NCBI RefSeq assembly: GCF_030542105.1
Contig: NZ_JAUOFB010000002.1
Coordinates: 496,001-560,000 of the forward strand
Source of the DNA: Hymenobacter sp. BT730
GTDB taxonomy: Bacteria; Bacteroidota; Bacteroidia; Cytophagales; Hymenobacteraceae
Reading direction: 5' to 3'
DNA length: 64,000 nucleotides
Every line of letters starts with the position of its first letter. Position 1 is the first letter of the stretch. Positions 1-64,000 of this stretch are shown here, in pieces. The notes under the pieces were generated by a model that had not been told where the DNA came from, ran no database searches, and saw nothing but the letters and a program-made list of their open reading frames with translations. The translations under genes and the position numbers were made by a program.

Positions 1-557
1 TACAAGCCGCCATAAAAGTTGAAGTCAAGATCCTTCAGCGGCTTACCGGGGGGAATGGTAGGGTTGTCCTCATTGTTGAGCTTCACCAGTAGGCAGTTGT
101 CTTCGTTGGGGCGCAAATTGGGCGTCAGATCAACGGTAAAAGGCAAGTAACCGCCTTCGTGGTGCCCTACATGGTGGCCATTCAGATACACATCGGCCAC
201 CTGCATGGCGCCCTCAAAGCGGATGGCCACGCGGCGGCTGGTATCCGCTGCCGACACCCGGAAAAAGCGCCGGTAGAAGCAGGTGCCCTGCCACTGTTTG
301 GCGGTAGTGACGACGGGCTCCAGGCGGGGCGTGTGTGGCAACGACACCGCTGCCCAGGGCCGGGCCGCATCTTCCCGGGTAAAGAAAGCAGGCCCTACCA
401 GCGTATCCACATCCCGCACAAATTCCCAGTCAGCATTAAATGAACCGATGGAGGCCTGGCTCTGGGTGGTAGTGCTTTGGCGGGTGCATGCCGCCAGCAT
501 TAGAAATACAACCAGCGCCAGAGGCAGGCCGCGGGAGCATAAGCAACGATATAGCAT
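1..557 (-). CDS. Glycoside hydrolase family 2 lipoprotein, N-terminal part (gene runs off the left edge)
   Basis: This is the first 185 codons of a glycosidase that continues beyond the window. The start is hydrophobic and ends in a lipobox (LMLAAC, Cys24), so it is probably a lipoprotein exported across the inner membrane. About residues 85-185 have the beta-sandwich sugar-binding domain pattern of family 2 enzymes (CFYRRFF, then DVYLNGHHVG, then the DFNFYGG region), as in beta-galactosidases, beta-mannosidases and beta-glucuronidases. The catalytic barrel lies outside the window, so substrate and specificity cannot be given. The ATG shares one base with the TAA stop of the upstream glycosidase gene (TAATG), so the two genes are probably co-translated and act on the same glycan. 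Confidence 0.8.
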   Translation of the reverse strand, partial: MLYRCLCSRGLPLALVVFLMLAACTRQSTTTQSQASIGSFNADWEFVRDVDTLVGPAFFTREDAARPWAAVSLPHTPRLEPVVTTAKQWQGTCFYRRFFRVSAADTSRRVAIRFEGAMQVADVYLNGHHVGHHEGGYLPFTVDLTPNLRPNEDNCLLVKLNNEDNPTIPPGKPLKDLDFNFYGGL

Positions 558-3190
558 TAGCGCAGAACTATCGATTCGAGGTCAAGAAAAGGGCGAGTGG
601 CAGTAGTGGTTGTGGTGCCCGGGTGAAGTAGTACTTGCAGTACTTCCGTTTCTGCCAAGGGCAGTTTGGTGGGGCCGGGTGCCTGGAAGCTAAAGGGTAA
701 AAAGCCAGGGTAGGGGCGTGGAAGCAGCACCTGGCTGCCCAATTGAAAAGCGCTGAGCGGCACCCGTACGTCCTGCATATCTGCGCCCAGTTCCACATTA
801 GCGACATACGCAGCGGCATCCCGGGTAATGAGAACTAACTGCACACGGCCGGCGCCGGCGCCTTTCCGGCCCCGAATAACCAGTTCCTTCATGGTAGCTA
901 CGTCTGCCGCGCGTGTGGATAGCCGGTCCTGGAAGTAGGTGCGGAGGAAAGCTATGGGAGCGGTTTCCGAAGCCGCCGCAGCGTTGGGAGTGGGCGGGCT
1001 CTGCAGCAGACGCAGGACTACGCTGGCAGTGCTGGTGGTCACATAGTCGGCCCAGCCGCCACCGGTTATTCCGCCGGCTTCGATGCGCTGCTGGTCTTGC
1101 GAGGCCAGGAAAATGGGCAGGGCTGCATCAGCCGATACAATAGGCGCTTCCCAATAGTCTTTTGCAACAAAGTCCCAGTTACGCGGGCTTCCTGCCACAG
1201 TGCCGGGAAAAGTAGTCTGCTTGTTCTGATGCTTTACCACCATCCAATAGCGCAACAGGCCCGGGTATAACAGCTCCGCGGGTACAGTGGCTTCGACTGT
1301 GGTGAGTGTGAGCCGACGCATGGGCAGGGTACGGGTAGCGCCATAGAAATGCTGAGCTACTAACAGTACGGAGTCGGTAGGTTCTATTCCGGCTACAGTA
1401 GCCCGGATAGTGGCTGCCTGCCCGGCTGGTAATTGACTGGGGGCAGTGTGTACTATCTGCACTTGCTTGGTGGTAGGAGCCGGCGCCACAAACTCGCCCA
1501 GGCGGATAGCGCCCAACAAGGTTTGGGCTGTAAAAGCCGTTGTTTTGCGGCCTTTGCCGGCTACCAGATACACGCCTGGCTGCAGCCGTACCAGCCCGTT
1601 CTGGGCCTGGGTCTGCGTGGTATTGCCCTCATTCAACCCACGCACCGAAAAATCATTTCCCAAACCGGTCAGTGACAGGCGCATAGGCTGCGTGTTCCAG
1701 AAGATGTGCGTAACCGTTTGGCTCAGGGACGTTTTCGTGAATGGGTCGCGCACGGCAATGGCATCAGGCATTACTTCCAGCCGCCACACGCCGTTGGCCA
1801 GGCGGTCCAGGAAGTAGGCGCCGGTGCCTTCGTAGTTTACCACAGCCGATGAACCGGTACCGGCCACGCGGCGCAGCGCTGCTGGTTTGCGCGGCTTGGT
1901 GGTGGTGGTGCCGGTGTACAGAAACTCCTCCTCCGAATTCAGCTCGCTCAGGCCAGCGCGGTAGCTCACCCGAAAGTTGTCAAACACCGAATCATTAGGG
2001 AAAGCTGCAAACTGCTGCCCACGCTTCACCTGACGGAAAACACGGCCGGCAATGAGCAGGCTGATGGCTTTGGCGGGCGTGTAGGCCAGGTTCAGGTAGT
2101 GCGTCTGGTACTCGGTGTTGGCGTAGGCAATGGCTAGCGGGTCGTAGGCAAACTGCGTGGCCCACTGGAAGCCGGCGCCCCGGAAGCTGCGCGCCATCAT
2201 GGGGTACATCTGCGGCTGCAGAATGTCGCCGGATTCAAACTCATACACCAACCGGGGCTTGCCAGTAAAGCGAGGGTCTTTCTGGTATGGAATGGGGTAT
2301 TGATTAACGTAAGGCAGCGGGTTGCCGCGCAGCGAATGGCCGTTTACCAGCCCCGATGGGTACCACTGGAACGTGAAGCCATCTACCGGGCTGCTGAGAA
2401 TAGCATTAGATACCGCGGGGCTTTCGGCAATGTTGTAAAAAATGGGCTTGCGGTAGCCGGTAGCCCGCATAGCTGCCACCATGCGCTGCACAAAGCTGCT
2501 CACTTCCGCCTCCGGTTGGCTGTAGTGTGGCTCGTTGCACACCTCGTAGGCAATGATGTCGGGGTCCTCGCGGTTGAGCTGCTTGGTGTAGGGGTTGCGG
2601 TGGTTGAGGAACTGCGTGAGGTAGTTTTCCTGGGCCTTAATGGCGCGCGGAATCCGGTAGGCTTTGTTCTTGGGATAAATGCTGGAGAAACCTGTCATGG
2701 CCGTGTCGGGCTCGGGGTAGCCGTTGCCCCAGTAGGCAATGGGCGTAAGCAGTATTTTAATGTTGCGCTGCTTGAGCTTCTGAATCAGATAATCGAAGAG
2801 GCGTAGGTGCTCGTTGTCCAGCAGGTTGCCAGCCGTGTCGGTTATTTCTACGTCCCAGACGTGCACCCGAAACGCATCAATTCCCAACCGGGAAAGGTGG
2901 TACACATCCTGATCAATGGCCTGCTCCAGATTCACACCCAGCTTCTTATGCGCCCGGTAGGAGTAGGCAAAGGGCGTGGTATAATTCACCCCAAAAAGAG
3001 CTACTTCCTGGCGGCTGCCCTGCCAGCGAATGACCCCGGCGGGGTCAATGTAAATATCGGCGGTAGTGGGGGGAGCTTTTTGGGCGTGGGCCGTGGGCAA
3101 ACCCAGGGTCAGAAACCAGCCAGCCAGTAAGTAGAATAGATAACTTTTGCGGGGAAGGCCAGCCAACCTGGAGGGGAATAGATAATTCAT
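557..3190 (-). CDS. Secreted GH5-like (clan GH-A) glycoside hydrolase, 877 aa
   Basis: The protein has an N-terminal signal peptide ending near AHAQ (residue 37) and then a TIM-barrel domain of clan GH-A type. The probable acid/base is Glu220 in the motif VCNEPH, and the probable nucleophile is Glu317 or Glu319 in VYEFESGD. These two motifs are typical of GH5 and related endo-glycanases such as cellulases and mannanases. The roughly 500 residues after the barrel look like beta-rich accessory domains and are not recognised. The gene directly precedes the GH2-type lipoprotein gene with a one-base overlap, suggesting an operon degrading one polysaccharide. The barrel and its two motifs are seen directly. 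The exact family and substrate are not certain, and related families in the same clan remain possible. Confidence 0.75.
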   Translation of the reverse strand: MNYLFPSRLAGLPRKSYLFYLLAGWFLTLGLPTAHAQKAPPTTADIYIDPAGVIRWQGSRQEVALFGVNYTTPFAYSYRAHKKLGVNLEQAIDQDVYHLSRLGIDAFRVHVWDVEITDTAGNLLDNEHLRLFDYLIQKLKQRNIKILLTPIAYWGNGYPEPDTAMTGFSSIYPKNKAYRIPRAIKAQENYLTQFLNHRNPYTKQLNREDPDIIAYEVCNEPHYSQPEAEVSSFVQRMVAAMRATGYRKPIFYNIAESPAVSNAILSSPVDGFTFQWYPSGLVNGHSLRGNPLPYVNQYPIPYQKDPRFTGKPRLVYEFESGDILQPQMYPMMARSFRGAGFQWATQFAYDPLAIAYANTEYQTHYLNLAYTPAKAISLLIAGRVFRQVKRGQQFAAFPNDSVFDNFRVSYRAGLSELNSEEEFLYTGTTTTKPRKPAALRRVAGTGSSAVVNYEGTGAYFLDRLANGVWRLEVMPDAIAVRDPFTKTSLSQTVTHIFWNTQPMRLSLTGLGNDFSVRGLNEGNTTQTQAQNGLVRLQPGVYLVAGKGRKTTAFTAQTLLGAIRLGEFVAPAPTTKQVQIVHTAPSQLPAGQAATIRATVAGIEPTDSVLLVAQHFYGATRTLPMRRLTLTTVEATVPAELLYPGLLRYWMVVKHQNKQTTFPGTVAGSPRNWDFVAKDYWEAPIVSADAALPIFLASQDQQRIEAGGITGGGWADYVTTSTASVVLRLLQSPPTPNAAAASETAPIAFLRTYFQDRLSTRAADVATMKELVIRGRKGAGAGRVQLVLITRDAAAYVANVELGADMQDVRVPLSAFQLGSQVLLPRPYPGFLPFSFQAPGPTKLPLAETEVLQVLLHPGTTTTTATRPFLDLESIVLR

Positions 3191-3230
3191 GAGCGAAAGC
3201 TACGCGAAGAAATACTGGGCTACAACGCAG

Positions 3231-3262
3231 AACGGCCGCCGCAGGGTTATGCGACGGCCGTT
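3231..3262 (-). terminator. GC-rich hairpin after the RNase P RNA
   Basis: Inverted repeat with arms AACGGCCGCCGC and GCGACGGCCGTT, lying just past the 3' end of the RNase P RNA on the minus strand. No clean run of T follows on that strand, so it may be a weak terminator or an RNA-processing barrier. Confidence 0.4.
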
Positions 3263-3271
3263 TGCTGTGGG

Positions 3272-3675
3272 TGATGAGTCTATAAGCCGGGTTTTGTCCG
3301 CGTTGCCGCGGCCCCACCATTTATCTAGGCCAGTCCTCGCGGAAAGGCTCCATCAACCTACCCGCTGGCGCCGGACGAGCCGCCCGGTGCAGGCCCGAAG
3401 ACCCACGTACCAGCTTATTTGGTCTTTCAACCCCTGAGGTTTACCCAGCCGACGCGGTTGCCCGGCCGCTGGTGCGCTCTTACCGCACCTTTTCACCCTT
3501 ACCGGCGGCCCCGAAGGACCACGTAGGCGGTAGTTTTCTGTGGCACTGGCTGTCCTGGCTTGCTTTACGCTCACCAGTCCTTCCCGTTAGGAAGCAGGGT
3601 GCTCTGCGTTGCCCGGACTTTCCTCGTCGCCCTACTTGCGTAAGGCGCCGCGGTGGGGCGACCCATCACTGAGGC
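3272..3675 (-). ncRNA. rnpB: RNase P RNA (class A)
   Basis: The minus strand carries the hallmarks of bacterial RNase P RNA, the catalytic subunit that removes 5' leaders from pre-tRNAs. The 3' end reads as the conserved stretch pairing around ACAAAACCCGGCTTATAGAC. The 5' part holds the paired element ending near TGATGGGTCGCC, and conserved core segments appear between them, including the region around GAGGAAAGTCCGGGC. The length of about 400 nt fits the family. No convincing protein is encoded here on either strand. The ends are set from the conserved first and last helices and could be off by several bases. Confidence 0.93.
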
Positions 3676-3686
3676 AAAGGTAGGAC

Positions 3687-4118
3687 TTAAGGCCTTCTAT
3701 TTTCATGCCCTGTCCTGATAATTCGTTCCAGCATGTTGGCCTTATTCCGATTTACCCCAAAATGAAAATCAGGCGCGCAATTGAAATTAAATGTCTGCCC
3801 ATTCTTGAAGCATATTCTGTATGTAAAACCGCTGACGGATTCTACTTTAAATTCTTCGTCTATGGATTTAATGAATTTGCCTCTGCCATTCTCAATAAAA
3901 ATATAGTTTTCATCAACCGAAACATAGTAAGTAAACCAATATTGATATGCGGAAATCAAAAGCAAGCCGAGTGAAAATAAGATTTCATGGATTTGATCGG
4001 TCCAAATGCTGAAAGCTGTGACAGTGATAAGCAGGATTACAAAAAGTAGCAGGCATGTTAAAAAGACATAGAATCCTTGCTTTCTTGTCATCCAACTGAT
4101 TTGGACTGGCTCATACAT
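3687..4118 (-). CDS. AT-rich small membrane protein, unknown function, 143 aa
   Basis: Not recognised. The protein starts with a basic and aromatic stretch (MTRKQGF), followed by two hydrophobic segments at about residues 18-40 and 48-66 that should cross the membrane. A soluble beta-rich C-terminal domain of about 70 residues follows and resembles, in pattern only, small PH-like domains found after two transmembrane helices. I chose the ATG at 4118 because GGGAGAG lies at a good distance upstream and this start avoids overlap with the preceding gene. A start at 4139 would overlap that gene by 20 bases. The coding sequence is markedly richer in A and T than every neighbour, which suggests recent acquisition. 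Confidence 0.65.
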   Translation of the reverse strand: MYEPVQISWMTRKQGFYVFLTCLLLFVILLITVTAFSIWTDQIHEILFSLGLLLISAYQYWFTYYVSVDENYIFIENGRGKFIKSIDEEFKVESVSGFTYRICFKNGQTFNFNCAPDFHFGVNRNKANMLERIIRTGHENRRP

Positions 4119-4119
4119 A

Positions 4120-5982
4120 CTATTTTCTCTCCCACACATTATCCTTTGGAAAACTATCCGGCACCAGCGTAGCGCCCAGCTTCACCTTTGTCACCACTTT
4201 AGCCGAGGGCACCGGAATAGTCACGGATTTGGCGCCGGTTTCCCATACGGCTATAGTGCGGTGTAGTTGCTGGGTGGAGTTATCAGCAAACGTGACGGTC
4301 AAATCCACCGGCACGGGCTTGGTGCCTTTTGCTTCTACCACGATTTGCGACTCATTACCCTGCTTTGTTACGCTGGCAATGGCCAGGTCGGGGTAGCCCC
4401 CATCAAAGAACCAGCGCTGCCAGAACCAGTTGAGGTTTTTACCAGCGCCTTCGTTCATGGAGTTAAAGAAGTCGTAGGGCATGGGGTGCTTGCCGTTCCA
4501 GTTGCGGATGTAGGTGTGCAGCGCCTGCGTGAACAGCTCATCGCCCAGCAAATCCTTCACATACAGATAGCCAAGGCCGGGTTTGGGGTAGGAGTTAAGA
4601 AAGAACGGCGTGCCGCTCTGCTGCGTGCTCAGCGTCACGATGGGCATGTCGGCCTCGGTGTCGGCGGCGCGGGCGTAGGGCGCAATGCCGTAGTCATCGT
4701 CCAGGGTAGGGTCAATTATTTTCGAAATCAGCCACTCGCCAATGGTGGCCCAGCCTTCGTCCATCCAGCCGTACTTGGTTTCGTTGATGCCCATATAGAA
4801 CGGGAACATCGTGTGGAATATCTCGTGGTCGGTGAGGGTAATGGCGTCGGCGCGGGTTTCGGTGGGGTTGTCGTTCACCATCATGGGGTACTCCATCTGG
4901 TCGAGGCCATCAAAAATGGTTTCGTGGGAGTAGGGAAAGGGCCACTTGGGGAAGTCGTAGCTCATGGCCTGCACCGTTTTGCGGGCAAAGTGAATTACCT
5001 CTTCGTAGTCCTTGTGCTTGGTGTTGTACACGGCATCTACGCGGGTGCGGCGCTTGGTGGCGGGGTCTACTACCAGGCTGGTAGATTGCCACACGTAATG
5101 GTCGGCGGTGGCAAACACGAAGTCGGTTACATTCTTCGCCTCAAACTGCCAGGTGTTGGTGGCATTCTGGGCCGTGATGTCGCGGCGTTTCGCGTCTGCT
5201 TCGGTGATGATGCTGATAATGCCATCCTTCTTCTCAGCGTCGCGCAGGCGCTTGGCGTACTTTTTCGTGAGAACCTGGTCGGTGTTTTTCAGGTCGCCGG
5301 TGGCCCACACCACAAAGTTTTTGGGCACCGTAATGGCAGCTTTGAAGTTGCTGAAATCGTTGTAGAACTCCTGAGAGCCAATGTAGGGCAGGCGGTTCCA
5401 GCCATCAATGTCGTCGTACACCGTGATGCGCGGGAAGAAGTAGGCCACGAAATGTGCGCCTTCCTCCACCTCGCCGGTGCGCATGTGCGAGCCTTTGTTG
5501 AGCGTGTAGGAGTAGCTGATGGCCACGCGGGCCGTTTGCCCCGGCGCCAGCGGCTTAATGCTCACGGGCATATTGGTAGCATCAATCTTCAGCTTGGCTA
5601 CATCCTCGGCCTCCCCGTTCACGCTCAATTGGGCAATCTTCACCCCATCGTGCAGGTCTTCCGGCTTCACCGACGATACCCGCGGGGCCCCTTTCTGGTA
5701 GTAGTTAGGGTAGAGCTTAAACCAGATTTGCCGCAGCGAATCGGGGCTGTTGTTGATGTAGGCAATATCCACCGTGCCCTGCACCAAGCGGGTAGCAGGG
5801 TCGAAATTGATGTTGAGGGTATAGTCAGCGGTGTTCTGCCAGTATTTGGGGCCGGGTTTACCGTCTTCGGAGCGGGTACCTTTCTGGTAGGTGGCCTGCA
5901 GATTGCGCGGGATAGGGAGGGCTTGCTGAGCCAGAACGGGGGCGCTAACGAAAAGCAGCGCGGCGAGGAACTTCAGATTCAT
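4120..5982 (-). CDS. Secreted M1-family metallopeptidase, 620 aa
   Basis: Zinc aminopeptidase-like protein of the gluzincin M1 family. The ATG at 5982 gives a clean signal peptide (MNLKFLAALLFVSAPVLAQ); an in-frame ATG 30 bases upstream would spoil it. The zinc site is complete: HEIFH at about residues 386-390 and the third ligand Glu about 409 in DEGWA, with the 18-residue spacing of the family. The substrate-anchoring motif normally written GxMEN appears as QMEY about 25 residues before the HExxH. The N-terminal beta-sandwich is present. The short C-terminal region is a beta domain rather than the long helical domain of leukotriene A4 hydrolases. It probably degrades peptides in the periplasm or outside the cell. 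The small AT-rich gene follows immediately. Confidence 0.9.
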   Translation of the reverse strand: MNLKFLAALLFVSAPVLAQQALPIPRNLQATYQKGTRSEDGKPGPKYWQNTADYTLNINFDPATRLVQGTVDIAYINNSPDSLRQIWFKLYPNYYQKGAPRVSSVKPEDLHDGVKIAQLSVNGEAEDVAKLKIDATNMPVSIKPLAPGQTARVAISYSYTLNKGSHMRTGEVEEGAHFVAYFFPRITVYDDIDGWNRLPYIGSQEFYNDFSNFKAAITVPKNFVVWATGDLKNTDQVLTKKYAKRLRDAEKKDGIISIITEADAKRRDITAQNATNTWQFEAKNVTDFVFATADHYVWQSTSLVVDPATKRRTRVDAVYNTKHKDYEEVIHFARKTVQAMSYDFPKWPFPYSHETIFDGLDQMEYPMMVNDNPTETRADAITLTDHEIFHTMFPFYMGINETKYGWMDEGWATIGEWLISKIIDPTLDDDYGIAPYARAADTEADMPIVTLSTQQSGTPFFLNSYPKPGLGYLYVKDLLGDELFTQALHTYIRNWNGKHPMPYDFFNSMNEGAGKNLNWFWQRWFFDGGYPDLAIASVTKQGNESQIVVEAKGTKPVPVDLTVTFADNSTQQLHRTIAVWETGAKSVTIPVPSAKVVTKVKLGATLVPDSFPKDNVWERK

Positions 5983-6072
5983 AAAGGGCAGAAGATTTCT
6001 GCAAAGTAACACCGCGCGCCATTAGGCCGGGTATGGCTATGGCTTTCCTTGAAACGGCACTTTACAAGGCAC

Positions 6073-6174
6073 TGTCATCCTGAGCCCCGCGAAGGACCTT
6101 ATCACGTTGCCACGAGTCGTTGTAACGATTATCGTTCAGCAGTGATAAGGTCCTTCGCGGGGCTCAGGATGACA
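6073..6174. repeat. Palindromic dispersed repeat, copy 1
   Basis: Arms of 31 bases form a perfect inverted repeat beginning TGTCATCCTGAGCCCCGCG and ending in its complement. They enclose a centre containing CGAGTCGT and ACGATTATCGTT. The centre is in the opposite orientation to copies 2 and 4. The repeat lies between the M1 peptidase and alpha/beta hydrolase genes. Confidence 0.9.
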
Positions 6175-6219
6175 TATGTATTAAGGCGAGAGAAGGTATA
6201 AAATAGATGCTGTAAAAGG

Positions 6220-7110
6220 CTACTTCATTTCCGCCCGCACCCTCTGCAAAATTGCTTCCCAATGATTCAAATACAGCATGTGGCCTTCACCGGGTAGTAG
6301 TTGGAGGCGGGCTTCGGGAATGTTCTCCGCGAGGAAATCCAAATTGTCTGGTGGCCAGACTGAGTCCTCGGTGCCGTGCCAGATGGTAGTGCTGGCCTGT
6401 ATGGCTTCCAGCTGAAAAGCGGGCGGCTGACAGAGGGCGCGGCCATCAAAATACACGCCCTGGCCCTGATTGGCAAACCCATGTACGGCCGCATCACGCA
6501 GCAGTGCCCGGTGCGCGGGTTGGTCCTTCACGGCCTGCTCGGTGGGGCCCAGCAAGCCCAGGAGCGAGTCAATCATTTTATCGGGCTTCTGCTGCCATTG
6601 GGCACTGAGTTCTACCAGCGCTACCTTGCCCAAAATGGGGAGATAGTCGTTTACAAAACGCGCAGCCTTCCAGCGAAGGTGCAGCTCAGCATAGGCCTCT
6701 TCGTCGCCGAAGGGCAGGGCCGTACTTAGCAGCTGCACCGTGGCCACCCGCTCGGGGTATAGCGCCGCCAGTGCCAGCGCGTGCACACCACCTCCAGACC
6801 ATCCGGCCACCGCCAGCGGCCCGGGAATTTGCAGGGCATCCACCGCATACAGCACATCAGCTGCAAACGACTCCAGCGTCAAGTTCTCATCTACATCCGA
6901 CAGGCCGGAACCTGGGCGGTCGGGGGCCATTATCTGCAGGCCGAGACGGGCCAGCTCAGCAGTGCACTCCGGTACCGCAATGCCAGATGAGGCATATCCA
7001 TGATGAAAAATAACGGCCGGATGCGCCGGGTTGCCATAGCGCGTGAGCCCTAGTTGGCGGCCATCAGGTAGAGGAACGGTAAGTGGCTGAGCGGTAGTAG
7101 GGGCGGGCAT
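6220..7110 (-). CDS. Alpha/beta-fold hydrolase, 296 aa
   Basis: Cytoplasmic alpha/beta hydrolase of unknown substrate; no signal peptide is seen. The oxyanion-hole segment is HHGYASSG and the nucleophile Ser lies in GWSGGG at about residue 104. The acid is the Asp in HGTEDS, and the base is the His in GEGHML near the C-terminus, so the triad is complete and in the usual order. A cap-like helical insertion lies between residues 130 and 220. Proteins like this are often annotated as hydrolases, esterases or lysophospholipase-like enzymes, and the sequence does not separate these. The gene stands alone between two copies of the dispersed palindromic repeat. Confidence 0.85.
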   Translation of the reverse strand: MPAPTTAQPLTVPLPDGRQLGLTRYGNPAHPAVIFHHGYASSGIAVPECTAELARLGLQIMAPDRPGSGLSDVDENLTLESFAADVLYAVDALQIPGPLAVAGWSGGGVHALALAALYPERVATVQLLSTALPFGDEEAYAELHLRWKAARFVNDYLPILGKVALVELSAQWQQKPDKMIDSLLGLLGPTEQAVKDQPAHRALLRDAAVHGFANQGQGVYFDGRALCQPPAFQLEAIQASTTIWHGTEDSVWPPDNLDFLAENIPEARLQLLPGEGHMLYLNHWEAILQRVRAEMK

Positions 7111-7149
7111 AAATTTGAGCAGCTATCAGAGGAATTATTAAAATAAAAC

Positions 7150-7249
7150 TGTCATCCTGAGCGGGCGAAGGCCCTTATTACGCAAGAACGATAATCGTAC
7201 AAACGACTCGCTCTAGCATAACAAGGGCCTTCGCCCGCTCAGGATGACA
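7150..7249. repeat. Palindromic dispersed repeat, copy 2
   Basis: The outer bases are the same as copy 1 (TGTCATCCTGAGC), but the inner arm reads GGGCGAAGGCCCTT. The opposite arm carries the matching change, so the hairpin is kept. The centre, with GAACGATAATCGT and ACGACTCG, is the reverse complement of the centre of copy 1. Confidence 0.9.
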
Positions 7250-7269
7250 GGTGTCTGGCGTTACTTGAC

Positions 7270-8370
7270 TTACTTCAAGCGTACCAGCGTGGCACCGTAC
7301 CCGAACTTCTCTTTGCGGGCATCTTCAAAAAACTTGATGTCGCGGTTGCGGCTCAGGAGCTTATGAATCTCTTTACGCAGCGTGCCATTGCCGGCTCCGT
7401 GTATAAAGACAATTTCGTGCATGTTGGTGGCCAGGGCCCGGCTCAGGGCATCTTCAAACACATCCAGCTGTAGCTTCAGCATAGCAGTGTTCGATAGCCC
7501 TTCGGCTCCTTCCGGGCGCAGGGCTTCGATGTGCAGATCCAACTCATGCGGAGGCGCTACCAGGGACTTGGCGGGCTCCGGGGCAGGAGCCACAGCAGCG
7601 GGTTTGGCGGGTGCATCACCGGAAAGCTGTTGCTTCAGGGCTTCGGCCAGCTTTTCGGGTGGCAGCGCTAAGGCCGCGGCGGGCTTTTCATCCAGCTGAA
7701 ACAAGTAGGCTTCGCGCTGGAGAAGCGGGGCCTGCTGCCGGCTCTTGTAGAAGGTGGCCGCTTTAAAGGCCACACGTTTGGTGAGCAGCTCAAACGCGGA
7801 GGCGCCGTTTACCTGATGCGGCAAAACCTGCAGCACGTAAGCAGGCCACTCCTCAAAATCCTTCAGGTGCAGGTGCGCCAGCGGGCGGCTGGCCAGCTTG
7901 GGACCTAGCTTCTCCGAAATAAGGCCGCGGTAGGGGCGGTCGGGGCGTTCCTCGCCGCAGGTAAACAGCACATCGGCCTCCGTATTATTGAGAAGCTGTA
8001 CTGAAAGCAATTCCGGGGCCTGGTGGGTGAGGGCCAGATACAAACCTTTCTGTGCCGCAGGCAATGGAGCCGGGGCCTTGGGTGGAGCGGCCTGCGCGGC
8101 ACCGTTGCCGGCCGGGGCCGTAATGGGTGCGCTGGCTGGCCGGGCAGCAGCTGCCTTGTTGCCTTTGCCCATCTGGCCGGGTTTGGGAATAGGAGCGGTG
8201 CGGTCAAAGGCTTTACCTTCTTCAGCGGCAACTACTACCACCTCGCGGCGCAGTACGGGAATCGTGAAATCGTTATCAATAGCTACTTCTACCAGGTCGT
8301 TGTCGAGGATGCGGGTAATAATGCCCTCTTCGCGGCCGGTAAGTAGGCGGACTCTGTCTCCTACGTTCAT
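7270..8370 (-). CDS. Smr-domain protein with N-terminal KOW-like domain (DUF2027 type), 366 aa
   Basis: The start at 8370 gives MNVGDRVRLLTGREEG, a small barrel typical of KOW or DUF2027 domains. About residues 65-120 form a low-complexity linker rich in Ala and Pro. A middle domain of about 110 residues follows. The C-terminal 85 residues are a Smr (MutS2 C-terminal) domain, with the signature LDLHIEAL at its start and IHGAGNGTLRKEIH. Smr domains bind and often nick nucleic acids, or act at stalled ribosomes. The architecture is common in Bacteroidota, but the role of this protein is not known to me. The MutS2 ATPase part is absent, so this is not MutS2. Confidence 0.85.
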   Translation of the reverse strand: MNVGDRVRLLTGREEGIITRILDNDLVEVAIDNDFTIPVLRREVVVVAAEEGKAFDRTAPIPKPGQMGKGNKAAAARPASAPITAPAGNGAAQAAPPKAPAPLPAAQKGLYLALTHQAPELLSVQLLNNTEADVLFTCGEERPDRPYRGLISEKLGPKLASRPLAHLHLKDFEEWPAYVLQVLPHQVNGASAFELLTKRVAFKAATFYKSRQQAPLLQREAYLFQLDEKPAAALALPPEKLAEALKQQLSGDAPAKPAAVAPAPEPAKSLVAPPHELDLHIEALRPEGAEGLSNTAMLKLQLDVFEDALSRALATNMHEIVFIHGAGNGTLRKEIHKLLSRNRDIKFFEDARKEKFGYGATLVRLK

Positions 8371-8475
8371 ATCAAAAAAGAAAAAAGTCAGATGGAATAG
8401 GTGCAACAAAGGTAACGCGCAAAAAACGCCCGCGGCTGAGCAGAACGTTAGAAATGCCCCTTTACATGGGCACGG

Positions 8476-9384
8476 CTACCAGTAAAGCCCATGCAGCACC
8501 ATGCCGCGCCGCTTGTTATACTCCAAAGCGGGGGCGGGCAGATGAAAGATGCTGGCCACGTAGAATACCCGGCGCAGGAGCTTGCTGCGCGTAGGAATCC
8601 GGCGCAAATCCACATCCAGGGAGAGATAGTACTGGCGGTAGGGATGCAGGCCCAGGGCGGCATTGGTATCCGCATCATTGTACACCATTTGCTGGGCTCC
8701 ATAGCCCAAGGCAGGTTGCAGCCAGCGCGGCCAACGGCTGGTGGCAGGCAGCCAGGCACCAATATCGGCGCACAGCCAGTAGGTTTGGCCGTTGTAATCT
8801 TTCAGGTGCTTTTCGGCCAGGCTTCGGCCCAGCACATTGGGCCGCAGGCCGGAGTAGCGGGTGGTATGAAAGGAGTATTTGGGCATGAGGCGCACCTCCT
8901 GCCAGGCCAGCTGCTGGGCCAGTACGCCTGCCGAGCCCAAAAAATTGGCGGCCAGATCAGTAGCCGAAGCACCATATTGCGGGTCGCGGCCATCCAGCAG
9001 CTCAATGGGGCTTTGCAGCAGAAAGCCCACCATGCTACCGTACCAAATGGCTTTTTTGGGAGCCACCCCGGCCCATTGCAGCATGTCTACGGCCCCGCGG
9101 CTTTCGTGGAAGGCACCCCAGAAGTGGCCCGCTTTATCCATTTGCTTCCACTCCGGCAAGTCATTAAACCAATGCAGGCGGCTTCTTTCGCCAGTATACC
9201 AGCCTTCACTGAGCAGGTAGAGTGTGCCAGCATAGGCTGCGGTGCCGGTACCGGCCAGAAGCGGCAAACGGTGGGGCGCAACCGCGTGGCTGGTATCAAC
9301 AGGAGCCAAAGGCACCTGCGCCGAACAGCGCAGTGCCAGTAGTAAGAGCAGGCATAATCCGAACGTACGCGCGTACCACGCCAT
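8476..9384 (-). CDS. DUF2279 family exported protein, 302 aa
   Basis: Resembles the DUF2279 (YfiM-like) family of predicted periplasmic or membrane-associated proteins. The ATG at 9384 gives a hydrophobic export signal (FGLCLLLLLALRCSAQ). Family-like segments include DKAGHFWGAFHESRGAVDMLQWAG, shown here only as its location at about residues 82-105, and a glycine-rich segment after it. No catalytic motif is recognised. Sequence characters such as HFWGAFHESR suggest a helical membrane-embedded core. The gene stands alone, divergent from the amylase gene, and its function is unknown. Confidence 0.7.
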   Translation of the reverse strand: MAWYARTFGLCLLLLLALRCSAQVPLAPVDTSHAVAPHRLPLLAGTGTAAYAGTLYLLSEGWYTGERSRLHWFNDLPEWKQMDKAGHFWGAFHESRGAVDMLQWAGVAPKKAIWYGSMVGFLLQSPIELLDGRDPQYGASATDLAANFLGSAGVLAQQLAWQEVRLMPKYSFHTTRYSGLRPNVLGRSLAEKHLKDYNGQTYWLCADIGAWLPATSRWPRWLQPALGYGAQQMVYNDADTNAALGLHPYRQYYLSLDVDLRRIPTRSKLLRRVFYVASIFHLPAPALEYNKRRGMVLHGLYW

Positions 9385-9453
9385 AACTCCTTTCTGGGCC
9401 GGCACTAAGGGGCACGGTCATCCCGCAAAACTACAAGAAAACCGCCCGCGTCC

Positions 9454-9485
9454 TTTGGTAGCCGAGCTCGGCCGTGGTATCTTTA
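9454..9485 (+). promoter_or_regulatory. Candidate Bacteroidota promoter of the amylase gene
   Basis: TTTG at 9454-9457, a 20-base spacer, then TATCTTTA at 9478-9485, which matches seven of eight bases of the -7 box TAnnTTTG. It lies about 90 bases before the amylase start. Confidence 0.5.
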
Positions 9486-9576
9486 AGATTCAGAACTCAG
9501 CATTTGCGACGAATTTTCGCTGTTTTTGTCTGCTTCGCAGGTTCTCCATCTGTTTTTCCCACTCAACCTCTGTTTA

Positions 9577-12453
9577 ATGAAATTACTTCGACTTGTTTTG
9601 CTGTGGCTGGTTAGTCTGGCGGCGCTTCCCATGGCGCAGGCACAGGTGGTTACCGCCCAGTCTGCCTTCTTCACAGGTGATGATCAGGTGACGCTGACAT
9701 TTGATGCCACCAAAGGCGACGCCGGCCTGAAAAACTACACCGGCGACGTGTATATCTGGACGGGTGTAATTACCGATAAAAGCACCAGCAACTCTGACTG
9801 GAAATATGTGATAGGCAAGGCCTGGACGCCACCTATTGAGAAGGAGAAGCTGACCCGCAGCACCACCAATGCCAACCTCTATACCCTCACCTTCACCCCG
9901 CGTACCTTCTATGGGGTGCCTGCAGGCGAGAAAATCCTGAAGCTGGCCATGCTGTTCCGCAGCACCGACGGTACCAAATCGGGTCGTGACACGGGCGGAA
10001 AGGACATTTTTGTGGATGTAGCGCAAACCTCGGCCCTTTCCGTACGGCTCACCAGCCCCACCACGGGCTCGTTCGTCAATAAAAACGCTAGTGTAAGCGT
10101 ATCGGGCACGGCCTCGGCAGCATCCACTCTCACCCTTACCCTGAATGGGACCCAGGTAGAGCAGACAACCAACGCTACCATCCTGACCAAGGATGTTACT
10201 TTGACTCAGGAGGGGAGCAATGTGCTGAAGCTAACGGCTACCAGCGGCAGCACTACGGCCACAGATGAAGTAACCGTATTTGTAAGCCCGGCAACTACCA
10301 TAACCGCACTGCCGGCCGGAGCCAAAAAAGACGGAGTAACTTATCTGAGCGGAGGTACTTCTGTTATTCTGAGCCTGACGGCCCCCAACAAGACTAATGC
10401 CTACGTCCTCGGAGACTTCAACAACTGGCAGCCCGATGTGAAATACCAGATGAGCAAAACCAGCGCTACTGATGATGTGAACACGCGCTGGTGGGTGAAG
10501 ATTGACGGCCTCACCGCCGGCCAGGAGTATGCCTATCAGTACCTGGTAGATGGCCTGCGCGTAGCGGACCCTTACACGGAGAAAGTACTGGACCCCAACA
10601 ATGACCAGTACATTCCGGCCATTACGTATCCTAACCTGAAGGCATATCCTACAGGCAAAACCACGGGTATTGTATCCGTACTGCAAACCAACCAGACTGC
10701 CTATGCCTGGCAGGTAACCAACTTCCAGCGCCCAAACAAGCTGGATATGGTGGTGTATGAGTTGCTGGTGCGCGACTTTGTAGCCCGCCACGACTACAAG
10801 ACCGTCACGGACTCGCTGGACTACCTCAAGCGCTTAGGTATTAATGTATTGGAGCTGCTGCCCGTAAACGAGTTTGAAGGCAACGAAAGCTGGGGCTATA
10901 ATCCATCGTTCTACTTTGCGCCTGACAAATACTACGGCACTAAGAACGACCTGAAAAAGCTCGTCGACGAAGCCCACAAGCGTGGTATTGCCGTGGTATT
11001 CGACATGGTGCTGAACCACTCGTTCGGCCAGAGCCCCATGGTGCAGCTGTACAGCAGCAATAACCCCTGGTTTAACGCTACGCCTACGCACCCCTATAAC
11101 GTGGGTACTGACTTCAACCACGAAAGTGAGTATACCCGCTATTTCTCCAAAGAAGTTATCAAGTTTTGGCTGCAAGAGTACCACATTGATGGCTACCGCT
11201 ACGACCTGGCCGGCGGTTTCAGCCAGGTGCAGAAAACGGAAGCTACCTACGAGTCGGTGTTTGACCAGTCACGGGTGAACATCTGGAAAGACTACTACGC
11301 CGCGCAGCAAGCAGTCAGCGCCGGTTCCTACGCCATTCTGGAAACCTTTGTGGGCAACGAAGAAGCCAAGGCACTTTCGGCCGCAGGTTTGATGCTGTGG
11401 GGCAAGATGACCTCCAACTACAATGAGGCTACGATGGGCTACAACGATGGCAGCAAATCAGACCTGAGCTGGGGCTATTATAAGCAGCGCGGCTGGACGG
11501 ACCCCAACCTGGTGACTTATATGGAAAGCCACGATGAGGACCGCTTGATGTATAAGAATCTGCGTTTTGGCAACAGCTCCGGCAGCTACTCGGTGAAAAC
11601 CCTGAATACGGCTTTAGCCCGTCAGGAAGCGGCAGCCGCCTTCTTTTTCACCGTGCCTGGTGCCCGCATGATCTGGCAGTTTGGCGAAGTAGGCTACGAC
11701 AAAGGCATCTTTATGTGCCCTAATGGTACCTACCCTGGTGATGATGGCACCGATCCTACAAAGTATGCCCAGGACCAAAGCTGCAAACTCGGCAACAAGC
11801 CGGCCCTGTGGGACTACTACACCAACGCCAACCGCCGCCGCCTCTACGATGTGTACCGCAGCCTGATTCAGTTGAAGAAGGACGAGCCGGTATTTGAGAA
11901 CTACACCACGTTCACACAGGACGTAAGCGGAGCGGTGAAATCCATTCACCTCAACAATGCCGACCAGAACATTACGGTGCTGGGCAACTTCGATGTGAAG
12001 TCTGCTACCATTAACCCGAAGTTCCAGAAGACCGGTACCTGGTACAACTACCTGGATGGCACCAGCCTCAAAATCAACAAAACGGATAGCACATTCACGC
12101 TGGCTCCCGGCCAGTACTTCGTGTTCCTGACCAAGAAAGTTGCTAAGCCAGCCGGTACGGTGCTGGCTACCCGTAACGAGCGGGCTGTGCTGGCCCTGGG
12201 CTATACGGTGGTGCCTAACCCCACCAGTTCGGTGGCTATGTTGCGCTACACGCTGCCCCAGGCTACAACGGTGCATATAACGGTACAGAACCTGTTGGGT
12301 GCTACTGTACGCACGCTGCCCGCTACGGGCAAGCAGGCGGCCGGCGCGCACGAATTGCAGCTACCAGTAGAAAGCCTGGCCAATGGTATCTATCTGGTAC
12401 GGTTACAAGCCGGCGAGACGCAGGTAACTACCCGTCTACAGGTGCAGCACTAA
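9577..12453 (+). CDS. Secreted alpha-amylase (GH13) with T9SS sorting domain, 958 aa
   Basis: Large extracellular alpha-glucan hydrolase. The ATG at 9577 gives a signal peptide ending in AQAQ. The N-terminal 230 residues form beta-rich starch-binding-like modules. A CBM48-like domain follows (VLGDFNNWQPD), then the GH13 barrel. The catalytic nucleophile is Asp543 (GYRYDLAG), the acid/base is Glu589 (ILETFVGN) and the transition-state stabiliser is Asp653 (ESHDEDR), so the active site is complete. The last 75 residues (VVPNPTSS ... GIYLVRL) are a type A T9SS sorting domain, predicting export across the outer membrane and surface attachment or release. Together with the nearby susCDE genes it probably starts starch or glycogen breakdown outside the cell. 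Confidence 0.93.
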   Translation: MKLLRLVLLWLVSLAALPMAQAQVVTAQSAFFTGDDQVTLTFDATKGDAGLKNYTGDVYIWTGVITDKSTSNSDWKYVIGKAWTPPIEKEKLTRSTTNANLYTLTFTPRTFYGVPAGEKILKLAMLFRSTDGTKSGRDTGGKDIFVDVAQTSALSVRLTSPTTGSFVNKNASVSVSGTASAASTLTLTLNGTQVEQTTNATILTKDVTLTQEGSNVLKLTATSGSTTATDEVTVFVSPATTITALPAGAKKDGVTYLSGGTSVILSLTAPNKTNAYVLGDFNNWQPDVKYQMSKTSATDDVNTRWWVKIDGLTAGQEYAYQYLVDGLRVADPYTEKVLDPNNDQYIPAITYPNLKAYPTGKTTGIVSVLQTNQTAYAWQVTNFQRPNKLDMVVYELLVRDFVARHDYKTVTDSLDYLKRLGINVLELLPVNEFEGNESWGYNPSFYFAPDKYYGTKNDLKKLVDEAHKRGIAVVFDMVLNHSFGQSPMVQLYSSNNPWFNATPTHPYNVGTDFNHESEYTRYFSKEVIKFWLQEYHIDGYRYDLAGGFSQVQKTEATYESVFDQSRVNIWKDYYAAQQAVSAGSYAILETFVGNEEAKALSAAGLMLWGKMTSNYNEATMGYNDGSKSDLSWGYYKQRGWTDPNLVTYMESHDEDRLMYKNLRFGNSSGSYSVKTLNTALARQEAAAAFFFTVPGARMIWQFGEVGYDKGIFMCPNGTYPGDDGTDPTKYAQDQSCKLGNKPALWDYYTNANRRRLYDVYRSLIQLKKDEPVFENYTTFTQDVSGAVKSIHLNNADQNITVLGNFDVKSATINPKFQKTGTWYNYLDGTSLKINKTDSTFTLAPGQYFVFLTKKVAKPAGTVLATRNERAVLALGYTVVPNPTSSVAMLRYTLPQATTVHITVQNLLGATVRTLPATGKQAAGAHELQLPVESLANGIYLVRLQAGETQVTTRLQVQH

Positions 12454-12480
12454 GCTGAATCATAAGCTGTCAAATAAAAA

Positions 12481-12514
12481 GGCCGCTCCCCTTGGGGAGC
12501 GGCCTTTTTATTTT
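12481..12514. terminator. Bidirectional terminator between amylase and kinase genes
   Basis: GGCCGCTCCCC and GGGGAGCGGCC form an 11-bp stem with a TT loop. A-rich sequence precedes it and TTTTTATTTT follows, so it can stop both convergent genes. Confidence 0.9.
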
Positions 12515-12539
12515 CTGGTATCTGAAGTTACTTATTCCG

Positions 12540-13388
12540 TTACTTAACCAAAGTGGTGTGGTAGTTCACCAGATCATCGATAGGGGAGCGGATGATTTTG
12601 CCGACTTCCATACCGTGGCTTTTGGCTACCTGCTCCAGCACGTCGCGGAAATTGTAGCCCACCGAGCCTACACAGTTAAAGGAGTAGTTCTGGAAGTTGG
12701 GGTAGTGCGTTACCAGGTTATTGAAGAAGGTCTCAAACCCATCCAGTACAATCTCGCGGCAGTAGCTGATGTTGTTGTGGTCGTAGGCAAACTTACTGAA
12801 CGAGGCCAGGAAGCGGTTCGGCAAGGGCTGATTGTAAAGCCGGTCGAAGATTTCCTCGTTGGTCAGGCCGTATTGATCCTTAAAGGCATCCTGCAGACCA
12901 TCGGGAAGGTAACCGCGCATAAAGTCACGCAGGAGGCGCTTGCCAATGAATGAGCCGCTGCCTTCATCACCCAGGAAATAACCCAAAGAGTCGATGTTCA
13001 GCTCTACATCTTTGCCATTATAGAGGCAGGTGTTAGTACCGGTACCCAGAATGGCAGCAAAGCCGATGTTCCGGCCCAGCAAAGCACGGGCTGCTGCCAA
13101 CAGATCATGGCCCACATACACGCGCGAGCTGGTGAACACCTGCCGCATGGCATTTTCCACTACTGCCACTTTCTCAGGCACCGAGCAACCAGCACCGTAG
13201 TAGTATACCTCCGTTACTTCGGCGCGGGGCAGGGTATCGGGCAGGCTCTTCTCCAGGGAAGCTACAATACCAGGCGTATCAATGAAATACGGGTTGTAGC
13301 CTTCGGTATTGAAGTAGATTTTGGTGCCTTCATTGTCAATCAGACACCAGTTGGTTTTGGTAGAGCCGCCGTCGGCAATAATGATCAT
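12540..13388 (-). CDS. N-acetylglucosamine kinase-like protein (BadF/BadG ATPase family), 282 aa
   Basis: Member of the ASKHA sugar-kinase-like superfamily. The phosphate-1 ATP-binding motif is ADGGSTKTNW at residues 5-14. Further nucleotide-site motifs are GTGTNT near residue 117 and GDEGSGSFIG near residue 140. The length and motifs match bacterial N-acetylglucosamine kinases annotated as BadF/BadG/BcrA/BcrD ATPases, which phosphorylate amino sugars in the cytoplasm. The exact substrate is inferred from the family, not from a diagnostic residue. The gene ends at the shared terminator with the amylase gene. No sugar transporter sits next to it, so its link to the amylase and sus locus is only positional. 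Confidence 0.8.
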   Translation of the reverse strand: MIIIADGGSTKTNWCLIDNEGTKIYFNTEGYNPYFIDTPGIVASLEKSLPDTLPRAEVTEVYYYGAGCSVPEKVAVVENAMRQVFTSSRVYVGHDLLAAARALLGRNIGFAAILGTGTNTCLYNGKDVELNIDSLGYFLGDEGSGSFIGKRLLRDFMRGYLPDGLQDAFKDQYGLTNEEIFDRLYNQPLPNRFLASFSKFAYDHNNISYCREIVLDGFETFFNNLVTHYPNFQNYSFNCVGSVGYNFRDVLEQVAKSHGMEVGKIIRSPIDDLVNYHTTLVK

Positions 13389-13733
13389 ATAGGAAGGATT
13401 GGTTGTTTGCGAATGCAGAGGAAGGGTAAAGATAACAGGACCGGAAAATTTATAACCTCACGCCCCACATAAGATTACATAAATATGCTGGCATAACGCC
13501 TGGTTGGGTACATAGTAGGGCGTGTGCAAAATATGGGGTGTATGTAACCTTTTGTCTGCATCTCAGATAATATAAAGAAGGTGAAAGTAACACACCATAA
13601 TACTATCTTAAGCCCTTTGTATTCTGTGCATAAGGCTTACTTTTAACTAGCCGGGGAAAGTCTGGCTACAGTTACTTCAATTTTGCTTCACAATCTTTTC
13701 ATTTTTCATGTATTAAACCTTTACCTACTCTCA
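13389..13733. other. AT-rich intergenic region with divergent promoters
   Basis: No gene is seen. The region separates two divergent genes and is AT-rich. Apart from the candidate promoter at 13616-13645, nothing specific was recognised. Confidence 0.6.
13616..13645 (+). promoter_or_regulatory. Candidate Bacteroidota promoter
   Basis: TTTG at 13616-13619, an 18-base spacer, then TACTTTTA at 13638-13645, which matches seven of eight bases of TAnnTTTG. It lies about 90 bases before the T9SS-substrate gene. Confidence 0.35.
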
Positions 13734-14819
13734 ATGAAAAAATTACTTACTCTCGCGGCGGTTGGTGTCCTTGGGGCTTCTGCCCTTACTGCGCAAGCTC
13801 AGATTACCGTAGATGGCAAAGTCTCTGCTTCCGAAATTGGTACTGGGCTTAACCATTACCAATTAGTTAGTACTTATGCTGGCACCCATTCGGCTGGTAC
13901 TTTGGGCCTACAGTCTTTGTATATCGGAGAGTCGGCTACCAAGCTTTATATCATGGTGGTAGGTGCAGCAGAAACTGCTGACAATTACCCAGGCATTGTA
14001 GTATACCTGAACGTACCTGGTAAAACTGGTGTCCCTGCAGGGACTCAACTAAAGGGTGGGGCAGATGGACAAAGCCCACTGAAACACACCCCAACCATGG
14101 ATTTCGAAACGGACTATGGTTTCAGGGTAACAACCTCACCGGCCAACATGACGCCCGCGTACTTCAGCTTCGTAGACTACACGAACGGAAATACAGCGCA
14201 GGTTCCCGACTCTTATCAAGGAGAAGGTGTTAAAACGGGTACTGCCCATAATGGTACAGCCACCAGTGGTCCATTTATGGGGGCACGCTATTCTTATTTG
14301 AGTTCAGCAAACGTTACAGCTGCAACTGCTGCCGGCTCAGGATTTGAGGTAGAGCTAGATAAAACAGCTTTAGGTATAGTAGATGGCAATGCAGTAAACG
14401 TAATGGCTGCATATGTTAAAGATGGTGGGGCTTTTACCTCTGATGTATTGCCGCAAGTGGTAGGCCAACTCACAGATTTAGGGTCTTCTGCCGATTTCAA
14501 TACGCTAGCCGGGAAGCAGTATGCTACTTACATCGTAGGGACTGGTGTCCAAGCCAGCCGCGCCGAAGTAGCCCGTACATTAGGGTTTGGTGTGTACCCT
14601 AATCCGGCTCGCGAAGCTAAAATTGTATATACTGTAAATGGTCGTCAGGATGTAGCGTTGGAAGTAGTGAACCTGCTGGGCCAGCGCGTACGCTCACTGT
14701 CATCTGCAAAGCAGGCTGGGCGCCAGGAGTACCAACTTTCCGATCTACAAGCTGGCACCTACCTGGTGAAGCTGCGCGTAGGCGACCAACTGACCAGCCA
14801 GAAGGTGATAATTAACTAA
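13734..14819 (+). CDS. Secreted T9SS-sorted protein of unknown function, 361 aa
   Basis: The ATG at 13734 gives a good signal peptide (MKKLLTLAAVGVLGASALTAQAQ). The mature start, ITVDGKVSASEIG, resembles the opening of CBM9/DOMON-like beta-sandwich domains, but the body is not recognised. The last 75 residues (FGVYPNPAREAKI ... AGTYLVKLRVG) are a type A T9SS C-terminal domain, so the protein should be exported across the outer membrane. Codon use is less GC-biased than in most neighbours, more so in the N-terminal two thirds. Its place between the amylase/kinase pair and the susE gene suggests, but does not show, a role in glucan handling. A shared terminator separates it from susE. Confidence 0.8.
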   Translation: MKKLLTLAAVGVLGASALTAQAQITVDGKVSASEIGTGLNHYQLVSTYAGTHSAGTLGLQSLYIGESATKLYIMVVGAAETADNYPGIVVYLNVPGKTGVPAGTQLKGGADGQSPLKHTPTMDFETDYGFRVTTSPANMTPAYFSFVDYTNGNTAQVPDSYQGEGVKTGTAHNGTATSGPFMGARYSYLSSANVTAATAAGSGFEVELDKTALGIVDGNAVNVMAAYVKDGGAFTSDVLPQVVGQLTDLGSSADFNTLAGKQYATYIVGTGVQASRAEVARTLGFGVYPNPAREAKIVYTVNGRQDVALEVVNLLGQRVRSLSSAKQAGRQEYQLSDLQAGTYLVKLRVGDQLTSQKVIIN

Positions 14820-14850
14820 GCTTTTTCTTTAGTAGACCCTGCAAACAAAA

Positions 14851-14882
14851 AAGCCCCGCTGCTGAGCAGCGGGGCTTTTTAT
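14851..14882. terminator. Bidirectional terminator
   Basis: AAGCCCCGCTGCT and its complement form a stem between convergent genes, followed by TTTTTATTATT on the plus strand and preceded by an A-rich run. Confidence 0.9.
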
Positions 14883-14902
14883 TATTAAAGCGGAGGGAGG
14901 AA

Positions 14903-15952
14903 CTAGTTCTTGCTAATGGAGTAGCTGTAGTTACCAGCACCTTTGCTCAGGTCCAGCGTGATTGTATACGATCCAGCACCTGGAGACACAATGTTTGAAC
15001 CGTCATAATCAGGAGAACCGTTTGCACCATTGTCGCCCATGTTAATGGCCCAGGCATTGTTAGCGCGGAACTTTAACTCACCAGCACCCAGGGTAGTGGT
15101 AACCTTCCAAACACCGTTGGCAGCGTCATAGGTCATAGGGGTTTCAGCATCCCAGCCACCAGCAGTAGCCGAGCCGATTACGGCCCAAGTAGTGGACGTA
15201 ACGGAGTATTTTTTCGTACCCAGGTCTACATTCATTTTGTAATAACCGGGGGCACTAGTCTTTATGTTGCCACCATTAGGAGCAAGGCCTGAACCAGTGC
15301 CATCATCACCATAGTTTACATCCCAGCTACGGCCAACGGTGTATTTGAACTCACTAGCTGCATCCATATAGATGTAACCTTCATACACGTCATTGCTGTT
15401 AGGCGAAGCGAGGAACGGCGCAGTGGCAGGGCTCCAGCCCTGGTATCCACCAGGAACTTGGATGGAAGGATAAGCAATGAACGAGAGGTAAGGAGTGCCC
15501 GTCAGAGTAGTAGTGCCCGACACCTGGGTTTTTACCGGGATAGAAGGAGCATTAGTGGCCAGATTAGAAGTCACACGTACCTCAACGGAAGCCTCAGAGC
15601 CCGTAGGCAGACCAAGCGCCAACATGATGTTGTTGATTTCGGAAACCGTGAAGGTTTTAGAAGTGCTGGTGCCGGCCTTATATTCATAAGGCTTCGCAAA
15701 CTTGTTATCCTTCTTGTCGAATTGAATAACATACGTTTGCGCCGCGTCAAAGCCATAGTTGCCGGGCTTCCAGGAAAGCGTCACAGCATTTTTGCTGGCA
15801 TCTTCCTGCACCAGTGTAACGGAGTTGGCAGAAGCCGTAAGCGTAGGAGCATTTCCTGGCTGTGCCATGACTCTCACTTCATCCTTCTCGCAGGAAGAAA
15901 AAAGAAAGACGGCTGCGCAGACCCCTACTAGTTGGGTAAGCCAATTTTTCAT
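14903..15952 (-). CDS. susE: SusE/SusF-like outer-membrane glycan-binding lipoprotein, 349 aa
   Basis: Surface lipoprotein of the SusE family that binds starch-like glycans beside the SusCD transporter. The ATG at 15952 gives a signal peptide with lipobox FLFSSC (Cys21) followed by EKDE, an acidic stretch like the lipoprotein surface export signal of Bacteroidota. About residues 30-140 form a SusE N-terminal immunoglobulin-like domain with VTLSWKPGNYGFD. Two repeated beta-sandwich carbohydrate-binding units follow, each with a segment resembling YTVGRSWDVNYGDDGTG and AWAINMGDNGANG. The gene is the last of susC-susD-susE on this strand, which fits the usual order. The glycan is inferred as alpha-glucan from the neighbouring amylase. 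Confidence 0.85.
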   Translation of the reverse strand: MKNWLTQLVGVCAAVFLFSSCEKDEVRVMAQPGNAPTLTASANSVTLVQEDASKNAVTLSWKPGNYGFDAAQTYVIQFDKKDNKFAKPYEYKAGTSTSKTFTVSEINNIMLALGLPTGSEASVEVRVTSNLATNAPSIPVKTQVSGTTTLTGTPYLSFIAYPSIQVPGGYQGWSPATAPFLASPNSNDVYEGYIYMDAASEFKYTVGRSWDVNYGDDGTGSGLAPNGGNIKTSAPGYYKMNVDLGTKKYSVTSTTWAVIGSATAGGWDAETPMTYDAANGVWKVTTTLGAGELKFRANNAWAINMGDNGANGSPDYDGSNIVSPGAGSYTITLDLSKGAGNYSYSISKN

Positions 15953-16063
15953 GTGGAACTGATGTTTAAGACTGAAAATGAGATAAGAAGAGGGCTCTTC
16001 ATCGGGTGCTGAACAGCAACGTACCGGTGCTTTGTTCAACACCCGATAAAAAACTCTTATCGA

Positions 16064-17659
16064 TTAATAACCTGGGTTTTGCTTCAGGTTAGGATTGGCT
16101 ACTAAGTCAGTAGAAGGGATGGGGAACAGCACACGGAAGTTCTCCACGGAAGTACCCTCTTTTGCACCGCCTTTGAAAGGCCACAAGTAGTCGCCTCCGG
16201 TATATTTGCCGAAGCGGATAAGGTCCGTACGACGGTGACCTTCCCAGTACAGCTCACGGCCGCGCTCATCGAGAATATCGTCCAGATCAACGGAGCTCAG
16301 TGCGGTAGCACCGGCACGGGCACGTACCGTATTTACAGCATCCAGGGCAGTACGGCCACCAACGGGGGCACCACCGCGCAGAACAGCTTCCGCATACATC
16401 AGGTAATCATCTGCCAGACGGAACATGGGGAAGTCGGTGTCGGGGAAGTTTCCTTCCGTATCCGAGCCTGCTTCGCCGGTAGACGTTACGTTCTTATACT
16501 TCGAAACGGCATAACCATCCGTAAAGGTGAAGATGTCGTTGATTTCCTTCGTCTGACCAGGCGTGTAGAACAAGGCCCGCTCATCGGTGCTTTCTGCCTC
16601 GCCGGGGAACAGCTCTACCAGGTTCTTTTTGGCGCGGTTACCACCCCAGCCACCATTCACACCAAAGTCAGCAGGCTTCATACTACCACCTACCTGAGCA
16701 TGCACCAGGAAGGTCATGCCACCATAGGTCTTCGTGTGCAGGCCGTCAAACGTTACGGGGAAGATAACTTCGTTACGGGCAGCCGACTTGTCGTTATCAG
16801 CCAAGAAAAGATCCTGATAGTTAGGAGCCAGGCTGTACGCGTTGGCGTCCAATACCTTAGCGGCATAGATGGCTGCATCATTGTTGCGCTCCTTGCCGGT
16901 ATATACCTGAGCGTTCAGGTAAAGCTTGGAGAGCAGCATCCAGGCCGACGCCTTGTCGGCGCGGGCATAAACAGCTTTGGGAGCCAACAGGTCGGCATCA
17001 ATAGCTTTCAGTTCTTTCTCGATGTAATCGAATACAAACTGGCGAGACTGCTGCGGCGGAGGCGTATTGCCTACGGTCGAGGTTTCATCAGCGAAAGGAA
17101 CGTTACCAAACATATCAATGGCATGCCAGTAGCTGAGGGCACGCAGGAAGCGGGCCTCGGCACGGAACGTGTTGATTTTGCCCTTATCAGCTTCTGAGAT
17201 ACCCCGCTCGCTTAGTTTCTCCGGTGTTGTCTGACGGATGAACTCATTGCAGAGGGCAATCTGATAGAAGATACGGTCATAAATAGCCCGTACAAACTCG
17301 TTGTTGGCGTTCCAAGTGAGCTTGTTGTAGTCGGGGAGGCTGCCGTCGTTCCAGGCAATGATAGCCTCATCCGTCGTCAGCTCCTGAGCACCCCAGTACT
17401 GACGGAGGTAGTTGGAGAAGCCTTCATCAATGCCGGAAATGTCGGGCAGACCAGCTGGGCCTTCCTGACCGCTTACCGCCAGCGTAGCGTACAGACGGGC
17501 CAGTACTCCCTGAATCTGGGCTGGGTCGCGGTAAACGATTTCTGTGTTAGATAGAAAATCAGGCGACTGATCCAGCTCATTCACACACGAGGAAAGCGGT
17601 GAAAGAGAAGCAGCAAGTAGGAGCGCTACTCCTAAACTGCGTACAAATTTATTTTTCAT
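16064..17659 (-). CDS. susD: SusD/RagB family glycan-binding lipoprotein, 531 aa
   Basis: Partner lid protein of the SusC transporter. The signal peptide ends in lipobox LSSC (Cys25). The helical TPR-like scaffold typical of SusD is visible, with family segments such as EARFLRALSYWHAIDMFG and a C-terminal RGRELYWEGHRRTDLIRFGK, the most conserved part of the family. The length is normal. The start lies 10 bases after the susC stop, so the two are certainly in one transcript. SusD captures oligosaccharide at the surface and closes over SusC. Substrate specificity cannot be read from the sequence, but the surroundings suggest maltooligosaccharides. Confidence 0.95.
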   Translation of the reverse strand: MKNKFVRSLGVALLLAASLSPLSSCVNELDQSPDFLSNTEIVYRDPAQIQGVLARLYATLAVSGQEGPAGLPDISGIDEGFSNYLRQYWGAQELTTDEAIIAWNDGSLPDYNKLTWNANNEFVRAIYDRIFYQIALCNEFIRQTTPEKLSERGISEADKGKINTFRAEARFLRALSYWHAIDMFGNVPFADETSTVGNTPPPQQSRQFVFDYIEKELKAIDADLLAPKAVYARADKASAWMLLSKLYLNAQVYTGKERNNDAAIYAAKVLDANAYSLAPNYQDLFLADNDKSAARNEVIFPVTFDGLHTKTYGGMTFLVHAQVGGSMKPADFGVNGGWGGNRAKKNLVELFPGEAESTDERALFYTPGQTKEINDIFTFTDGYAVSKYKNVTSTGEAGSDTEGNFPDTDFPMFRLADDYLMYAEAVLRGGAPVGGRTALDAVNTVRARAGATALSSVDLDDILDERGRELYWEGHRRTDLIRFGKYTGGDYLWPFKGGAKEGTSVENFRVLFPIPSTDLVANPNLKQNPGY

Positions 17660-17669
17660 GGGAAGAATT

Positions 17670-20600
17670 TTAGAAGCCGATGTTCAGACCGAGCGTGAAC
17701 GTGCGGGGGCGTGGATAAATGGAGTTATCGATGCCATTGAAAACCTCTGGGTCTAGTCCTGAATAGTCGCTGATAACGAATGCATTCTGAACAGACAGGG
17801 AGAGGTTTACGTTCGCCTTGTCCTGGGCGATTTTGCCCACGTTATAGCCAAGCGTAATGTTCTCCATGCGCAGGAAAGAGGCATTCTCGATGTAGTAGTC
17901 AGAGAAATATTGCGCGGTGCTGAATTTGGACTCTAGCACTTCGTGATTAGCATTGCTCAGGAAGCCGGTTGAGTTCTGCGAGAAGGTAGAACCTGAGCGA
18001 ATGTTGTTGTAAACGTAGTTGTCCAGGCTGGAGCGCATGGTGAAGGCCAGGCTGGCTTTGCCATAGCTTACGTTAGAGCCAAAGCCCAACAGCCACTTGG
18101 GACGCGAAGACTTATAGCGGTAACGGTCGGAGGTATTGATTACGCCATCAGCATTACGGTCAACATATACGCCTTCCAATGGCTTGCCATCAGCGCCATA
18201 TACCTGCTGGTAAACGAAGAAGGAGTTAGCTGGGAAACCCACGGAGTTGATCTGAATGGTGTTACCTACGCCACCACCTATGCCACCGGTTTGCACACCA
18301 ATGTAATTTGGATTCTCTACGTTGGTCAGCTTGGTAATTTCGTTCTCATTGTAGTTGCCATTAGCGTTCAACGACCAGTTAAACTTGTCGCCACGAACTA
18401 CATCTACGTTCAGAACGGCTTCCACCCCACGGTTGGTCAGGTTACCTACGTTAAAGTTACCGGCGTTCGAGAGGTTAGACAAGGCAGCAACTTCAATGAA
18501 GTTGAGCAGGTCTTTGGTGTCGCGCTTGTACACATCTACCGAACCCGAGAGGCGGTTGTCCAGGAAACCGTAGTCCAGACCTACGTTGTAGGTAGTGGTG
18601 GTTTCCCACTTCAGGTTAGCATTGTAGAAGCCCGGACGGTAGGTGTTGTAGAACTGGTCGCCCAACTGATACTGAGCGCCTGTGTTACGGCTAGGCGTAT
18701 ACAGGGACAGGTAACCATACAGGCCCGAGTAGTTGGTGCCCTGGCCCAGATCCTGCTGGCCGGTCTGGCCATAGCCAAAGCGCAGCTTCAGATCAGAAAC
18801 GGCAGAAGAGCTGGCGAGGAAGTCCTCACCCTTGATGCGCCAAGCAAAAGCACCGGATGGGAAGTAGCCCCAACGGTTGCTTTCCGGAAAGCGGGATGAG
18901 CCGTCAGCCCGGAACGTGCCAGTGAACAGGTACTTGTCTTTAATGTTGTAGTTGGCACGACCGTAGAACGACAGCAGGCGATAAGCCGGGTCATAGAAGT
19001 CATTGCCCGTAATTGGCAGGGAAGCTTTCGTGAAGACTTCACCCGTAGCGGTGCGGTCATCAAAAATGAAGGTCTTGTAATCGAAGGCCTGGTAGGAGTG
19101 ACCTGCCAGCAGTTCCAAACGACCTACGCCGATTTCCTTGTCGTACTTCAAATAAGCTTCCAACAGCTTGTTGTCGTTGTCAGCAGCATAGGGGTTGTTA
19201 CTGCCTTTGCCTAGGCGGGCGCCCACAAACGTAGCCGAGTTAGGCGCTACGAAAACGGAACCGCGGCCACGCTGCACGTCATAGCCCACGTTCAGGTTGG
19301 CGCTCAGACCATCAATATACGGCAGGCGGTAGTCCAGCTGAATGTTGCCGATGCTACGCTTTACTGTGCTACGGTCGCGACGCTGGTTAATCAAACCAAC
19401 TGGGTTGCGTCCTGACAGGGTGTTGACATTGCCATCATTGTCCAGGTTTTGATAGTACCCACCGTATTTAGCCAGGCGTGGATCATTGGAATAGACCGGC
19501 TGTGTAGGATCATAAAACACGGCAGCGGCAACGGCGTCGCCGGCCGAGAAGTTGTTGTCGATCCAGGAACCTTTCAGATTCAGGGTTACGCGCAGTTTAT
19601 TATCCAGCAGGCTGGGGGTTAAGCTGATAGCGCCGGTGTAGCGCTTCAGGTCGTTCTTCAGCAACAGACCTTCCTGGTCGAGGTAGCCACCTGAAACCCG
19701 GAAAGGAATAGCGCCAGCAGCACCCGACAGGCTGATGTTGTTATCGGTAGTGTTAGCAGTGCGGAAGATTTCTTTCTGCCAATCGGTGTTGGAGTTGCCA
19801 ACAATCGATTTCTGCTGTGCGTTACCACGGCTGTTTACCAGTGCCCGATATTCCGGACCGTTCAGTACATCAACGAACTTGATAGCCTCAGAAATAGAGT
19901 TCTGTGAGCTAACATTTACGGCGAGTTTTTCACCCTGCACACCACGCTTGGTGGTAACCAGAATAACACCGTTAGATGCACGCGAACCGTAGATGGCCGT
20001 GGAAGAAGCGTCTTTCAGCACCGTGATGCTCTCAATGTCGTTGGGGTTAATCATCGACAAAGCGTTGGGCGCACCGGAAATGCTTTGGTTGTCTACAGGC
20101 ACACCGTCAATTACGATCAACGGGTCGTTGGAGGCAGAAAGCGAGGAGCCACCGCGGATACGGATGGAAGAGCCTGTGCCGGGAGCACCACCACCGGTGG
20201 TTACCTGCAAACCAGCTACTTTACCCTGCACCAGCTGCTCGGGGTTGGTTACCTGGCCTTTCACAAACTGCTTTTCCGAAATCTGCTCTACAGCACCGGT
20301 CAGGTCCTGCTTGCGCTGGGTGCCGTAACCAATTACTACGGCTTCATTCAGCAGCGTGGTGTTTTCAGAGAGATTAACGTCGACGGGGATATTTTGCCCA
20401 GCCTGAACCGTTACGTTACGGCGTGTAGTGGTAAAGCCTACGAAAGAAGCAATAACCACATGTGGGCCGGCCGGAATGTTCTGGATGGAGAACTGACCAT
20501 CGGAGTTAGTAGAGGTGCCCAGCGAGGTGCCTTCAATAAGCACTGTCACACCTGGCAGCCCTTGGGCCTTTTCGTCCACTACCCGCCCACTAATGGAGCC

Positions 20601-20681
20601 GGTTTGGGCGAATGCGCTGGTAAAACCAGTGCACAAGAACAACAGCAGAAACAGTAGTTTCAGCAGATAATGGTGTTTCAT
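17670..20681 (-). CDS. susC: SusC/RagA family TonB-linked outer-membrane transporter, 1003 aa
   Basis: TonB-dependent receptor that imports oligosaccharides through the outer membrane. Domains in order: a signal peptide to about residue 25, a carboxypeptidase-regulatory-like beta domain (ISGRVVDEKAQGLPGVTV), a TonB-box region followed by EAVVIGYGTQRKQDLTGAV, and a plug domain (IRIRGGSSL, DPLIVIDGVPVDN). A long 22-strand barrel completes the protein. The C-terminus ends in an aromatic residue (LGLNIGF), as expected for an outer-membrane barrel. This is the first gene of susCDE, with about 700 bases of noncoding DNA upstream. No sus-type regulator gene is adjacent. Confidence 0.96.
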   Translation of the reverse strand: MKHHYLLKLLFLLLFLCTGFTSAFAQTGSISGRVVDEKAQGLPGVTVLIEGTSLGTSTNSDGQFSIQNIPAGPHVVIASFVGFTTTRRNVTVQAGQNIPVDVNLSENTTLLNEAVVIGYGTQRKQDLTGAVEQISEKQFVKGQVTNPEQLVQGKVAGLQVTTGGGAPGTGSSIRIRGGSSLSASNDPLIVIDGVPVDNQSISGAPNALSMINPNDIESITVLKDASSTAIYGSRASNGVILVTTKRGVQGEKLAVNVSSQNSISEAIKFVDVLNGPEYRALVNSRGNAQQKSIVGNSNTDWQKEIFRTANTTDNNISLSGAAGAIPFRVSGGYLDQEGLLLKNDLKRYTGAISLTPSLLDNKLRVTLNLKGSWIDNNFSAGDAVAAAVFYDPTQPVYSNDPRLAKYGGYYQNLDNDGNVNTLSGRNPVGLINQRRDRSTVKRSIGNIQLDYRLPYIDGLSANLNVGYDVQRGRGSVFVAPNSATFVGARLGKGSNNPYAADNDNKLLEAYLKYDKEIGVGRLELLAGHSYQAFDYKTFIFDDRTATGEVFTKASLPITGNDFYDPAYRLLSFYGRANYNIKDKYLFTGTFRADGSSRFPESNRWGYFPSGAFAWRIKGEDFLASSSAVSDLKLRFGYGQTGQQDLGQGTNYSGLYGYLSLYTPSRNTGAQYQLGDQFYNTYRPGFYNANLKWETTTTYNVGLDYGFLDNRLSGSVDVYKRDTKDLLNFIEVAALSNLSNAGNFNVGNLTNRGVEAVLNVDVVRGDKFNWSLNANGNYNENEITKLTNVENPNYIGVQTGGIGGGVGNTIQINSVGFPANSFFVYQQVYGADGKPLEGVYVDRNADGVINTSDRYRYKSSRPKWLLGFGSNVSYGKASLAFTMRSSLDNYVYNNIRSGSTFSQNSTGFLSNANHEVLESKFSTAQYFSDYYIENASFLRMENITLGYNVGKIAQDKANVNLSLSVQNAFVISDYSGLDPEVFNGIDNSIYPRPRTFTLGLNIGF

Positions 20682-21407
20682 TAAGGAAGGGGTTGAATGT
20701 AAGGGAAAAAAATATGGAAATTCCTTCAGTTGGGCATTGGTCTTGGCATCGTAGATAAGTACTATTTGTAGGAAAAAGTACCGCTATTTAGTCAACTCAA
20801 TGTAGTGCCTCCAAGTCAAGATTTGTTAAGAATCTTCGCAAGATAAAGTTTTGCCCGCGACAAAAACAATGTCGGTCCGCCTTCGGCCTCGTATTGTAAT
20901 AAGTCTATTTTACGGGCGAAATTTCGCTGTTCCTCAATCGTTTGCTGTTCAAACACTCACGCTCCTCTTTATGTGGAAGTAAAAACCGGCCACAGCGGTC
21001 TGAATTTTTGCTGCTTGGATGAATAAAATACTGAAAATTCAGCAGATTCTAATGCATAGAGGCCTTTTTATGTATTCGGGGTGCATCATATAAGGTAAGG
21101 TGAATGTTGATGAGAGTCTCTCTGGGCTGATAGCTAAACCAGGAGCGAAAAACCGGGGAGAGAGAGAATCTGATGGTGATTTTAGGCCCCTGCCTCTGCC
21201 AATTATTTTATGAGAGCTTTCTAACGAAGCCACAAATTTGGTGCGCTTTTCCAGGCAACGGGTAGAAACAGACCTGGCAACATGGTAATCCTATTTGTAA
21301 AGTATAAGCGGCAACCAGGCTGAGGCTATTTATCGGATGAGGGAGCCAGAGAGAATTATAGTATAAGAATATACAGGGTGCGGTTGGTTTGTGTAGCTTC
21401 GCATAGT
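20682..21407. other. Long AT-rich intergenic region upstream of susC
   Basis: About 725 bases between two divergent genes with no supported coding sequence. It must hold the susC promoter; only weak TAnnTTTG-like matches were seen on the minus strand, near 20838-20869. No repeats or clear hairpins were recognised. A 64-codon open frame inside it has no family resemblance and was not called. Confidence 0.6.
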
Positions 21408-21986
21408 ATGAAACGTATTTTGTTCGCTCTGCTCGCCGGAGTGTTGCTTGCTAGCTTGAGCACTATGGCTCAGGGCCGGGGTGGAAAAGCGCCCCGCGCG
21501 CCTCGTATCAAAACGGTGCGACTGGACGACCCGGTTCTGGTATTTTACCGCGAAAAGCAGCCGGGCAACGCCGCTCAGCAGCTGGTAATGGATGCCAAGG
21601 TGTTACCCCAGGTGGCCATACTGCCGTTTGAGGAGCTCATCAACCGCCCCGATATTTACTTTGACGGCATAGATAACCGGGAACTTCCGGGCTCGGCTAA
21701 GAATAAGGACCGCATGCGTCTTGTGGGCACGTTTGGTCTCGCCACTTCCAAGCGCCAGCCTGTAGGCGACGGCCGCAGCCAGTATGTGCGCCTGCGCAAG
21801 CCTAAGCAAGGTGTTTTTTATGTTTTTCAGGATGATGCCAGCCAGTACCGCTCCCTGGTAAACGATGGCCATGGGGGTGCCCGCTTAGACTTTCAGGCCA
21901 ATGTGCTGCCCGGGCTGGACTCCGTACGGGCCGTGTATGTGCTCCGAATGCTGGAGCCCGCGCAACGCGGTGCCAGCATTCGGTGA
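21408..21986 (+). CDS. Exported protein of unknown function, 192 aa
   Basis: Not recognised. The ATG at 21408 gives a signal peptide (ILFALLAGVLLASLSTMAQ), after which the mature protein begins with a basic, proline-containing stretch (GRGGKAPRAPRIKTVRL). No cysteines, repeats or catalytic motifs stand out, and the fold is probably mixed alpha and beta. The protein is likely periplasmic or secreted. The next gene, an esterase with a glycan-binding domain, starts 47 bases downstream on the same strand, so the two may be co-transcribed. That gives the only hint to function. Confidence 0.7.
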   Translation: MKRILFALLAGVLLASLSTMAQGRGGKAPRAPRIKTVRLDDPVLVFYREKQPGNAAQQLVMDAKVLPQVAILPFEELINRPDIYFDGIDNRELPGSAKNKDRMRLVGTFGLATSKRQPVGDGRSQYVRLRKPKQGVFYVFQDDASQYRSLVNDGHGGARLDFQANVLPGLDSVRAVYVLRMLEPAQRGASIR

Positions 21987-22033
21987 CCTTTGCTCCAGTT
22001 CTTACTTTTCCCTTACCCGCTTCAGCACTGCGC

Positions 22034-23452
22034 ATGAAACACCTTTTTGCCTCTGCGGCACTTTTCCTGACGGTATCCATGGCACAAGCCCAGGTTACCT
22101 TTAAGTTGACTGCCGTGCCCACGACAACTCCCGCCGCCGATGCCATTTACATTGCTGGCTCTTTTAATGGTTGGAACCCTGGCACCACGGCCCTTACCAA
22201 GAACCCCGATGGCACCTACCAGGTAACCCTGCCCAAAAGTACTGGCGCTATTCAGTTTAAGTTTACCCGAGGCTCTTGGGAGAAAACGGAGACCGATTCC
22301 AAAAACAATGATGTAGCCAACCGCACCTATACCTTTGGAGCGTCGCCGGCCACTGTAGAACTGCAGGTGCAGAATTGGAAAGACCTGGGCGGCGGAACAA
22401 CAAGCTGCGCCAGCACCGCGCTGCAGCCCAATGTGCAGGTGATCAGTACCAGCTTTGCTATGCCCGAGCTGAATGGCCGGACCCGCCGCGTTTTGATTTA
22501 TCTGCCGAACGACTATGCTACCTCAGCCCGTCGTTACCCGGTGTTGTACATGCACGATGGCCAGAATGTGTTTGATAAATGCACCAGCTTCTCCGGCGAG
22601 TGGGGCGTTGACGAAGCCTTGAGCCAATTGCAACAGTCTGGTCAGGATCCTACGGGCGCAATCGTTGTAGCCGTAGATAATGGCGGGAATTCGCGCCTGG
22701 ATGAATATTCTCCCTGGCGGAATGAAAAATATAAAGCCGGCGGAGAAGGGGATAAGTACGTCGACTTTCTGGCCCAGACCCTGAAGCCCTACATCGATGC
22801 CCATTTTCGCACCCTCACGGGCCGCGAGTATACCGGCATTGCGGGCAGCAGCATGGGCGGGTTAATCTCGGTGTATGCTGCCGTAAAGTACCCCGGGGTA
22901 TACAGTAAAGTAGGCGTTTTCTCACCGGCTTTCTGGTTTGCCAAGCAGCCCTTGTTTGAGTACGTGCGCAAAACCGGCTATAAACAGCCTACAAAGTTCT
23001 ATTTCATTTCGGGTACAACCGAGGATGAAACCATGGTTCCGCTAATGGCTGATATGCGCGACTCGCTACAGAAAGTAGGCTTCGACGCCGCTGATATGAG
23101 CTTCAAGCCCATGGAAGATGGCAAGCACTCGGAGTGGTTCTGGAACCGTGAGTTTCCGGCAGCATACCAATGGCTGTTTCCGGCCGCTACACCCACGGGT
23201 ACTAAGAATAGCCGAGTGGCCCTGGCTTTCAGTGCGTATCCTAACCCTACGCAAGGGCAGCTTTCAGTACAGTTGCCCGCGGGGGTGAAAGATGCTAAGG
23301 TGGAAATTCTGGATGGAACCGGCCGGCAGGTCGCCAAGGCTAAAGTGCGAAATGGCGGCACGGTGGATGTGAGCCGGCTGGCCAAAGGTTGGTACGTTCT
23401 GCGCGTAGCATCTGGCAAGGAGGTTGGGTCCCAGGCTTTTATGAAGCAGTAG
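22034..23452 (+). CDS. Secreted esterase with N-terminal glycan-binding domain and T9SS domain, 472 aa
   Basis: Three domains follow the signal peptide (MKHLFASAALFLTVSMAQAQ). Residues 20-110 resemble a CBM20/CBM48-like starch-binding domain (IAGSFNGWNP). Residues 130-390 are an alpha/beta-hydrolase esterase of the esterase D/enterochelin esterase type, with HDGQNVFD, the nucleophile Ser in GSSMGG and the base His in DGKHSEWFW. The last 75 residues (SAYPNPTQGQL ... GWYVLRV) form a T9SS sorting domain. The protein should reach the cell surface. Similar proteins are annotated as feruloyl or acetyl esterases acting on glycans; the actual ester is not known here. Confidence 0.85.
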   Translation: MKHLFASAALFLTVSMAQAQVTFKLTAVPTTTPAADAIYIAGSFNGWNPGTTALTKNPDGTYQVTLPKSTGAIQFKFTRGSWEKTETDSKNNDVANRTYTFGASPATVELQVQNWKDLGGGTTSCASTALQPNVQVISTSFAMPELNGRTRRVLIYLPNDYATSARRYPVLYMHDGQNVFDKCTSFSGEWGVDEALSQLQQSGQDPTGAIVVAVDNGGNSRLDEYSPWRNEKYKAGGEGDKYVDFLAQTLKPYIDAHFRTLTGREYTGIAGSSMGGLISVYAAVKYPGVYSKVGVFSPAFWFAKQPLFEYVRKTGYKQPTKFYFISGTTEDETMVPLMADMRDSLQKVGFDAADMSFKPMEDGKHSEWFWNREFPAAYQWLFPAATPTGTKNSRVALAFSAYPNPTQGQLSVQLPAGVKDAKVEILDGTGRQVAKAKVRNGGTVDVSRLAKGWYVLRVASGKEVGSQAFMKQ

Positions 23453-23491
23453 CCGTAATATTAAAATTTTGGCCTGTGCAGCGCTTTCTGC

Positions 23492-23521
23492 TTGCTTCAT
23501 AAAAAGGCCGGCTTACCTTTG
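23492..23521 (+). promoter_or_regulatory. trp operon promoter
   Basis: TTG at 23492-23494, a 19-base spacer, then TACCTTTG at 23514-23521, a perfect match to the Bacteroidota -7 box TAnnTTTG. It lies 32 bases before the Trp-rich leader peptide, so transcription would start close to 23527. Confidence 0.75.
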
Positions 23522-23553
23522 CATTCGCAGCCCCTCAGGCTGTCTTTCCTCTG

Positions 23554-23631
23554 ATGACAACTCAATTGACTTTGCAGGCATGGTGGTGGCCCCTCGGAAA
23601 TTCCGGACGGGACAACCTGTGCGTGCGTTAG
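23554..23631 (+). CDS. trpL: trp operon leader peptide, 25 aa with three consecutive Trp
   Basis: A 25-codon reading frame starting ATGACAACT and ending TAG, with three tandem TGG codons at 23581-23589 (AWWWPL). It lies between a good promoter and a perfect terminator hairpin upstream of trpE. This is the layout of a transcription attenuation leader: when charged tRNA-Trp is scarce, a ribosome stalls on the Trp codons and the terminator is avoided. Three Trp codons in a row are very unlikely by chance. No strong ribosome-binding site is seen, which is normal in this phylum. The antiterminator pairing is not fully clear from reading alone. Confidence 0.88.
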   Translation: MTTQLTLQAWWWPLGNSGRDNLCVR

Positions 23632-23665
23632 AGTTGTATCAATCAACTTCGCATCGACTTAACAG

Positions 23666-23696
23666 AAAGCCCGGCCGCCCGCCGGGCTTTTTTATT
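23666..23696 (+). terminator. trp attenuator terminator
   Basis: A perfect 10-bp stem (AAAGCCCGGC with GCCGGGCTTT) with loop CGCCC, followed by TTTATT. It begins 34 bases after the leader peptide stop and ends before trpE, so it acts as a conditional terminator within the leader. Confidence 0.88.
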
Positions 23697-23739
23697 GCTG
23701 CCCGGCGCTGGAACCCTCTCTCAACCACCAGCCCCGCAT

Positions 23740-25155
23740 ATGCAAACCTTCCAGCTCACCACCCGCTTCCAGCGCGTATTAGCCGATACCGTAACGCCCG
23801 TAGGCCTATACCTGCGCCTCCGCGACCGGTACCCCAACTGCCTGCTGCTGGAAAGCTCCGACTACCACGGCCAGCAAAACGCCTTCAGCTACCTGGCTTT
23901 TGATCCGCTGGCCCGGTTTGAACTGCGCGGTGGCGAGCTGGCCCTGACTTTCCCGGACGATACCACCCACACCGAAACGCTGGCGGAACCCCGGCAGGCG
24001 CTGGCACGGCTGCAGCAGTTCTCCAACAGCTTTCAGACCGAAGAAACCGGCCACGACTTCATCACCGGGGGGCTGTTCGGGTACATTGGCTACGAGGCCG
24101 TGCAGTACTTCGAGGATCTGGAGTTGAACACCGAAAAGCTGCCGGCCGGTGAAATTCCGGATATCCTGTACAGCACCTACCGCTACGTTATTGCCGTCAA
24201 CCACTTCCGCAACGAGCTGTTTGTGTTTGAGCACAACCTGGCCGGCGAGCCGACGGACGAAAGTAGCCTCACGCGCCTGGTAAACCTCATTCGCAATCCT
24301 TCGCTGCCGGATTTCAAGTTTCAGGCAGTGGGTGAGGAGCAGACCAACCAGACCGACGAGGAGTTTCTGCAGGTGCTGGCGCAGGGGCAGCAGCACTGCC
24401 GCCGCGGCAACGTGTTCCAGATAGTATTGTCACGCCGCTTCCAGCAGGGCTTTTCCGGTGATGAGTTCAACGTATATCGGGCGTTGCGCTCCATCAACCC
24501 CTCGCCGTATCTATTTTACTTCGATTACGGCTCCTTCAAGATTTTTGGCTCTTCGCCCGAAACCCAATTGTTGGTGAAAGGCCGTCAGGCTAGCCTTTAC
24601 CCCATTGCCGGCACCTTCCGCCGTACCGGCCACGATGCCGAAGACGCCGCCCTGGCCCAGAAGCTGGCCGACGACCCCAAGGAAAATGCCGAGCACGTAA
24701 TGCTGGTAGACCTGGCCCGCAACGACCTGGCCCGCCACGGCGACAAAGTGGAGGTAAAGGTGTTCCGCGAAATTCAGTTCTACTCCCACGTCATTCACCT
24801 CGTAAGTGAAGTAACGGCCCAACTGGCTCCCAAGGCTAGCTCCCTGCAGGTAGTGGCCGATACCTTCCCGGCCGGCACCCTTTCCGGAGCCCCCAAGCAC
24901 CGCGCCATGCAGCTCATTGATGGCCTGGAGCCCACCGCCCGCGGCTACTACGGCGGCGCCATCGGCCACCTGGGCTTCAACGGCGACTTCAATCACGCCA
25001 TCATGATTCGCTCCTTCCTGAGCACTGCCAACCAACTCTATTTCCAGGCCGGCGCCGGGGTAGTAGCCGCCTCCGATATCAACTCCGAGCTGCAGGAAGT
25101 GCACCACAAGTTGGCTGCCCTACGCAAAGCCTTAAAAGAAGCCGAACTGGTTTAG
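23740..25155 (+). CDS. trpE: Anthranilate synthase component I, 471 aa
   Basis: Converts chorismate to anthranilate, the first committed step of tryptophan synthesis, with ammonia supplied by TrpG. The N-terminal LLESS motif (CLLLESSDYHG) is the conserved Trp feedback-binding site. The chorismate-binding C-terminal half is complete: IVLSRRF, FGSSPETQLL, PIAGTFRRTG, MLVDLARNDL and GTLSGAPKHRAMQLID. ATG at 23740 is preferred to an upstream TTG that would lie in the attenuator hairpin. It is the first structural gene after the leader and attenuator. The LLESS motif and the operon context favour TrpE over the related PabB. Confidence 0.96.
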   Translation: MQTFQLTTRFQRVLADTVTPVGLYLRLRDRYPNCLLLESSDYHGQQNAFSYLAFDPLARFELRGGELALTFPDDTTHTETLAEPRQALARLQQFSNSFQTEETGHDFITGGLFGYIGYEAVQYFEDLELNTEKLPAGEIPDILYSTYRYVIAVNHFRNELFVFEHNLAGEPTDESSLTRLVNLIRNPSLPDFKFQAVGEEQTNQTDEEFLQVLAQGQQHCRRGNVFQIVLSRRFQQGFSGDEFNVYRALRSINPSPYLFYFDYGSFKIFGSSPETQLLVKGRQASLYPIAGTFRRTGHDAEDAALAQKLADDPKENAEHVMLVDLARNDLARHGDKVEVKVFREIQFYSHVIHLVSEVTAQLAPKASSLQVVADTFPAGTLSGAPKHRAMQLIDGLEPTARGYYGGAIGHLGFNGDFNHAIMIRSFLSTANQLYFQAGAGVVAASDINSELQEVHHKLAALRKALKEAELV

Positions 25156-25202
25156 GTAATCATAACCCCCTCCTAACTACCAACTTATAAGCCCACCCAA
25201 CT

Positions 25203-25781
25203 ATGGAACTCCTCGTTCTCGATAACTACGACTCCTTCACCTACAACCTTGTGCAAGTGCTGCGGGAGTTGGGCCACACCGATAATGTCACCATCATCCG
25301 CAACGATAAGCTGACGGTGGAAGATGTGGCCGAATACGATGCCATCCTCCTTTCCCCCGGCCCCGGTCTGCCTTCTGAAGCCGGCCTGATGCCGGAAATT
25401 ATTCGCCAGTACGCGCCCACCAAACGCATTTTGGGCGTGTGCCTGGGGCACCAGGGACTGGCCGAGAGCTTTGGCGGCAAGCTGTACAACCTGCCACAGG
25501 TACTGCATGGACTGGCCACCGAAGCGGAAGTAGTAGCCAAGGATAGAATGTTTGCCGGCCTGCCCGCCCGCTTTAAAGTCGGCCGCTACCATTCCTGGAG
25601 CGTGCGGCCTGAGTCGATACCCGACACACTGGAAGTCACCGCGCTGGACGAAAACGGCCAAGTACTGGCCTTCCGCCACCGCGAGTATGATGTGCGCGGC
25701 GTGCAGTTTCATCCGGAATCTATTCTCACAGAGCACGGCCACCAGATGCTGCGCAACTGGCTTTCCCCGGAACTGGCTTAA
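25203..25781 (+). CDS. trpG: Anthranilate synthase component II, glutamine amidotransferase, 192 aa
   Basis: Releases ammonia from glutamine and passes it to TrpE. It is a class I amidotransferase with catalytic Cys80 in GVCLGHQG and the His170 and Glu172 pair in VQFHPES, so the triad is intact. The N-terminus, LLVLDNYDSFTYNL, is typical of the TrpG/PabA group. It starts 47 bases after trpE and may also serve folate synthesis, as in many bacteria with one such subunit. A palindromic repeat lies between this gene and trpD. Confidence 0.96.
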   Translation: MELLVLDNYDSFTYNLVQVLRELGHTDNVTIIRNDKLTVEDVAEYDAILLSPGPGLPSEAGLMPEIIRQYAPTKRILGVCLGHQGLAESFGGKLYNLPQVLHGLATEAEVVAKDRMFAGLPARFKVGRYHSWSVRPESIPDTLEVTALDENGQVLAFRHREYDVRGVQFHPESILTEHGHQMLRNWLSPELA

Positions 25782-25785
25782 CTAA

Positions 25786-25882
25786 CATCCTGAGCTTGCG
25801 AAGGACCTTCTGACTGAAGAGCTACTCTGGTAACAAGGACTCGTGCTTGCCTGAGAAGGTCCTTCGCAAGCTCAGGATGACA
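25786..25882. repeat. Palindromic dispersed repeat, copy 3, inside the trp operon
   Basis: The arms read CATCCTGAGCTTGCGAAGGACCTTCT and its complement; the inner TTGC is shared by both arms and differs from copies 1 and 2. The first bases (TGT) of the left arm are missing. It lies between trpG and trpD, in transcribed DNA, where the RNA would fold into a long hairpin. Confidence 0.9.
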
Positions 25883-25920
25883 GTTTTAATAATGATGAAA
25901 TCACGCCCTATTCAACAATT

Positions 25921-26913
25921 TTGAAACAGATACTTAATCAATTATTTGACCAACAGCTGCTCTCGCACGCCGAAGCGCGGGAAGCCATGCTTCGCATCGG
26001 TCAGGGTGAAGCCAATGCTTCGGAAATGGCAGCCTTCATGACGGTGTACCGCATGCGCCCCATTTCGGTACCGGAGCTGGCTGGTTTTCGCGACGCGCTG
26101 CTCAGCCTTAGCCGTGACCCGGAACTGGGCACCCGCGACACGGTAGATATTGTGGGCACCGGCGGCGACGGCAAAGACACCCTGAATATCAGCACGCTGG
26201 CTTGCTTTGTGGTGGCCGGCGCAGGCTATAAAGTAACCAAGCATGGCAACATCGGGGTTTCCTCCGTATGTGGTTCCTCGGATGTACTGGCGCAGTTGGG
26301 CGTAGGGTTTGGGGCCAGTAACGAGGTTCTGCAGCGCCAACTGGAGCGAGCTAATATCTGCTTCCTGCACGCGCCATCCTTCCATCCGGCTATGCGCCAC
26401 GCGGGTCCGGTGCGGCGGGAATTGGGCGTGCGTACTTTCTTCAATATTCTGGGGCCGCTCGTAAATCCGGCCCGCCCTAAGTTTCAGGTGGCAGGCACTT
26501 TCAGCCTGGAATTGCTGCGGTTGTATAACTACTTATTGCAGCAAACCGATACCAGCTACGCCGTAGTGCACGCCCTGGATGGCTACGATGAACTCTCCTT
26601 AACGGCCACCGCCAAACTGGCCACGCCGGTAGGGGAGCGGCTGGTAACGGCGGCTGATTTCGGACTGGCAACCACGCTTCCCGCTGAACTGGCTGGTGGC
26701 CGCACCGCCGCTGAATCGGCCCAGTTGTTTTTGGATGTGCTGGAGGGCCGTGCTACCCGCGCCCAGCGAGACGTAGTAACGGCCAACGCTGCCCTCGCCA
26801 TTAGTTGTCTGGAACCTAACTTCAGTATGGCCGCTTCCTTAGCTGCGGCACAGGAGTCACTGGACTCCGGCCGCGCCCGGCAGGCACTGCGCGAGCTGGT
26901 CTCCGCGCAGTAA
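25921..26913 (+). CDS. trpD: Anthranilate phosphoribosyltransferase, 330 aa
   Basis: Transfers the phosphoribosyl group of PRPP to anthranilate. The glycine-rich PRPP site is GTGGDGKDTLNIST, and KHGNIGVSSVCGSSDVLAQLG is the conserved anthranilate and PRPP loop, at about residues 101-121. The glycine-rich N-terminal helices and the NPARP segment are present. No in-frame ATG fits the family N-terminus, so I call TTG at 25921 (TTG AAA CAG ATA). This makes a normal N-terminal helix. Upstream, a 97-base palindromic repeat separates it from trpG, so translation probably restarts after the repeat hairpin. Confidence 0.93.
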   Translation: MKQILNQLFDQQLLSHAEAREAMLRIGQGEANASEMAAFMTVYRMRPISVPELAGFRDALLSLSRDPELGTRDTVDIVGTGGDGKDTLNISTLACFVVAGAGYKVTKHGNIGVSSVCGSSDVLAQLGVGFGASNEVLQRQLERANICFLHAPSFHPAMRHAGPVRRELGVRTFFNILGPLVNPARPKFQVAGTFSLELLRLYNYLLQQTDTSYAVVHALDGYDELSLTATAKLATPVGERLVTAADFGLATTLPAELAGGRTAAESAQLFLDVLEGRATRAQRDVVTANAALAISCLEPNFSMAASLAAAQESLDSGRARQALRELVSAQ

Positions 26914-27007
26914 GCCAGTTCAAAAAATGTTTAGTCATCCTTTGCCAACCTCAGGCTGACAGAAGAAATAAATAAGTACTCAAACAGAGCCTGCAGCTCT
27001 TTCAATC

Positions 27008-27820
27008 ATGACCATTCTCGATAAAATCATTGTCCACAAACGACAGGAAGTAGCTTCCCGCCAGGGCTTAGTGCCTGCCAAATTGCTTGAGCAAAGCCTG
27101 TACATGAATGCCCAGCCGCTGAGCCTGCGCCGCTACCTGCTGCGCGACGATTTGAGCGGCATTATTGCCGAATTCAAGCGGAAGTCGCCAAGCAAAGGCG
27201 TGATTAATGCGCATGCCCCGGTAGAGCGCACCACGCTGGGCTATATGCAGGCCGGCGCTTCCGCCTTATCCATCCTGACGGATACGGAGTTTTTCGGCGG
27301 CAAGAATGAGGACCTAACTACGGCGCGGCGCTACAATTTCTGCCCCATTCTGCGCAAGGATTTCGTGGTAGATGAATACCAGATTCTGGAAGCCAAAAGC
27401 ATTGGGGCCGATGCGGTGCTACTTATTGCGGCGGTACTCACGCCCGAAGAAGTGCTGCGCATGGGTCGTTTTGCCAAAAGCCTGGGCCTGGAAGTGCTGC
27501 TCGAAATACACAACGCCGAAGAGCTAGACCGCACCCTGCATCCTGATGCCGTGAGCCTGGTGGGCGTCAACAACCGCAACCTCCATGACTTTTCCGTGAG
27601 CCTGGATACTTCCGGCGAACTAGCCCAGCGCATTCCCAGTGAGTTTGTGAAAGTGACGGAAAGCGGGCTGACTTCGGCCGCCGAGATTGAAGCCCTGCGC
27701 GCCGTGGGCTACCGCGGGTTCCTCATTGGCGAAACGTTCATGCGCAACAGTCGGCCGGAAAAAGCCTGCGCCGCGCTGGTGCAGCAATTGCGCCACACTG
27801 AAGCGGTAACGTTACTCTAA
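27008..27820 (+). CDS. trpC: Indole-3-glycerol phosphate synthase, 270 aa
   Basis: Closes the indole ring in tryptophan synthesis (CdRP to indole-3-glycerol phosphate). A TIM barrel with family motifs: AEFKRKSPSKG (substrate phosphate and catalytic Lys), LTDTEFFGG, PILRKDFVVDEYQI, EVLLEIHN, VGVNNRNLHDF and ESGLTS. It is a separate protein from TrpF, not fused as in Escherichia coli. Its TAA overlaps the trpF ATG by one base (TAATG), indicating translational coupling. Confidence 0.96.
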   Translation: MTILDKIIVHKRQEVASRQGLVPAKLLEQSLYMNAQPLSLRRYLLRDDLSGIIAEFKRKSPSKGVINAHAPVERTTLGYMQAGASALSILTDTEFFGGKNEDLTTARRYNFCPILRKDFVVDEYQILEAKSIGADAVLLIAAVLTPEEVLRMGRFAKSLGLEVLLEIHNAEELDRTLHPDAVSLVGVNNRNLHDFSVSLDTSGELAQRIPSEFVKVTESGLTSAAEIEALRAVGYRGFLIGETFMRNSRPEKACAALVQQLRHTEAVTLL

Positions 27821-28476
27821 TGAGCCTTCGCCTGAAAGTTTGCGGCATGGCGCGGCCCGATAACCTGCGCGCCGTGGCTGCGCTGTGGCCTGATTTCCTG
27901 GGCTTTATCTTCTACCCAAAGTCCCAGCGTTTTGCAGGCGCAACCCTGCAACCGGCCGACACGGCGGCTTTGCCCGCGGAGATTCTGAAAGTCGGGGTGT
28001 TCGTAGATGAAGAGCTGGAAGTAATTAGGGTACGGGTGCAGGAATTTAGCTTGGACTTGGTGCAGCTGCACGGCTCCGAAACACCTGAAACTTGCGCCGC
28101 GCTGCAAGCTGCAGGTATCCCCGTCAGCAAAGCTTTTGCGGTAGGAGAGACGTTCGACTTTTCAGTGCTGGCACCTTATGTGGGCAGCGTTACCTACTTC
28201 CTTTTTGATACCGTGGGCGCCCAGCCCGGGGGTAATGGCACCACCTTCAATTGGCAGCTGCTGGAACAATACACTTTACCGGTGCCATACTTCCTGGCGG
28301 GTGGGTTGGCACTGGAGCACGCTGCCGAATTACGCAACCTCTGCCTGCCCGGCCTGTTTGCACTGGACCTGAACAGTCGGTTTGAAACCGCGCCCGGCGT
28401 GAAAGATGCCGTACAGCTGCAGCAATTATTCCACGAAATCCGGACGCCCGACGTCTCAACTTCTATACCGTCATGA
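27820..28476 (+). CDS. trpF: Phosphoribosylanthranilate isomerase, 218 aa
   Basis: Catalyses the Amadori rearrangement of phosphoribosylanthranilate to CdRP. A TIM barrel starting [15 protein letters not shown], where Cys is the catalytic base. The Asp acid is in [18 protein letters not shown], and [11 protein letters not shown] and [17 protein letters not shown] form the phosphate site. The family usually has DxSSGxE near the end; here it reads DLNSRFE, a normal variant in this phylum. The start overlaps the trpC stop by one base and its stop overlaps the trpB start by four bases (ATGA). Confidence 0.95.
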
Positions 28477-29669
28477 AACCAACCTACCAGCAACCCACGG
28501 AGCGTGGCTACTACGGCCAGTTTGGCGGAGCTTTCATTCCCGAAATGCTCTACCCCAACGTAGAGGAGCTGCGCCAGCAATACCTCGATATTCTGGCCGA
28601 GCCCGAGTTTCAGGAGGAATACCAGATGCTGCTCCGGGACTATGTGGGCCGTCCTACGCCGCTGTTTGAGGCTAAGCGCCTGTCAGCGAAATACAACACC
28701 CGCGTTTTCCTGAAGCGCGAGGACCTCTGCCACACCGGCGCCCATAAAGTCAATAACACGGTAGGGCAGATTCTGCTGGCTAAGCGCCTGGGCAAAACCC
28801 GCATCATTGCCGAAACCGGCGCGGGCCAGCATGGTGTGGCTACTGCCACGGTTTGCGCCCTCATGGGGATGCAGTGCATTGTGTATATGGGCGAGGTGGA
28901 CATGGAGCGGCAAAAGCCCAACGTTTACCGCATGCGCCTGCTGGGAGCCGAAGTACGCGCCGCCATGAGTGGCAGCCGCACGCTGAAAGATGCCACCAAC
29001 GAGGCCATCCGGGACTGGATTTCCAACCCCGTGGATACGCACTACATCATCGGCTCCGTAGTAGGTCCCCACCCGTACCCCGATCTGGTGGCGCGGCTGC
29101 AGTCGGTTATCAGCGAAGAGATGCGCAAACAGCTGCTGGAAAAAACCGGTTCCGAGCTGCCGCAATATGTGGTGGCTTGTGTGGGTGGGGGCTCTAATGC
29201 GGCGGGTGCTTTCTACCATTTCCTGGAAGAGCCTTCGGTGCAGCTGGTAGCGGTGGAAGCGGCCGGCCATGGGATTCATTCCGGCCACTCAGCGGCTACC
29301 TCGGTGCTAGGTACGCCGGGCATTATACACGGCTCCCGCACATTGCTGATGCAGGATGAGGAAGGCCAGATTACCGAGCCGTATTCTATTTCGGCGGGGC
29401 TCGATTACCCAGGTATTGGGCCACTGCACGCTTTCCTGGCCGACGCCGGCCGGGCGCGGTTTATCAGCATTGAAGACGAGGATGCTTTGCGCGCTGTCTC
29501 GGAGCTGAGCCGACTGGAAGGCATTATTCCCGCCCTGGAAACGGCCCACGCCCTAGCTGCGCTGGGTCAGCTGGGCGCCGGGCCCGATGATGTAGTAGTA
29601 GTAAACTTATCCGGACGCGGCGACAAAGACCTGGAAACCTACCTGAAGTACGCCGACACGATTCTGTAA
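28473..29669 (+). CDS. trpB: Tryptophan synthase beta chain, 398 aa
   Basis: PLP enzyme joining indole and serine to make tryptophan, working as an alpha2beta2 complex with TrpA. Family features: [13 protein letters not shown] at the start, PLP-binding Lys92 in HTGAHKVNN, the [11 protein letters not shown] loop, and the PLP phosphate site [10 protein letters not shown]. It is of TrpB1 type, normal length. It is coupled to trpF by a four-base overlap and followed three bases later by trpA. Confidence 0.97.
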
Positions 29670-29672
29670 CCC

Positions 29673-30455
29673 ATGACCAACCGCATAGCTCAGGCCTTCG
29701 CCCGCAAAAAGAAAGGCCTGCTCAATATCTACTTCACGGCCGGCTACCCCACGCTGGATTCTACGGTACCGCTGCTCACTGCTTTAACTAATGCCGGAGC
29801 AGACCTGATTGAAATCGGGATGCCATTTTCTGACCCACTAGCCGATGGCCCCGTTATTCAGCAAAGCAGCACCGTGGCGCTGAAAAATGGCATGAACCTG
29901 CGGGTGCTGTTTCGCCAGCTGGCCGATATCCGGAGTCAGGTGCCGGACACGCCCATTCTGCTCATGGGCTACCTGAACCCGGTAATGCAGTTTGGGGTAG
30001 AGAACTTCTGCCGGGAAGCGGCAGCGGTAGGAGTGGATGGCATCATTCTGCCCGACCTGCCCCTGGACGACTACGTGGCCGAATATCAGGAAATCTTCCA
30101 GCGCTATAACCTGCGCCCGGTCTTCTTGATTACCCCGCAAACCGCCACAGAGCGCATCCGCCGCATCGACGACCTAACAGATTCTTTCCTCTACCTCGTA
30201 TCCGGTCCCGGCACCACCGGCGGTGCCAATACCCAGGCCGAAGGGGTGCAGGACGCTTACTTCCAACGCATCGAAGACATGAAGCTCCGGAACCCGCGCC
30301 TGATTGGCTTCGGCATAGGCGACAAAGCTTCCTTCCAACACGCCTGCCAGTTTGCTGAAGGCGCCATCATCGGCTCTGCCCTGATCCGCGCCCTCGATGA
30401 TACCGAGGATGCCCCGGCGGCGGCCAGCCGCTTTGTGCAGTCGGTGCTTCAGTAA
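29673..30455 (+). CDS. trpA: Tryptophan synthase alpha chain, 260 aa
   Basis: Cleaves indole-3-glycerol phosphate to indole and passes the indole through a tunnel to TrpB. The TIM barrel shows TAGYPTLDSTVPLL, catalytic Glu and Asp in LIEIGMPFSDPLADGPVIQ at about residues 46-65, DGIILPDLPLDD, and the phosphate loop segment SGPGTTGG. Three bases separate it from trpB. A DAHP synthase gene follows 34 bases later on the same strand, so the operon extends into the common aromatic pathway. Confidence 0.96.
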   Translation: MTNRIAQAFARKKKGLLNIYFTAGYPTLDSTVPLLTALTNAGADLIEIGMPFSDPLADGPVIQQSSTVALKNGMNLRVLFRQLADIRSQVPDTPILLMGYLNPVMQFGVENFCREAAAVGVDGIILPDLPLDDYVAEYQEIFQRYNLRPVFLITPQTATERIRRIDDLTDSFLYLVSGPGTTGGANTQAEGVQDAYFQRIEDMKLRNPRLIGFGIGDKASFQHACQFAEGAIIGSALIRALDDTEDAPAAASRFVQSVLQ

Positions 30456-30489
30456 TTCTTTTCTCTGCCCTCCTGATTTTCTCTACTCA

Positions 30490-31503
30490 ATGATTATCCA
30501 ACTCGAACCCAATATCTCAGCTACTGCCCAGGCTGATATTGAAGCACGCATCAAGGCGCTCAAATACAAAGTAACCGACGTAAAAACACAGCGCGCCCAC
30601 TACCTGGTGGCTATTGGCAAAGCTGAAATTGACCTGCGTGCCATTGGCCAGTTGCCAGGCATCCTCGATATCCATCGGGTATCTGACGACTACAAGCTGG
30701 TGAGCCGCAAATGGCGCGTGCGCCCCACTGTACTCGACCTCGGCGACGGTGTGCGGATAGGAGAGGGGAGCCTCACGCTGGCCGCCGGCCCTTGTAGTAT
30801 TGAGAGCGAAGCGCAGATGGAACTGATCATGCAGCACCTGGTGGATAATGACGTGCGCATCATGCGCGGCGGCGTGTTCAAGCCCCGTTCCTCCCCATAT
30901 TCCTTCCGCGGTTTGGGCATGGATGGCCTCAAGCTATTTCACCAAATGGCCCGGGCCCGCGGCATCAAGATTGTGACGGAGGTAATGCAGGTGTCACAGG
31001 TAGAGGAGATGCACGATTACGTGGATGTGTTCCAGGTAGGCGCGCGCAATACCCAGAACTTTAATCTGCTGGATGCTCTGGGCGGCGTAGACAAGCCCGT
31101 GATGATTAAGCGCGGTATTTCCGGCACCATTGAAGAGCTACTCTCTTCGGCGGAATACGTGTTTTCCGGGGGTAATGAAAAGCTGATTCTATGCGAGCGG
31201 GGCATCCGCACCTTCGAGACGGCCTCGCGCAATACGTTGGACCTGAATGCCGTGCCCATCCTGAAAGAGAAAACGCACCTGCCCGTTATCGTCGACCCCT
31301 CACACGGCATCGGCATTCGGGAGCATGTGGCGCCTATGGCGCTGGCCGGCGTTATGGCCGGCGCCGATGGCATCATCTACGAAGCGCACGAAAAGCCGGA
31401 AGAAGCCGCTTCCGACGGGCAGCAGACCCTAAACTTTGCGGAGTCGGAGCGCCTGATTCGGAATTTGCGCCGCGTTTATTACCTGCGGCAAGAGTTGGAA
31501 TAA
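30490..31503 (+). CDS. aroF: DAHP synthase, type I-beta with regulatory N-terminal domain, 337 aa
   Basis: Makes 3-deoxy-D-arabino-heptulosonate 7-phosphate, the entry step to all aromatic amino acids. The first 70 residues resemble the ferredoxin-like regulatory domain seen in DAHP synthases such as that of Thermotoga maritima, the known site of Phe/Tyr feedback in that group. The catalytic barrel follows with AAGPCSIES, RGGVFKPRSSPYSFRGLG, QVGARNTQNF, KRG, and VDPSHGIG metal-site motifs. It lies 34 bases after trpA and so is probably in the trp transcript, while its product also feeds Phe and Tyr synthesis. No chorismate mutase domain is seen. The symbol is given for the reaction; the numbering of isozymes varies between species. 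Confidence 0.92.
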   Translation: MIIQLEPNISATAQADIEARIKALKYKVTDVKTQRAHYLVAIGKAEIDLRAIGQLPGILDIHRVSDDYKLVSRKWRVRPTVLDLGDGVRIGEGSLTLAAGPCSIESEAQMELIMQHLVDNDVRIMRGGVFKPRSSPYSFRGLGMDGLKLFHQMARARGIKIVTEVMQVSQVEEMHDYVDVFQVGARNTQNFNLLDALGGVDKPVMIKRGISGTIEELLSSAEYVFSGGNEKLILCERGIRTFETASRNTLDLNAVPILKEKTHLPVIVDPSHGIGIREHVAPMALAGVMAGADGIIYEAHEKPEEAASDGQQTLNFAESERLIRNLRRVYYLRQELE

Positions 31504-31590
31504 CGGTCCTATTTTGTGCTGGAATAGCCATTTTAGCCTTCCCGAAAAAATAATTCCCTTTTTCAGATACAACTAATTAGCTGTTGCCTA

Positions 31591-31598
31591 TATATTTG
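31591..31598 (+). promoter_or_regulatory. Candidate -7 box upstream of the first hydroxylase gene
   Basis: TATATTTG is an exact match to TAnnTTTG. No clear TTG lies 19-21 bases upstream, so the match is incomplete. It is nine bases before a 29-codon reading frame that ends ahead of a terminator hairpin. Confidence 0.4.
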
Positions 31599-31606
31599 CA
31601 ATCAGT

Positions 31607-31696
31607 ATGCAGAACCAATCCGTGAAATGCTTTTATCTAACCCCGATTCGCAATATGCGAAACGGAGTTGGGCTGCATTGCCGGTACGGAAGCTAA
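31607..31696 (+). CDS. Possible leader peptide ahead of the first phenylalanine hydroxylase gene, 29 aa
   Basis: A short reading frame starting just after an exact -7 box and ending 34 bases before a terminator-like hairpin. It contains Cys-Phe-Tyr (TGC TTT TAT) at codons 8-10 and another Tyr near the end. This mirrors the layout of the trp and Tyr-rich leaders in this region, but the aromatic codons are not clustered as strongly, so a chance frame is quite possible. Confidence 0.35.
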   Translation: MQNQSVKCFYLTPIRNMRNGVGLHCRYGS

Positions 31697-31730
31697 GAGC
31701 GCTACATGCTACTTACACGCTGAAAACCAC

Positions 31731-31766
31731 AAAAGCCCGACTCCTTCCAGGAGCCGGGCTTTTTTT
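31731..31766 (+). terminator. Terminator-like hairpin directly before the first hydroxylase gene
   Basis: AAGCCCGaCTCC pairs with GGAGcCGGGCTT around loop TTCCA (one mismatch), followed by a run of T that abuts the ATG at 31767. It either ends the trp-aroF transcript or works as an attenuator for the hydroxylase gene. Confidence 0.75.
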
Positions 31767-32510
31767 ATGTCCATTACCATGTTCGCGCAACACTACGACC
31801 AGTACACTGCTCAGGACCAATTAGTCTGGAAAGTTCTGTTCGACCGCCAGACTGCGCTGCTGCACAAGCGGGCTTGCTCCGCTTTTGCGCAGGGCCTCAA
31901 GCGCATTGGCTTCCACCGCAACGCCATTCCGAAGTTTGAGGAAGTGAACGAGCGGCTGGGTAGCTATACCGGTTGGGAACTGGTGGCGGTGCCCGGTATG
32001 GTAGATGATGCTACTTTCTTTGCCTTGCTGGCGGAGAAGAAGTTTCCGGCGGTTACCTGGATCCGGCCCATGAAGCAGTTTGACTTCATTGAGGAAGCCG
32101 ACTTGTTTCATGATGTCTTCGGGCACGTGCCCTTGCTGACGGACGCGGCGTTTGCCAACTTCCTCCACTTCTTGGGCCACGTAGCCCGCCTGCACCTGAA
32201 CGATGCTCAGGGTTTGCAGCGCCTTCGCGCGCTCTACTGGTTCACGGTAGAATTTGGGTTGGTAATGGAAGATGGTAAGCCGCGCATCTACGGTGCAGGT
32301 CTGCTTTCGTCTGCCGGCGAAACGCACCACTGCGTAGATGATGAAACAATCCGCCGCGACTTTGACCTCGCTTCCGTATTGCATACGCCCTTCACGGAAG
32401 TACGCTTTCAGGAGCAATACTTTGTACTCCCAAATTGGGAGCAGCTCACGGAAAGCGTAGCCGAGCTGGCGGCCTTGCTGTCTACCGACTGGCAGCTTAA
32501 AACCGTCTAG
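31767..32510 (+). CDS. phhA: Phenylalanine 4-monooxygenase, first paralog, 247 aa
   Basis: Pterin-dependent, non-heme iron enzyme that hydroxylates phenylalanine to tyrosine. The catalytic domain alone is present, as in bacterial monomeric enzymes. The iron ligands are His115 and His120 in FHDVFGHVP and Glu162 in WFTVEFGL, with the family spacing. YGAGLLSSAGE follows. ATG 31767 lies right at the end of a terminator T-run; ATG 31779 is an alternative start. A second paralog follows on the same strand, and the two are clearly similar throughout. No pterin recycling enzyme such as PhhB is adjacent. Confidence 0.93.
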   Translation: MSITMFAQHYDQYTAQDQLVWKVLFDRQTALLHKRACSAFAQGLKRIGFHRNAIPKFEEVNERLGSYTGWELVAVPGMVDDATFFALLAEKKFPAVTWIRPMKQFDFIEEADLFHDVFGHVPLLTDAAFANFLHFLGHVARLHLNDAQGLQRLRALYWFTVEFGLVMEDGKPRIYGAGLLSSAGETHHCVDDETIRRDFDLASVLHTPFTEVRFQEQYFVLPNWEQLTESVAELAALLSTDWQLKTV

Positions 32511-32514
32511 CCGC

Positions 32515-32544
32515 TTGTTTCTTCCGGTTTGCCCAATATCTTTA
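32515..32544 (+). promoter_or_regulatory. Candidate promoter of the Tyr-leader/second hydroxylase unit
   Basis: TTG at 32515-32517, a 19-base spacer, then TATCTTTA at 32537-32544, which matches seven of eight bases of TAnnTTTG. The spacing is identical to that of the trp promoter. The leader ATG is only six bases downstream, so the leader message would be almost leaderless. Confidence 0.6.
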
Positions 32545-32549
32545 CTCGC

Positions 32550-32636
32550 ATGATTCGGCTTGTCTCCCGCTATTACGCTTATGCTTATTACGCTCCCGCC
32601 AGGAGCGGAGCGGCTACGGCGTGTCAGCGAGGATAA
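32550..32636 (+). CDS. Tyrosine-rich leader peptide, 28 aa
   Basis: A 28-codon frame with five Tyr codons in seven (TAT TAC GCT TAT GCT TAT TAC at 32571-32591; peptide RYYAYAYYAP), starting six bases after a promoter -7 box and stopping at 32636. A strong terminator begins 24 bases later, followed by a phenylalanine hydroxylase gene whose product is tyrosine. This is the arrangement expected for attenuation sensing charged tRNA-Tyr. A possible antiterminator is visible: GGAGCGG near 32602-32608, just after the Tyr codons, can pair with CCGCTCT at 32671-32677 in the terminator stem. I know of no described leader of this kind for this enzyme, but could not search. Confidence 0.78.
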   Translation: MIRLVSRYYAYAYYAPARSGAATACQRG

Positions 32637-32660
32637 GCACTAACCTCCGACATACTTCTC

Positions 32661-32700
32661 AAGCCTGCTTCCGCTCTGCGGAGGCAGGCTTTCTCTTTTT
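32661..32700 (+). terminator. Attenuator terminator before the second hydroxylase gene
   Basis: A 14-bp stem with one G-T pair (AAGCCTGCTTCCGC with GCGGAGGCAGGCTT) and loop TCT, followed by CTCTTTTT. It lies between the Tyr-rich leader peptide and the gene. Confidence 0.88.
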
Positions 32701-32726
32701 CTGCCCTTATCGTTTTTCGCTTTTTT

Positions 32727-33503
32727 ATGATGACTTTTTCCTCCGCTTCTCTGCTGCCCGATACCGCCACCGCGCTGGCCACCCTGCCATTAATGGAGCA
32801 GCAATACGCCCAGTACACCGCCGCCGACCAGCACGTATGGCAATTGTTGTTCGACCGGCAGTCGGCGTTGCTGCCGGGCCGGGCGGCTGAGCCTTTCCTG
32901 GAAGGTCTGCGCGAAATTGGCTTTCACCGCCATGCCATTCCGGATTTCTCCGAGGTCAACCCACGTTTGCAGGCACTCACCGGCTGGGAACTGGTAGTAG
33001 TGCCGGGTATTGTGGATGATGCTTTATTCTTTGGTCTGCTGGCCGATAAGAAATTTCCCGCTACCACGTGGCTGCGCAAACTGGAACAGCTGGATTACCT
33101 GGAAGAGCCCGACATGTTTCACGACGTATTCGGCCATGTGCCGCTACTGATGAACCCAGGGTTTGCCTCTTTTCTGCAGGAGCTAGGCGAAGCCGCCGTG
33201 CAGCATTTCGAGCGTTGGCCCGGCACACTGGAGCTGTTCACGCGCCTGTACTGGTTTACCGCCGAGTTTGGCCTGCTGCGCCAGCCCGATGGCCTGCGCA
33301 TCTATGGGGCCGGTCTGCTTTCCTCGCACGGAGAAGTGAAGTTCAGCCTCAGCGAAAAACCCACCCGGTTGGAGTTCTCGCTAGATGGTGTACTAACCAC
33401 TCCCTTTGAGAAAGACCATTTTCAGGAGTTGTACTTTGTGCTGGTAAGCATGGATCAATTGGCGGAGAGCCTGAGTCAGTTAAAGGCGCGGCTGGTAGAG
33501 TAG
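32727..33503 (+). CDS. Phenylalanine 4-monooxygenase, second paralog, 258 aa
   Basis: Same family as the preceding gene, with iron ligands His132 and His137 in FHDVFGHVP and Glu180 in WFTAEFGL, and YGAGLLSSHGE after them. The N-terminus is about 10 residues longer. Two starts, ATGATG at 32727, are adjacent, and MEQQYAQY at 32793 would give the length of the first paralog. It has its own promoter, leader peptide and terminator, so it is regulated apart from the first paralog. Both enzymes should make tyrosine from phenylalanine; whether one prefers another aromatic substrate such as tryptophan cannot be told from the motifs. Confidence 0.92.
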   Translation: MMTFSSASLLPDTATALATLPLMEQQYAQYTAADQHVWQLLFDRQSALLPGRAAEPFLEGLREIGFHRHAIPDFSEVNPRLQALTGWELVVVPGIVDDALFFGLLADKKFPATTWLRKLEQLDYLEEPDMFHDVFGHVPLLMNPGFASFLQELGEAAVQHFERWPGTLELFTRLYWFTAEFGLLRQPDGLRIYGAGLLSSHGEVKFSLSEKPTRLEFSLDGVLTTPFEKDHFQELYFVLVSMDQLAESLSQLKARLVE

Positions 33504-33523
33504 AATGGCATTGTTATGCACGC

Positions 33524-33560
33524 AAAAGCCCGGCTCCGTTGCAGCGGAGCCGGGCTTTTC
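33524..33560. terminator. Bidirectional terminator
   Basis: A perfect 15-bp stem, AAAAGCCCGGCTCCG with its complement and loop TTGCAG, between convergent genes. Confidence 0.92.
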
Positions 33561-33581
33561 TGATACACTACTTCACACCAA

Positions 33582-34130
33582 TTACTTTGCTTTACCAGTT
33601 ACATTAAACTTGAGGGAGCCATTCACAAACATTTGTTGCTGAATGGCCCGGCGGGTTGTGCCTTTCAGCTCCACCGTAAACTCCGTGGCTTGCAGATACT
33701 GCTTCAGGTCCACGCTGCTATCCACAGTGAGGTTGATGCTTTGCGTGTTGGTTTCTGCGTTGGTGAACGTGCCCAGCTTAGCCGACTGACCGTTGGCCTT
33801 GATATACACTTCACCACCGGAAATTAGCCCGAAGTTGTCATTGGCATTGGAGGTGCCCGTCAGGTTAAATACTGCCGATTCTAGCGTTACTTTCTCTACT
33901 GCTGCTTTGTTTTTGTCCAGTTCGGTCTGCAAGCCGGAAGTCTGGGAAACAGTGGTGGAGAAGTTGGTTTGAGTAGTAGGATTGAGGGTAAAATTCAGAT
34001 TCGCCACGTTATAATTGAAGTTCACCTTAACAGCATCCTTAATTTTGTCGCAGGAGGTTAGTGAGGCACTAACACATAGGAAAACAAGAGCAACGAGCAC
34101 GCGGGCTGAACGGGAAGTAAGAGTTTGCAT
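33582..34130 (-). CDS. Predicted lipoprotein of unknown function, 182 aa
   Basis: Not recognised. The signal peptide ends in a lipobox with Cys27 (SASLTSC) followed by DKIKD. The rest is rich in Asn, Thr and Val with alternating hydrophobic residues, which suggests a beta-sandwich. There are no other cysteines and no catalytic motif. It is probably attached to the periplasmic face of the outer membrane. The gene stands alone and is divergent from the LytTR regulator gene. It is well supported as coding by its lipoprotein signal and codon use. Confidence 0.75.
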   Translation of the reverse strand: MQTLTSRSARVLVALVFLCVSASLTSCDKIKDAVKVNFNYNVANLNFTLNPTTQTNFSTTVSQTSGLQTELDKNKAAVEKVTLESAVFNLTGTSNANDNFGLISGGEVYIKANGQSAKLGTFTNAETNTQSINLTVDSSVDLKQYLQATEFTVELKGTTRRAIQQQMFVNGSLKFNVTGKAK

Positions 34131-34318
34131 GAGTGAATGTTTGGAATTAGGGAAGAGGAATAAGAATTTGCCGACAGGGCTTTCCTTTAAATCGGAAAGC
34201 CAGTCTGAAACTATATGCCTGGCTCCAAGGCCACACAGGCAAGTCTACCAGACCGGGGAGAAAGTCGATGGGCTGGTTGGCCGGTCTACCAGATCTGCGG
34301 TTGCTACCTTACTCGCTT

Positions 34319-35110
34319 ATGATGCCTGCTACAGAGCCGCCCATTACATGCCTGGTGCTGGAAGATGACCTCCTGATGCGGGACCTGGTGGGCAGTTTTG
34401 TGGAGCAGGTACCCTCTTTGCAACTGGTGGGGCTGCATGAACAGCCCTTGGCGGCATTTGAGCAGCTGGCCCGGCAGCCCGCTGATTTGCTTATCTCTGA
34501 TATTGAAATGCCGGGCCTGAACGGGCTGGAGCTGGTGCGCGCGCTACGCCAGCCACCCCTGGTCATTTTTATGACCTCGCACCAGAAATATGCGGCCCAA
34601 AGCTATGAGGTAGATGCCGTAGACTATCTGCTCAAGCCACTTGCCTTCGACCGGTTTCTGCGGGCCATTGATAAAGCCCGCCAGATTCTGCAGTACCGGC
34701 GGAAAGCCCTGTCTATACCCGAGCAAGTCCCGGCACCCGATGAATCAGTACCCCCCGGCAGCACACCCGCGGAGGAATACTTTTTCATTCGAACAGAAAT
34801 GCAGTTTGTGAAGCTGCGTTATAATGAAGTCGTCTACATTGAGGCTATGCGCGACTTTACCAAGGTTTACCTGGAAGATGGCACCGTGCACATCACCCTG
34901 GTCAATTTAAAAAACATTGAAAGCCAGTTACCCGCGCTGCTTTTCGTGCGCACACACCGGTCCTTTCTGGTTAATGCCAGCAAAATTGAAGTCATTACCA
35001 ATCAGGATGTGAAGCTGCTGAAAGTGGCTGTTCCGCTGAGCCTGACCTTTCGAGACGCGGTTACAGAGCGGGTGGTGCAAAACCGTTTAATTACGCGCCG
35101 CTCCAGTTAG
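34319..35110 (+). CDS. LytTR-family response regulator, 263 aa
   Basis: Two-component DNA-binding regulator. Residues 5-120 are a receiver domain, with acidic pocket EDD, the phosphoryl-accepting Asp in LISDIEMPG, the switch Thr in FMTSH, and conserved Lys in LLKPLAFDRF. After a linker rich in Pro, about residues 155-260 form a LytTR domain (FIRTEMQFVKLRYNEVVYIE ... RTHRSFLVN), which binds direct-repeat operators. The start is one of two adjacent ATGs at 34319 and 34322. It faces the histidine kinase gene, with eight bases between the two stop codons, so the pair may form one system though not one operon. Confidence 0.92.
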   Translation: MMPATEPPITCLVLEDDLLMRDLVGSFVEQVPSLQLVGLHEQPLAAFEQLARQPADLLISDIEMPGLNGLELVRALRQPPLVIFMTSHQKYAAQSYEVDAVDYLLKPLAFDRFLRAIDKARQILQYRRKALSIPEQVPAPDESVPPGSTPAEEYFFIRTEMQFVKLRYNEVVYIEAMRDFTKVYLEDGTVHITLVNLKNIESQLPALLFVRTHRSFLVNASKIEVITNQDVKLLKVAVPLSLTFRDAVTERVVQNRLITRRSS

Positions 35111-35118
35111 GTCTTACC

Positions 35119-37305
35119 CTACGCTACAATACTGAGTGCCGCGGCCTGCGGGAAAGTGCAATAGAAAGTAGTGCCGGAGCCCGGCCCGGCACTTTCGGCC
35201 CATAATCGGCCGCCGTTGCGTGCCACAAAATCCCGACACAGCACCAGGCCCAGACCGGTGCCGGTTTCCTTAGCAGTTCCAGCCGTACTACGGGCCGGCT
35301 CGGCAGGACTCAGCAATGCCTGCAATGTTTCCGCTACTAAGCCTACGCCGGTATCTGAAACAGCCAGCTGCCAGAACCCATCTTCCTGGGTGCTGCTTAC
35401 TTGCACTTGGCCGCCAGTGGGGGTAAACTTAATAGCGTTACTAAGCAGATTGCGCAACACTAGCCGTACCATATCGGGGTCTGCCCACGCCCACTCCGTA
35501 GCATCCAGTGTGTGCAGCAGGGTAATGTTTTTTTGCTCAGCAGCAGTGCGCAATAGGCGGAAGTTTTCCTCCACTGCTTCCTGCAGGCGCATAGCTTCCG
35601 GGTTCACCCGCTCGGAGGCTTGCATCTGCACGGCTGCCCAGCTTAGTAGGTTGTCAATCAGCGCCAGGGTCTGGTCCAGCGTTTGGTTGAGGCGTTGGGC
35701 ATATTGGATAAGCTTCTCCTGCGGTAGCTGCCGGATATTGAGCAGGGACACAAAGGCGTGCAGCGAGTTGAGGGGCCCGCGCAAGTCATGGCCGATAATG
35801 GAAAAGAGCCGGTCCTTGGTAGCGTTCAGCTGGGCCAGGGCGGTGCGCTGCTCTTCAATCTCCCGGTTCTTGCGGGAGAGAAGCTTATTTATGCGCCAGA
35901 GCATGAGCCCGGCGCCTAATACCACCACAAAGCCCAAGGCCAATGCGCCCAACAGTAACCTCTGCTGGTGCAAGCGTTGCTGTTGCAACTGCTGGTTCTT
36001 GCGTAGCAATTGCACATGCTGGCGTTCCTGACTTAACTCGAAGTTCCCCTGCAAACGGCCGATGGCCTCCGATTTTTCGTGGCTGAATACCGAGTCGCGC
36101 AGGCTGGCGGCCTGTTCCGCAAAGTGTAGCGCTTGACGGAAGTTGCCGCGCTCCTTAGCCAGGCGAGCCAGTAGATCAGCGGCTACCAACTGGTCGGCGC
36201 GGATGCCGAACTGCTGGGCCAGTTGCAGGCTCTCGCCGGCCAATAGTTCCGCCTGGGTATTGTTGTGCAGGGCTGCATAAGTTTGAGCCGCCCGGTTTAG
36301 CCCAGTTACCAGCATGTTCTGCTCTCCCAATTCACGAAGCCCAGCTAATGCCTTCTGATGATAAGCCAGGGCCTCCTGATGACGTCCCAACTGATAACTG
36401 ATTTGCCCTAGAGCACTGACCGATACTGCCTCGAAAGGGCTTTTCTGTTCCTGAAATATCTGCCGGGCCTGCTGGTAGGCCTGCTGCGCCGCCTGTAGAT
36501 TTTTCTGGCCGGAGTAAGCGTCGCCCAGGTTATTATAGCAATGGGCCACGAAAGCCAGGTTGCCGGCCTGGCGGAAGAGCTCAGCCGATTTACGGGTGTA
36601 CTCAATGGCCCGGGGGTAATCCTTTTCAAACAAGTAGATATTGCCGATACTGGCCGCCGTATAGGGCTTCAAATCATCTAAATGGTGTTGCTCTTCCAGG
36701 CCGCTGGCCTGCAGATAATATACCAGCGCCTGCGGGTATTTCCCTTGGCGCATAAAGGCATCAGCCAGGTCACCGGCAAAGTCTATCTGCCAGCGGGGTA
36801 GCGCAAGGTGCCGGCTGAGTTGCAGACCCTGGCGGCCATACTGCCGCACCTGGTCAAAATTGCCCAGCATATTGCCCGTAAGAGTAAGACTACGGTAGGC
36901 GCGCAGCAGGAGCGGGTTCTGGTTGGTTTTCTGGGCTTCAGTTAGCTGTAGGCGGGCGAAGCGGCTGGCTTCCTGCAACTCGCCTTTCCGCATCAGAAAC
37001 TCACAGGCTGTACGATAAGCCAGCGACAAACCAGCCGGGTAGCGGCTTTGCTGCGCCAAACGGGTAGCCCGCTGCGACAGTGCCCAGGCTGTGTCTGGCT
37101 GTCCGGTATTGAGCAGTTCCCAGCTTAAGTCATTCAGCGTATTGATACGACTAGTATCAGCTAGTTGCGGCAGTTGCAGGCGTTTAGTGAGCTGCTGCGC
37201 CCGCGCTGAAGGCTGAGCAAATGCTACCGCCGACGAGAGAATAGAACTAAGGTGCAGGCAGACAATAAGGCAGCTTACCCGGAAGCTGGTTGCAGAGAGT
37301 ATCAT
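35119..37305 (-). CDS. TPR-containing sensor histidine kinase, 728 aa
   Basis: Membrane sensor kinase. The ATG at 37305 gives a signal peptide (VCLHLSSILSSAVAFAQ); an earlier ATG at 37404 would not. About residues 35-395 form a periplasmic set of TPR repeats. A coiled coil, a transmembrane helix (LLLGALALGFVVVLGAGLMLW) and another coiled coil follow. The kinase core has the H-box His in SIIGHDLRGPLNSL, the N-box NLLSNAIKFTP, G1 VSDTGVGL and G2 GTGLGLVLCRDF. It is a HisKA-type kinase, not the LytS-type His-kinase usually paired with LytTR regulators. It converges on the LytTR regulator gene with an eight-base gap. Confidence 0.92.
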   Translation of the reverse strand: MILSATSFRVSCLIVCLHLSSILSSAVAFAQPSARAQQLTKRLQLPQLADTSRINTLNDLSWELLNTGQPDTAWALSQRATRLAQQSRYPAGLSLAYRTACEFLMRKGELQEASRFARLQLTEAQKTNQNPLLLRAYRSLTLTGNMLGNFDQVRQYGRQGLQLSRHLALPRWQIDFAGDLADAFMRQGKYPQALVYYLQASGLEEQHHLDDLKPYTAASIGNIYLFEKDYPRAIEYTRKSAELFRQAGNLAFVAHCYNNLGDAYSGQKNLQAAQQAYQQARQIFQEQKSPFEAVSVSALGQISYQLGRHQEALAYHQKALAGLRELGEQNMLVTGLNRAAQTYAALHNNTQAELLAGESLQLAQQFGIRADQLVAADLLARLAKERGNFRQALHFAEQAASLRDSVFSHEKSEAIGRLQGNFELSQERQHVQLLRKNQQLQQQRLHQQRLLLGALALGFVVVLGAGLMLWRINKLLSRKNREIEEQRTALAQLNATKDRLFSIIGHDLRGPLNSLHAFVSLLNIRQLPQEKLIQYAQRLNQTLDQTLALIDNLLSWAAVQMQASERVNPEAMRLQEAVEENFRLLRTAAEQKNITLLHTLDATEWAWADPDMVRLVLRNLLSNAIKFTPTGGQVQVSSTQEDGFWQLAVSDTGVGLVAETLQALLSPAEPARSTAGTAKETGTGLGLVLCRDFVARNGGRLWAESAGPGSGTTFYCTFPQAAALSIVA

Positions 37306-37348
37306 GTAGCAATAGGCAGAAATCAAAAATCGGTATAGAAAAAGGGTG

Positions 37349-37822
37349 CTAATACTGCCAGCCCAGGCGGCGGTATACAAAGTGCAGCAGCCACAGCGGA
37401 CCAATCAGCAGAAACTGTAGGTCTTTCAGAAAGCTGGGCTTTTTACCTTCCACTTTATGGCCCCAGAACTGCCCTATCCAAGCCACCACGAAAATGATGA
37501 GGCAGATGGCCCACAGCGGCAGCACGGCGTTAGCCTCTAGCTGCTTCAACCCTAATGCCATAGCGGCGCTAATCAGCACCATACCAATGGCTAGTGGCAC
37601 CGAGAGCCGGAAGTAATACACCACGGCCAGTACCATGACCACCGTAGCCAGGTTCAGCCACGGACTAAGTGCGCGCACCCCCGCCGGCATAGGCACCGAC
37701 CACAGCAGGCCCAAAAGAGAAAACATGATCAGCGGCACGCATATCCAGTGCACCAGCTTGTTGGTAGGATTTTGGTGGCTGTCACCGTATTCGGTCAATA
37801 AAGCATTTAGCGTAGTGGACAT
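37349..37822 (-). CDS. Mpo1-like/DUF962 membrane protein, 157 aa
   Basis: Small membrane protein of the DUF962 family, whose yeast member Mpo1 is a dioxygenase acting on 2-hydroxy fatty acids. The start at 37822 gives MSTTLNALLTEYGDSHQNPTNKLVHWICVP, where the conserved His of YGDSHQN and of NKLVHW are the candidate metal ligands. Four hydrophobic segments follow, with a further family motif WIGQFWGHKVEGKKPSF near residues 108-125 that carries another conserved His. The C-terminus is short and positively charged. Enzyme activity is inferred from the family only. It lies between the kinase gene and a terminator, and is probably transcribed alone. Confidence 0.85.
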   Translation of the reverse strand: MSTTLNALLTEYGDSHQNPTNKLVHWICVPLIMFSLLGLLWSVPMPAGVRALSPWLNLATVVMVLAVVYYFRLSVPLAIGMVLISAAMALGLKQLEANAVLPLWAICLIIFVVAWIGQFWGHKVEGKKPSFLKDLQFLLIGPLWLLHFVYRRLGWQY

Positions 37823-37883
37823 GGTGAGGTAGGAATAGAGTGGGGCGATTAAAAATAGGCGATTCACAATTCTTATAAAAGCA

Positions 37884-37914
37884 ACACGCCTTCCCGGAAT
37901 CCGGAAAGGCGTGT
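37884..37914 (-). terminator. Terminator of the dienelactone hydrolase gene
   Basis: ACACGCCTTCCCGG and CCGGAAAGGCGTGT form a 14-bp stem with one mismatch; on the minus strand TGCTTTTAT follows. Confidence 0.75.
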
Positions 37915-37947
37915 GTAAGGGGAATTCGAAAAGCTGCCGTAGAGCAG

Positions 37948-38835
37948 TTAGCCTTTCAGCTTGAAGTTTTTGCGCAGGTAAGCTACCGTCAGCGCATGGG
38001 CATCTTCGGCGTACTCCTTGCTGTATTTGGGGTTAGAGGGGTTGGCGAAGGCGTGGTCAGCGTTATAGTTTTTAATGGTCACCTTCTTTTTGGCCGTTTC
38101 CATGTTGCGCACAAACTCGCCAACTACCGTGGGGGAAATCCACTGATCCTGGGCAGCAAAAATGCCCAGAACATCGGTGTTCAGCGTTTTGAGGCGGTCT
38201 ACGCTTTTCTCTGGCATGCCGTAGTATACCACGCAGCCTACCGCTTTTGGTCCGGCCAGCAGAGCTGTTTGCAATGACCAGCCACCACCAAAGCACCAGC
38301 CTACGCTGGCAATCTGGGCTTTCGGGCCGGCATAGAGAATAGCTCCTTTAATGATGGCCTCGGCGCGGGGCGTTTGCACGGCCTGCATCAGCTTGCCGGC
38401 TTCATCTGCCGTTTCTGCTACTTTGCCATCATAGAGGTCGAGAGCAACAACGTTGACACCTTTCAGCTCGGTGGCAAAGCGGGCGGCTTCTTTCTTGATG
38501 TAGTCGTTCAGACCCCACCACTCGTGAATCACGAATAGATACTTGTCGGATCGTACGTTGCTTTTGATTTCGAAGCCGCGAGCGGTCTGGCCGTCGGTAG
38601 TTTTGAATTCAATCATCTCACCGGGGCCCTGGTACTCGTAGGGCAGGGGCGCATCGTGGCCGCCGGAGAATTCCTCGTTGGAGGCCAGCATGGCAAAGGC
38701 TTCGGTGGCTTGCTGGTTGGCTGCTGGCTTGGCGCAGCAACTCATAGCTGGTTTTGCGGCCGAAGTCGTGGTTTGCGCCGAGGCTAGGGTGGCTGTGCCC
38801 AGCAGCGCCAGGCAAAGCGTCCAGATTTTTTTCAT
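37948..38835 (-). CDS. Exported dienelactone hydrolase family protein, 295 aa
   Basis: Alpha/beta hydrolase of the dienelactone hydrolase family. ATG at 38835 gives a signal peptide (IWTLCLALLGTATLASAQ), so it should act outside the cytoplasm. After a short Ala/Cys-rich mature segment, the catalytic domain contains the Cys nucleophile in GWCFGGGWS, the Asp in AAQDQWI and the His in YNADHAFANP. A Glu/Arg region HEWWGLNDYIK carries the family's N-terminal active-site pattern. The true substrate is unknown, since most exported members are uncharacterised. The mature N-terminus contains two close Cys residues (MSCCAKPA), possibly a metal or disulfide feature. Confidence 0.9.
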   Translation of the reverse strand: MKKIWTLCLALLGTATLASAQTTTSAAKPAMSCCAKPAANQQATEAFAMLASNEEFSGGHDAPLPYEYQGPGEMIEFKTTDGQTARGFEIKSNVRSDKYLFVIHEWWGLNDYIKKEAARFATELKGVNVVALDLYDGKVAETADEAGKLMQAVQTPRAEAIIKGAILYAGPKAQIASVGWCFGGGWSLQTALLAGPKAVGCVVYYGMPEKSVDRLKTLNTDVLGIFAAQDQWISPTVVGEFVRNMETAKKKVTIKNYNADHAFANPSNPKYSKEYAEDAHALTVAYLRKNFKLKG

Positions 38836-38916
38836 GGAAATAGGAGAGTGGATAGTGAGTGAGAAGGAAAGCAAAGTAAAAAGTTAGGAAGAGCTTCCGG
38901 ATAATAAGCAGGCTGC

Positions 38917-40224
38917 TTAGCGGGTGCGAACCTGCGCCTTTAGCTCAGTTAGGAAAGCATACAGGCCCACGTAGGTGCGGTTCAAATAAATGAAATGCTC
39001 GGATCCCCGCGGTTCCCGTTGCTGGCGCAGCTCGGGCTGCTGCATCAGGTCGTCACCTAAAGCATACAGGGCCTGCATATAGGTAGGGTCGCCGAAATCA
39101 AACGTGTCCTGCCGGAAAGGGCGGCCTACCAGCTCCAACGAGGCCTGCATGGTGCTGACGTAAAATTCTCGTTTGGCAGCGGCATCTTCCGGGCGCACCA
39201 CGCCGGCTTCCTGTAGTAGCGCTGTGAGCAAGGCCTGATCAGTCAGGGTCTCCGGGGCTAGCAGAGCGGTGAATAGCCGGTGCACCTCCGCGGGAATTTC
39301 CTTTACGCAGCCAAAGTCCAGCACGCCCAGGGTGCCGCCTTCATCGGTTCGGAGCAGGAAGTTGCCCGGGTGCGGGTCGGCATGTACCTGGCGCAGCTCG
39401 TTTAGCTGATACATGTAGAAATCCCAGAGCACCTGGCCCAGCTGGTTGCGAACTTCCTGTGAGGGAGCCGTAGCCAGAAATTCTTTCAGGTGCTGGCCCG
39501 GCAGCCAGTCCATGGTCAGGATGCGGGCCGAAGACTGCTCCGGGTAATATTGGGCAAACTGCAGGTGCGGCAGGTGGGCGCAGGCGGCCGCAATTTCCTG
39601 GCCCCGCCGCAGTTCCAGTGCATAATCGGTTTCTTCCAGCAGGCGCGTTTCCACTTCCTGCAGGTAGGGCCGCACGGTGGCTTCATCCAGTCCCAGAATA
39701 CGCAGGGCAATGGGCTTCACCAGCCGGATATCTGAGCGGATGCTGTCGGCCACGCCGGGGTACTGCACTTTCACGGCAAGGGCCCGGCTTTCTTTGCGGG
39801 CAAAGTGCACTTGCCCGATGCTAGCTGCCTGCCGGGCGTTTATGTCAAACTCCTCAAACACATCAAAGGGTGACTTACCAAAAGCATCCCGAAACGCCTT
39901 TACTACCAGCGGGCCAGACAGGGGCGGGGTTTGGTACTGGGCCTGGGCAAACTGGTTGGCGTAGGCTGTGGGCAGAATGTTCTTCTCCATGGCCAGCATC
40001 TGAGCCACTTTCAGCACCGAGCCTTTCATCTCGCTCAGCGTGCCGTAGAGCTCCGCCGCATTTGCTTCGTGCAAATCCTGGGTGGTGCTTTCGGCGCCTA
40101 CTGCCCGCTTGGCGTAGTGCTTCACGTAGTTGGCTCCCACGTTAAAGCCGGTTTTAGCAAAGCGCGCCGCCCGCGCCACTTTGGTAGTAGGCAGGGAGTC
40201 GAGGGATTTGGAGGTTTCTTCCAT
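38917..40224 (-). CDS. UbiB/ABC1/AarF family kinase-like protein, 435 aa
   Basis: Atypical protein kinase-like ATPase of the UbiB family, linked in other bacteria to quinone synthesis or lipid homeostasis. Family motifs: the KxGQ-like N-terminal segment SEMKGSVLKVAQMLAME, the Ala-rich loop in ASIGQVHFA, the ATP-binding Lys in AVKVQYPG, QELRQVHADPHPGNFLL as catalytic loop, and LDFGCVKEI as metal site. The N-terminal 50 residues are basic. Its ATG lies 32 bases after the stop of the TetR-like gene, so the two probably form an operon. Family assignment is firm, but the biochemical role is not established from sequence. Confidence 0.93.
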   Translation of the reverse strand: MEETSKSLDSLPTTKVARAARFAKTGFNVGANYVKHYAKRAVGAESTTQDLHEANAAELYGTLSEMKGSVLKVAQMLAMEKNILPTAYANQFAQAQYQTPPLSGPLVVKAFRDAFGKSPFDVFEEFDINARQAASIGQVHFARKESRALAVKVQYPGVADSIRSDIRLVKPIALRILGLDEATVRPYLQEVETRLLEETDYALELRRGQEIAAACAHLPHLQFAQYYPEQSSARILTMDWLPGQHLKEFLATAPSQEVRNQLGQVLWDFYMYQLNELRQVHADPHPGNFLLRTDEGGTLGVLDFGCVKEIPAEVHRLFTALLAPETLTDQALLTALLQEAGVVRPEDAAAKREFYVSTMQASLELVGRPFRQDTFDFGDPTYMQALYALGDDLMQQPELRQQREPRGSEHFIYLNRTYVGLYAFLTELKAQVRTR

Positions 40225-40256
40225 GAATTTGGAAAGGGGAAAAGCAGGTTGGATGT

Positions 40257-40886
40257 CTACCGCCGCACTAGAAAGCGCACCAAATCCAGGGCGGAATCCA
40301 AGGTGTTGCGGCCTACCAGGTCGAAGCTCAGAGTCACGGCTTTTTCTACGGCGGCATCGGTGCGCTCAAAGTCCACGGTATCGTCTTTGGCGAAGAAGCC
40401 CAGCACAAACAGCATCTGCTGCCAAAAGGCGCGCGGGTACTGATCCTGAATGATGGGGCGAGAGGCTACTTCCTCTGTGCGGCGGCCTTCGCGCAGGAGT
40501 TCGGCCACAAAAACCTCAAATTCCTGCCGGAAATCATCAAGCACGCGGGGCGTAAGGCCGGGCATACGGTGCAGAGAGCGGCGCAGCGCCTGCAAGGCGT
40601 AGCTACGGTTGCGCTTTAGAATTTCGAGCAGGGTGTAGTAGAAGCTGAGCAGCTTTTCGCGGCTGCTATACTGCGCCCATACCGGCTCTTTCTCGGCCGT
40701 AGCGCGGGCCTGACGGCCAAAATCGGCCCACAGCTCCCGGTCAATGGCATCGAAGTTGGCATAGAAACGGTAGAATTCCTGCTCGGGCAGACCCAGCTTT
40801 TGCGTGAGCTTGTAGACCGAGGCGGGCGGGCTGCCTTTGCGCAGCACATAATCGAGGTAGGCTTGTTTGATGCGCTCCTTTTCCAT
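40257..40886 (-). CDS. TetR-like transcriptional regulator, 209 aa
   Basis: Helical protein with an N-terminal helix-turn-helix resembling TetR (ERIKQAYLDYVLRKG ... VYKLTQKLGLPEQEFYRFYANFDAID); the last part matches the usual FYxxFxSxDxL pattern. Residues 60-200 form a ligand domain of TetR_C type, not closely matched to a known ligand. It is directly upstream of the UbiB-like gene on the same strand. That suggests it controls the pair or works in the same lipid or quinone process. The HTH is divergent from standard TetR members, so DNA binding is likely rather than certain. Confidence 0.75.
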   Translation of the reverse strand: MEKERIKQAYLDYVLRKGSPPASVYKLTQKLGLPEQEFYRFYANFDAIDRELWADFGRQARATAEKEPVWAQYSSREKLLSFYYTLLEILKRNRSYALQALRRSLHRMPGLTPRVLDDFRQEFEVFVAELLREGRRTEEVASRPIIQDQYPRAFWQQMLFVLGFFAKDDTVDFERTDAAVEKAVTLSFDLVGRNTLDSALDLVRFLVRR

Positions 40887-40933
40887 AGTACGTCTATAAC
40901 CGTGCGGAACCTGCTTGGTTCCGGCGCCGAAGT

Positions 40934-42256
40934 TTACTCCATTGCTTTATAAGCAGTGCGCAGGGTGGTAATGGCCCGTTCGCGGGCAAATTTGTGGTCT
41001 ACAATGGGCTTGGGGTATTCGCAGGTGCCGAACTCGGGTATCCATTGCCACACGTAGGCAAAGGTGGGGTCGTACTGTTCCTGCTGGCTTTGCGGGCTGT
41101 ACACCCGGAACCAGGGCGCGGCCACGGCGCCGGTGCCGGCCATCCATTGCCAGTTGCCCACGTTCTGGGCCAGGTCATAATCCAGCAGTTTATCGGCGAA
41201 GTACCGCTCGCCCCAGCGCCAATCAATAAGCAGATGCTTCACCAGAAAGCCCGCGGCGGCAATACGGGCCCGGTTGGGCATATAGCCCGTTTGGTTTAAC
41301 TCCCGCATGCCCGCATCAACCAGCGGGTAGCCCGTGCGGCCTTCGCACCAGGCAGCAAACTCCGCTTCGTTGTTGCGGTAGGGCACGCGGCGCAGGCGCG
41401 GGTCGTAGCTTTCGGTAGCGGTGAAAGGAAAGTGCCAGAGCAGCATCATGAAATAGTCGCGCCAGATCAGCTCGCCCAGCAGTTTAGGATTCAGCTCCCG
41501 CGCCTGCTGCATCAGCTCCCGCACGCTCAGGGTGCCAAACCGCAGGTGCACCGAGCGGCGTGTGCTGCTATTTACCAGGCCGGGCTTGTCGCGGGTGTTA
41601 TGGTAGTTGCGGACTAGCGTCTCATCGGGCAACTCGGCGGAGGGCACAAACTGCTCAAAGGGAATAAAGCCCATTTCCGGCAGCGTGGGGCGGGCTGGCG
41701 CAGCGGGCAAGGCTTGCAGATTGTCGGTCCGGAAGAGTTCGGCCGTGGGGTAAGCGGCTAAGTGCTCGTCGCGCAGCGAAGCTTGCCAGGCTTTGCTGTA
41801 GGCCCCAAACACTTTGGAGGGTGTGCCGGACTTACTGAGAATCTCATTCTTGGCGAAGATGACCTGGTCTTTGAGCGAGCGAAACTCCACCCCGCGCGCC
41901 TTCAGCAGTTCCGCCACGGCCGTGTCCCGGGCAGTGGCGTAGGGCTCATAATCTTCATTAGTGTACACGGCGGCTACCTCCAGCTGCTGCAGTACTTGCT
42001 CGAACACCTCTACTGGCTGGCCGTGGTAGGCCAGGAAAGTGCCGCCGGCTTGTTCCGTTTGCTGGGCCAGGCGCTCCACTTCCTGGTAGATAAACGTGAC
42101 ACGCGCATCCCGGCGGCTGGGCAGCGCTTCCAGAATATCCCGGTCATAGATAAACATCGGCACCACCGGGTAGCCGCTTTGCAGCGCTGCCGTGAGGCCC
42201 GCGTTATCATGCTGGCGCAGGTCGCGCCGGTGCCAGAACAATACGATTTTAGCCAT
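40934..42256 (-). CDS. phr: Deoxyribodipyrimidine photolyase/cryptochrome family, 440 aa
   Basis: Light-driven DNA repair flavoprotein. The N-terminal Rossmann domain begins IVLFWHRRDLRQHDNAGL. The C-terminal FAD-binding domain contains LGELIWRDYFMMLLW, MPNRARIAAAGFL, DLAQNVGNWQWMAGTG and the electron-transfer Trp residues in that helix region. Length and motifs fit class I CPD photolyase or the closely related cryptochromes; the two cannot be separated by eye. Photolyases of this order are often controlled by light-responsive regulators, and a B12-type photoreceptor-like gene lies about 10 kb away, though no link is shown. Confidence 0.92.
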   Translation of the reverse strand: MAKIVLFWHRRDLRQHDNAGLTAALQSGYPVVPMFIYDRDILEALPSRRDARVTFIYQEVERLAQQTEQAGGTFLAYHGQPVEVFEQVLQQLEVAAVYTNEDYEPYATARDTAVAELLKARGVEFRSLKDQVIFAKNEILSKSGTPSKVFGAYSKAWQASLRDEHLAAYPTAELFRTDNLQALPAAPARPTLPEMGFIPFEQFVPSAELPDETLVRNYHNTRDKPGLVNSSTRRSVHLRFGTLSVRELMQQARELNPKLLGELIWRDYFMMLLWHFPFTATESYDPRLRRVPYRNNEAEFAAWCEGRTGYPLVDAGMRELNQTGYMPNRARIAAAGFLVKHLLIDWRWGERYFADKLLDYDLAQNVGNWQWMAGTGAVAAPWFRVYSPQSQQEQYDPTFAYVWQWIPEFGTCEYPKPIVDHKFARERAITTLRTAYKAME

Positions 42257-42292
42257 GTGCTGCTAGCGTAGATGTCTGCGGAAAGTACAGCA

Positions 42293-43006
42293 TTACTTCA
42301 AGCGGCCCATCCCGCCATCTACGGGCAACACCTGCCCGGTAATAAAGGAGCCGTGGTCGGAGAGGAGGAAGGCGGCCATATAGGCCAGGTCCTGGGGCTG
42401 ACCCACGCGTTGTAGTGGGTGGCGCTTGGCGCTGGCCTCGGCCTTTTCCGGGGTGTTCAGCAGCGCCGCTGCCAGTGGTGTATCTGTTAGGGAAGGGGCA
42501 ATGGCATTTACCCGCACGCCGCTGCCGGCATATTCCGATGCCAGGGAGCGGGCCAGACCTTCCACGGCCGCTTTGGAGGTAGCAATGCTGGCGTGAAAGG
42601 CCATACCGGTTTCAGCGGCCACCGTGCTAAACAGCACCACAGAGGCTCCGGAAGCCTTCTTAAGTCGCTTCATGGTGGCCTGCAATACCTGCACCGCGCC
42701 CAATACGTTCAACTCGAAATCTGCCCGGAAATCGTCCATCGGAATGCGCTCAAACGGGCGGAGCTTAATGCTGCCGGGGCAGTACACCACGCCGTGCAGC
42801 ACCTCGGGCAAGCCATCCAGCATCCCCCCGATGGGCTTTGTTACATCCAGCTCAATGAAGGTGGTATTCAGCTCGGCCAGCTCCGGAGACAGGTGGCGGG
42901 AGGCAGTAAATAAATTGGCGTTTAACTGGTGCAGCAGGCGGGCCGTAGCCAGCCCGATACCTGAAGAAGCGCCCACAAGCAGGATGTTTTTATCCGCGAA
43001 TTCCAT
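42293..43006 (-). CDS. Short-chain dehydrogenase/reductase lacking the catalytic Tyr, 237 aa
   Basis: Rossmann-fold SDR with nucleotide motif GASSGIGLA near residue 12 and a second glycine loop typical of the family. The active-site helix reads FHASIATSKAAVEG. The Lys of the YxxxK motif is present, but the Tyr position is Ile, so the standard proton-donor residue is missing. His and Ser lie nearby and could take part. This HAS-type variant is known from some other SDR proteins, so the protein may still be active or may serve a structural or regulatory role. It is a stand-alone gene divergent from pyc. Confidence 0.88.
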   Translation of the reverse strand: MEFADKNILLVGASSGIGLATARLLHQLNANLFTASRHLSPELAELNTTFIELDVTKPIGGMLDGLPEVLHGVVYCPGSIKLRPFERIPMDDFRADFELNVLGAVQVLQATMKRLKKASGASVVLFSTVAAETGMAFHASIATSKAAVEGLARSLASEYAGSGVRVNAIAPSLTDTPLAAALLNTPEKAEASAKRHPLQRVGQPQDLAYMAAFLLSDHGSFITGQVLPVDGGMGRLK

Positions 43007-43206
43007 GCGTGGAAGGTGAATTGAGAAAGGTCCTCTGCAAACTGCAGTGGGCAGAGAAGGTTTGCGCGTTTTTTACTTTATTCAAGAATTAACAGGAGCG
43101 TGTAGTTTGCGAAAAATATGATTTTAGCAAAAATTCGCTAACACTTCGCACACCATTCCGTAGCTTGCAGCACCTTCCCTGTTCCATCCAAACTCCACGT
43201 TCCAAG

Positions 43207-46200
43207 ATGAATATCCGCAAACTGCTGGTCGCCAATCGGGGCGAAATTGCCATTCGTGTACTGCGCGCGGCAACTGAGCTGGGCATTACCACGGTAGCTA
43301 TTTACACCTACGAGGACCGCTACTCCCTGCACCGCTACAAGGCCGATGAAGCCTACCAGGTAGGCCGCGACGATGAGCCCTTGAAGCCGTATCTGGACAT
43401 TGAAGGCATTATCCGGACGGCCAAGGAGAACGGGGTTGATGCTATCCATCCGGGCTATGGCTTTCTGAGTGAAAATGCTACCCTGGCCCGCCGCTGCGGT
43501 GAGGAAGGCCTCATCTTTGTCGGCCCGCGCCCCGAGGTGATGGAGGCATTAGGAGATAAGGTAGCCGCGAAAAAAGTGGCGGTGCAGTGTCAGGTGCCCA
43601 TCATCGAGAGCAGCATTCAGGACCTGACCACGTTTGAAATTGCGCAGGAAGAGGCGCACCGCATCGGCTACCCTGTCATGCTGAAAGCGGCTTCCGGCGG
43701 GGGTGGGCGCGGTATGCGCATCATCCGCGACGATGAGCAGATGGAGCGGGGCTTTTACGAGGCCCGCAATGAGGCCCTTAAAGCCTTCGGCGACGATACC
43801 GTGTTCCTGGAAAAGTTTGTGGAGCAGCCCAAGCACATTGAGGTGCAGCTGGTAGCCGATAACCACGGTAGCCTTACCCATCTCTACGAGCGGGACTGCT
43901 CCGTGCAGCGCCGCTACCAGAAAGTGGTAGAAGTGGCGCCCTCGCTCAACCTGCCCGAGCACATGCGGGAACTCCTGTATGAGTATGCGCTGCGCCTGGG
44001 CCGGGCTGTAAATTACAACAACGTGGGCACCGTGGAATTCCTGGTGAATCCCGAGCACGACCGAATCTACTTTATTGAAGTAAACCCCCGTATTCAGGTA
44101 GAGCACACTGTAACCGAAATGATTACGGGCATTGACCTGATTAAAACCCAGCTGCACATTGCCGACGGCCGCCGCCTCAGCGACCCGGAAGTCGGGCTGG
44201 GCCCGGAAGTAACGCCGCTGAAAATTGGGTATGCCATTCAGTGCCGCATCACCACCGAAGACCCTGAGCAGGATTTCAAGCCCGACTATGGCACCATTAC
44301 GGCCTACCGCTCGGCGGGCGGCTTTGGCATCCGGCTGGATCAGGGTTCGGTGTACACCGGCGTGAAAGTGTCGCCGTTTTTTGACTCCCTGCTGGTCAAG
44401 GTTTCCACCCACGCGCCCACGCTGCAGGGTGCTGCTACTAAAATGGCCCGTACCCTGGATGAGTTCCGGATACGCGGCGTGAGCACCAACATTCAGTTCC
44501 TGCAGAATATCATTGCGCACCCGGTTTTCATGGCCGGCGAAGCCAATGTAGACTTCATCAAAGACCACCCGGAGCTGTTCAAATTTAAGCCGCGCCTGGA
44601 CCGGGCCACCAAGGTGCTCAGCTTCCTGGGCGACGTAATTGTGAACGGCCACCCCGATGTGAGAGGGCTGATTGACGCTAAGCGCGAGCTGCGCAAGCCG
44701 CGCCTGCCGGAGGTAAACCCGGCCACTGGCTGGCGCATGGCGCTGGATGCCACAACCGACGCGGCACCTGCCGGCAATGGGCAAGTAGCGCACACGGCGG
44801 CCTTCCCGCCCGGCACCAAGCAGAAGCTGACCGAGCTGGGGCCGCAGGAGTTTGCCAAATGGCTGCGCGCCGAAAAGCATATCCACTACACCGATACCAC
44901 CCTGCGCGATGCGCACCAGAGCCTGCTGGCCACACGCATGCGCACTTTCGATATGCTGAAAGTGGCCGAAAGCTACGCCCGCATGCACCCCCAAACGTTT
45001 TCGCTGGAATGCTGGGGAGGGGCTACGTTTGATGTGGCGCTTCGCTTCCTGCACGAAGACCCCTGGGAGCGGCTGGCGAAGCTGCGCCAGGCAGTGCCTA
45101 ATATTCTGCTGCAGATGCTCATTCGCGGGGCCAATGGCGTGGGCTACAAAGCCTACCCCGATAACCTCACGGAGCGCTTCGTAGAGCAGGCCGCGGAAAC
45201 CGGCATCGACGTGTTCCGCATCTTCGATTCCCTGAACTGGATGCCGGGTATGGAAGCCTGCATTGGTTTTGTGCGCAATAAAACCCAGAGCCTAGCCGAA
45301 GCCAGCATCTGCTACACCGGCGACATTCTGGACCCCAAGCGCAACCGGAAATACTCCCTGGAATATTACCTGCGTCTGGCTAAACAGATTGAAGAAGCCG
45401 GTGCCCATATTCTGTGCATCAAGGATATGGCCGGGCTACTAAAGCCATACGCGGCCAAAGAGCTGGTTACCGCCCTGCGCGACACCATCAGCCTGCCCAT
45501 CCACCTGCACACCCACGATACTTCTTCCCTGCAGGCCGCTACCTACCTGAAAGCAGTGGAGGCCGGAGTTGATGTAATTGACGTAGCCTTGGGTAGCCTG
45601 TCGGGCCTTACCTCGCAGCCCAACTTTAACTCAGTAGTAGAGATGTTGCGTGGGCAGCCGCGCCACCGGGAGTTTGAGCAACGCTCCCTCAACGAATTCT
45701 CGAACTACTGGGAAGCTGTGCGCGAGCATTACTATCCGTTTGAGTCGGGGCTGAAGGCCGGTACTTCCGAGGTTTTCCAGCACGAAATTCCGGGTGGACA
45801 GTACTCCAACCTTCGGCCGCAGGCCGCTTCTCTGGGCTTGCTGGATAAGTTTGAAACCGTGAAAACCACCTTTGCCGATGTCAACCAACTGTTCGGCGAC
45901 ATCATCAAAGTAACGCCTTCTTCCAAAGTGGTAGGGGACATGGCTTTGTTTCTGGTTTCCAATAACCTGACCACAGCCGATGTGCTGGAAAAAGGCCCCA
46001 GCCTGAGCTTCCCGGAATCGGTGCGGGAGTTGTTCCGTGGGGATATTGGCCAGCCCGAAGGCGGCTGGCCTAAAGACGTGCAGAAGGCTATTCTGAAAGA
46101 CGAGCAGCCCTTCACCGACCGCCCCAACGAGCACCTTGCGCCCATTGATTTTGACGCTGAGTGGCAGAAGTTTGAGGAGAAATTTGGCCAGCGGAGCAAG

Positions 46201-46728
46201 TTTACGGATCTGCTTTCCTGGCTCCTCTACCCCAAAGTATTTGAGCAATATTGGGCGCACCTGCAGCAGTACGGCGAGGTATCAGTAGTGCCCACCCAGG
46301 TGTTTTTCTACGGCCTGCAGCCGGGCGAGGAAACCATTATTGAAATTGCCCGAGGCAAAAGCATCATCGTGGGGCTGCAAAGCATTGGGCCGGTAAACGA
46401 GGACGGTTGCCGGACCATTTTCTTTTCCCTCAACGGCCAGACCCGTAATCTGGAAATCAGGGACACCAGTGTGGAGGTGAAGCGCGTGCAAAACCCCAAG
46501 GCGGACAAAGCCAACGCCCGCCAGATAGGCGCGCCCTTGCAGGGGCTGCTGTCCAAAGTGTTGGTGAAGGATGGCCAGCAGGTGAAGCGCAACGCGCCGC
46601 TGTTCATTATTGAGGCTATGAAAATGGAAACCACCATCACCGCTTCAGAGGATACCATAGTGCAGGCCGTAAATCTGCCCGAAGGTACCCTGGTGCATGC
46701 CGATGACTTGGTAGTAACGCTGGGATAA
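43207..46728 (+). CDS. pyc: Pyruvate carboxylase, 1173 aa
   Basis: Carboxylates pyruvate to oxaloacetate to refill the TCA cycle. It is a single-chain enzyme: biotin carboxylase at about residues 1-450 (LLVANRGEIAIRV, KAASGGGGRGMR, EVNPRIQVEHTVTE), carboxyltransferase at about 550-830 (TDTTLRDAHQSLLATRM, LECWGGATFDV, FDSLNW), then a central domain and a biotin carrier at the end (IIEAMKMET, biotin Lys1139). ATG at 43207 opens the standard N-terminus. Length and domain order are normal for the family. No regulatory element was recognised in the 200 bases upstream. Confidence 0.97.
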   Translation: MNIRKLLVANRGEIAIRVLRAATELGITTVAIYTYEDRYSLHRYKADEAYQVGRDDEPLKPYLDIEGIIRTAKENGVDAIHPGYGFLSENATLARRCGEEGLIFVGPRPEVMEALGDKVAAKKVAVQCQVPIIESSIQDLTTFEIAQEEAHRIGYPVMLKAASGGGGRGMRIIRDDEQMERGFYEARNEALKAFGDDTVFLEKFVEQPKHIEVQLVADNHGSLTHLYERDCSVQRRYQKVVEVAPSLNLPEHMRELLYEYALRLGRAVNYNNVGTVEFLVNPEHDRIYFIEVNPRIQVEHTVTEMITGIDLIKTQLHIADGRRLSDPEVGLGPEVTPLKIGYAIQCRITTEDPEQDFKPDYGTITAYRSAGGFGIRLDQGSVYTGVKVSPFFDSLLVKVSTHAPTLQGAATKMARTLDEFRIRGVSTNIQFLQNIIAHPVFMAGEANVDFIKDHPELFKFKPRLDRATKVLSFLGDVIVNGHPDVRGLIDAKRELRKPRLPEVNPATGWRMALDATTDAAPAGNGQVAHTAAFPPGTKQKLTELGPQEFAKWLRAEKHIHYTDTTLRDAHQSLLATRMRTFDMLKVAESYARMHPQTFSLECWGGATFDVALRFLHEDPWERLAKLRQAVPNILLQMLIRGANGVGYKAYPDNLTERFVEQAAETGIDVFRIFDSLNWMPGMEACIGFVRNKTQSLAEASICYTGDILDPKRNRKYSLEYYLRLAKQIEEAGAHILCIKDMAGLLKPYAAKELVTALRDTISLPIHLHTHDTSSLQAATYLKAVEAGVDVIDVALGSLSGLTSQPNFNSVVEMLRGQPRHREFEQRSLNEFSNYWEAVREHYYPFESGLKAGTSEVFQHEIPGGQYSNLRPQAASLGLLDKFETVKTTFADVNQLFGDIIKVTPSSKVVGDMALFLVSNNLTTADVLEKGPSLSFPESVRELFRGDIGQPEGGWPKDVQKAILKDEQPFTDRPNEHLAPIDFDAEWQKFEEKFGQRSKFTDLLSWLLYPKVFEQYWAHLQQYGEVSVVPTQVFFYGLQPGEETIIEIARGKSIIVGLQSIGPVNEDGCRTIFFSLNGQTRNLEIRDTSVEVKRVQNPKADKANARQIGAPLQGLLSKVLVKDGQQVKRNAPLFIIEAMKMETTITASEDTIVQAVNLPEGTLVHADDLVVTLG

Positions 46729-46784
46729 ATCATAAAAGGAATTATCTTACTACCAATTCTATCCACCTTCTATCAGGCCATTAT

Positions 46785-47555
46785 ATGTTGTCCCGGTTCT
46801 GTTTTCTGGCCCGAATTCCGCTTCTGGGCTTTACTGGCTTTCTGCTGCTGCCCGCTGCAAATGCTCAGAGCGTGGTGCCTAAATCCGATGACCCGGAAAG
46901 TGTATTTATGCTGGGTGGCACTAATGCCACCAATACACGCATGCTCTTTCAGCAGCGCAATACGCCGCTTAAGGGTACTCAGTATGTCTGGCCTAAATGG
47001 GGAGTAGGTGAGGTGGTGCTCACCTCTGAGCAGATAATTACGGAAATGCCGCTCAAGTTTGATGCTTACAGTCATAACTTGGTAGTAAAGCGGCCGCAGG
47101 GAGATTCTATTTTTGTAGATCCCGCTAGAATAACGGAGTTCACCATTATTGATGCCTGGACGGGGAAAGCACCTGTTAAGCGGCATTTTCGACGAGTTGC
47201 AGATCTACCAGGGCATCAGGAGCCTTTTCAGTTTCTAGAAGTCCTGAATGATGAAGGACCCTATTTCCTATTGAAGCGCTACGGCAAGAACCTGATTCCG
47301 GCTAAGGCAGAAACTCCCTACGTGCCGGCCGTGCCTTACAATGAGCTAACCAACACTACGGAATATTACCTGCTTTCACCTATTGGTCAGCTGCTGCCGG
47401 TAAAACCTACGCAGCGGGCATTTCTGGCCGCTGTTCCTGCAGACTGGGCTGCTGCTCTACGGCAGCAATTGCAGAAAGGGGCCAAAATTCGGGGAGAAGA
47501 TGACTTGTTTAACGCCGTTTCCCGGCTCAATGTACTGGCTGCACAAAAGAAATAG
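46785..47555 (+). CDS. Exported protein of unknown function, tandem paralog 1, 256 aa
   Basis: Not recognised. The N-terminus is a signal peptide (LLGFTGFLLLPAANAQ). The mature part contains GTQYVWPKWGVGEVVL, FDAYSHNLVVKRPQGDSIFVDP and KGAKIRGEDDLFNAVSRLN near the C-terminus. Each of these has a counterpart in the next gene, which is about the same size. This shows a tandem duplication followed by clear divergence. No catalytic residue or membrane segment is apparent, and the fold seems beta-rich. It is probably secreted or periplasmic. It begins 56 bases after pyc but is probably not functionally tied to it. Confidence 0.75.
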   Translation: MLSRFCFLARIPLLGFTGFLLLPAANAQSVVPKSDDPESVFMLGGTNATNTRMLFQQRNTPLKGTQYVWPKWGVGEVVLTSEQIITEMPLKFDAYSHNLVVKRPQGDSIFVDPARITEFTIIDAWTGKAPVKRHFRRVADLPGHQEPFQFLEVLNDEGPYFLLKRYGKNLIPAKAETPYVPAVPYNELTNTTEYYLLSPIGQLLPVKPTQRAFLAAVPADWAAALRQQLQKGAKIRGEDDLFNAVSRLNVLAAQKK

Positions 47556-47585
47556 CTCCGGGAAAACCTGTATACTAGCGGTATT

Positions 47586-48362
47586 ATGAAGAATTATGTC
47601 GCTTTTGTTTTTCCGAAAGCAGTAGGCAGTCTGCTTATGTTGGTAATGTTTGCTGCCCCCGCAGCGCTTGGCCAGCAGGTACCGGGAAGCCCCCTCAATG
47701 AACAGGAAAATCTGCGGTTGTTGGCTGGAAATGATGTCAACACCGTGGTGATGGTGAAGAACAAAATGTACGAGGGGCTCAGAGGAACTCCCTATTTTCT
47801 GCCTAACTGGAGTACTGGTGATATACTGCTCTCCACCAATCAACGGGTAGTAAATGTGCCCCTTAAGTACGATGTATATGCCCGTCAGATTATGGCGCGT
47901 CGACCCAAGGGAGACTCCATTTGGGTAGACCAAGGACGGATTGTAGAGTTTACTCTGAACGATGCTCACGCCCTGCCAGGACAGGCCGTCACGCATAGGT
48001 TCCGGCTTTTCTCCAACCTCCCCAATCAGCCCAATCGGCCGGAATTTCTGGAGGTTTTGCATCCCTCCGGCCCCTATAGCTTGCTCAAACGGCCCGTAAA
48101 AACGCTGTACAAGGCCAGTACCCAGCAAGCCTATAGTGCCGACCGCCCATACGATGAGTTGGTAGATGCTCCCGAGTACTATCTGCTGAATCCGCAGGGA
48201 ACCATGACGTTGATAAAACCTTCTCAGAAGGCACTATTAGCTGCCGTTCCCGCTGAATGGGCCGAGCCATTGCGTGCGCAGCTTAAAAAAGCCAGTCTTA
48301 AAACGGAAGACGACCTGTTTAATGCCGTGTCGCACTTGAATCAGTTGGCCTCCCAAAAATAA
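47586..48362 (+). CDS. Exported protein of unknown function, tandem paralog 2, 258 aa
   Basis: Paralog of the preceding gene. Signal peptide to about residue 31 (LMLVMFAAPAALGQQ), then matching segments GTPYFLPNWSTGDILL, YDVYARQIMARRPKGDSIWVD and SLKTEDDLFNAVSHLNQL. The spacing of conserved blocks is the same as in paralog 1, and identity is moderate. The gap between the two genes is 30 bases, so they share a transcript ending at the hairpin at 48387. Keeping both copies while diverging suggests that they do related but different jobs. Function is unknown. Confidence 0.75.
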   Translation: MKNYVAFVFPKAVGSLLMLVMFAAPAALGQQVPGSPLNEQENLRLLAGNDVNTVVMVKNKMYEGLRGTPYFLPNWSTGDILLSTNQRVVNVPLKYDVYARQIMARRPKGDSIWVDQGRIVEFTLNDAHALPGQAVTHRFRLFSNLPNQPNRPEFLEVLHPSGPYSLLKRPVKTLYKASTQQAYSADRPYDELVDAPEYYLLNPQGTMTLIKPSQKALLAAVPAEWAEPLRAQLKKASLKTEDDLFNAVSHLNQLASQK

Positions 48363-48386
48363 GGAAGCTTATCAACTTCTTAACAG

Positions 48387-48420
48387 AACCCGCTGGTCTT
48401 GGCCAGCGGGTTTTCTTTTT
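48387..48420 (+). terminator. Terminator after the tandem paralogs
   Basis: AACCCGCTGG and CCAGCGGGTT form a 10-bp stem, followed by TTTTCTTTTT. Confidence 0.9.
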
Positions 48421-48644
48421 CCAGCCCGTTTAAAGTCGCCGTTTCTTGCATTATTATAAGGATAGGTGTGTTTCGATGCCTCCCATGCATATAGAGCAAG
48501 TTAAAGGATTAGCTTGGATTAGTTTAAATTATGCAGTTTAAAGCACCTTGAGCATATTAGTGAACCAGAAAGATAGGATGGTAGAAAAAAGGATAATGCC
48601 GGTATCGGTTTCGGCTACCTGAGGCAATTTGCCTACCTTGTGGT

Positions 48645-49979
48645 ATGAAATCCATTACTTTCATAGTTGTATTTGTTTGGGCTGCTTTTACTTGTCTGGC
48701 CCAGAAAAAAACTAGTGCCACTACAGCTGTCGTAATTTCGGCGGCCACGGTGGAGCGTGTAGAGAAAACGCTGGCTGCTGATGCCATGCAAGGCCGCGCT
48801 GGCCAGGTGGGCGGCTTGCTGGCCGCTAAGTTTCTAGCGGCCGAATTCAACCGTATCGGCTTGCAAAAATTTCCCGGGCTCACCAGCTATGAGCAAATAT
48901 TTACTGCCTATGAGACCCGCACCACCGCCCTGTATGTGATGCTCAATAATGTGCCCATTGCCAAAGAAAAGACATTGTTGGTTTCCGGCCAGCCCCACTT
49001 AAACTGGGCTGAAGATGATGACCCTGCAGCCCGCGTCATTGTACTGGGGGCCGAAGCCAATTTCAGTAAGGTTATCAGGCCCTTGCTGGAGCCTAGCGAA
49101 AACATTGTGGTTTTTGTAGATCCAGCTCACGAAGAGGCATTTAAAAAGCTAAGCCGCCGTTTGCAGAGTGGCCAGTTGCGTCCCGAAAAACCCGGCCCTT
49201 TTTCAACGGTGCTGGCTTTGGTAGCCGTGAATAACAACCCTATACACTATCGGGTAGCGGCCAACACCACGGTGCATGCCGTGGAAATGCGCAATGTGGT
49301 AGGCGTGCTCCCGGGCCAGGATCAAAACCGCGCCAATGAGCAGGTAGTTTTCTCTGCCCATTATGACCATCTGGGAATTTTGCCGGCCGTTGCCGGCGAC
49401 TCCATTGCAAATGGAGCCGACGATGATGCGAGCGGCACCAGTGCGGTAGTAGCATTGGCTGAATACTTCAAGAAGCAGAAGAACAATGCCCGCACCCTGG
49501 TTTTCGTAGCTTTTGCAGCAGAAGAAATAGGTGGGTTTGGCTCCCAATATTTCTCCCGGCAAATATCGGCTCAGCAGGTAGTGGCCATGTTCAATATTGA
49601 AATGATTGGGAAGCCCGCCAAGTTTGGCCCTAATACTGCCTTTATTACGGGGTATGATAAATCAGACTTCGGTAAAATCCTGCAGCGCAATCTGGCAGGC
49701 AGCGCCTTCCGCTTTGAGCCGGACCCGTACCCCGAGCAGCAACTGTTTTACCGCTCCGATAATGCTACCCTGGCCCGCTTGGGCGTACCGGCGCACACCA
49801 TTAGCACCGACCAGATTCCAACCGATAACCTCTACCACTCAGTTGATGATGAGGTCGAAAGCCTGAATCTCAAGAACATGACGGCAGTAATTACTGCCAT
49901 TGCACAGAGTGCTGCCAGTATTATTTCTGGTAAGGATACACCCACCCGGATTGTGAATGCCGGAACCGACGCTCGGTAG
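48645..49979 (+). CDS. Exported M28-family metallopeptidase, 444 aa
   Basis: Co-catalytic two-zinc aminopeptidase-like protein. A short signal peptide (ITFIVVFVWAAFTCLAQ) is followed by an N-terminal region with a PA-like inserted domain. The M28 catalytic domain follows with metal ligands His in AHYDHLG, Asp in GADDDASGTSA, Glu-Glu in FAAEEIGGFGS, acidic residue in FNIEMIGK and His in NLYHSVDDEVE. The order and spacing are right, so activity is likely. It is expected to remove N-terminal residues from peptides in the periplasm or outside the cell. No terminator is seen between it and the small convergent gene downstream. Confidence 0.93.
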   Translation: MKSITFIVVFVWAAFTCLAQKKTSATTAVVISAATVERVEKTLAADAMQGRAGQVGGLLAAKFLAAEFNRIGLQKFPGLTSYEQIFTAYETRTTALYVMLNNVPIAKEKTLLVSGQPHLNWAEDDDPAARVIVLGAEANFSKVIRPLLEPSENIVVFVDPAHEEAFKKLSRRLQSGQLRPEKPGPFSTVLALVAVNNNPIHYRVAANTTVHAVEMRNVVGVLPGQDQNRANEQVVFSAHYDHLGILPAVAGDSIANGADDDASGTSAVVALAEYFKKQKNNARTLVFVAFAAEEIGGFGSQYFSRQISAQQVVAMFNIEMIGKPAKFGPNTAFITGYDKSDFGKILQRNLAGSAFRFEPDPYPEQQLFYRSDNATLARLGVPAHTISTDQIPTDNLYHSVDDEVESLNLKNMTAVITAIAQSAASIISGKDTPTRIVNAGTDAR

Positions 49980-49998
49980 TCGTTCTGTGGCTGCAGTA

Positions 49999-50298
49999 CT
50001 AACGCGGCTTGCCCGACTGGTTCTCCTCGGAGGTATGCCCCGGCGATTCTTGTTTTTTGGTGGCTGGTATCCGGTCCTGCGGCAGGCTGTCCGGCGTTTC
50101 AGACTGGTTGCCTTCAAAAAGTGACTCCAGGCTAATCCCGGCAATAGGGCTGGATAGGATACGAGGCATAGCAGGTTCTGGGTCACCGAGGCCCGTAACG
50201 GTACGGGAGGGAGCACGCTGCTCAGACTGCGCCCGGGTACTGGCGTGCGCAATCAATAGGAGAAGGAATAGTAATAAGAAACGGTAAATAGTTTTCAT
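49999..50298 (-). CDS. Small exported protein of unknown function, 99 aa
   Basis: Not recognised. ATG at 50298 gives a strongly hydrophobic signal (IYRFLLLFLLLLIAHAS), after which the mature part is hydrophilic and rich in Ser, Pro, Glu and Gln, likely disordered. It has no cysteine or catalytic motif. The coding potential is supported mainly by the clean signal peptide, and the rest could be a non-structured region. It converges on the M28 peptidase gene with 19 bases between stops. It is small, so the call is tentative. Confidence 0.5.
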   Translation of the reverse strand: MKTIYRFLLLFLLLLIAHASTRAQSEQRAPSRTVTGLGDPEPAMPRILSSPIAGISLESLFEGNQSETPDSLPQDRIPATKKQESPGHTSEENQSGKPR

Positions 50299-50414
50299 CT
50301 GTATTTTGTAAGTATTATAGATAGGATGAAACAAAACTATGGGAGTGGATTGCTATTTCCTAGTGTTTTGGGTTTTTATCAGAATTATTTTTATAAAATA
50401 TATAAACACAAAAA

Positions 50415-50451
50415 GGTCCTGCATCTTCTTTCTAATAGAAGATACAGGACC
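50415..50451 (-). terminator. Terminator of the outer-membrane protein gene
   Basis: GGTCCTGCATCTTCT pairs with AGAAGATACAGGACC (one mismatch). On the minus strand TTTTTGTG follows. It lies after the 50487-51305 gene. Confidence 0.8.
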
Positions 50452-50486
50452 AGATTTATAAGATTGAAGCTTAGACTTTCTGTTTA

Positions 50487-51305
50487 TTAGTAGGGAAGAC
50501 GTACGCTTACCCCAGCGCCCAGCTGCAGGCCCCCATTCGGTGCATTAAACTGATGCCCGGCATTGGCATCAACCCGGAAACCCGGGACTGGCCGCCAGTA
50601 AACGCCAGTAGTAACGCCCGGCTGCCAGGTTTGTCGGCCCAGCACATATGCCTCGGAAAAGAAACCAAAATGAGAACTAAGCGGCCCATTAAGGGCCACC
50701 GAACCTAGGTATTGCCCGCGCTTCGTGTCGGCAGCCCGGAAGCCTTTTTGAGTGAAGCCAAAGTTGCCTTCCAGACCATATCGGTCGCCTATCATCTGCG
50801 AAATCAACAGGCGGGCCGAGGGCTCATAAGTTTTGTAGGGAAAAGAGGCGTCGCCGTTACGTAGCGTCATTTCGGCCAGCACTACCACCTGTGAGCGGGC
50901 GTTTTGTACAGTAGAGGCTAGAAACTTAGCCCCAACTGTAAGTGGCGCAAAACCTGCTGCCGATGGAATAGCAGGCCCTTCTAACGTGGCTCGCTGGGGC
51001 TGCGCGTGCAGATAGTTCTGGGTAGCCCGTAACTCAATATGGTTAAAGAATCCTACCCGCAATGTGGCCGAAGACATGGTACGGCTGGCGCCAAACCGCT
51101 CCGTAGCCGGCAGCTGACTGATGCCGGCATCGACCTGCACCTGGCCCGGATAGAGCATGTTGGTGGTGATGGTGACACCCGGCCGGTCTGGGCGGATGTT
51201 TCGCACAAACGGCGAGTCAGTTAATTCGTCGCCCGATGTTTGGGCCAAGGTGCGGGTAGCGGTGCCTATAAGCACGGCCAGCCCCAGCAGAATGGTCTTA
51301 CGCAT
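50487..51305 (-). CDS. Outer-membrane beta-barrel protein, transporter-like, 272 aa
   Basis: Signal peptide (TILLGLAVLIGTATRTLAQ) followed by alternating hydrophobic and polar strands ending in an aromatic-containing strand (QLGAGVSVRLPY), as in a 12- to 14-stranded outer-membrane barrel. A segment reading RPDRPGVTITTN near residue 38 resembles the start of 'meta-pathway phenol degradation-like' barrels, often annotated as transporter. No channel constriction or ligand site is recognisable. Function is inferred only from the barrel pattern. It stands alone, with an AT-rich region upstream. Confidence 0.7.
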   Translation of the reverse strand: MRKTILLGLAVLIGTATRTLAQTSGDELTDSPFVRNIRPDRPGVTITTNMLYPGQVQVDAGISQLPATERFGASRTMSSATLRVGFFNHIELRATQNYLHAQPQRATLEGPAIPSAAGFAPLTVGAKFLASTVQNARSQVVVLAEMTLRNGDASFPYKTYEPSARLLISQMIGDRYGLEGNFGFTQKGFRAADTKRGQYLGSVALNGPLSSHFGFFSEAYVLGRQTWQPGVTTGVYWRPVPGFRVDANAGHQFNAPNGGLQLGAGVSVRLPY

Positions 51306-51473
51306 AGAAGCCGGACAACAATGCCGGCTCTAAAGTTCAGTTGGGAAAAGGAAGACCTCTCTTTTACGGGGCTTTGCCCGGCAAGGTTTTGAAATAAGGC
51401 TGTTTATTTTCAGTTGATATGTATTCTTAGTCAGCTAGATATAAGGAGCCCTTGGGTAGAAACGGACTAAGAG

Positions 51474-51689
51474 CTACATGGAAGAGGTTTCAGCCTTATT
51501 AGCAAACCGCTCTAATATATACGGGGCATCGTCGGGAATACCGCTCAGTAAGCGGCGCTCGGCAGCATCGCACCAGTTGCGCAATAGGTCGGGGTCATTG
51601 CGCTGGTAGCGCAGGCGGTCCGGGTGTGCTTCCAGCCAGTTATGAACATATGTATGGGCCTGCTGATATGTGAAGGGCTGCATTACCAA
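51474..51689 (-). CDS. Small protein of unknown function, 71 aa
   Basis: Not recognised. A hydrophilic helical protein with AHTYVHNWLEAHPDRLRYQ, no signal peptide and no cysteines except one (WCDAAERR). Starts at 51689 or, two codons later, at 51683. Codon use resembles that of neighbours, which supports coding. It lies between a barrel-protein gene and a long noncoding region upstream of the B12-binding gene. There is no evidence on function. Confidence 0.5.
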   Translation of the reverse strand: MVMQPFTYQQAHTYVHNWLEAHPDRLRYQRNDPDLLRNWCDAAERRLLSGIPDDAPYILERFANKAETSSM

Positions 51690-52206
51690 GTGTTCAGGCA
51701 GGAAAGTAAGCTGCCTGCGACATCCATAAAATACATTATAATGCTTTTTAAATCAACTTTTTATGCTGTTGAAAGAGTGGGAATCCGACAAAGGGCCCGA
51801 CGGATCACCATTTGCTGGGTTATACCTGATTTTACAATAGATGTACTAGCACTACATATCAATTAGATCAAACACTATGACCCGTTTCTGCTACTAAAGC
51901 TGTTTAGGAAGTCGACTGGCGTGCCCTTTTAAGCCGTCAGCAGGGGCAAACGGGAACAATAGGAGGACCGCAGGGAACCAGGGGCATTGGGTGGGCAACC
52001 GATGTCGCGCCTTTCCTGGACAGCTTCAGCATAAGGAATATAAAGGCAAGTAGGGATGGCTAAACCACATAAAAGGCCGTAATACGGTTTGAAGGAATAA
52101 AAAGAGGATAGAAGCGGTCAGCAGAATATAGTAGATGGGATTATATAGCTGTTTATATAGTTTAAGCAGGCTCGAGGATAACTAATGATTTTGTAATTTT
52201 CGCCGC
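51690..52206. other. AT-rich intergenic region upstream of the B12-binding gene
   Basis: About 517 bases with no supported gene. No cobalamin riboswitch core or B12-box was found. A TAATTTTC sequence just before the gene matches seven of eight bases of TAnnTTTG. The rest shows no clear hairpins or repeats. Confidence 0.6.
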
Positions 52207-53259
52207 ATGAGTGCCAAGCTTGCCCAGAAAACTGCCCGTACCCTCATTGAGAGTACCGATGAAGTCGCCTATACTGCCCTTCGAGCCTATCAGTCTGCCA
52301 CCAACGGAGCAGCGGCAGATGAGACTAAAAAGCTGACCGAGATTCAGACCCAGATTTATCCATTGGCTCTGGCAATTCAGATGGATAGTGCCCCCTTGTT
52401 TGATACGCACATTGAGCAATTACGCAGGCAGGACACCAGCCAGGCGCGCGACCAAGAGCTAACGGCGCAACTCGTCGCCCTAAAACAAGTGCTTTCTCAG
52501 CGGCTGCCCATCACCGCCTATATTCTGGCTGCCAAATACCTGAACGATGCCATTGGCTATCTAAGTGAGTCGTTGCCCTCGGTAGACATTCCGAAGGTGA
52601 CGTTTCCTATGGCCGATAATCCACTAGGCGAACTGGCCTCCCGCTATTTAGAGGCACTTATGGCTGCCGACCGGCAGGCCGCTATCCAGCTAATTGTGGC
52701 AGAAGCCCGCCGCAGCACCGATGTGCGTGCCATATATGAGCATGTATTTGTACCAGTACAGTGGGAAGTAGGAGAGCGGTGGCATCGCCGGGTAATTAAC
52801 ATAGCCCAGGAGCATTTCTGTACTGCCACCACGGAACTGGCTGCCGCCCAATTGTACCAATTTCGGCACGCTTTGCCTCGCAACGGCCGTATGGCCGTGG
52901 TAACTACTGTAGCCGGCGACCTGCACGGTATGGGTGCCCGCATCATTGCCGACTATCTGGAGATGGAAGGCTGGAAAATCTACTATCTGGGTGTAAATAC
53001 GCCTACCGAAAGCCTGCTCCATCTGCTGGAAGAGTTGCAGCCCGATTTGCTGGCCATGGCGGCCTCCATGCCGCAACACGTGACCGTGGTACGTGAACTG
53101 GTGGTGGCCAAGGAGCAAAACCCGCAACTCAGCAAAATAAAAGTGTTGGTAGGTGGTGCCGCCTTCAGCACCGACGCGGAGCTTTGGAAAACCACCGGCG
53201 CCGATGCTTTTGCCGCTTCCCCCGCCAAAGCCGTGGCCTGGACGAAAACGGTTTTTTAA
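52207..53259 (+). CDS. Stand-alone B12-binding photoreceptor-like protein, 350 aa
   Basis: Residues 145-350 match the B12-binding half of the CarH/LitR light sensors: a four-helix cap followed by a Rossmann-like cobalamin domain. All recognised photochemical residues are present. Trp192 and the next residue His193 precede Glu202-His203, reproducing the W-x9-EH motif; His193 fits the light-state second ligand. GDLHGMGAR supplies lower cobalt ligand His240 (motif DxHxxG). The N-terminal 130 residues are helical and do not resemble a MerR helix-turn-helix, so direct DNA binding is not supported. It probably senses light or B12 and signals by protein contact. Confidence 0.85.
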   Translation: MSAKLAQKTARTLIESTDEVAYTALRAYQSATNGAAADETKKLTEIQTQIYPLALAIQMDSAPLFDTHIEQLRRQDTSQARDQELTAQLVALKQVLSQRLPITAYILAAKYLNDAIGYLSESLPSVDIPKVTFPMADNPLGELASRYLEALMAADRQAAIQLIVAEARRSTDVRAIYEHVFVPVQWEVGERWHRRVINIAQEHFCTATTELAAAQLYQFRHALPRNGRMAVVTTVAGDLHGMGARIIADYLEMEGWKIYYLGVNTPTESLLHLLEELQPDLLAMAASMPQHVTVVRELVVAKEQNPQLSKIKVLVGGAAFSTDAELWKTTGADAFAASPAKAVAWTKTVF

Positions 53260-53265
53260 GCCCGC

Positions 53266-53604
53266 TTAGTCGTCTTCATAATCTAGCCCTAGCACATGAT
53301 TTAGCGCGCCTTGTAGCTCGCTGGCAGCGTGCATCTGCCCGGCACGGCGGCTTACCTGCAGGCCCAGGCGGTAAATCTTTTCAGCTTCTTCGGGCTTTTC
53401 CAGCTGCTCCAGTAGCTTACCAGCGTGATAATACGTACCCACATAATCCGGGTGCTCGTCCAGTAATTTCTGGTAGAAGCCCAAAGCTTTCTGTGGATCG
53501 GTGGGACGATACTCGGTGGCCAGCGCGTATATCGTGAAGGGGTCGTTGGGGTCGTCTTGGTAGAAGGCGAGGAGTTGCTGCAAGCGGCTTGACGCGGTTT
53601 CCAT
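53266..53604 (-). CDS. Small TPR-containing protein, 112 aa
   Basis: Cytoplasmic protein made of two or three tetratricopeptide-like helical pairs (TIYALATEYRPTDPQKALGFYQKLLDEHPDYVGTYYHAGKLLEQLEKPEEAEKIYRLGL, in pieces at about residues 22-80). TPR units usually mediate protein contacts. ATG at 53604 is preceded by a purine-rich stretch. It ends in acidic residues (DYEDD). It is divergent from etfB, with about 75 bases between, so the two may share regulation. The partner is unknown. Confidence 0.75.
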   Translation of the reverse strand: METASSRLQQLLAFYQDDPNDPFTIYALATEYRPTDPQKALGFYQKLLDEHPDYVGTYYHAGKLLEQLEKPEEAEKIYRLGLQVSRRAGQMHAASELQGALNHVLGLDYEDD

Positions 53605-53680
53605 AGGGAGTGAGTTTTCAGTATCTTCGCCCCAAATTTGGGGTTTTCCCGTAGTTATCCGTCCATCCAAGCAGCCGTAG

Positions 53681-54421
53681 ATGAAGTTTCTCGTTTGCAT
53701 CAGCAACGTTCCCGACACGACCACCAAAATCACCTTCACCCCCGATAACAAGGAATTCAACAAAGCAGGGGTGCAATTCGTGATAAACCCTTGGGATGAA
53801 TATGCCCTCACCCGTGCCATTGAGCTGAAAGAAGCCCAAGGCAGCGGCACCGTAACGGTGCTGAACGTAGGTGAGGCCGATACCGAGCCCAATATCCGCA
53901 AGGCGCTGGCCATTGGGGCCGACGACGCCATCCGCGTGAATGCTCATCCTAAGGATGCTTATTTCGTGGCGCAACAGATTGCCAGCGTAGCCAAAGAAGG
54001 CGGCTACGATGTTATTCTGATGGGTAAGGAGAGCATCGATTACAACGGCTTCCAGGTACATGGCATGGTAGGCGAGATGCTGGGCATCCCCACCGTAGCT
54101 CCGGCCATGAAGCTGGATATGAACGGCAACACTGCCACGCTGGAACGCGAAATTGAAGGCGGAAAAGAAATTGTGGAGGTAAACACACCCTTCGTAGCCT
54201 CGTGCCAGCAGCCCATGTGTGAGCCCCGCATCCCTAACATGCGCGGCATCATGACGGCCCGCACCAAGCCGCTGAAGGTCATTGAGCCCGTAGGCGAAGG
54301 TGCCCGCACCGAGGTAGCTGAATACGCACTGCCCCCTAAGAAGCAAGGCGTAAAGCTTATCCCCGCTGAAAGCGCCGGCGACCTGATCAAGCTCCTCCGC
54401 AACGAAGCCAAAGTTATCTAA
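53681..54421 (+). CDS. etfB: Electron transfer flavoprotein beta subunit, 246 aa
   Basis: Carries electrons from acyl-CoA and related dehydrogenases to the respiratory chain together with EtfA. Family motifs: FLVCISNVPDT at the start, NPWDEYALTRAIELKE, IMGKESIDYNGFQVHGMVGEMLGIP, and the signature region SCQQPMCEPRIPNMRGIMTAR near the C-terminus. AMP-binding residues of the beta subunit lie in this fold. It precedes etfA by 123 bases on the same strand. Confidence 0.96.
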   Translation: MKFLVCISNVPDTTTKITFTPDNKEFNKAGVQFVINPWDEYALTRAIELKEAQGSGTVTVLNVGEADTEPNIRKALAIGADDAIRVNAHPKDAYFVAQQIASVAKEGGYDVILMGKESIDYNGFQVHGMVGEMLGIPTVAPAMKLDMNGNTATLEREIEGGKEIVEVNTPFVASCQQPMCEPRIPNMRGIMTARTKPLKVIEPVGEGARTEVAEYALPPKKQGVKLIPAESAGDLIKLLRNEAKVI

Positions 54422-54544
54422 ACTTCGAATTATATACTTTGAGGTTTGGGTTCTTGGGTCTGTTAAAACGTCTGTGAATCAGTGGTTTTGATGGATTTAA
54501 ATGAACAAAGGCTTTAGAAGGATGAATTCATAATTCCAGGAAAT

Positions 54545-55522
54545 ATGTCCGTACTCGTAGTAGTAGAATGTGATAACGGCGAAGTGAAAAAGTCTTCGCT
54601 GGAAGTGGCTTCTTACGGAAGCCAGGTAGCCCAGATGCTCGGTACTTCCGCCACGGCTATTGCCGTAGGGGAGGCCACTGAAGCCAATCTGGCCAAGCTG
54701 GGTGAGCAAGGCATCAGCAAAGTGCTGTATGACGCTGAGCCTCGCTTGAAAGATTTCGTGAATGGTGCTTATACCAAGCTCATTGCCACTGCTGCCCAGC
54801 AGGAAGATTCTAAGGTAATTGTGCTGGCTAACTCTAACATTGGTGCGGCTGTTGGCTCGCGCCTGTCGGTGCGGTTGCAGGCAAGCCTGGCTACCAACGT
54901 AGTAGAGCTGCCTAAAGTAAACAATGGTCAGTTTTTGGTGAAGCGCGGTGCCTTCTCGGGCAAAGCCTTTGCTGACGTTACCCTGCAGGGCGACCGGAAA
55001 ATCATTGCCGTTAAGAAAAACTCCATCGAGGCTCTGCACGAAGCCGGCAAAACTGCTCAGGTAGTTGCTTTCTCTGCCCAGCTTACGGATGCTGACTTTG
55101 CCGATGCCCCCAAGCAAGTAGTAATGCAGGACCAGGCCGGCGGTATTCTGTTGCCTGAAGCTGATAAAGTGGTATCTGGTGGCCGTGGCATGAAAGGCCC
55201 TGAGAACTGGTATCTCATTGAGGATCTGGCCAAGGCATTGGGTGCGGCCACGGCCTGCTCCAAGCCGGTTTCAGATGTAGACTGGCGCCCTCACCACGAG
55301 CACGTAGGTCAGACGGGCATCACCGTTTCGCCCAACCTGTACATTGCCTGCGGCATTTCGGGTGCTATTCAGCACCTGGCCGGGGTAAACTCCAGCAAGG
55401 TAATTGTGGTTATCAACAAAGACCCCGAAGCTCCGTTCTTCAAGGCCGCTGATTATGGCATTGTAGGCGACGTATTCGATGTACTGCCCAAACTAACCCA
55501 GGCCGTAAAAGAACTGGGCTAG
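54545..55522 (+). CDS. etfA: Electron transfer flavoprotein alpha subunit, 325 aa
   Basis: FAD-carrying subunit of the electron transfer flavoprotein. N-terminal domain begins SVLVVVECDNGEVKKSS. The C-terminal FAD-binding domain contains VVSGGRGMKGPENW, ACSKPVSDVDWRPHHEHVGQTG, NLYIACGISGAIQHLAG and VVINKDPEAPFFKAADYGIVGD, all typical. The gap to etfB is AT-rich and has no ORF. It ends at a perfect 15-bp inverted repeat that should act as a terminator. Confidence 0.96.
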   Translation: MSVLVVVECDNGEVKKSSLEVASYGSQVAQMLGTSATAIAVGEATEANLAKLGEQGISKVLYDAEPRLKDFVNGAYTKLIATAAQQEDSKVIVLANSNIGAAVGSRLSVRLQASLATNVVELPKVNNGQFLVKRGAFSGKAFADVTLQGDRKIIAVKKNSIEALHEAGKTAQVVAFSAQLTDADFADAPKQVVMQDQAGGILLPEADKVVSGGRGMKGPENWYLIEDLAKALGAATACSKPVSDVDWRPHHEHVGQTGITVSPNLYIACGISGAIQHLAGVNSSKVIVVINKDPEAPFFKAADYGIVGDVFDVLPKLTQAVKELG

Positions 55523-55535
55523 GTTTTAGGAGTAT

Positions 55536-55586
55536 AGGGTCTTGAGAAAATCGGGTTTCATTGTAAATCGGTTTTCTCAAGACCCT
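55536..55586 (+). terminator. Inverted repeat after etfA
   Basis: AGGGTCTTGAGAAAA and TTTTCTCAAGACCCT form a perfect 15-bp stem with a 21-base loop, followed by AAGTCTTTTTC. Confidence 0.7.
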
Positions 55587-55704
55587 AAGTCTTTTTCTGG
55601 TTTTCCTAGTACGGGCGCGGAGCCTTTCTTTTCTTTGCACGTATCACCTATTTAGGCCTGCCACTCCGTTCTTAAGACCCTACGTCCTCAAGACCCCAAG
55701 AACC

Positions 55705-56325
55705 TTGAAAAAAATACAGCTCGAAATTCTGGGCCTTTCCTCCAGCCAGTCCCAATCCGGCTCCTTCGCCCTTATTCTGGGGGAAAAAACCGGTAACCGG
55801 CGGCTACCGATTATCATCGGCATGTTTGAAGCTCAGAGTATTGCTATCCAGATAGAAAAGATAAGCCCCAACCGTCCGCTCACGCATGACCTGTTTAAGT
55901 CGTTTGCCGAGCATGTGCACGTGGTTATTCTGGAAGTGCTGATTTCTGACCTGAAGGAAGGCGTCTTCTACTCCAAGATTGTGTGTTCTGATGGGGCCAG
56001 CACCTTTGAGCTGGATGCCCGCCCTTCCGATGCCATTGCCATTGGCCTGCGTTTCGGCGTGCCGATTTACACCGTGGAAAGTGTGTTGAGCGAAGCCGGC
56101 ATTATTCTCTCTGACCTCGACGAAACCGGCGAGGACTCGGATGAGGACGACGAGGATGAGGATGATGACAGCGGTTCCACCGGACCTACGCCCACTGAGC
56201 CGCGTGAGCCTACCGGGCAGGTTTCTTTGGATGAGCTGACTAAAATGCTGGCTCAGGCCCTGGAGAAAGAGGACTACGAAAAAGCCGCCAAAATTCGCGA
56301 CGAACTCAACAAGCGGAAAGACTAA
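55705..56325 (+). CDS. Bifunctional nuclease family protein (DUF151) with UVR motif, 206 aa
   Basis: Residues 1-140 are the DUF151 bifunctional-nuclease domain (LEILGLSSSQSQSGSFALILGE ... GNRRLPIIIGMFEAQSIAI ... RPSDAIAIGLRFGVPIY), known in plants and bacteria for RNase and DNase activity. A very acidic stretch follows (DEDDEDEDDD), then a C-terminal UVR motif (LAQALEKEDYEKAAKIRDEL) like those in UvrB/UvrC. No ATG fits; translation should begin at TTG 55705, which gives the family N-terminus MKKIQLEILG. It is 182 bases after etfA and beyond its terminator. Function in the cell is not established. Confidence 0.88.
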   Translation: MKKIQLEILGLSSSQSQSGSFALILGEKTGNRRLPIIIGMFEAQSIAIQIEKISPNRPLTHDLFKSFAEHVHVVILEVLISDLKEGVFYSKIVCSDGASTFELDARPSDAIAIGLRFGVPIYTVESVLSEAGIILSDLDETGEDSDEDDEDEDDDSGSTGPTPTEPREPTGQVSLDELTKMLAQALEKEDYEKAAKIRDELNKRKD

Positions 56326-56437
56326 AATCTTACTGCATACCCGGCAATGGCTTCCCCACAGGAAGCCATTGCTGTTTTAGGTTGATTCCGTCTTAGTGCA
56401 ACCTTGTACCTTACCGTCCGCATCTGTTCTTTTGCTT

Positions 56438-56977
56438 ATGATTGAAACCGACCTTCGCTATCCTATTGGCCAGGCAGAGCTACCAACCGGCCCACTTTCA
56501 TCAGGTGCCCGCATGGGGCTGCTGGCCCAACTGGCCATGCTACCCGACCAGGTACGGGCCGCTGCCGCTGGGCTTAGCCCGGAGCAACTAAACACCTCGT
56601 ACCGCCCCGGTGGCTGGACAGTGCGCCAGGTTCTGCACCACCTGCCCGATTCGCACATGAATGCTTATATGCGTTTCCGGCTGGCCCTTACGGAAGAGTT
56701 GCCCACTATCAAGCCTTATGATGAAGGTGCCTGGGCAGAGTTGCCAGATGTGGCGGCCACATCTGTGGGAGTATCCTTGTCACTGCTAAATGCCCTGCAC
56801 TCGCGCTGGACTACGCTCCTGCGCCAGCTTACCGAGGAGCAGTGGGCGCGCCGGTTCTACCATCCCGGCTCACAGCAGGAATTCACCCTGGATCAGGCCC
56901 TGGCTATGTATGCCTGGCATGGGCGGCACCACCTGGCCCATATTTCCAGCTTGCGCGATAGGGAAGGGTGGTGGTGA
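56438..56977 (+). CDS. YfiT/DinB-like metal-dependent protein, 179 aa
   Basis: DinB-superfamily four-helix protein of the YfiT group, sometimes annotated as putative metal-dependent hydrolase or bacillithiol transferase. ATG at 56438 opens LRYPIGQAELP. The metal-binding histidines are in VLHHLPDSHMNAYMRF (first His of LHHL) and WHGRHHLAHI near the end, giving the three-His site of the family. Length is normal. The related thiol bacillithiol occurs in some Bacteroidota, but no bacillithiol genes are near. Function is therefore family-based. Confidence 0.88.
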   Translation: MIETDLRYPIGQAELPTGPLSSGARMGLLAQLAMLPDQVRAAAAGLSPEQLNTSYRPGGWTVRQVLHHLPDSHMNAYMRFRLALTEELPTIKPYDEGAWAELPDVAATSVGVSLSLLNALHSRWTTLLRQLTEEQWARRFYHPGSQQEFTLDQALAMYAWHGRHHLAHISSLRDREGWW

Positions 56978-57050
56978 AGGGATAACCCAACTCTCTCAGA
57001 AATACCGGAATTCAACAATAAAGGCTGCAATCAGCTTCAACCAAAATTAA

Positions 57051-57089
57051 AAAGCCCTTGACGTGCACAATGACGTCAAGGGCTTTTTT
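57051..57089. terminator. Bidirectional terminator
   Basis: AAAGCCCTTGACGT and ACGTCAAGGGCTTT form a 14-bp stem with an 8-base loop between convergent genes, followed by TTTT. Confidence 0.9.
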
Positions 57090-57142
57090 ATGGCTAATAT
57101 GAAAGCCTAAATGCAGCCTCCCTTTATTGCTGAGCTATACTT

Positions 57143-57952
57143 CTATACTTCCGAAAGTGGCTCATTGGCCAACGCTTCCAAACCTCCTCCGGATGTTTCT
57201 TCTACGCGTTTAGCAGCGCGTACCAGACTGCTACTGAAAATGAATTCGCGCAACTCCGGTACCTGGGCGTTCAGGATTTCGTCCTTGTTGCCGTCCCAAA
57301 GCTTCAAGCCTTTGTGTAAGAAGATGATATGGTCGCCGATTTCTACCACGGAGTTCATGTCGTGGGTGATGACGACGGTGGTGATTTGATACTCGTGGGT
57401 GATTTCGTGAATCAGCTCGTCAATCTTGATGCTGGTAGCGGGGTCGAGGCCGGAGTTGGGCTCGTCGCAGAACAGGTAGGTACAGTTGGGAGCAATGGCG
57501 CGGGCAATGCCCACGCGCTTTTTCATGCCACCCGAAATTTCAGAAGGCATTTTATTGCCGGCATTTTCCAGGCCCACGCGCTTCAGGCAAAACTCCACCC
57601 GGTCGCGGCGCTCTTCCTTGCTCATTTCCGGCGTGAGCATCTTCAGCGGAAACTCCGTGTTTTCATACACGGTCATGGAGTCGAAGAGGGCACCCCCCTG
57701 GAACAGCATGCCAATTTTGCGGCGGATTTCCTGCCGGATCTGCACCTTGTTGTTGGTGAAGATGGTGCCATCAAAGGTGATGCTGCCGATATCAGGCTGC
57801 ATGAGGCCCACAATACATTGCAACAGTACGCTTTTGCCGGTGCCGGAACCACCCAGCACCAGGTTGCATTTGCCCGTTGCAAACGTGCAGGTAATACCCT
57901 TCAGCACTTGGTTGCCATTGAAGGATTTCTGGACGTTATGAACTTCAATCAT
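57143..57952 (-). CDS. mlaF: ABC transporter ATP-binding subunit, MlaF-like, 269 aa
   Basis: ATPase of a phospholipid-transport (Mla) type ABC system. Walker A is GGSGTGKSVLL, the signature SGGMKKRVGIARAI, Walker B YLFCDEPNSGLDP and the His switch VITHDMNS. SGGMKKR and CDEPNSGLDP are typical of the MlaF subgroup. It is downstream of the permease gene on the same strand, a 90-base gap after its stop, so the pair forms an operon. The MCE substrate-binding partner is not in this window. Mla systems move phospholipids between the membranes to keep outer-membrane asymmetry. Confidence 0.92.
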   Translation of the reverse strand: MIEVHNVQKSFNGNQVLKGITCTFATGKCNLVLGGSGTGKSVLLQCIVGLMQPDIGSITFDGTIFTNNKVQIRQEIRRKIGMLFQGGALFDSMTVYENTEFPLKMLTPEMSKEERRDRVEFCLKRVGLENAGNKMPSEISGGMKKRVGIARAIAPNCTYLFCDEPNSGLDPATSIKIDELIHEITHEYQITTVVITHDMNSVVEIGDHIIFLHKGLKLWDGNKDEILNAQVPELREFIFSSSLVRAAKRVEETSGGGLEALANEPLSEV

Positions 57953-58042
57953 GTTGGAAGTAACAGAAAGCGGTGGGCTATGAGCAGCAGGCTTCTATCA
58001 AGGTCGGAATACCGTCGAACAAAACCAATGGCTGCAAACAAC

Positions 58043-58774
58043 TTATAAAAGCACAGCGGCCAATACGTAATCGGCAATCAGAATGGCAATGATGGAGTTG
58101 GTTACGGCGCCTGTACTTGCTGCGCCTACTTCCAGGGCTCCACCTTTGGTGAAGTAGCCTTTATACGCGGAAATAGCCGAAACCAGGAAGGCAAAAACCA
58201 CCGACTTAATCAACGCAAAGGCAATATTGTAAGGAATGAAATCAGTGCGAATACCCTCAATGTATTCCTGCGCCGACATAGCTCCCGACAACGTGCCCGC
58301 CAGATACCCGCCAAAGATGGACAGGCCCATGGCCATAATAACCAACAGCGGAAACATCAGGATGGCTGCTACTACTTTGGGCAATACCAGATAAGAGGCA
58401 GAGTTAATACCCATTACCTCCAGTGCATCCACCTGCTCGGTAATGCGCATGGTGCCCAGCCCGCCAGCAATGCTGGAGCCTACTTTTCCCGCCAGCACAA
58501 TGCTGGTGATAGTGGGGGCCAGCTCCAGGATAGTCATTTCGCGTACCATAAACCCAATGGTGGATTTAGGAATAAGCGGGTTCGTGAGGTTGTAGGCAAT
58601 CTGCACACAGGTTACTGCTCCAATAAAAGCCGAAACAATGGCCACAATGAAAATGGAGTCAACCCCAATCAGAATAGCTTCGTCTAGGGTACGCTGCCAG
58701 AGCACCCGCACCCGCTCTTTGCGGGTGAGCATACTCTGCATGAAAAGAATGAAAGAGCCGAAGGTTTTGACCAT
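58043..58774 (-). CDS. mlaE: MlaE-family ABC permease, 243 aa
   Basis: Five-helix permease of the MlaE family. ATG at 58774 gives MVKTFGSFILFMQSMLT, which matches the usual N-terminal amphipathic helix. An earlier ATG at 58828 would add 18 residues. Hydrophobic helices and family motifs follow: VSAFIGAVTCVQIAYNL, ELAPTITSIVLAGKVGSSIAGGLGTMRITEQVDALEVMG, and FAFLVSAISAYKGYFTKGGALEVG. It is upstream of the MlaF-like ATPase gene. Its start is divergent from an SDR gene 115 bases away. Confidence 0.93.
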   Translation of the reverse strand: MVKTFGSFILFMQSMLTRKERVRVLWQRTLDEAILIGVDSIFIVAIVSAFIGAVTCVQIAYNLTNPLIPKSTIGFMVREMTILELAPTITSIVLAGKVGSSIAGGLGTMRITEQVDALEVMGINSASYLVLPKVVAAILMFPLLVIMAMGLSIFGGYLAGTLSGAMSAQEYIEGIRTDFIPYNIAFALIKSVVFAFLVSAISAYKGYFTKGGALEVGAASTGAVTNSIIAILIADYVLAAVLL

Positions 58775-58889
58775 ATAATGCGAAACTAAAGCAGAAAAGC
58801 GGAAACTTGCGGAGGAGCAGTCCGGCATAAGAAAACTGCCAGTGCGGATTCGCTCCCCTTACGTAAAAACCGATTCAACAAGTAAAGGA

Positions 58890-59603
58890 ATGCAAAAATT
58901 AATCGTAGTGACGGGTGGTACGAAAGGAATTGGGCGCGCCATTGTGGAACGCTTTGCCCAAGAGGGCCATGCCGTCGTCACTTGCGCCCGCTCGGCTGCC
59001 GATTTACTGGTTTTAAGTGATACGATGGCGCAGGCTTATCCGAACGTAAGCGTATACACCCTCGCTGCCGATTTAAGCCAGCCTCGTGATGCCGCCCGTT
59101 TCGTGGATTTTGTACGTAGCCTGAACGGAGAAGTAGAAGTGCTGGTAAACAATACCGGCGGCTTTGAGCCTGGCCGCCTGCAGGATGAGCCTACCGACGG
59201 CTCGCAACTGCGCCACATGATTGACGTGAACCTTTACAGTGCCTATGACGTGACCCAGGGCCTGTTGCCGGATATGATTGCGCGCCGCGCCGGGCATATC
59301 TTCAATATGTGTTCCACGGCCAGTATTACAGCCTATACCAACGGCGGCTCCTACTGCATTGCCAAATTTGCCTTGTATGGAATGACCAAAGTGTTGCGCG
59401 CCGAGTTGCGGGAGCACAACATCCGCGTAACGGCCGTGCTGCCCGGTGCCACGCTTACCAACAGCTGGGAGGGTACCGACTTGCCGCCGGAGCGTTTTAT
59501 GTGCCCGGAAGACGTAGCCGATGCCATATTTAGTGCCTATTCCTTGTCCCGCCGCGCCGTAGTGGAAGAGCTTCTCATTCGTCCGCAACTAGGGGATATC
59601 TAG
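58890..59603 (+). CDS. Short-chain dehydrogenase/reductase, 237 aa
   Basis: Cytosolic NAD(P)-dependent oxidoreductase of the SDR family. Coenzyme motif TGGTKGIGRAI is at residues 8-18, NNTGG near residue 87, and the active site Ser (CSTAS) with YCIAK in standard form. ATG at 58890 gives the typical start MQKLIVVTGG. The position of Asp and Arg after the second strand hints at NADPH, but that is a guess. The gene is divergent from mlaE and convergent with a GIN-domain lipoprotein gene (10 bases between stops). Substrate unknown. Confidence 0.93.
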   Translation: MQKLIVVTGGTKGIGRAIVERFAQEGHAVVTCARSAADLLVLSDTMAQAYPNVSVYTLAADLSQPRDAARFVDFVRSLNGEVEVLVNNTGGFEPGRLQDEPTDGSQLRHMIDVNLYSAYDVTQGLLPDMIARRAGHIFNMCSTASITAYTNGGSYCIAKFALYGMTKVLRAELREHNIRVTAVLPGATLTNSWEGTDLPPERFMCPEDVADAIFSAYSLSRRAVVEELLIRPQLGDI

Positions 59604-59613
59604 CCATTGCTGT

Positions 59614-60396
59614 CTATTCCACCGGCATTAACTTTCCTTTACCGGTAACGGACACCGCCACGCTTGCCGGGTGACCACTATAAAACAGGGTGCCAGCGCC
59701 GGCATGGGTGCCATATAATTCCTGCGTGACCTGCAAGTGCGCATTGCCGGCGGTGGCGCGGTTTATCTGCACAACACTGCGACGCGCGTTTAAATCCCGG
59801 CCATACACAGACCCCAGTCCTCCGAGGGTTAAGTGCAATGTATCGGTGCGACCAGTCACACGAATATCACCCAGCTCATATAAATCCAGCCAGAGGTAGC
59901 GGGTATCCACGTTCAGGTCGAAGTCGCCGGCGCCTACCAGGTGGCAGAAAAGCTTCTCCGTGCGGAAAGTACCCTGGGTGCGTACCGTATTCTGGCCTTT
60001 CTGAAAAAGGTTGAGCAGGGAGGGGAGATGGACGGTTACCTCGCGCGGTACATCATAGCGGCGCACCCAATTGCAGCGGCTGGTATTTCGAATAGTGAGG
60101 GAGCCGTCCTGCTCGGTTAGCTCCAGGTCCTGCTGCAGATTTTTGCCGGTGCGCACTTCCGCAAACGTGGCCGTATCCTGCACCAAGTTCACATCCACGT
60201 TATCGAAAACCGTGAGGGTGTGGATAGGGGGCAGTTCCCGGCGGGTGGTGATTACCTTACCCGTACTTTTAAAGCAGTCCAGCTCATGGTCCGGCTTGCA
60301 GCCGGACAGCAACACCAACGTGAATGTCAGCGTTAGCCAACTACTGAAAAGCGCCGCAGAGGCTCTATCTTGCGGCCGAAACGCAACTTGAAACAT
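59614..60396 (-). CDS. GIN-domain (DUF2807) lipoprotein, 260 aa
   Basis: Predicted outer-membrane lipoprotein of the GIN/DUF2807 family. ATG at 60396 gives a signal peptide with lipobox LLSGC (Cys33), while longer in-frame extension would overlap the divergent SDR gene. The mature protein shows the repeating right-handed beta-helix pattern of the family with VFDNVDVNLVQDT near residue 65 and many short strands after it. These domains fold as beta-helices and may bind ligand or act in the cell envelope. The divergent SDR start is nine bases away. Function unknown. Confidence 0.85.
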   Translation of the reverse strand: MFQVAFRPQDRASAALFSSWLTLTFTLVLLSGCKPDHELDCFKSTGKVITTRRELPPIHTLTVFDNVDVNLVQDTATFAEVRTGKNLQQDLELTEQDGSLTIRNTSRCNWVRRYDVPREVTVHLPSLLNLFQKGQNTVRTQGTFRTEKLFCHLVGAGDFDLNVDTRYLWLDLYELGDIRVTGRTDTLHLTLGGLGSVYGRDLNARRSVVQINRATAGNAHLQVTQELYGTHAGAGTLFYSGHPASVAVSVTGKGKLMPVE

Positions 60397-60405
60397 CTTC
60401 ACGCA

Positions 60406-61101
60406 ATGGACCTGATTGGCAAGGTAGCTATTCTGACAGGCGTCAGCAAAGGAATTGGCCTGGCTACGGCCGAGGCCCTGCTGGCGCATGGTGCCATCGT
60501 GGCGGGCTGGGGCCGCACCGCACCCAAACACCTGAAGCACGAGCGTTTTCACTTCTTCAAGTGCGATGTGCGTAAGGAAGCGGCCGTGATAAAAGCCTAC
60601 GCCGAAACCCGCGAACAACTGGGCGACGAAGTGCACGTGCTGGTCAACAACGCCGGCCTGGGCATTTCCGGCCCGGTAGACGGCTTCGATTCGGAGGACT
60701 GGCACCTCATGTTTGACACCAACGTGCATGGCCTGTTCTACTGCACCAAAGCTGTGCTGCCGCAAATGCGGGAGCAGCAGCTGGGCCACATTATCAATAT
60801 TTCCTCCATTGCCGGTCAGCAGGGCATCGAGAAAATGGCCGGCTACTGCGCCACTAAGTTTGCGGTAAAAGGCTTCTCGCAGTCCTTGTTTAAGGAAGTG
60901 CGGAATGATGGAATAAAAGTAACGTGCCTGTATCCCGGCTCGGTGCAGACCAATTTCTTCGATGAAATTCCCGGCACCGAAGCCAACGCTTCTATGATGC
61001 AGCCCGAGGACATTGCCGCCACCATTGTGCATGCCATTGAAACGCCCTTCAACTTCCACATCGTGGATATTGAGATGCGCCCCTTACAACCCAAGAAATA
61101 G
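60406..61101 (+). CDS. Short-chain dehydrogenase/reductase, 231 aa
   Basis: Second SDR in this stretch. ATG at 60406 gives MDLIGKVAILTGVSKGIGLATAE. Coenzyme motif is TGVSKGIG, NNAGLG is near residue 85, and the active site is Ser (ISSIAG) with YCATK. It has the CADGSS-like shape of FabG-type enzymes but no clear substrate clue. It starts nine bases from the divergent GIN lipoprotein gene, so promoters for the two would have to lie inside the coding regions. A GC-rich palindrome and then gldA follow. Confidence 0.92.
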   Translation: MDLIGKVAILTGVSKGIGLATAEALLAHGAIVAGWGRTAPKHLKHERFHFFKCDVRKEAAVIKAYAETREQLGDEVHVLVNNAGLGISGPVDGFDSEDWHLMFDTNVHGLFYCTKAVLPQMREQQLGHIINISSIAGQQGIEKMAGYCATKFAVKGFSQSLFKEVRNDGIKVTCLYPGSVQTNFFDEIPGTEANASMMQPEDIAATIVHAIETPFNFHIVDIEMRPLQPKK

Positions 61102-61108
61102 CACTAGC

Positions 61109-61195
61109 ACGAAGCTCCAGCTTCGTGTATCGTTGAGCGGCTTGCTACACTTCGTTCAACATCAGCCATACTGCCCGAAGCTGGAGCTTCGCGCT
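61109..61195. repeat. Second-type palindromic repeat
   Basis: ACGAAGCTCCAGCTTCGTGT at the left and the complementary CGAAGCTGGAGCTTCGCGCT at the right, about 50 bases apart. Each arm is itself near-palindromic. It lies between the SDR and gldA genes and is unlike the TGTCATCCTGAGC family. Confidence 0.85.
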
Positions 61196-61202
61196 ATACC
61201 TT

Positions 61203-62111
61203 ATGGTAGAAGTTCAACACCTGACCAAGCTTTTCGGTACCCAGGCCGCCGTAAACGATATTTCGTTTAGCGTGGGCAAGGGCGAGATTCTGGGCTTTCT
61301 GGGGCCGAACGGGGCCGGAAAAAGCACCACCATGAAAATTGCCACTGGCTACCTGCCGCCCACGAGCGGCAGCGTACGCGTGGCTGAATTCGACGTAGTG
61401 GAGCACCCGCTGGAAGTGCGCCGCCGGGTAGGCTACCTGCCTGAGCACAACCCGCTGTACCTGGATATGTACGTGCACGAGTACCTCGATTTCATCGGCT
61501 CCGTGCACGGCCTGAAAGGCCAGGAGCGTCGGAGCCGCGTGCAGCAAATGGTGGACCGGGTAGGGCTGGGCCGGGAGCAGAATAAATTAATTGGCGCCCT
61601 GAGCAAAGGGTACCGCCAGCGCGTAGGCCTGGCGCAGGCCCTGGTGCACGACCCGCAGGTACTCATCCTGGACGAACCCACCACCGGCCTCGACCCCAAC
61701 CAGATTGGCGAAATCCGCCAGCTTATCCGTGAACTGGGCCAGGACAAAACCGTCATCTTCAGCACCCACATTCTGCCCGAGGTACAGGCCCTCTGCGACC
61801 GGGTGGTCATCATTAGCCGCGGCCAGCTCGTGGCCGATTCGCCGGTGCGGGAACTAGGTGCTTTGGCTCAGGGCGAAACCATCATTCGTGCCGAGTTCGA
61901 AGGCCCGATTGACGCGGAAGTGCTGCGCCGGCTGCCCGAAGTGAAAGCAGTGGAGCCCGGCCCTAACAACACCTGGCGCATTCGAACGACCGGCACCACC
62001 GACCAGCGCGGCGCTATTTCCCGTCTCGCCGCTCAGCAAGGCTGGATTCTACTGGGTTTGCGCCAGGAAGAACAGTCTCTGGAGCAGGTGTTCGGCGAAT
62101 TGACCAAATAG
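61203..62111 (+). CDS. gldA: Gliding-motility ABC transporter ATP-binding subunit GldA, 302 aa
   Basis: ATPase of the GldAFG ABC transporter, linked to gliding in Flavobacterium. Walker A is GPNGAGKSTTM, the Q-loop YLPEHNPLY, signature LSKGYRQRVGLAQAL and Walker B LILDEPTTGLDP, with VIFSTHILPEV as His-switch region. The C-terminal 85 residues form the GldA-specific domain. It starts two bases after a palindromic repeat. The permease gldF follows after a palindromic repeat, and gldG after that. The transporter's exact cargo is not known. Confidence 0.94.
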   Translation: MVEVQHLTKLFGTQAAVNDISFSVGKGEILGFLGPNGAGKSTTMKIATGYLPPTSGSVRVAEFDVVEHPLEVRRRVGYLPEHNPLYLDMYVHEYLDFIGSVHGLKGQERRSRVQQMVDRVGLGREQNKLIGALSKGYRQRVGLAQALVHDPQVLILDEPTTGLDPNQIGEIRQLIRELGQDKTVIFSTHILPEVQALCDRVVIISRGQLVADSPVRELGALAQGETIIRAEFEGPIDAEVLRRLPEVKAVEPGPNNTWRIRTTGTTDQRGAISRLAAQQGWILLGLRQEEQSLEQVFGELTK

Positions 62112-62141
62112 AATTAGTGTCAACCACTATCCTAGAACAAG

Positions 62142-62244
62142 TGTCATCCTGAGCTTGCGAAGGACCTTTTGACTAAAGAACGATTGTCGAAGCAACGACT
62201 GGTTCTAGCGTGATAAGGTCCTCGGCTACCGCCTCAGGATGACA
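62142..62244. repeat. Palindromic dispersed repeat, copy 4 (imperfect)
   Basis: The left arm TGTCATCCTGAGCTTGCGAAGGACC is like copy 3. The right arm is a variant with CTCGGCTACCGCCTCAGGATGACA, so the arms no longer match in the inner part. The centre has GAACGATTGTCG and AACGACT. It lies between gldA and gldF. Confidence 0.85.
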
Positions 62245-62276
62245 AAAAGATTTTTTACAGCCTACAAAAGCCTTAG

Positions 62277-63002
62277 ATGCTCGCCATCCTTCGCAAAGAA
62301 TTTAACGCCTTCCTCAACTCGCCGGTGGCCTACGTGGTTATTGGGGTGTTTCTGGTGGCTACCGGCCTGTTCGTGTGGGTATTCCCCGACAGCTCCGTGC
62401 TCGACTACGGCTTTGCCGACCTGCAGACGCTCTTCAACCTGGCCCCCTGGATTTTCCTGTTCCTGATTCCGGCCATTACCATGCGCACGTTTGCGGAGGA
62501 GAAGAAGGCCGGCACCATTGAGCTGCTGCTCACGCGGCCCCTCACTGATGGGCAGCTGGTAGGAGGGAAGTACCTGGCCTGCCTGCTGCTGGCCCTTCTG
62601 GCGCTGGTGCCCACGCTGCTTTACTACTTCTCGGTAAATCAGCTCGGCAACCCCGTTGGCAATATTGATTCTGCCGCGTTTGCCGGTTCTTTCCTCGGGC
62701 TGGCGCTGCTGGCGGCCGTATTTGCGGCCATTGGCGTGCTGGCTTCGGCCCTCACGCGCGACCAGATCATTGCCTTTCTGGTGGCCGTGGTGGGCTGCTT
62801 TCTAGTGTATTCCGGGTTCGATTCGTTGGCCTCTTTGTTTGATGGCGCTCCAGCTTACTACATCGGGCAGTTCGGCATTGCCGCGCACTACCGCGACATG
62901 AGCAAAGGCCTTGTGGACTCCCGCGACCTGCTCTATTTCTTCTCCATCGTGGCACTGATGCTGGTTTCTACCCGCCTTGTGCTGCGCAGCCGCAATTGGT
63001 AA
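62277..63002 (+). CDS. gldF: Gliding-motility ABC transporter permease GldF, 241 aa
   Basis: Six-helix membrane subunit of the ABC-2 type (GldF). The start is MLAILRKEFNAFLNSPVAYVVIGVF. A family segment reading AITMRTFAEEKKAGTIELLLTRPLTD at about residues 60-85 is the cytoplasmic coupling loop. Further helices follow up to VSTRLVLRSRNW. It is 165 bases after gldA and 16 bases before gldG, so gldFG are tightly linked. A palindromic repeat sits between gldA and gldF. Assignment rests on order and motifs together. Confidence 0.94.
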   Translation: MLAILRKEFNAFLNSPVAYVVIGVFLVATGLFVWVFPDSSVLDYGFADLQTLFNLAPWIFLFLIPAITMRTFAEEKKAGTIELLLTRPLTDGQLVGGKYLACLLLALLALVPTLLYYFSVNQLGNPVGNIDSAAFAGSFLGLALLAAVFAAIGVLASALTRDQIIAFLVAVVGCFLVYSGFDSLASLFDGAPAYYIGQFGIAAHYRDMSKGLVDSRDLLYFFSIVALMLVSTRLVLRSRNW

Positions 63003-63018
63003 CCGGACTTTCTGACGC

Positions 63019-64000
63019 ATGGAAACTACTCCCAACGCCCTGCCCGCGCCCGTTGCTCCGGTTAAATCCCGCAAACAGCAGGACCTGCTCCGGTTCGGTT
63101 TGTTTATGCTGGCGCTTTTTGTCCTCAATTTCATTGCCCAGCTGTATTTCTTCCGCTTAGACCTCACCGAGGACAAGCGCTACAGCATGGCCCCGGCCAC
63201 CAAGCAGCTGCTGGAGCAGATGGCCGAGCCCGTGACCGTAACGGTGTACCTGGCCGGTGACTTCCCGCCCGCTTTCCGCCGCCTGCAGCAGGCCACCCGC
63301 GAAACCCTGGACGAAATGCAGGTACATGCCGGTTCCAAGCTGCGCTATGTGTTCGTAGACCCCGCGGCGGCTTCTTCTGAGGAAGCCCGCAACAAGGAAT
63401 ACCAGCGCCTTATTCAAAAAGGACTGACCCCCACTAATCTGGGCGCTAACGAAAACGGAAAGCGGGTCGAGAAAATCATCTTTCCCTGGGCTACCATTAC
63501 CGTAGGCAGCAAGGAGCAAAATGTGCTGCTGCTACGCGGCAACCAGGCCGCCGCGCCCGATGTGCGCCTCAACCAGAGCATCGAGGGGCTGGAATATGAA
63601 ATGGCCAGCACCATCCGCCGCCTGCAGCCCAGCACCCGCAAAGTTATTGGCATAGTAGAAGGCCACGGCGAGCTGGATAACCTGCAAATGGCCGATATGA
63701 TTGGCTCCCTGCAGCGCGACTACAACGTGTACCGCGTGGACCTTAGCAAGGTGCCTAGCCTCAAGCCGCTGGCTGCCGTTATCATAGCCAAGCCACAGCG
63801 CCCCTATACCGAGGCCGAGAAGTTTAAGCTGGATGAGTACATCACCCAGGGCGGCCGCGCCATGTTTTTCGTGGATATGATGCGAGTGAACCTGGACAGT
63901 GCCAACCGCGGCGGCATGCTCTCATTCCCCATCGAGTTGAACCTCACCGACCTGCTTTTCAAGTACGGCGCCCGCTTCAACGGCGACCTGATCCTGGATA
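63019..64000 (+). CDS. gldG: Gliding-motility ABC transporter substrate-binding-like subunit GldG, N-terminal part
   Basis: The gene runs off the right edge. The first 327 codons are seen. A single membrane helix (RFGLFMLALFVLNFIAQLYFF) follows a short cytoplasmic tail. The periplasmic part begins RLDLTEDKRYSMAPATKQLLEQM, the usual GldG opening. Then come VTVYLAGDFP, FPWATITVGSKEQNVLLLRG, IGIVEGHGEL and a segment AVIIAKPQRPYTEAEKFKLDEYITQGGRAMFFVD near residues 250-285. The order gldA-gldF-gldG is standard in this phylum. C-terminal part and domain boundary cannot be seen. Confidence 0.94.
   Translation, partial: METTPNALPAPVAPVKSRKQQDLLRFGLFMLALFVLNFIAQLYFFRLDLTEDKRYSMAPATKQLLEQMAEPVTVTVYLAGDFPPAFRRLQQATRETLDEMQVHAGSKLRYVFVDPAAASSEEARNKEYQRLIQKGLTPTNLGANENGKRVEKIIFPWATITVGSKEQNVLLLRGNQAAAPDVRLNQSIEGLEYEMASTIRRLQPSTRKVIGIVEGHGELDNLQMADMIGSLQRDYNVYRVDLSKVPSLKPLAAVIIAKPQRPYTEAEKFKLDEYITQGGRAMFFVDMMRVNLDSANRGGMLSFPIELNLTDLLFKYGARFNGDLILD

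Follow-up and report, generated by a model that had tools for sequence, protein, structure and literature searches.

Organization of the PAH locus

The window, that is, the whole 64-kb stretch of Hymenobacter sp. BT730 DNA analyzed here, carries a tandem pair of PAH genes downstream of trpEGDCFBA and a DAHP synthase gene. The trp genes, the DAHP synthase gene, and the two PAH genes follow one another on one strand (positions 23695–33503), and thus genes for tryptophan and tyrosine supply are adjacent. The names of trpA and the DAHP synthase gene are based on homology; those of trpE, G, D, C, F, and B are presumed. PAH2, the second gene of the pair, is 55% identical to PAH1 and matched TIGR01267 with 266.6 bits (cut-off 264.75). 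Its best solved relatives are bacterial phenylalanine-4-hydroxylases, for example 4etl and 1ltu, and its nearest named relatives among the matches listed belong to Hymenobacter. A prephenate dehydrogenase-like gene is also present in the same genome, and PAH is therefore probably not the sole tyrosine route of strain BT730. No Tyr leader was seen within 330 nt upstream of that gene. Elsewhere in the window, an RNase P RNA of bacterial class A (243.8 bits, positions 3267–3669, minus strand) was the sole match at the Rfam gathering threshold. The features of the PAH region are listed in Table 1.

Table 1. Features of the PAH1 and PAH2 genes and of their leader regions in the window
Feature	Positions	Strand	Description	Basis or remark
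PAH1 leader ORF	31607..31696	+	MQNQSVKCFYLTPIRNMRNGVGLHCRYGS; different from the PAH2 leader	Sequence; peptides of relatives
Putative antiterminator of the PAH1 leader	31664..31674	+	GGAGTTGGGCT, complementary to AGCCCGACTCC of its terminator	Sequence; relatives tested
Terminator-like hairpin upstream of PAH1	31731..31763	+	T-run abuts ATG 31767	Scan lists the palindrome on the minus strand
PAH1	31767..32510	+	Tandem paralogue of PAH2	Start inferred: ATG 31767 or 31779
Promoter-like pair, Bacteroidota type	32515..32544	+	TTG (32515–32517), 19 nt, TATCTTTA (32537–32544)	Ends 5 nt upstream of the leader ATG
PAH2 leader ORF	32550..32636	+	28 codons, peptide MIRLVSRYYAYAYYAPARSGAATACQRG	Sequence; kept in 30/30 PAH2 loci
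Sensor	32571..32591	+	Five Tyr in seven codons (TAT TAC GCT TAT GCT TAT TAC)	Codon-by-codon counts in 30 leaders; enrichment specific to Tyr across 50 genus labels
Segment 1, anti-antiterminator	32591..32596	+	CGCTCC, able to pair with segment 2	Folding; C-G to U-A exchange
Segment 2, antiterminator	32602..32610	+	GGAGCGGAG	Almost invariant, including codon wobble positions; duplex tests
Segment 3, partner of segment 2	32669..32677	+	Part of terminator 5' arm and loop	Alignment, duplex, and partition-function tests
Intrinsic terminator stem-loop (segments 3:4)	32661..32691	+	14 bp, 3-nt loop	Terminator scan; folding
T-rich tract of the terminator	32692..32701	+	TCTCTTTTTC, after the stem-loop	Sequence; terminator scan
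PAH2, regulated gene	32727..33503	+	Phenylalanine 4-monooxygenase-like	TIGR01267 match; homology to solved structures

A leader with clustered tyrosine codons precedes PAH2

The original prediction had proposed a promoter, a 28-codon leader peptide rich in tyrosine, and a 14-bp terminator in front of a PAH-like gene, and we recovered each of these elements at its proposed position. The tyrosine residues occupy codons 8, 9, 11, 13, and 14 of the leader. Segment 2, the antiterminator, sits within the same ORF, and a spacer of 24 nt separates the ORF from the terminator hairpin. Folding of the 186-nt leader region was better than that of 199 of 200 dinucleotide shuffles (z = −3.17). Among the 906 ATG frames of 8–60 codons in the window (439 and 467 on the two strands, nested starts counted), only the PAH2 leader contained at least four Tyr in eight codons.

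A sigma-70 consensus scan of the window did not include the leader promoter among its matches. In 26 of the 30 PAH2 loci of the genus, the motif TAnnTTT[GA], which we take to be the Bacteroidota −7 box, precedes the leader ATG by 3–9 nt. Within 40 nt of the leader ATG, it occurred in 46 of the 65 Tyr-leader regions described below, compared with 4.9% of mononucleotide shuffles, and in 39 of these 46 the distance between box and ATG was 4–6 nt. Since the box precedes the ATG by only a few nucleotides, translation of the Tyr leaders probably begins very close to the 5' end of the transcript.

Conservation of the leader within the genus

A PAH match was present in 119 of the 120 genus genomes searched. 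The 30 best matches were all PAH2 loci preceded by the leader, with five or six Tyr each, and then by a terminator hairpin. The original prediction had been staked on the conservation of the Tyr codons in relatives, and these codons persist at every one of the 30 loci. The terminator stem of one locus (L013) is imperfect and contains mismatches. Measured from the terminator end assigned by script, PAH2 starts 14–27 nt further on in 22 loci; the value was 44–45 nt in seven loci, in which the script had cut too early, and no start was found in L010. The match of this last locus (PAH2 of G082) contains a TAG within the PAH2 frame, which may mark a pseudogene or an error of sequencing, and its leader and terminator are intact.

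Two forms of the leader peptide, RYYAYAYYAP and RYYYAATYYAP, alternate in the genus; thus, the number of tyrosines is kept while their pattern shifts. The Ser-Gly-Ala codons, which form segment 2 and are complementary to the terminator arm, were almost fixed (AGC in 29/30, GGA in 30/30, and GCG in 30/30 leaders). Wobble bases varied in the Ala codons and in two of the five Tyr codons, and hardly varied in the other three Tyr codons of the 30 leaders, so that RNA pairing may also contribute to keeping the run.

A covariance model built from the genus (R1) scored the 30 PAH2 loci at 89–150 bits and found five further loci at 52–61 bits, each upstream of a PAH gene (at 33–75 nt in four cases and 234 nt in L083). 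All five leaders contain four Tyr in eight codons, for example RRYYCYCTYAP. Two weak matches, L095 and L096 (38–43 bits), also have a PAH gene downstream. Of the more numerous remaining weak matches, the 14 that we inspected (L085–L094 and L097–L100) were rejected, as they resembled ordinary terminators after genes or tRNA-like sequences and had no Tyr-run leader.

The stable alternative structures of the leader could in principle belong to a ligand- or tRNA-binding RNA, such as a tyrosine riboswitch or a T-box, in which the ORF would be incidental. However, R1 finds few PAH leaders outside the genus, where Tyr-run leaders are frequent, which indicates that the shared trait is the run and not one RNA fold. 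Furthermore, no T-box or other Rfam regulatory RNA reached its gathering score at the leader in the window search, which returned RNase P only, and the one Rfam match of the leader region (HCV CRE, 18.5 bits, cut-off 140) is taken as chance. We therefore regard this explanation as hardly credible.

Tyrosine runs recur upstream of PAH genes in other genera and families

We extended the comparison to the order, where 264 of the 390 genomes drawn carried PAH at E 1e-20, and to the class, where 46 of 295 did so at E 1e-30. The resulting set of 119 PAH upstream regions, each 300 or 330 nt long, comprised 59 order, 26 class, and 34 genus loci under 50 genus labels, with the two gene sets of Hymenobacter entered as separate labels. 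Loci from the order and the class were the best-scoring matches plus 40 chosen by hand from the order listing and are not a random sample. The PAH1 upstream regions, which form a separate leader class, were kept outside this set, as were L096 and L148, the latter a duplicate of L168 that was counted once; in L123 the start was not recognizable.

At least four Tyr in eight codons were found in 65 of the 119 regions, representing 17 of the 50 labels. The other 54 regions lacked such a run, including L083 and L162, in which the run falls just outside the 300 nt and was missed. Weighted by genus, Tyr runs occurred in 15.29 of 50 labels, compared with 0.17 expected from dinucleotide shuffles, an excess of about 90-fold. 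No other amino acid had such an excess, the next highest being Leu with 2.86 labels versus 3.18 expected (50 labels). On this excess and the single hit among the 906 frames of the window, we reject a chance Tyr run. The search of PAH upstream regions in relatives, which the original prediction had suggested as a check, yielded Tyr-cluster ORFs in front of terminators across genera and families. A terminator was not detected by script in six of the 71 loci with at least three Tyr in eight codons; one of the six, L013, has the visible imperfect stem.

These data also bear on whether the terminator merely ends the PAH1 transcript, with an independent promoter following it and an accidental Tyr run. 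The position of the terminator between two genes on the same strand is what such an arrangement would produce. Yet a promoter-like box lies upstream of the leader, and leader and terminator are kept in front of PAH2 in L008 and L029, where gene 1 is not adjacent but about 4 kb away. The frequency of Tyr runs, about 90 times that in shuffles, contradicts an accident. This arrangement is thus extremely improbable as an explanation.

Outside the genus the peptide changes, whereas the Tyr run, the terminator, and the PAH gene stay. The runs have unrelated flanks, for example NNAYYYYYYHQ, SKYYYYYYYRI, QSYYYYYPTC, KAYHYHYYH, AYYCYGYYYRC, NAYYYYPSS, and NNYYYYHTP. Arrest peptides rely on specific residues, and a leader of the TnaC type, which would bind free tyrosine or phenylalanine in the exit tunnel and would sense the ligand instead of tRNA charging, should retain residues other than those of the run. 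Within the genus, the good conservation of SRYYAYAYYAP fits this idea, although even there RYYAYAYYAP alternates with RYYYAATYYAP. Between genera, little beyond the Tyr run persists (YYYYYY, YHYHYY, YYCYGYYY), and by inspection we saw no conservation of the other residues. We consider nascent-peptide arrest to be quite unlikely, albeit the least unlikely of the alternatives.

A further alternative is that the leader senses the speed of Tyr decoding through another property of tRNA-Tyr, such as queuosine at position 34. Queuosine-bearing tRNA decodes TAT and TAC alike, and the enriched codons are indeed those for Tyr. However, both codons are used in a mixed fashion (230 TAT and 129 TAC in the 65 leaders). 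Moreover, an enzyme that makes tyrosine agrees better with the sensing of charging, and we judge the queuosine reading to be very improbable, slightly more so than peptide arrest.

A second comparison used named loci, namely the best 80 among the matches listed. At least three Tyr in eight codons were present in 30 of the 80, from Hymenobacter, Solirubrum, Pontibacter, Fulvivirga, Roseivirga, Marivirga, Echinicola, and Chitinophagales MAGs, and a terminator was detected by script in 22 of these 30. The remaining 50 loci, for example those of Algoriphagus, Belliella, and Spirosoma, lacked such a cluster. A few of the named loci with three Tyr are probably due to chance, and several named loci lie on contigs of genomes already counted, so that the two comparisons are not independent.

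The leaders of L161–L167 (f1/g2) and of L264, L266, and L291 (Pontibacter) are longer, with 39–60 codons as read. Their Tyr run lies toward the C-terminus (for example SYCLSVYSYYSYYYRYYR), and their terminators differ (GAAGCAGAGC...).

Predicted mutually exclusive pairing in the leader RNA

The original prediction had paired GGAGCGG (32602–32608) with CCGCTCT (32671–32677). We retain this pairing: in the 30 genus sequences, standard pairs occupied 97.9% of cells, compared with 44–61% when the pairing was slid. Covariation in the hairpins, which had been proposed as a further check, gave a divided answer. Within the genus, we found no double-sided change in the 2:3 helix, and covariation was not above that of shuffles (335/500). 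Because the helix is nearly invariant, covariation within the genus cannot serve as proof of it. Between genera, the complementary segments do differ together: AGCGGA/TCCGCT in Hymenobacter corresponds to GCGGAACGGT/CCGGTTCCGC in f19/g76, GTTCCGGAAATGGGC/GCCCGGTTCCGGAA in f39, and TGATGGAATAGG/CCTATTCCATC in f19/g38. In L022, L023, and L026, a C-G pair of the competing 1:2 helix is replaced by U-A (columns 34/42 of alignment A1).

When compared with mononucleotide shuffles, the duplex between the segment following the Tyr run and the terminator arm ranked in the top 5% at 27 of 29 PAH2 loci and at 21 of 36 other loci; for the window, none of 200 shuffles was as good. It did not exceed 95% of shuffles in two of the 29 PAH2 loci and in 15 of the 36 others, including all four loci of f1/g5 (L141–L143 and L145) and several isolated loci. 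In 56 of the 65 loci, the duplex started 8–15 nt past the last Tyr codon (range 6–26, the search having begun at 6).

We then modeled the competition between the helices with a partition function, taking the transcript at the point when the terminator loop is made and assuming the ribosome footprint lengths. For the window, the predicted pairing of the terminator arm with the antiterminator was 0.73 with a ribosome at the first Tyr codon and 0.81 with a ribosome at the last one. It fell to 0.08 for ribosome-free RNA and to 0.01 when the ribosome stood at the stop codon, the latter value being partly built in because the model takes only RNA 3' of the ribosome. The mean predicted pairing over 18 labels (65 loci) was 0.60 at the first Tyr codon, 0.57 at the last Tyr codon, 0.35 for free RNA, and 0.14 at the stop codon. 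In ten PAH2 loci (L002, L017–L021, L024, L025, L027, and L028), segment 2 was predicted to be free without a ribosome (0.65–0.81), which would mean that untranslated RNA terminates poorly there.

Proposed mechanism and relation to known systems

The window combines a leader ORF with Tyr codons, an intrinsic terminator, and a mutually exclusive antiterminator, placed such that, with the assumed footprint lengths, a ribosome on the run would mask segment 1 and not the antiterminator. By homology of PAH2 to phenylalanine 4-monooxygenases, the downstream gene would also make or use the amino acid that is sensed. From these sequence features and their conservation, we propose with a probability of roughly 0.87 that PAH2 is controlled by transcription attenuation in which a ribosome on the leader monitors charged tRNA-Tyr. 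RNA polymerase would start approximately at the leader ATG, and a ribosome would translate the leader during its synthesis. With plentiful Tyr-tRNA, the ribosome would clear the Tyr run and reach the stop codon; segment 2 would be covered or would pair with segment 1, the terminator would form, and transcription would stop upstream of PAH2. With scarce Tyr-tRNA, the ribosome would stall at the Tyr codons and cover segment 1, segment 2 would pair with the 5' arm of the terminator, and transcription would go on into PAH2, whose product may then convert phenylalanine to tyrosine. PAH2 would then have a biosynthetic role in strain BT730. The recurrence of a Tyr leader and a terminator in front of PAH in many Bacteroidota suggests that the gene is probably switched on when Tyr-tRNA is short.

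Leader-peptide attenuation as such is well known. Textbook attenuators of this kind sense Trp, His, Phe, Leu, Ile, Val, and Thr, and Cys in some lineages; to our knowledge, tyrosine is absent among these cues. A literature search, which left most subscription papers outside its reach, returned neither a tyrosine-specific attenuator nor an attenuator on PAH, and we thus found neither the Tyr specificity nor the PAH target described.

The closest case is aroR of Corynebacterium glutamicum, the Phe-Tyr-Phe leader of aroF, which, like the PAH2 leader, places a Tyr codon in front of an aromatic pathway gene. The account of Neshat et al. (2014) given in PMC11802643 reports a response of aroR when Phe is limiting, with no response to Tyr. 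Its target is DAHP synthase and its host belongs to another phylum, whereas the gene considered here is PAH in Bacteroidota. According to the same source, E. coli pheL-pheA and pheST also have codons for the sensed amino acid in a leader before a related gene, but they sense Phe and their targets are chorismate mutase-prephenate dehydratase and Phe-tRNA synthetase, in contrast to Tyr and an aromatic hydroxylase for PAH2. The cysS leader uORFC-8-2 of Rhodobacterales, as outlined in PMC8632094, is likewise a comparative prediction with conserved codons for one amino acid followed by an intrinsic terminator; unlike the PAH2 leader, it concerns Cys, a tRNA synthetase target, and alphaproteobacteria. 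PhhR of Pseudomonas aeruginosa also regulates a phenylalanine hydroxylase gene; according to PMC1173090, it is a protein activator of a catabolic operon, whereas the PAH2 leader is an RNA element whose logic is that of biosynthesis.

A recurring Tyr attenuator in front of PAH would imply that PAH is regulated as a tyrosine biosynthesis gene in these Bacteroidota. This would fit Echinicola vietnamensis, in which mutant fitness data (PMC7311316) support two routes, tyrosine being made by PAH beside prephenate dehydrogenase. In two other Echinicola species, we observed a Tyr-rich leader and a terminator upstream of PAH. The Tyr leader could serve as a sequence signature for assigning biosynthetic PAHs, and the attenuator would represent a natural switch responsive to tyrosine.

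A different leader precedes PAH1

PAH1 is preceded by a separate attenuator-like region that comprises a promoter-like box, a leader ORF, and a terminator hairpin; this leader is not rich in Tyr. We fetched 40 PAH1 regions (one from the other gene set) and obtained a leader peptide by script in 34 of them; the consensus in relatives is approximately M.NQ.AKCF.L.NIRP..DGVGL.CRYGS. By eye, no run of a single amino acid was seen in 35 aligned peptides. Single-base codon differences were synonymous in 545 and nonsynonymous in 1111 cases, which indicates that the PAH1 leader peptide itself is not strongly held. The pairing between the leader segment and the terminator arm, the latter chosen by rule as the first GCCC after the stop codon, ranked in the top 2.5% relative to shuffles at 29 of 33 loci.

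Both leaders start within a few bases of their promoter box, so that the mRNAs translated would be leaderless or nearly so. Taken together, we lean toward a broader picture, with clearly less confidence than in the PAH2 attenuator itself: tyrosine would be a previously undescribed attenuation cue, placed before PAH in many families of one class; a different attenuator would control each gene of the Hymenobacter PAH pair, with a reader of Tyr-tRNA at PAH2 and the second leader at PAH1; and both leaders would belong to leaderless or near-leaderless mRNAs.

A tandem arrangement was also seen in another genus of the family (L095, genome G378), in which a leader-like ORF followed by a terminator lies upstream of each of the two PAH genes, only one leader being Tyr-rich (NYYYYRP) and the other reading MKLFALYFTIVKCNPMHNPLGTETPYGQS.
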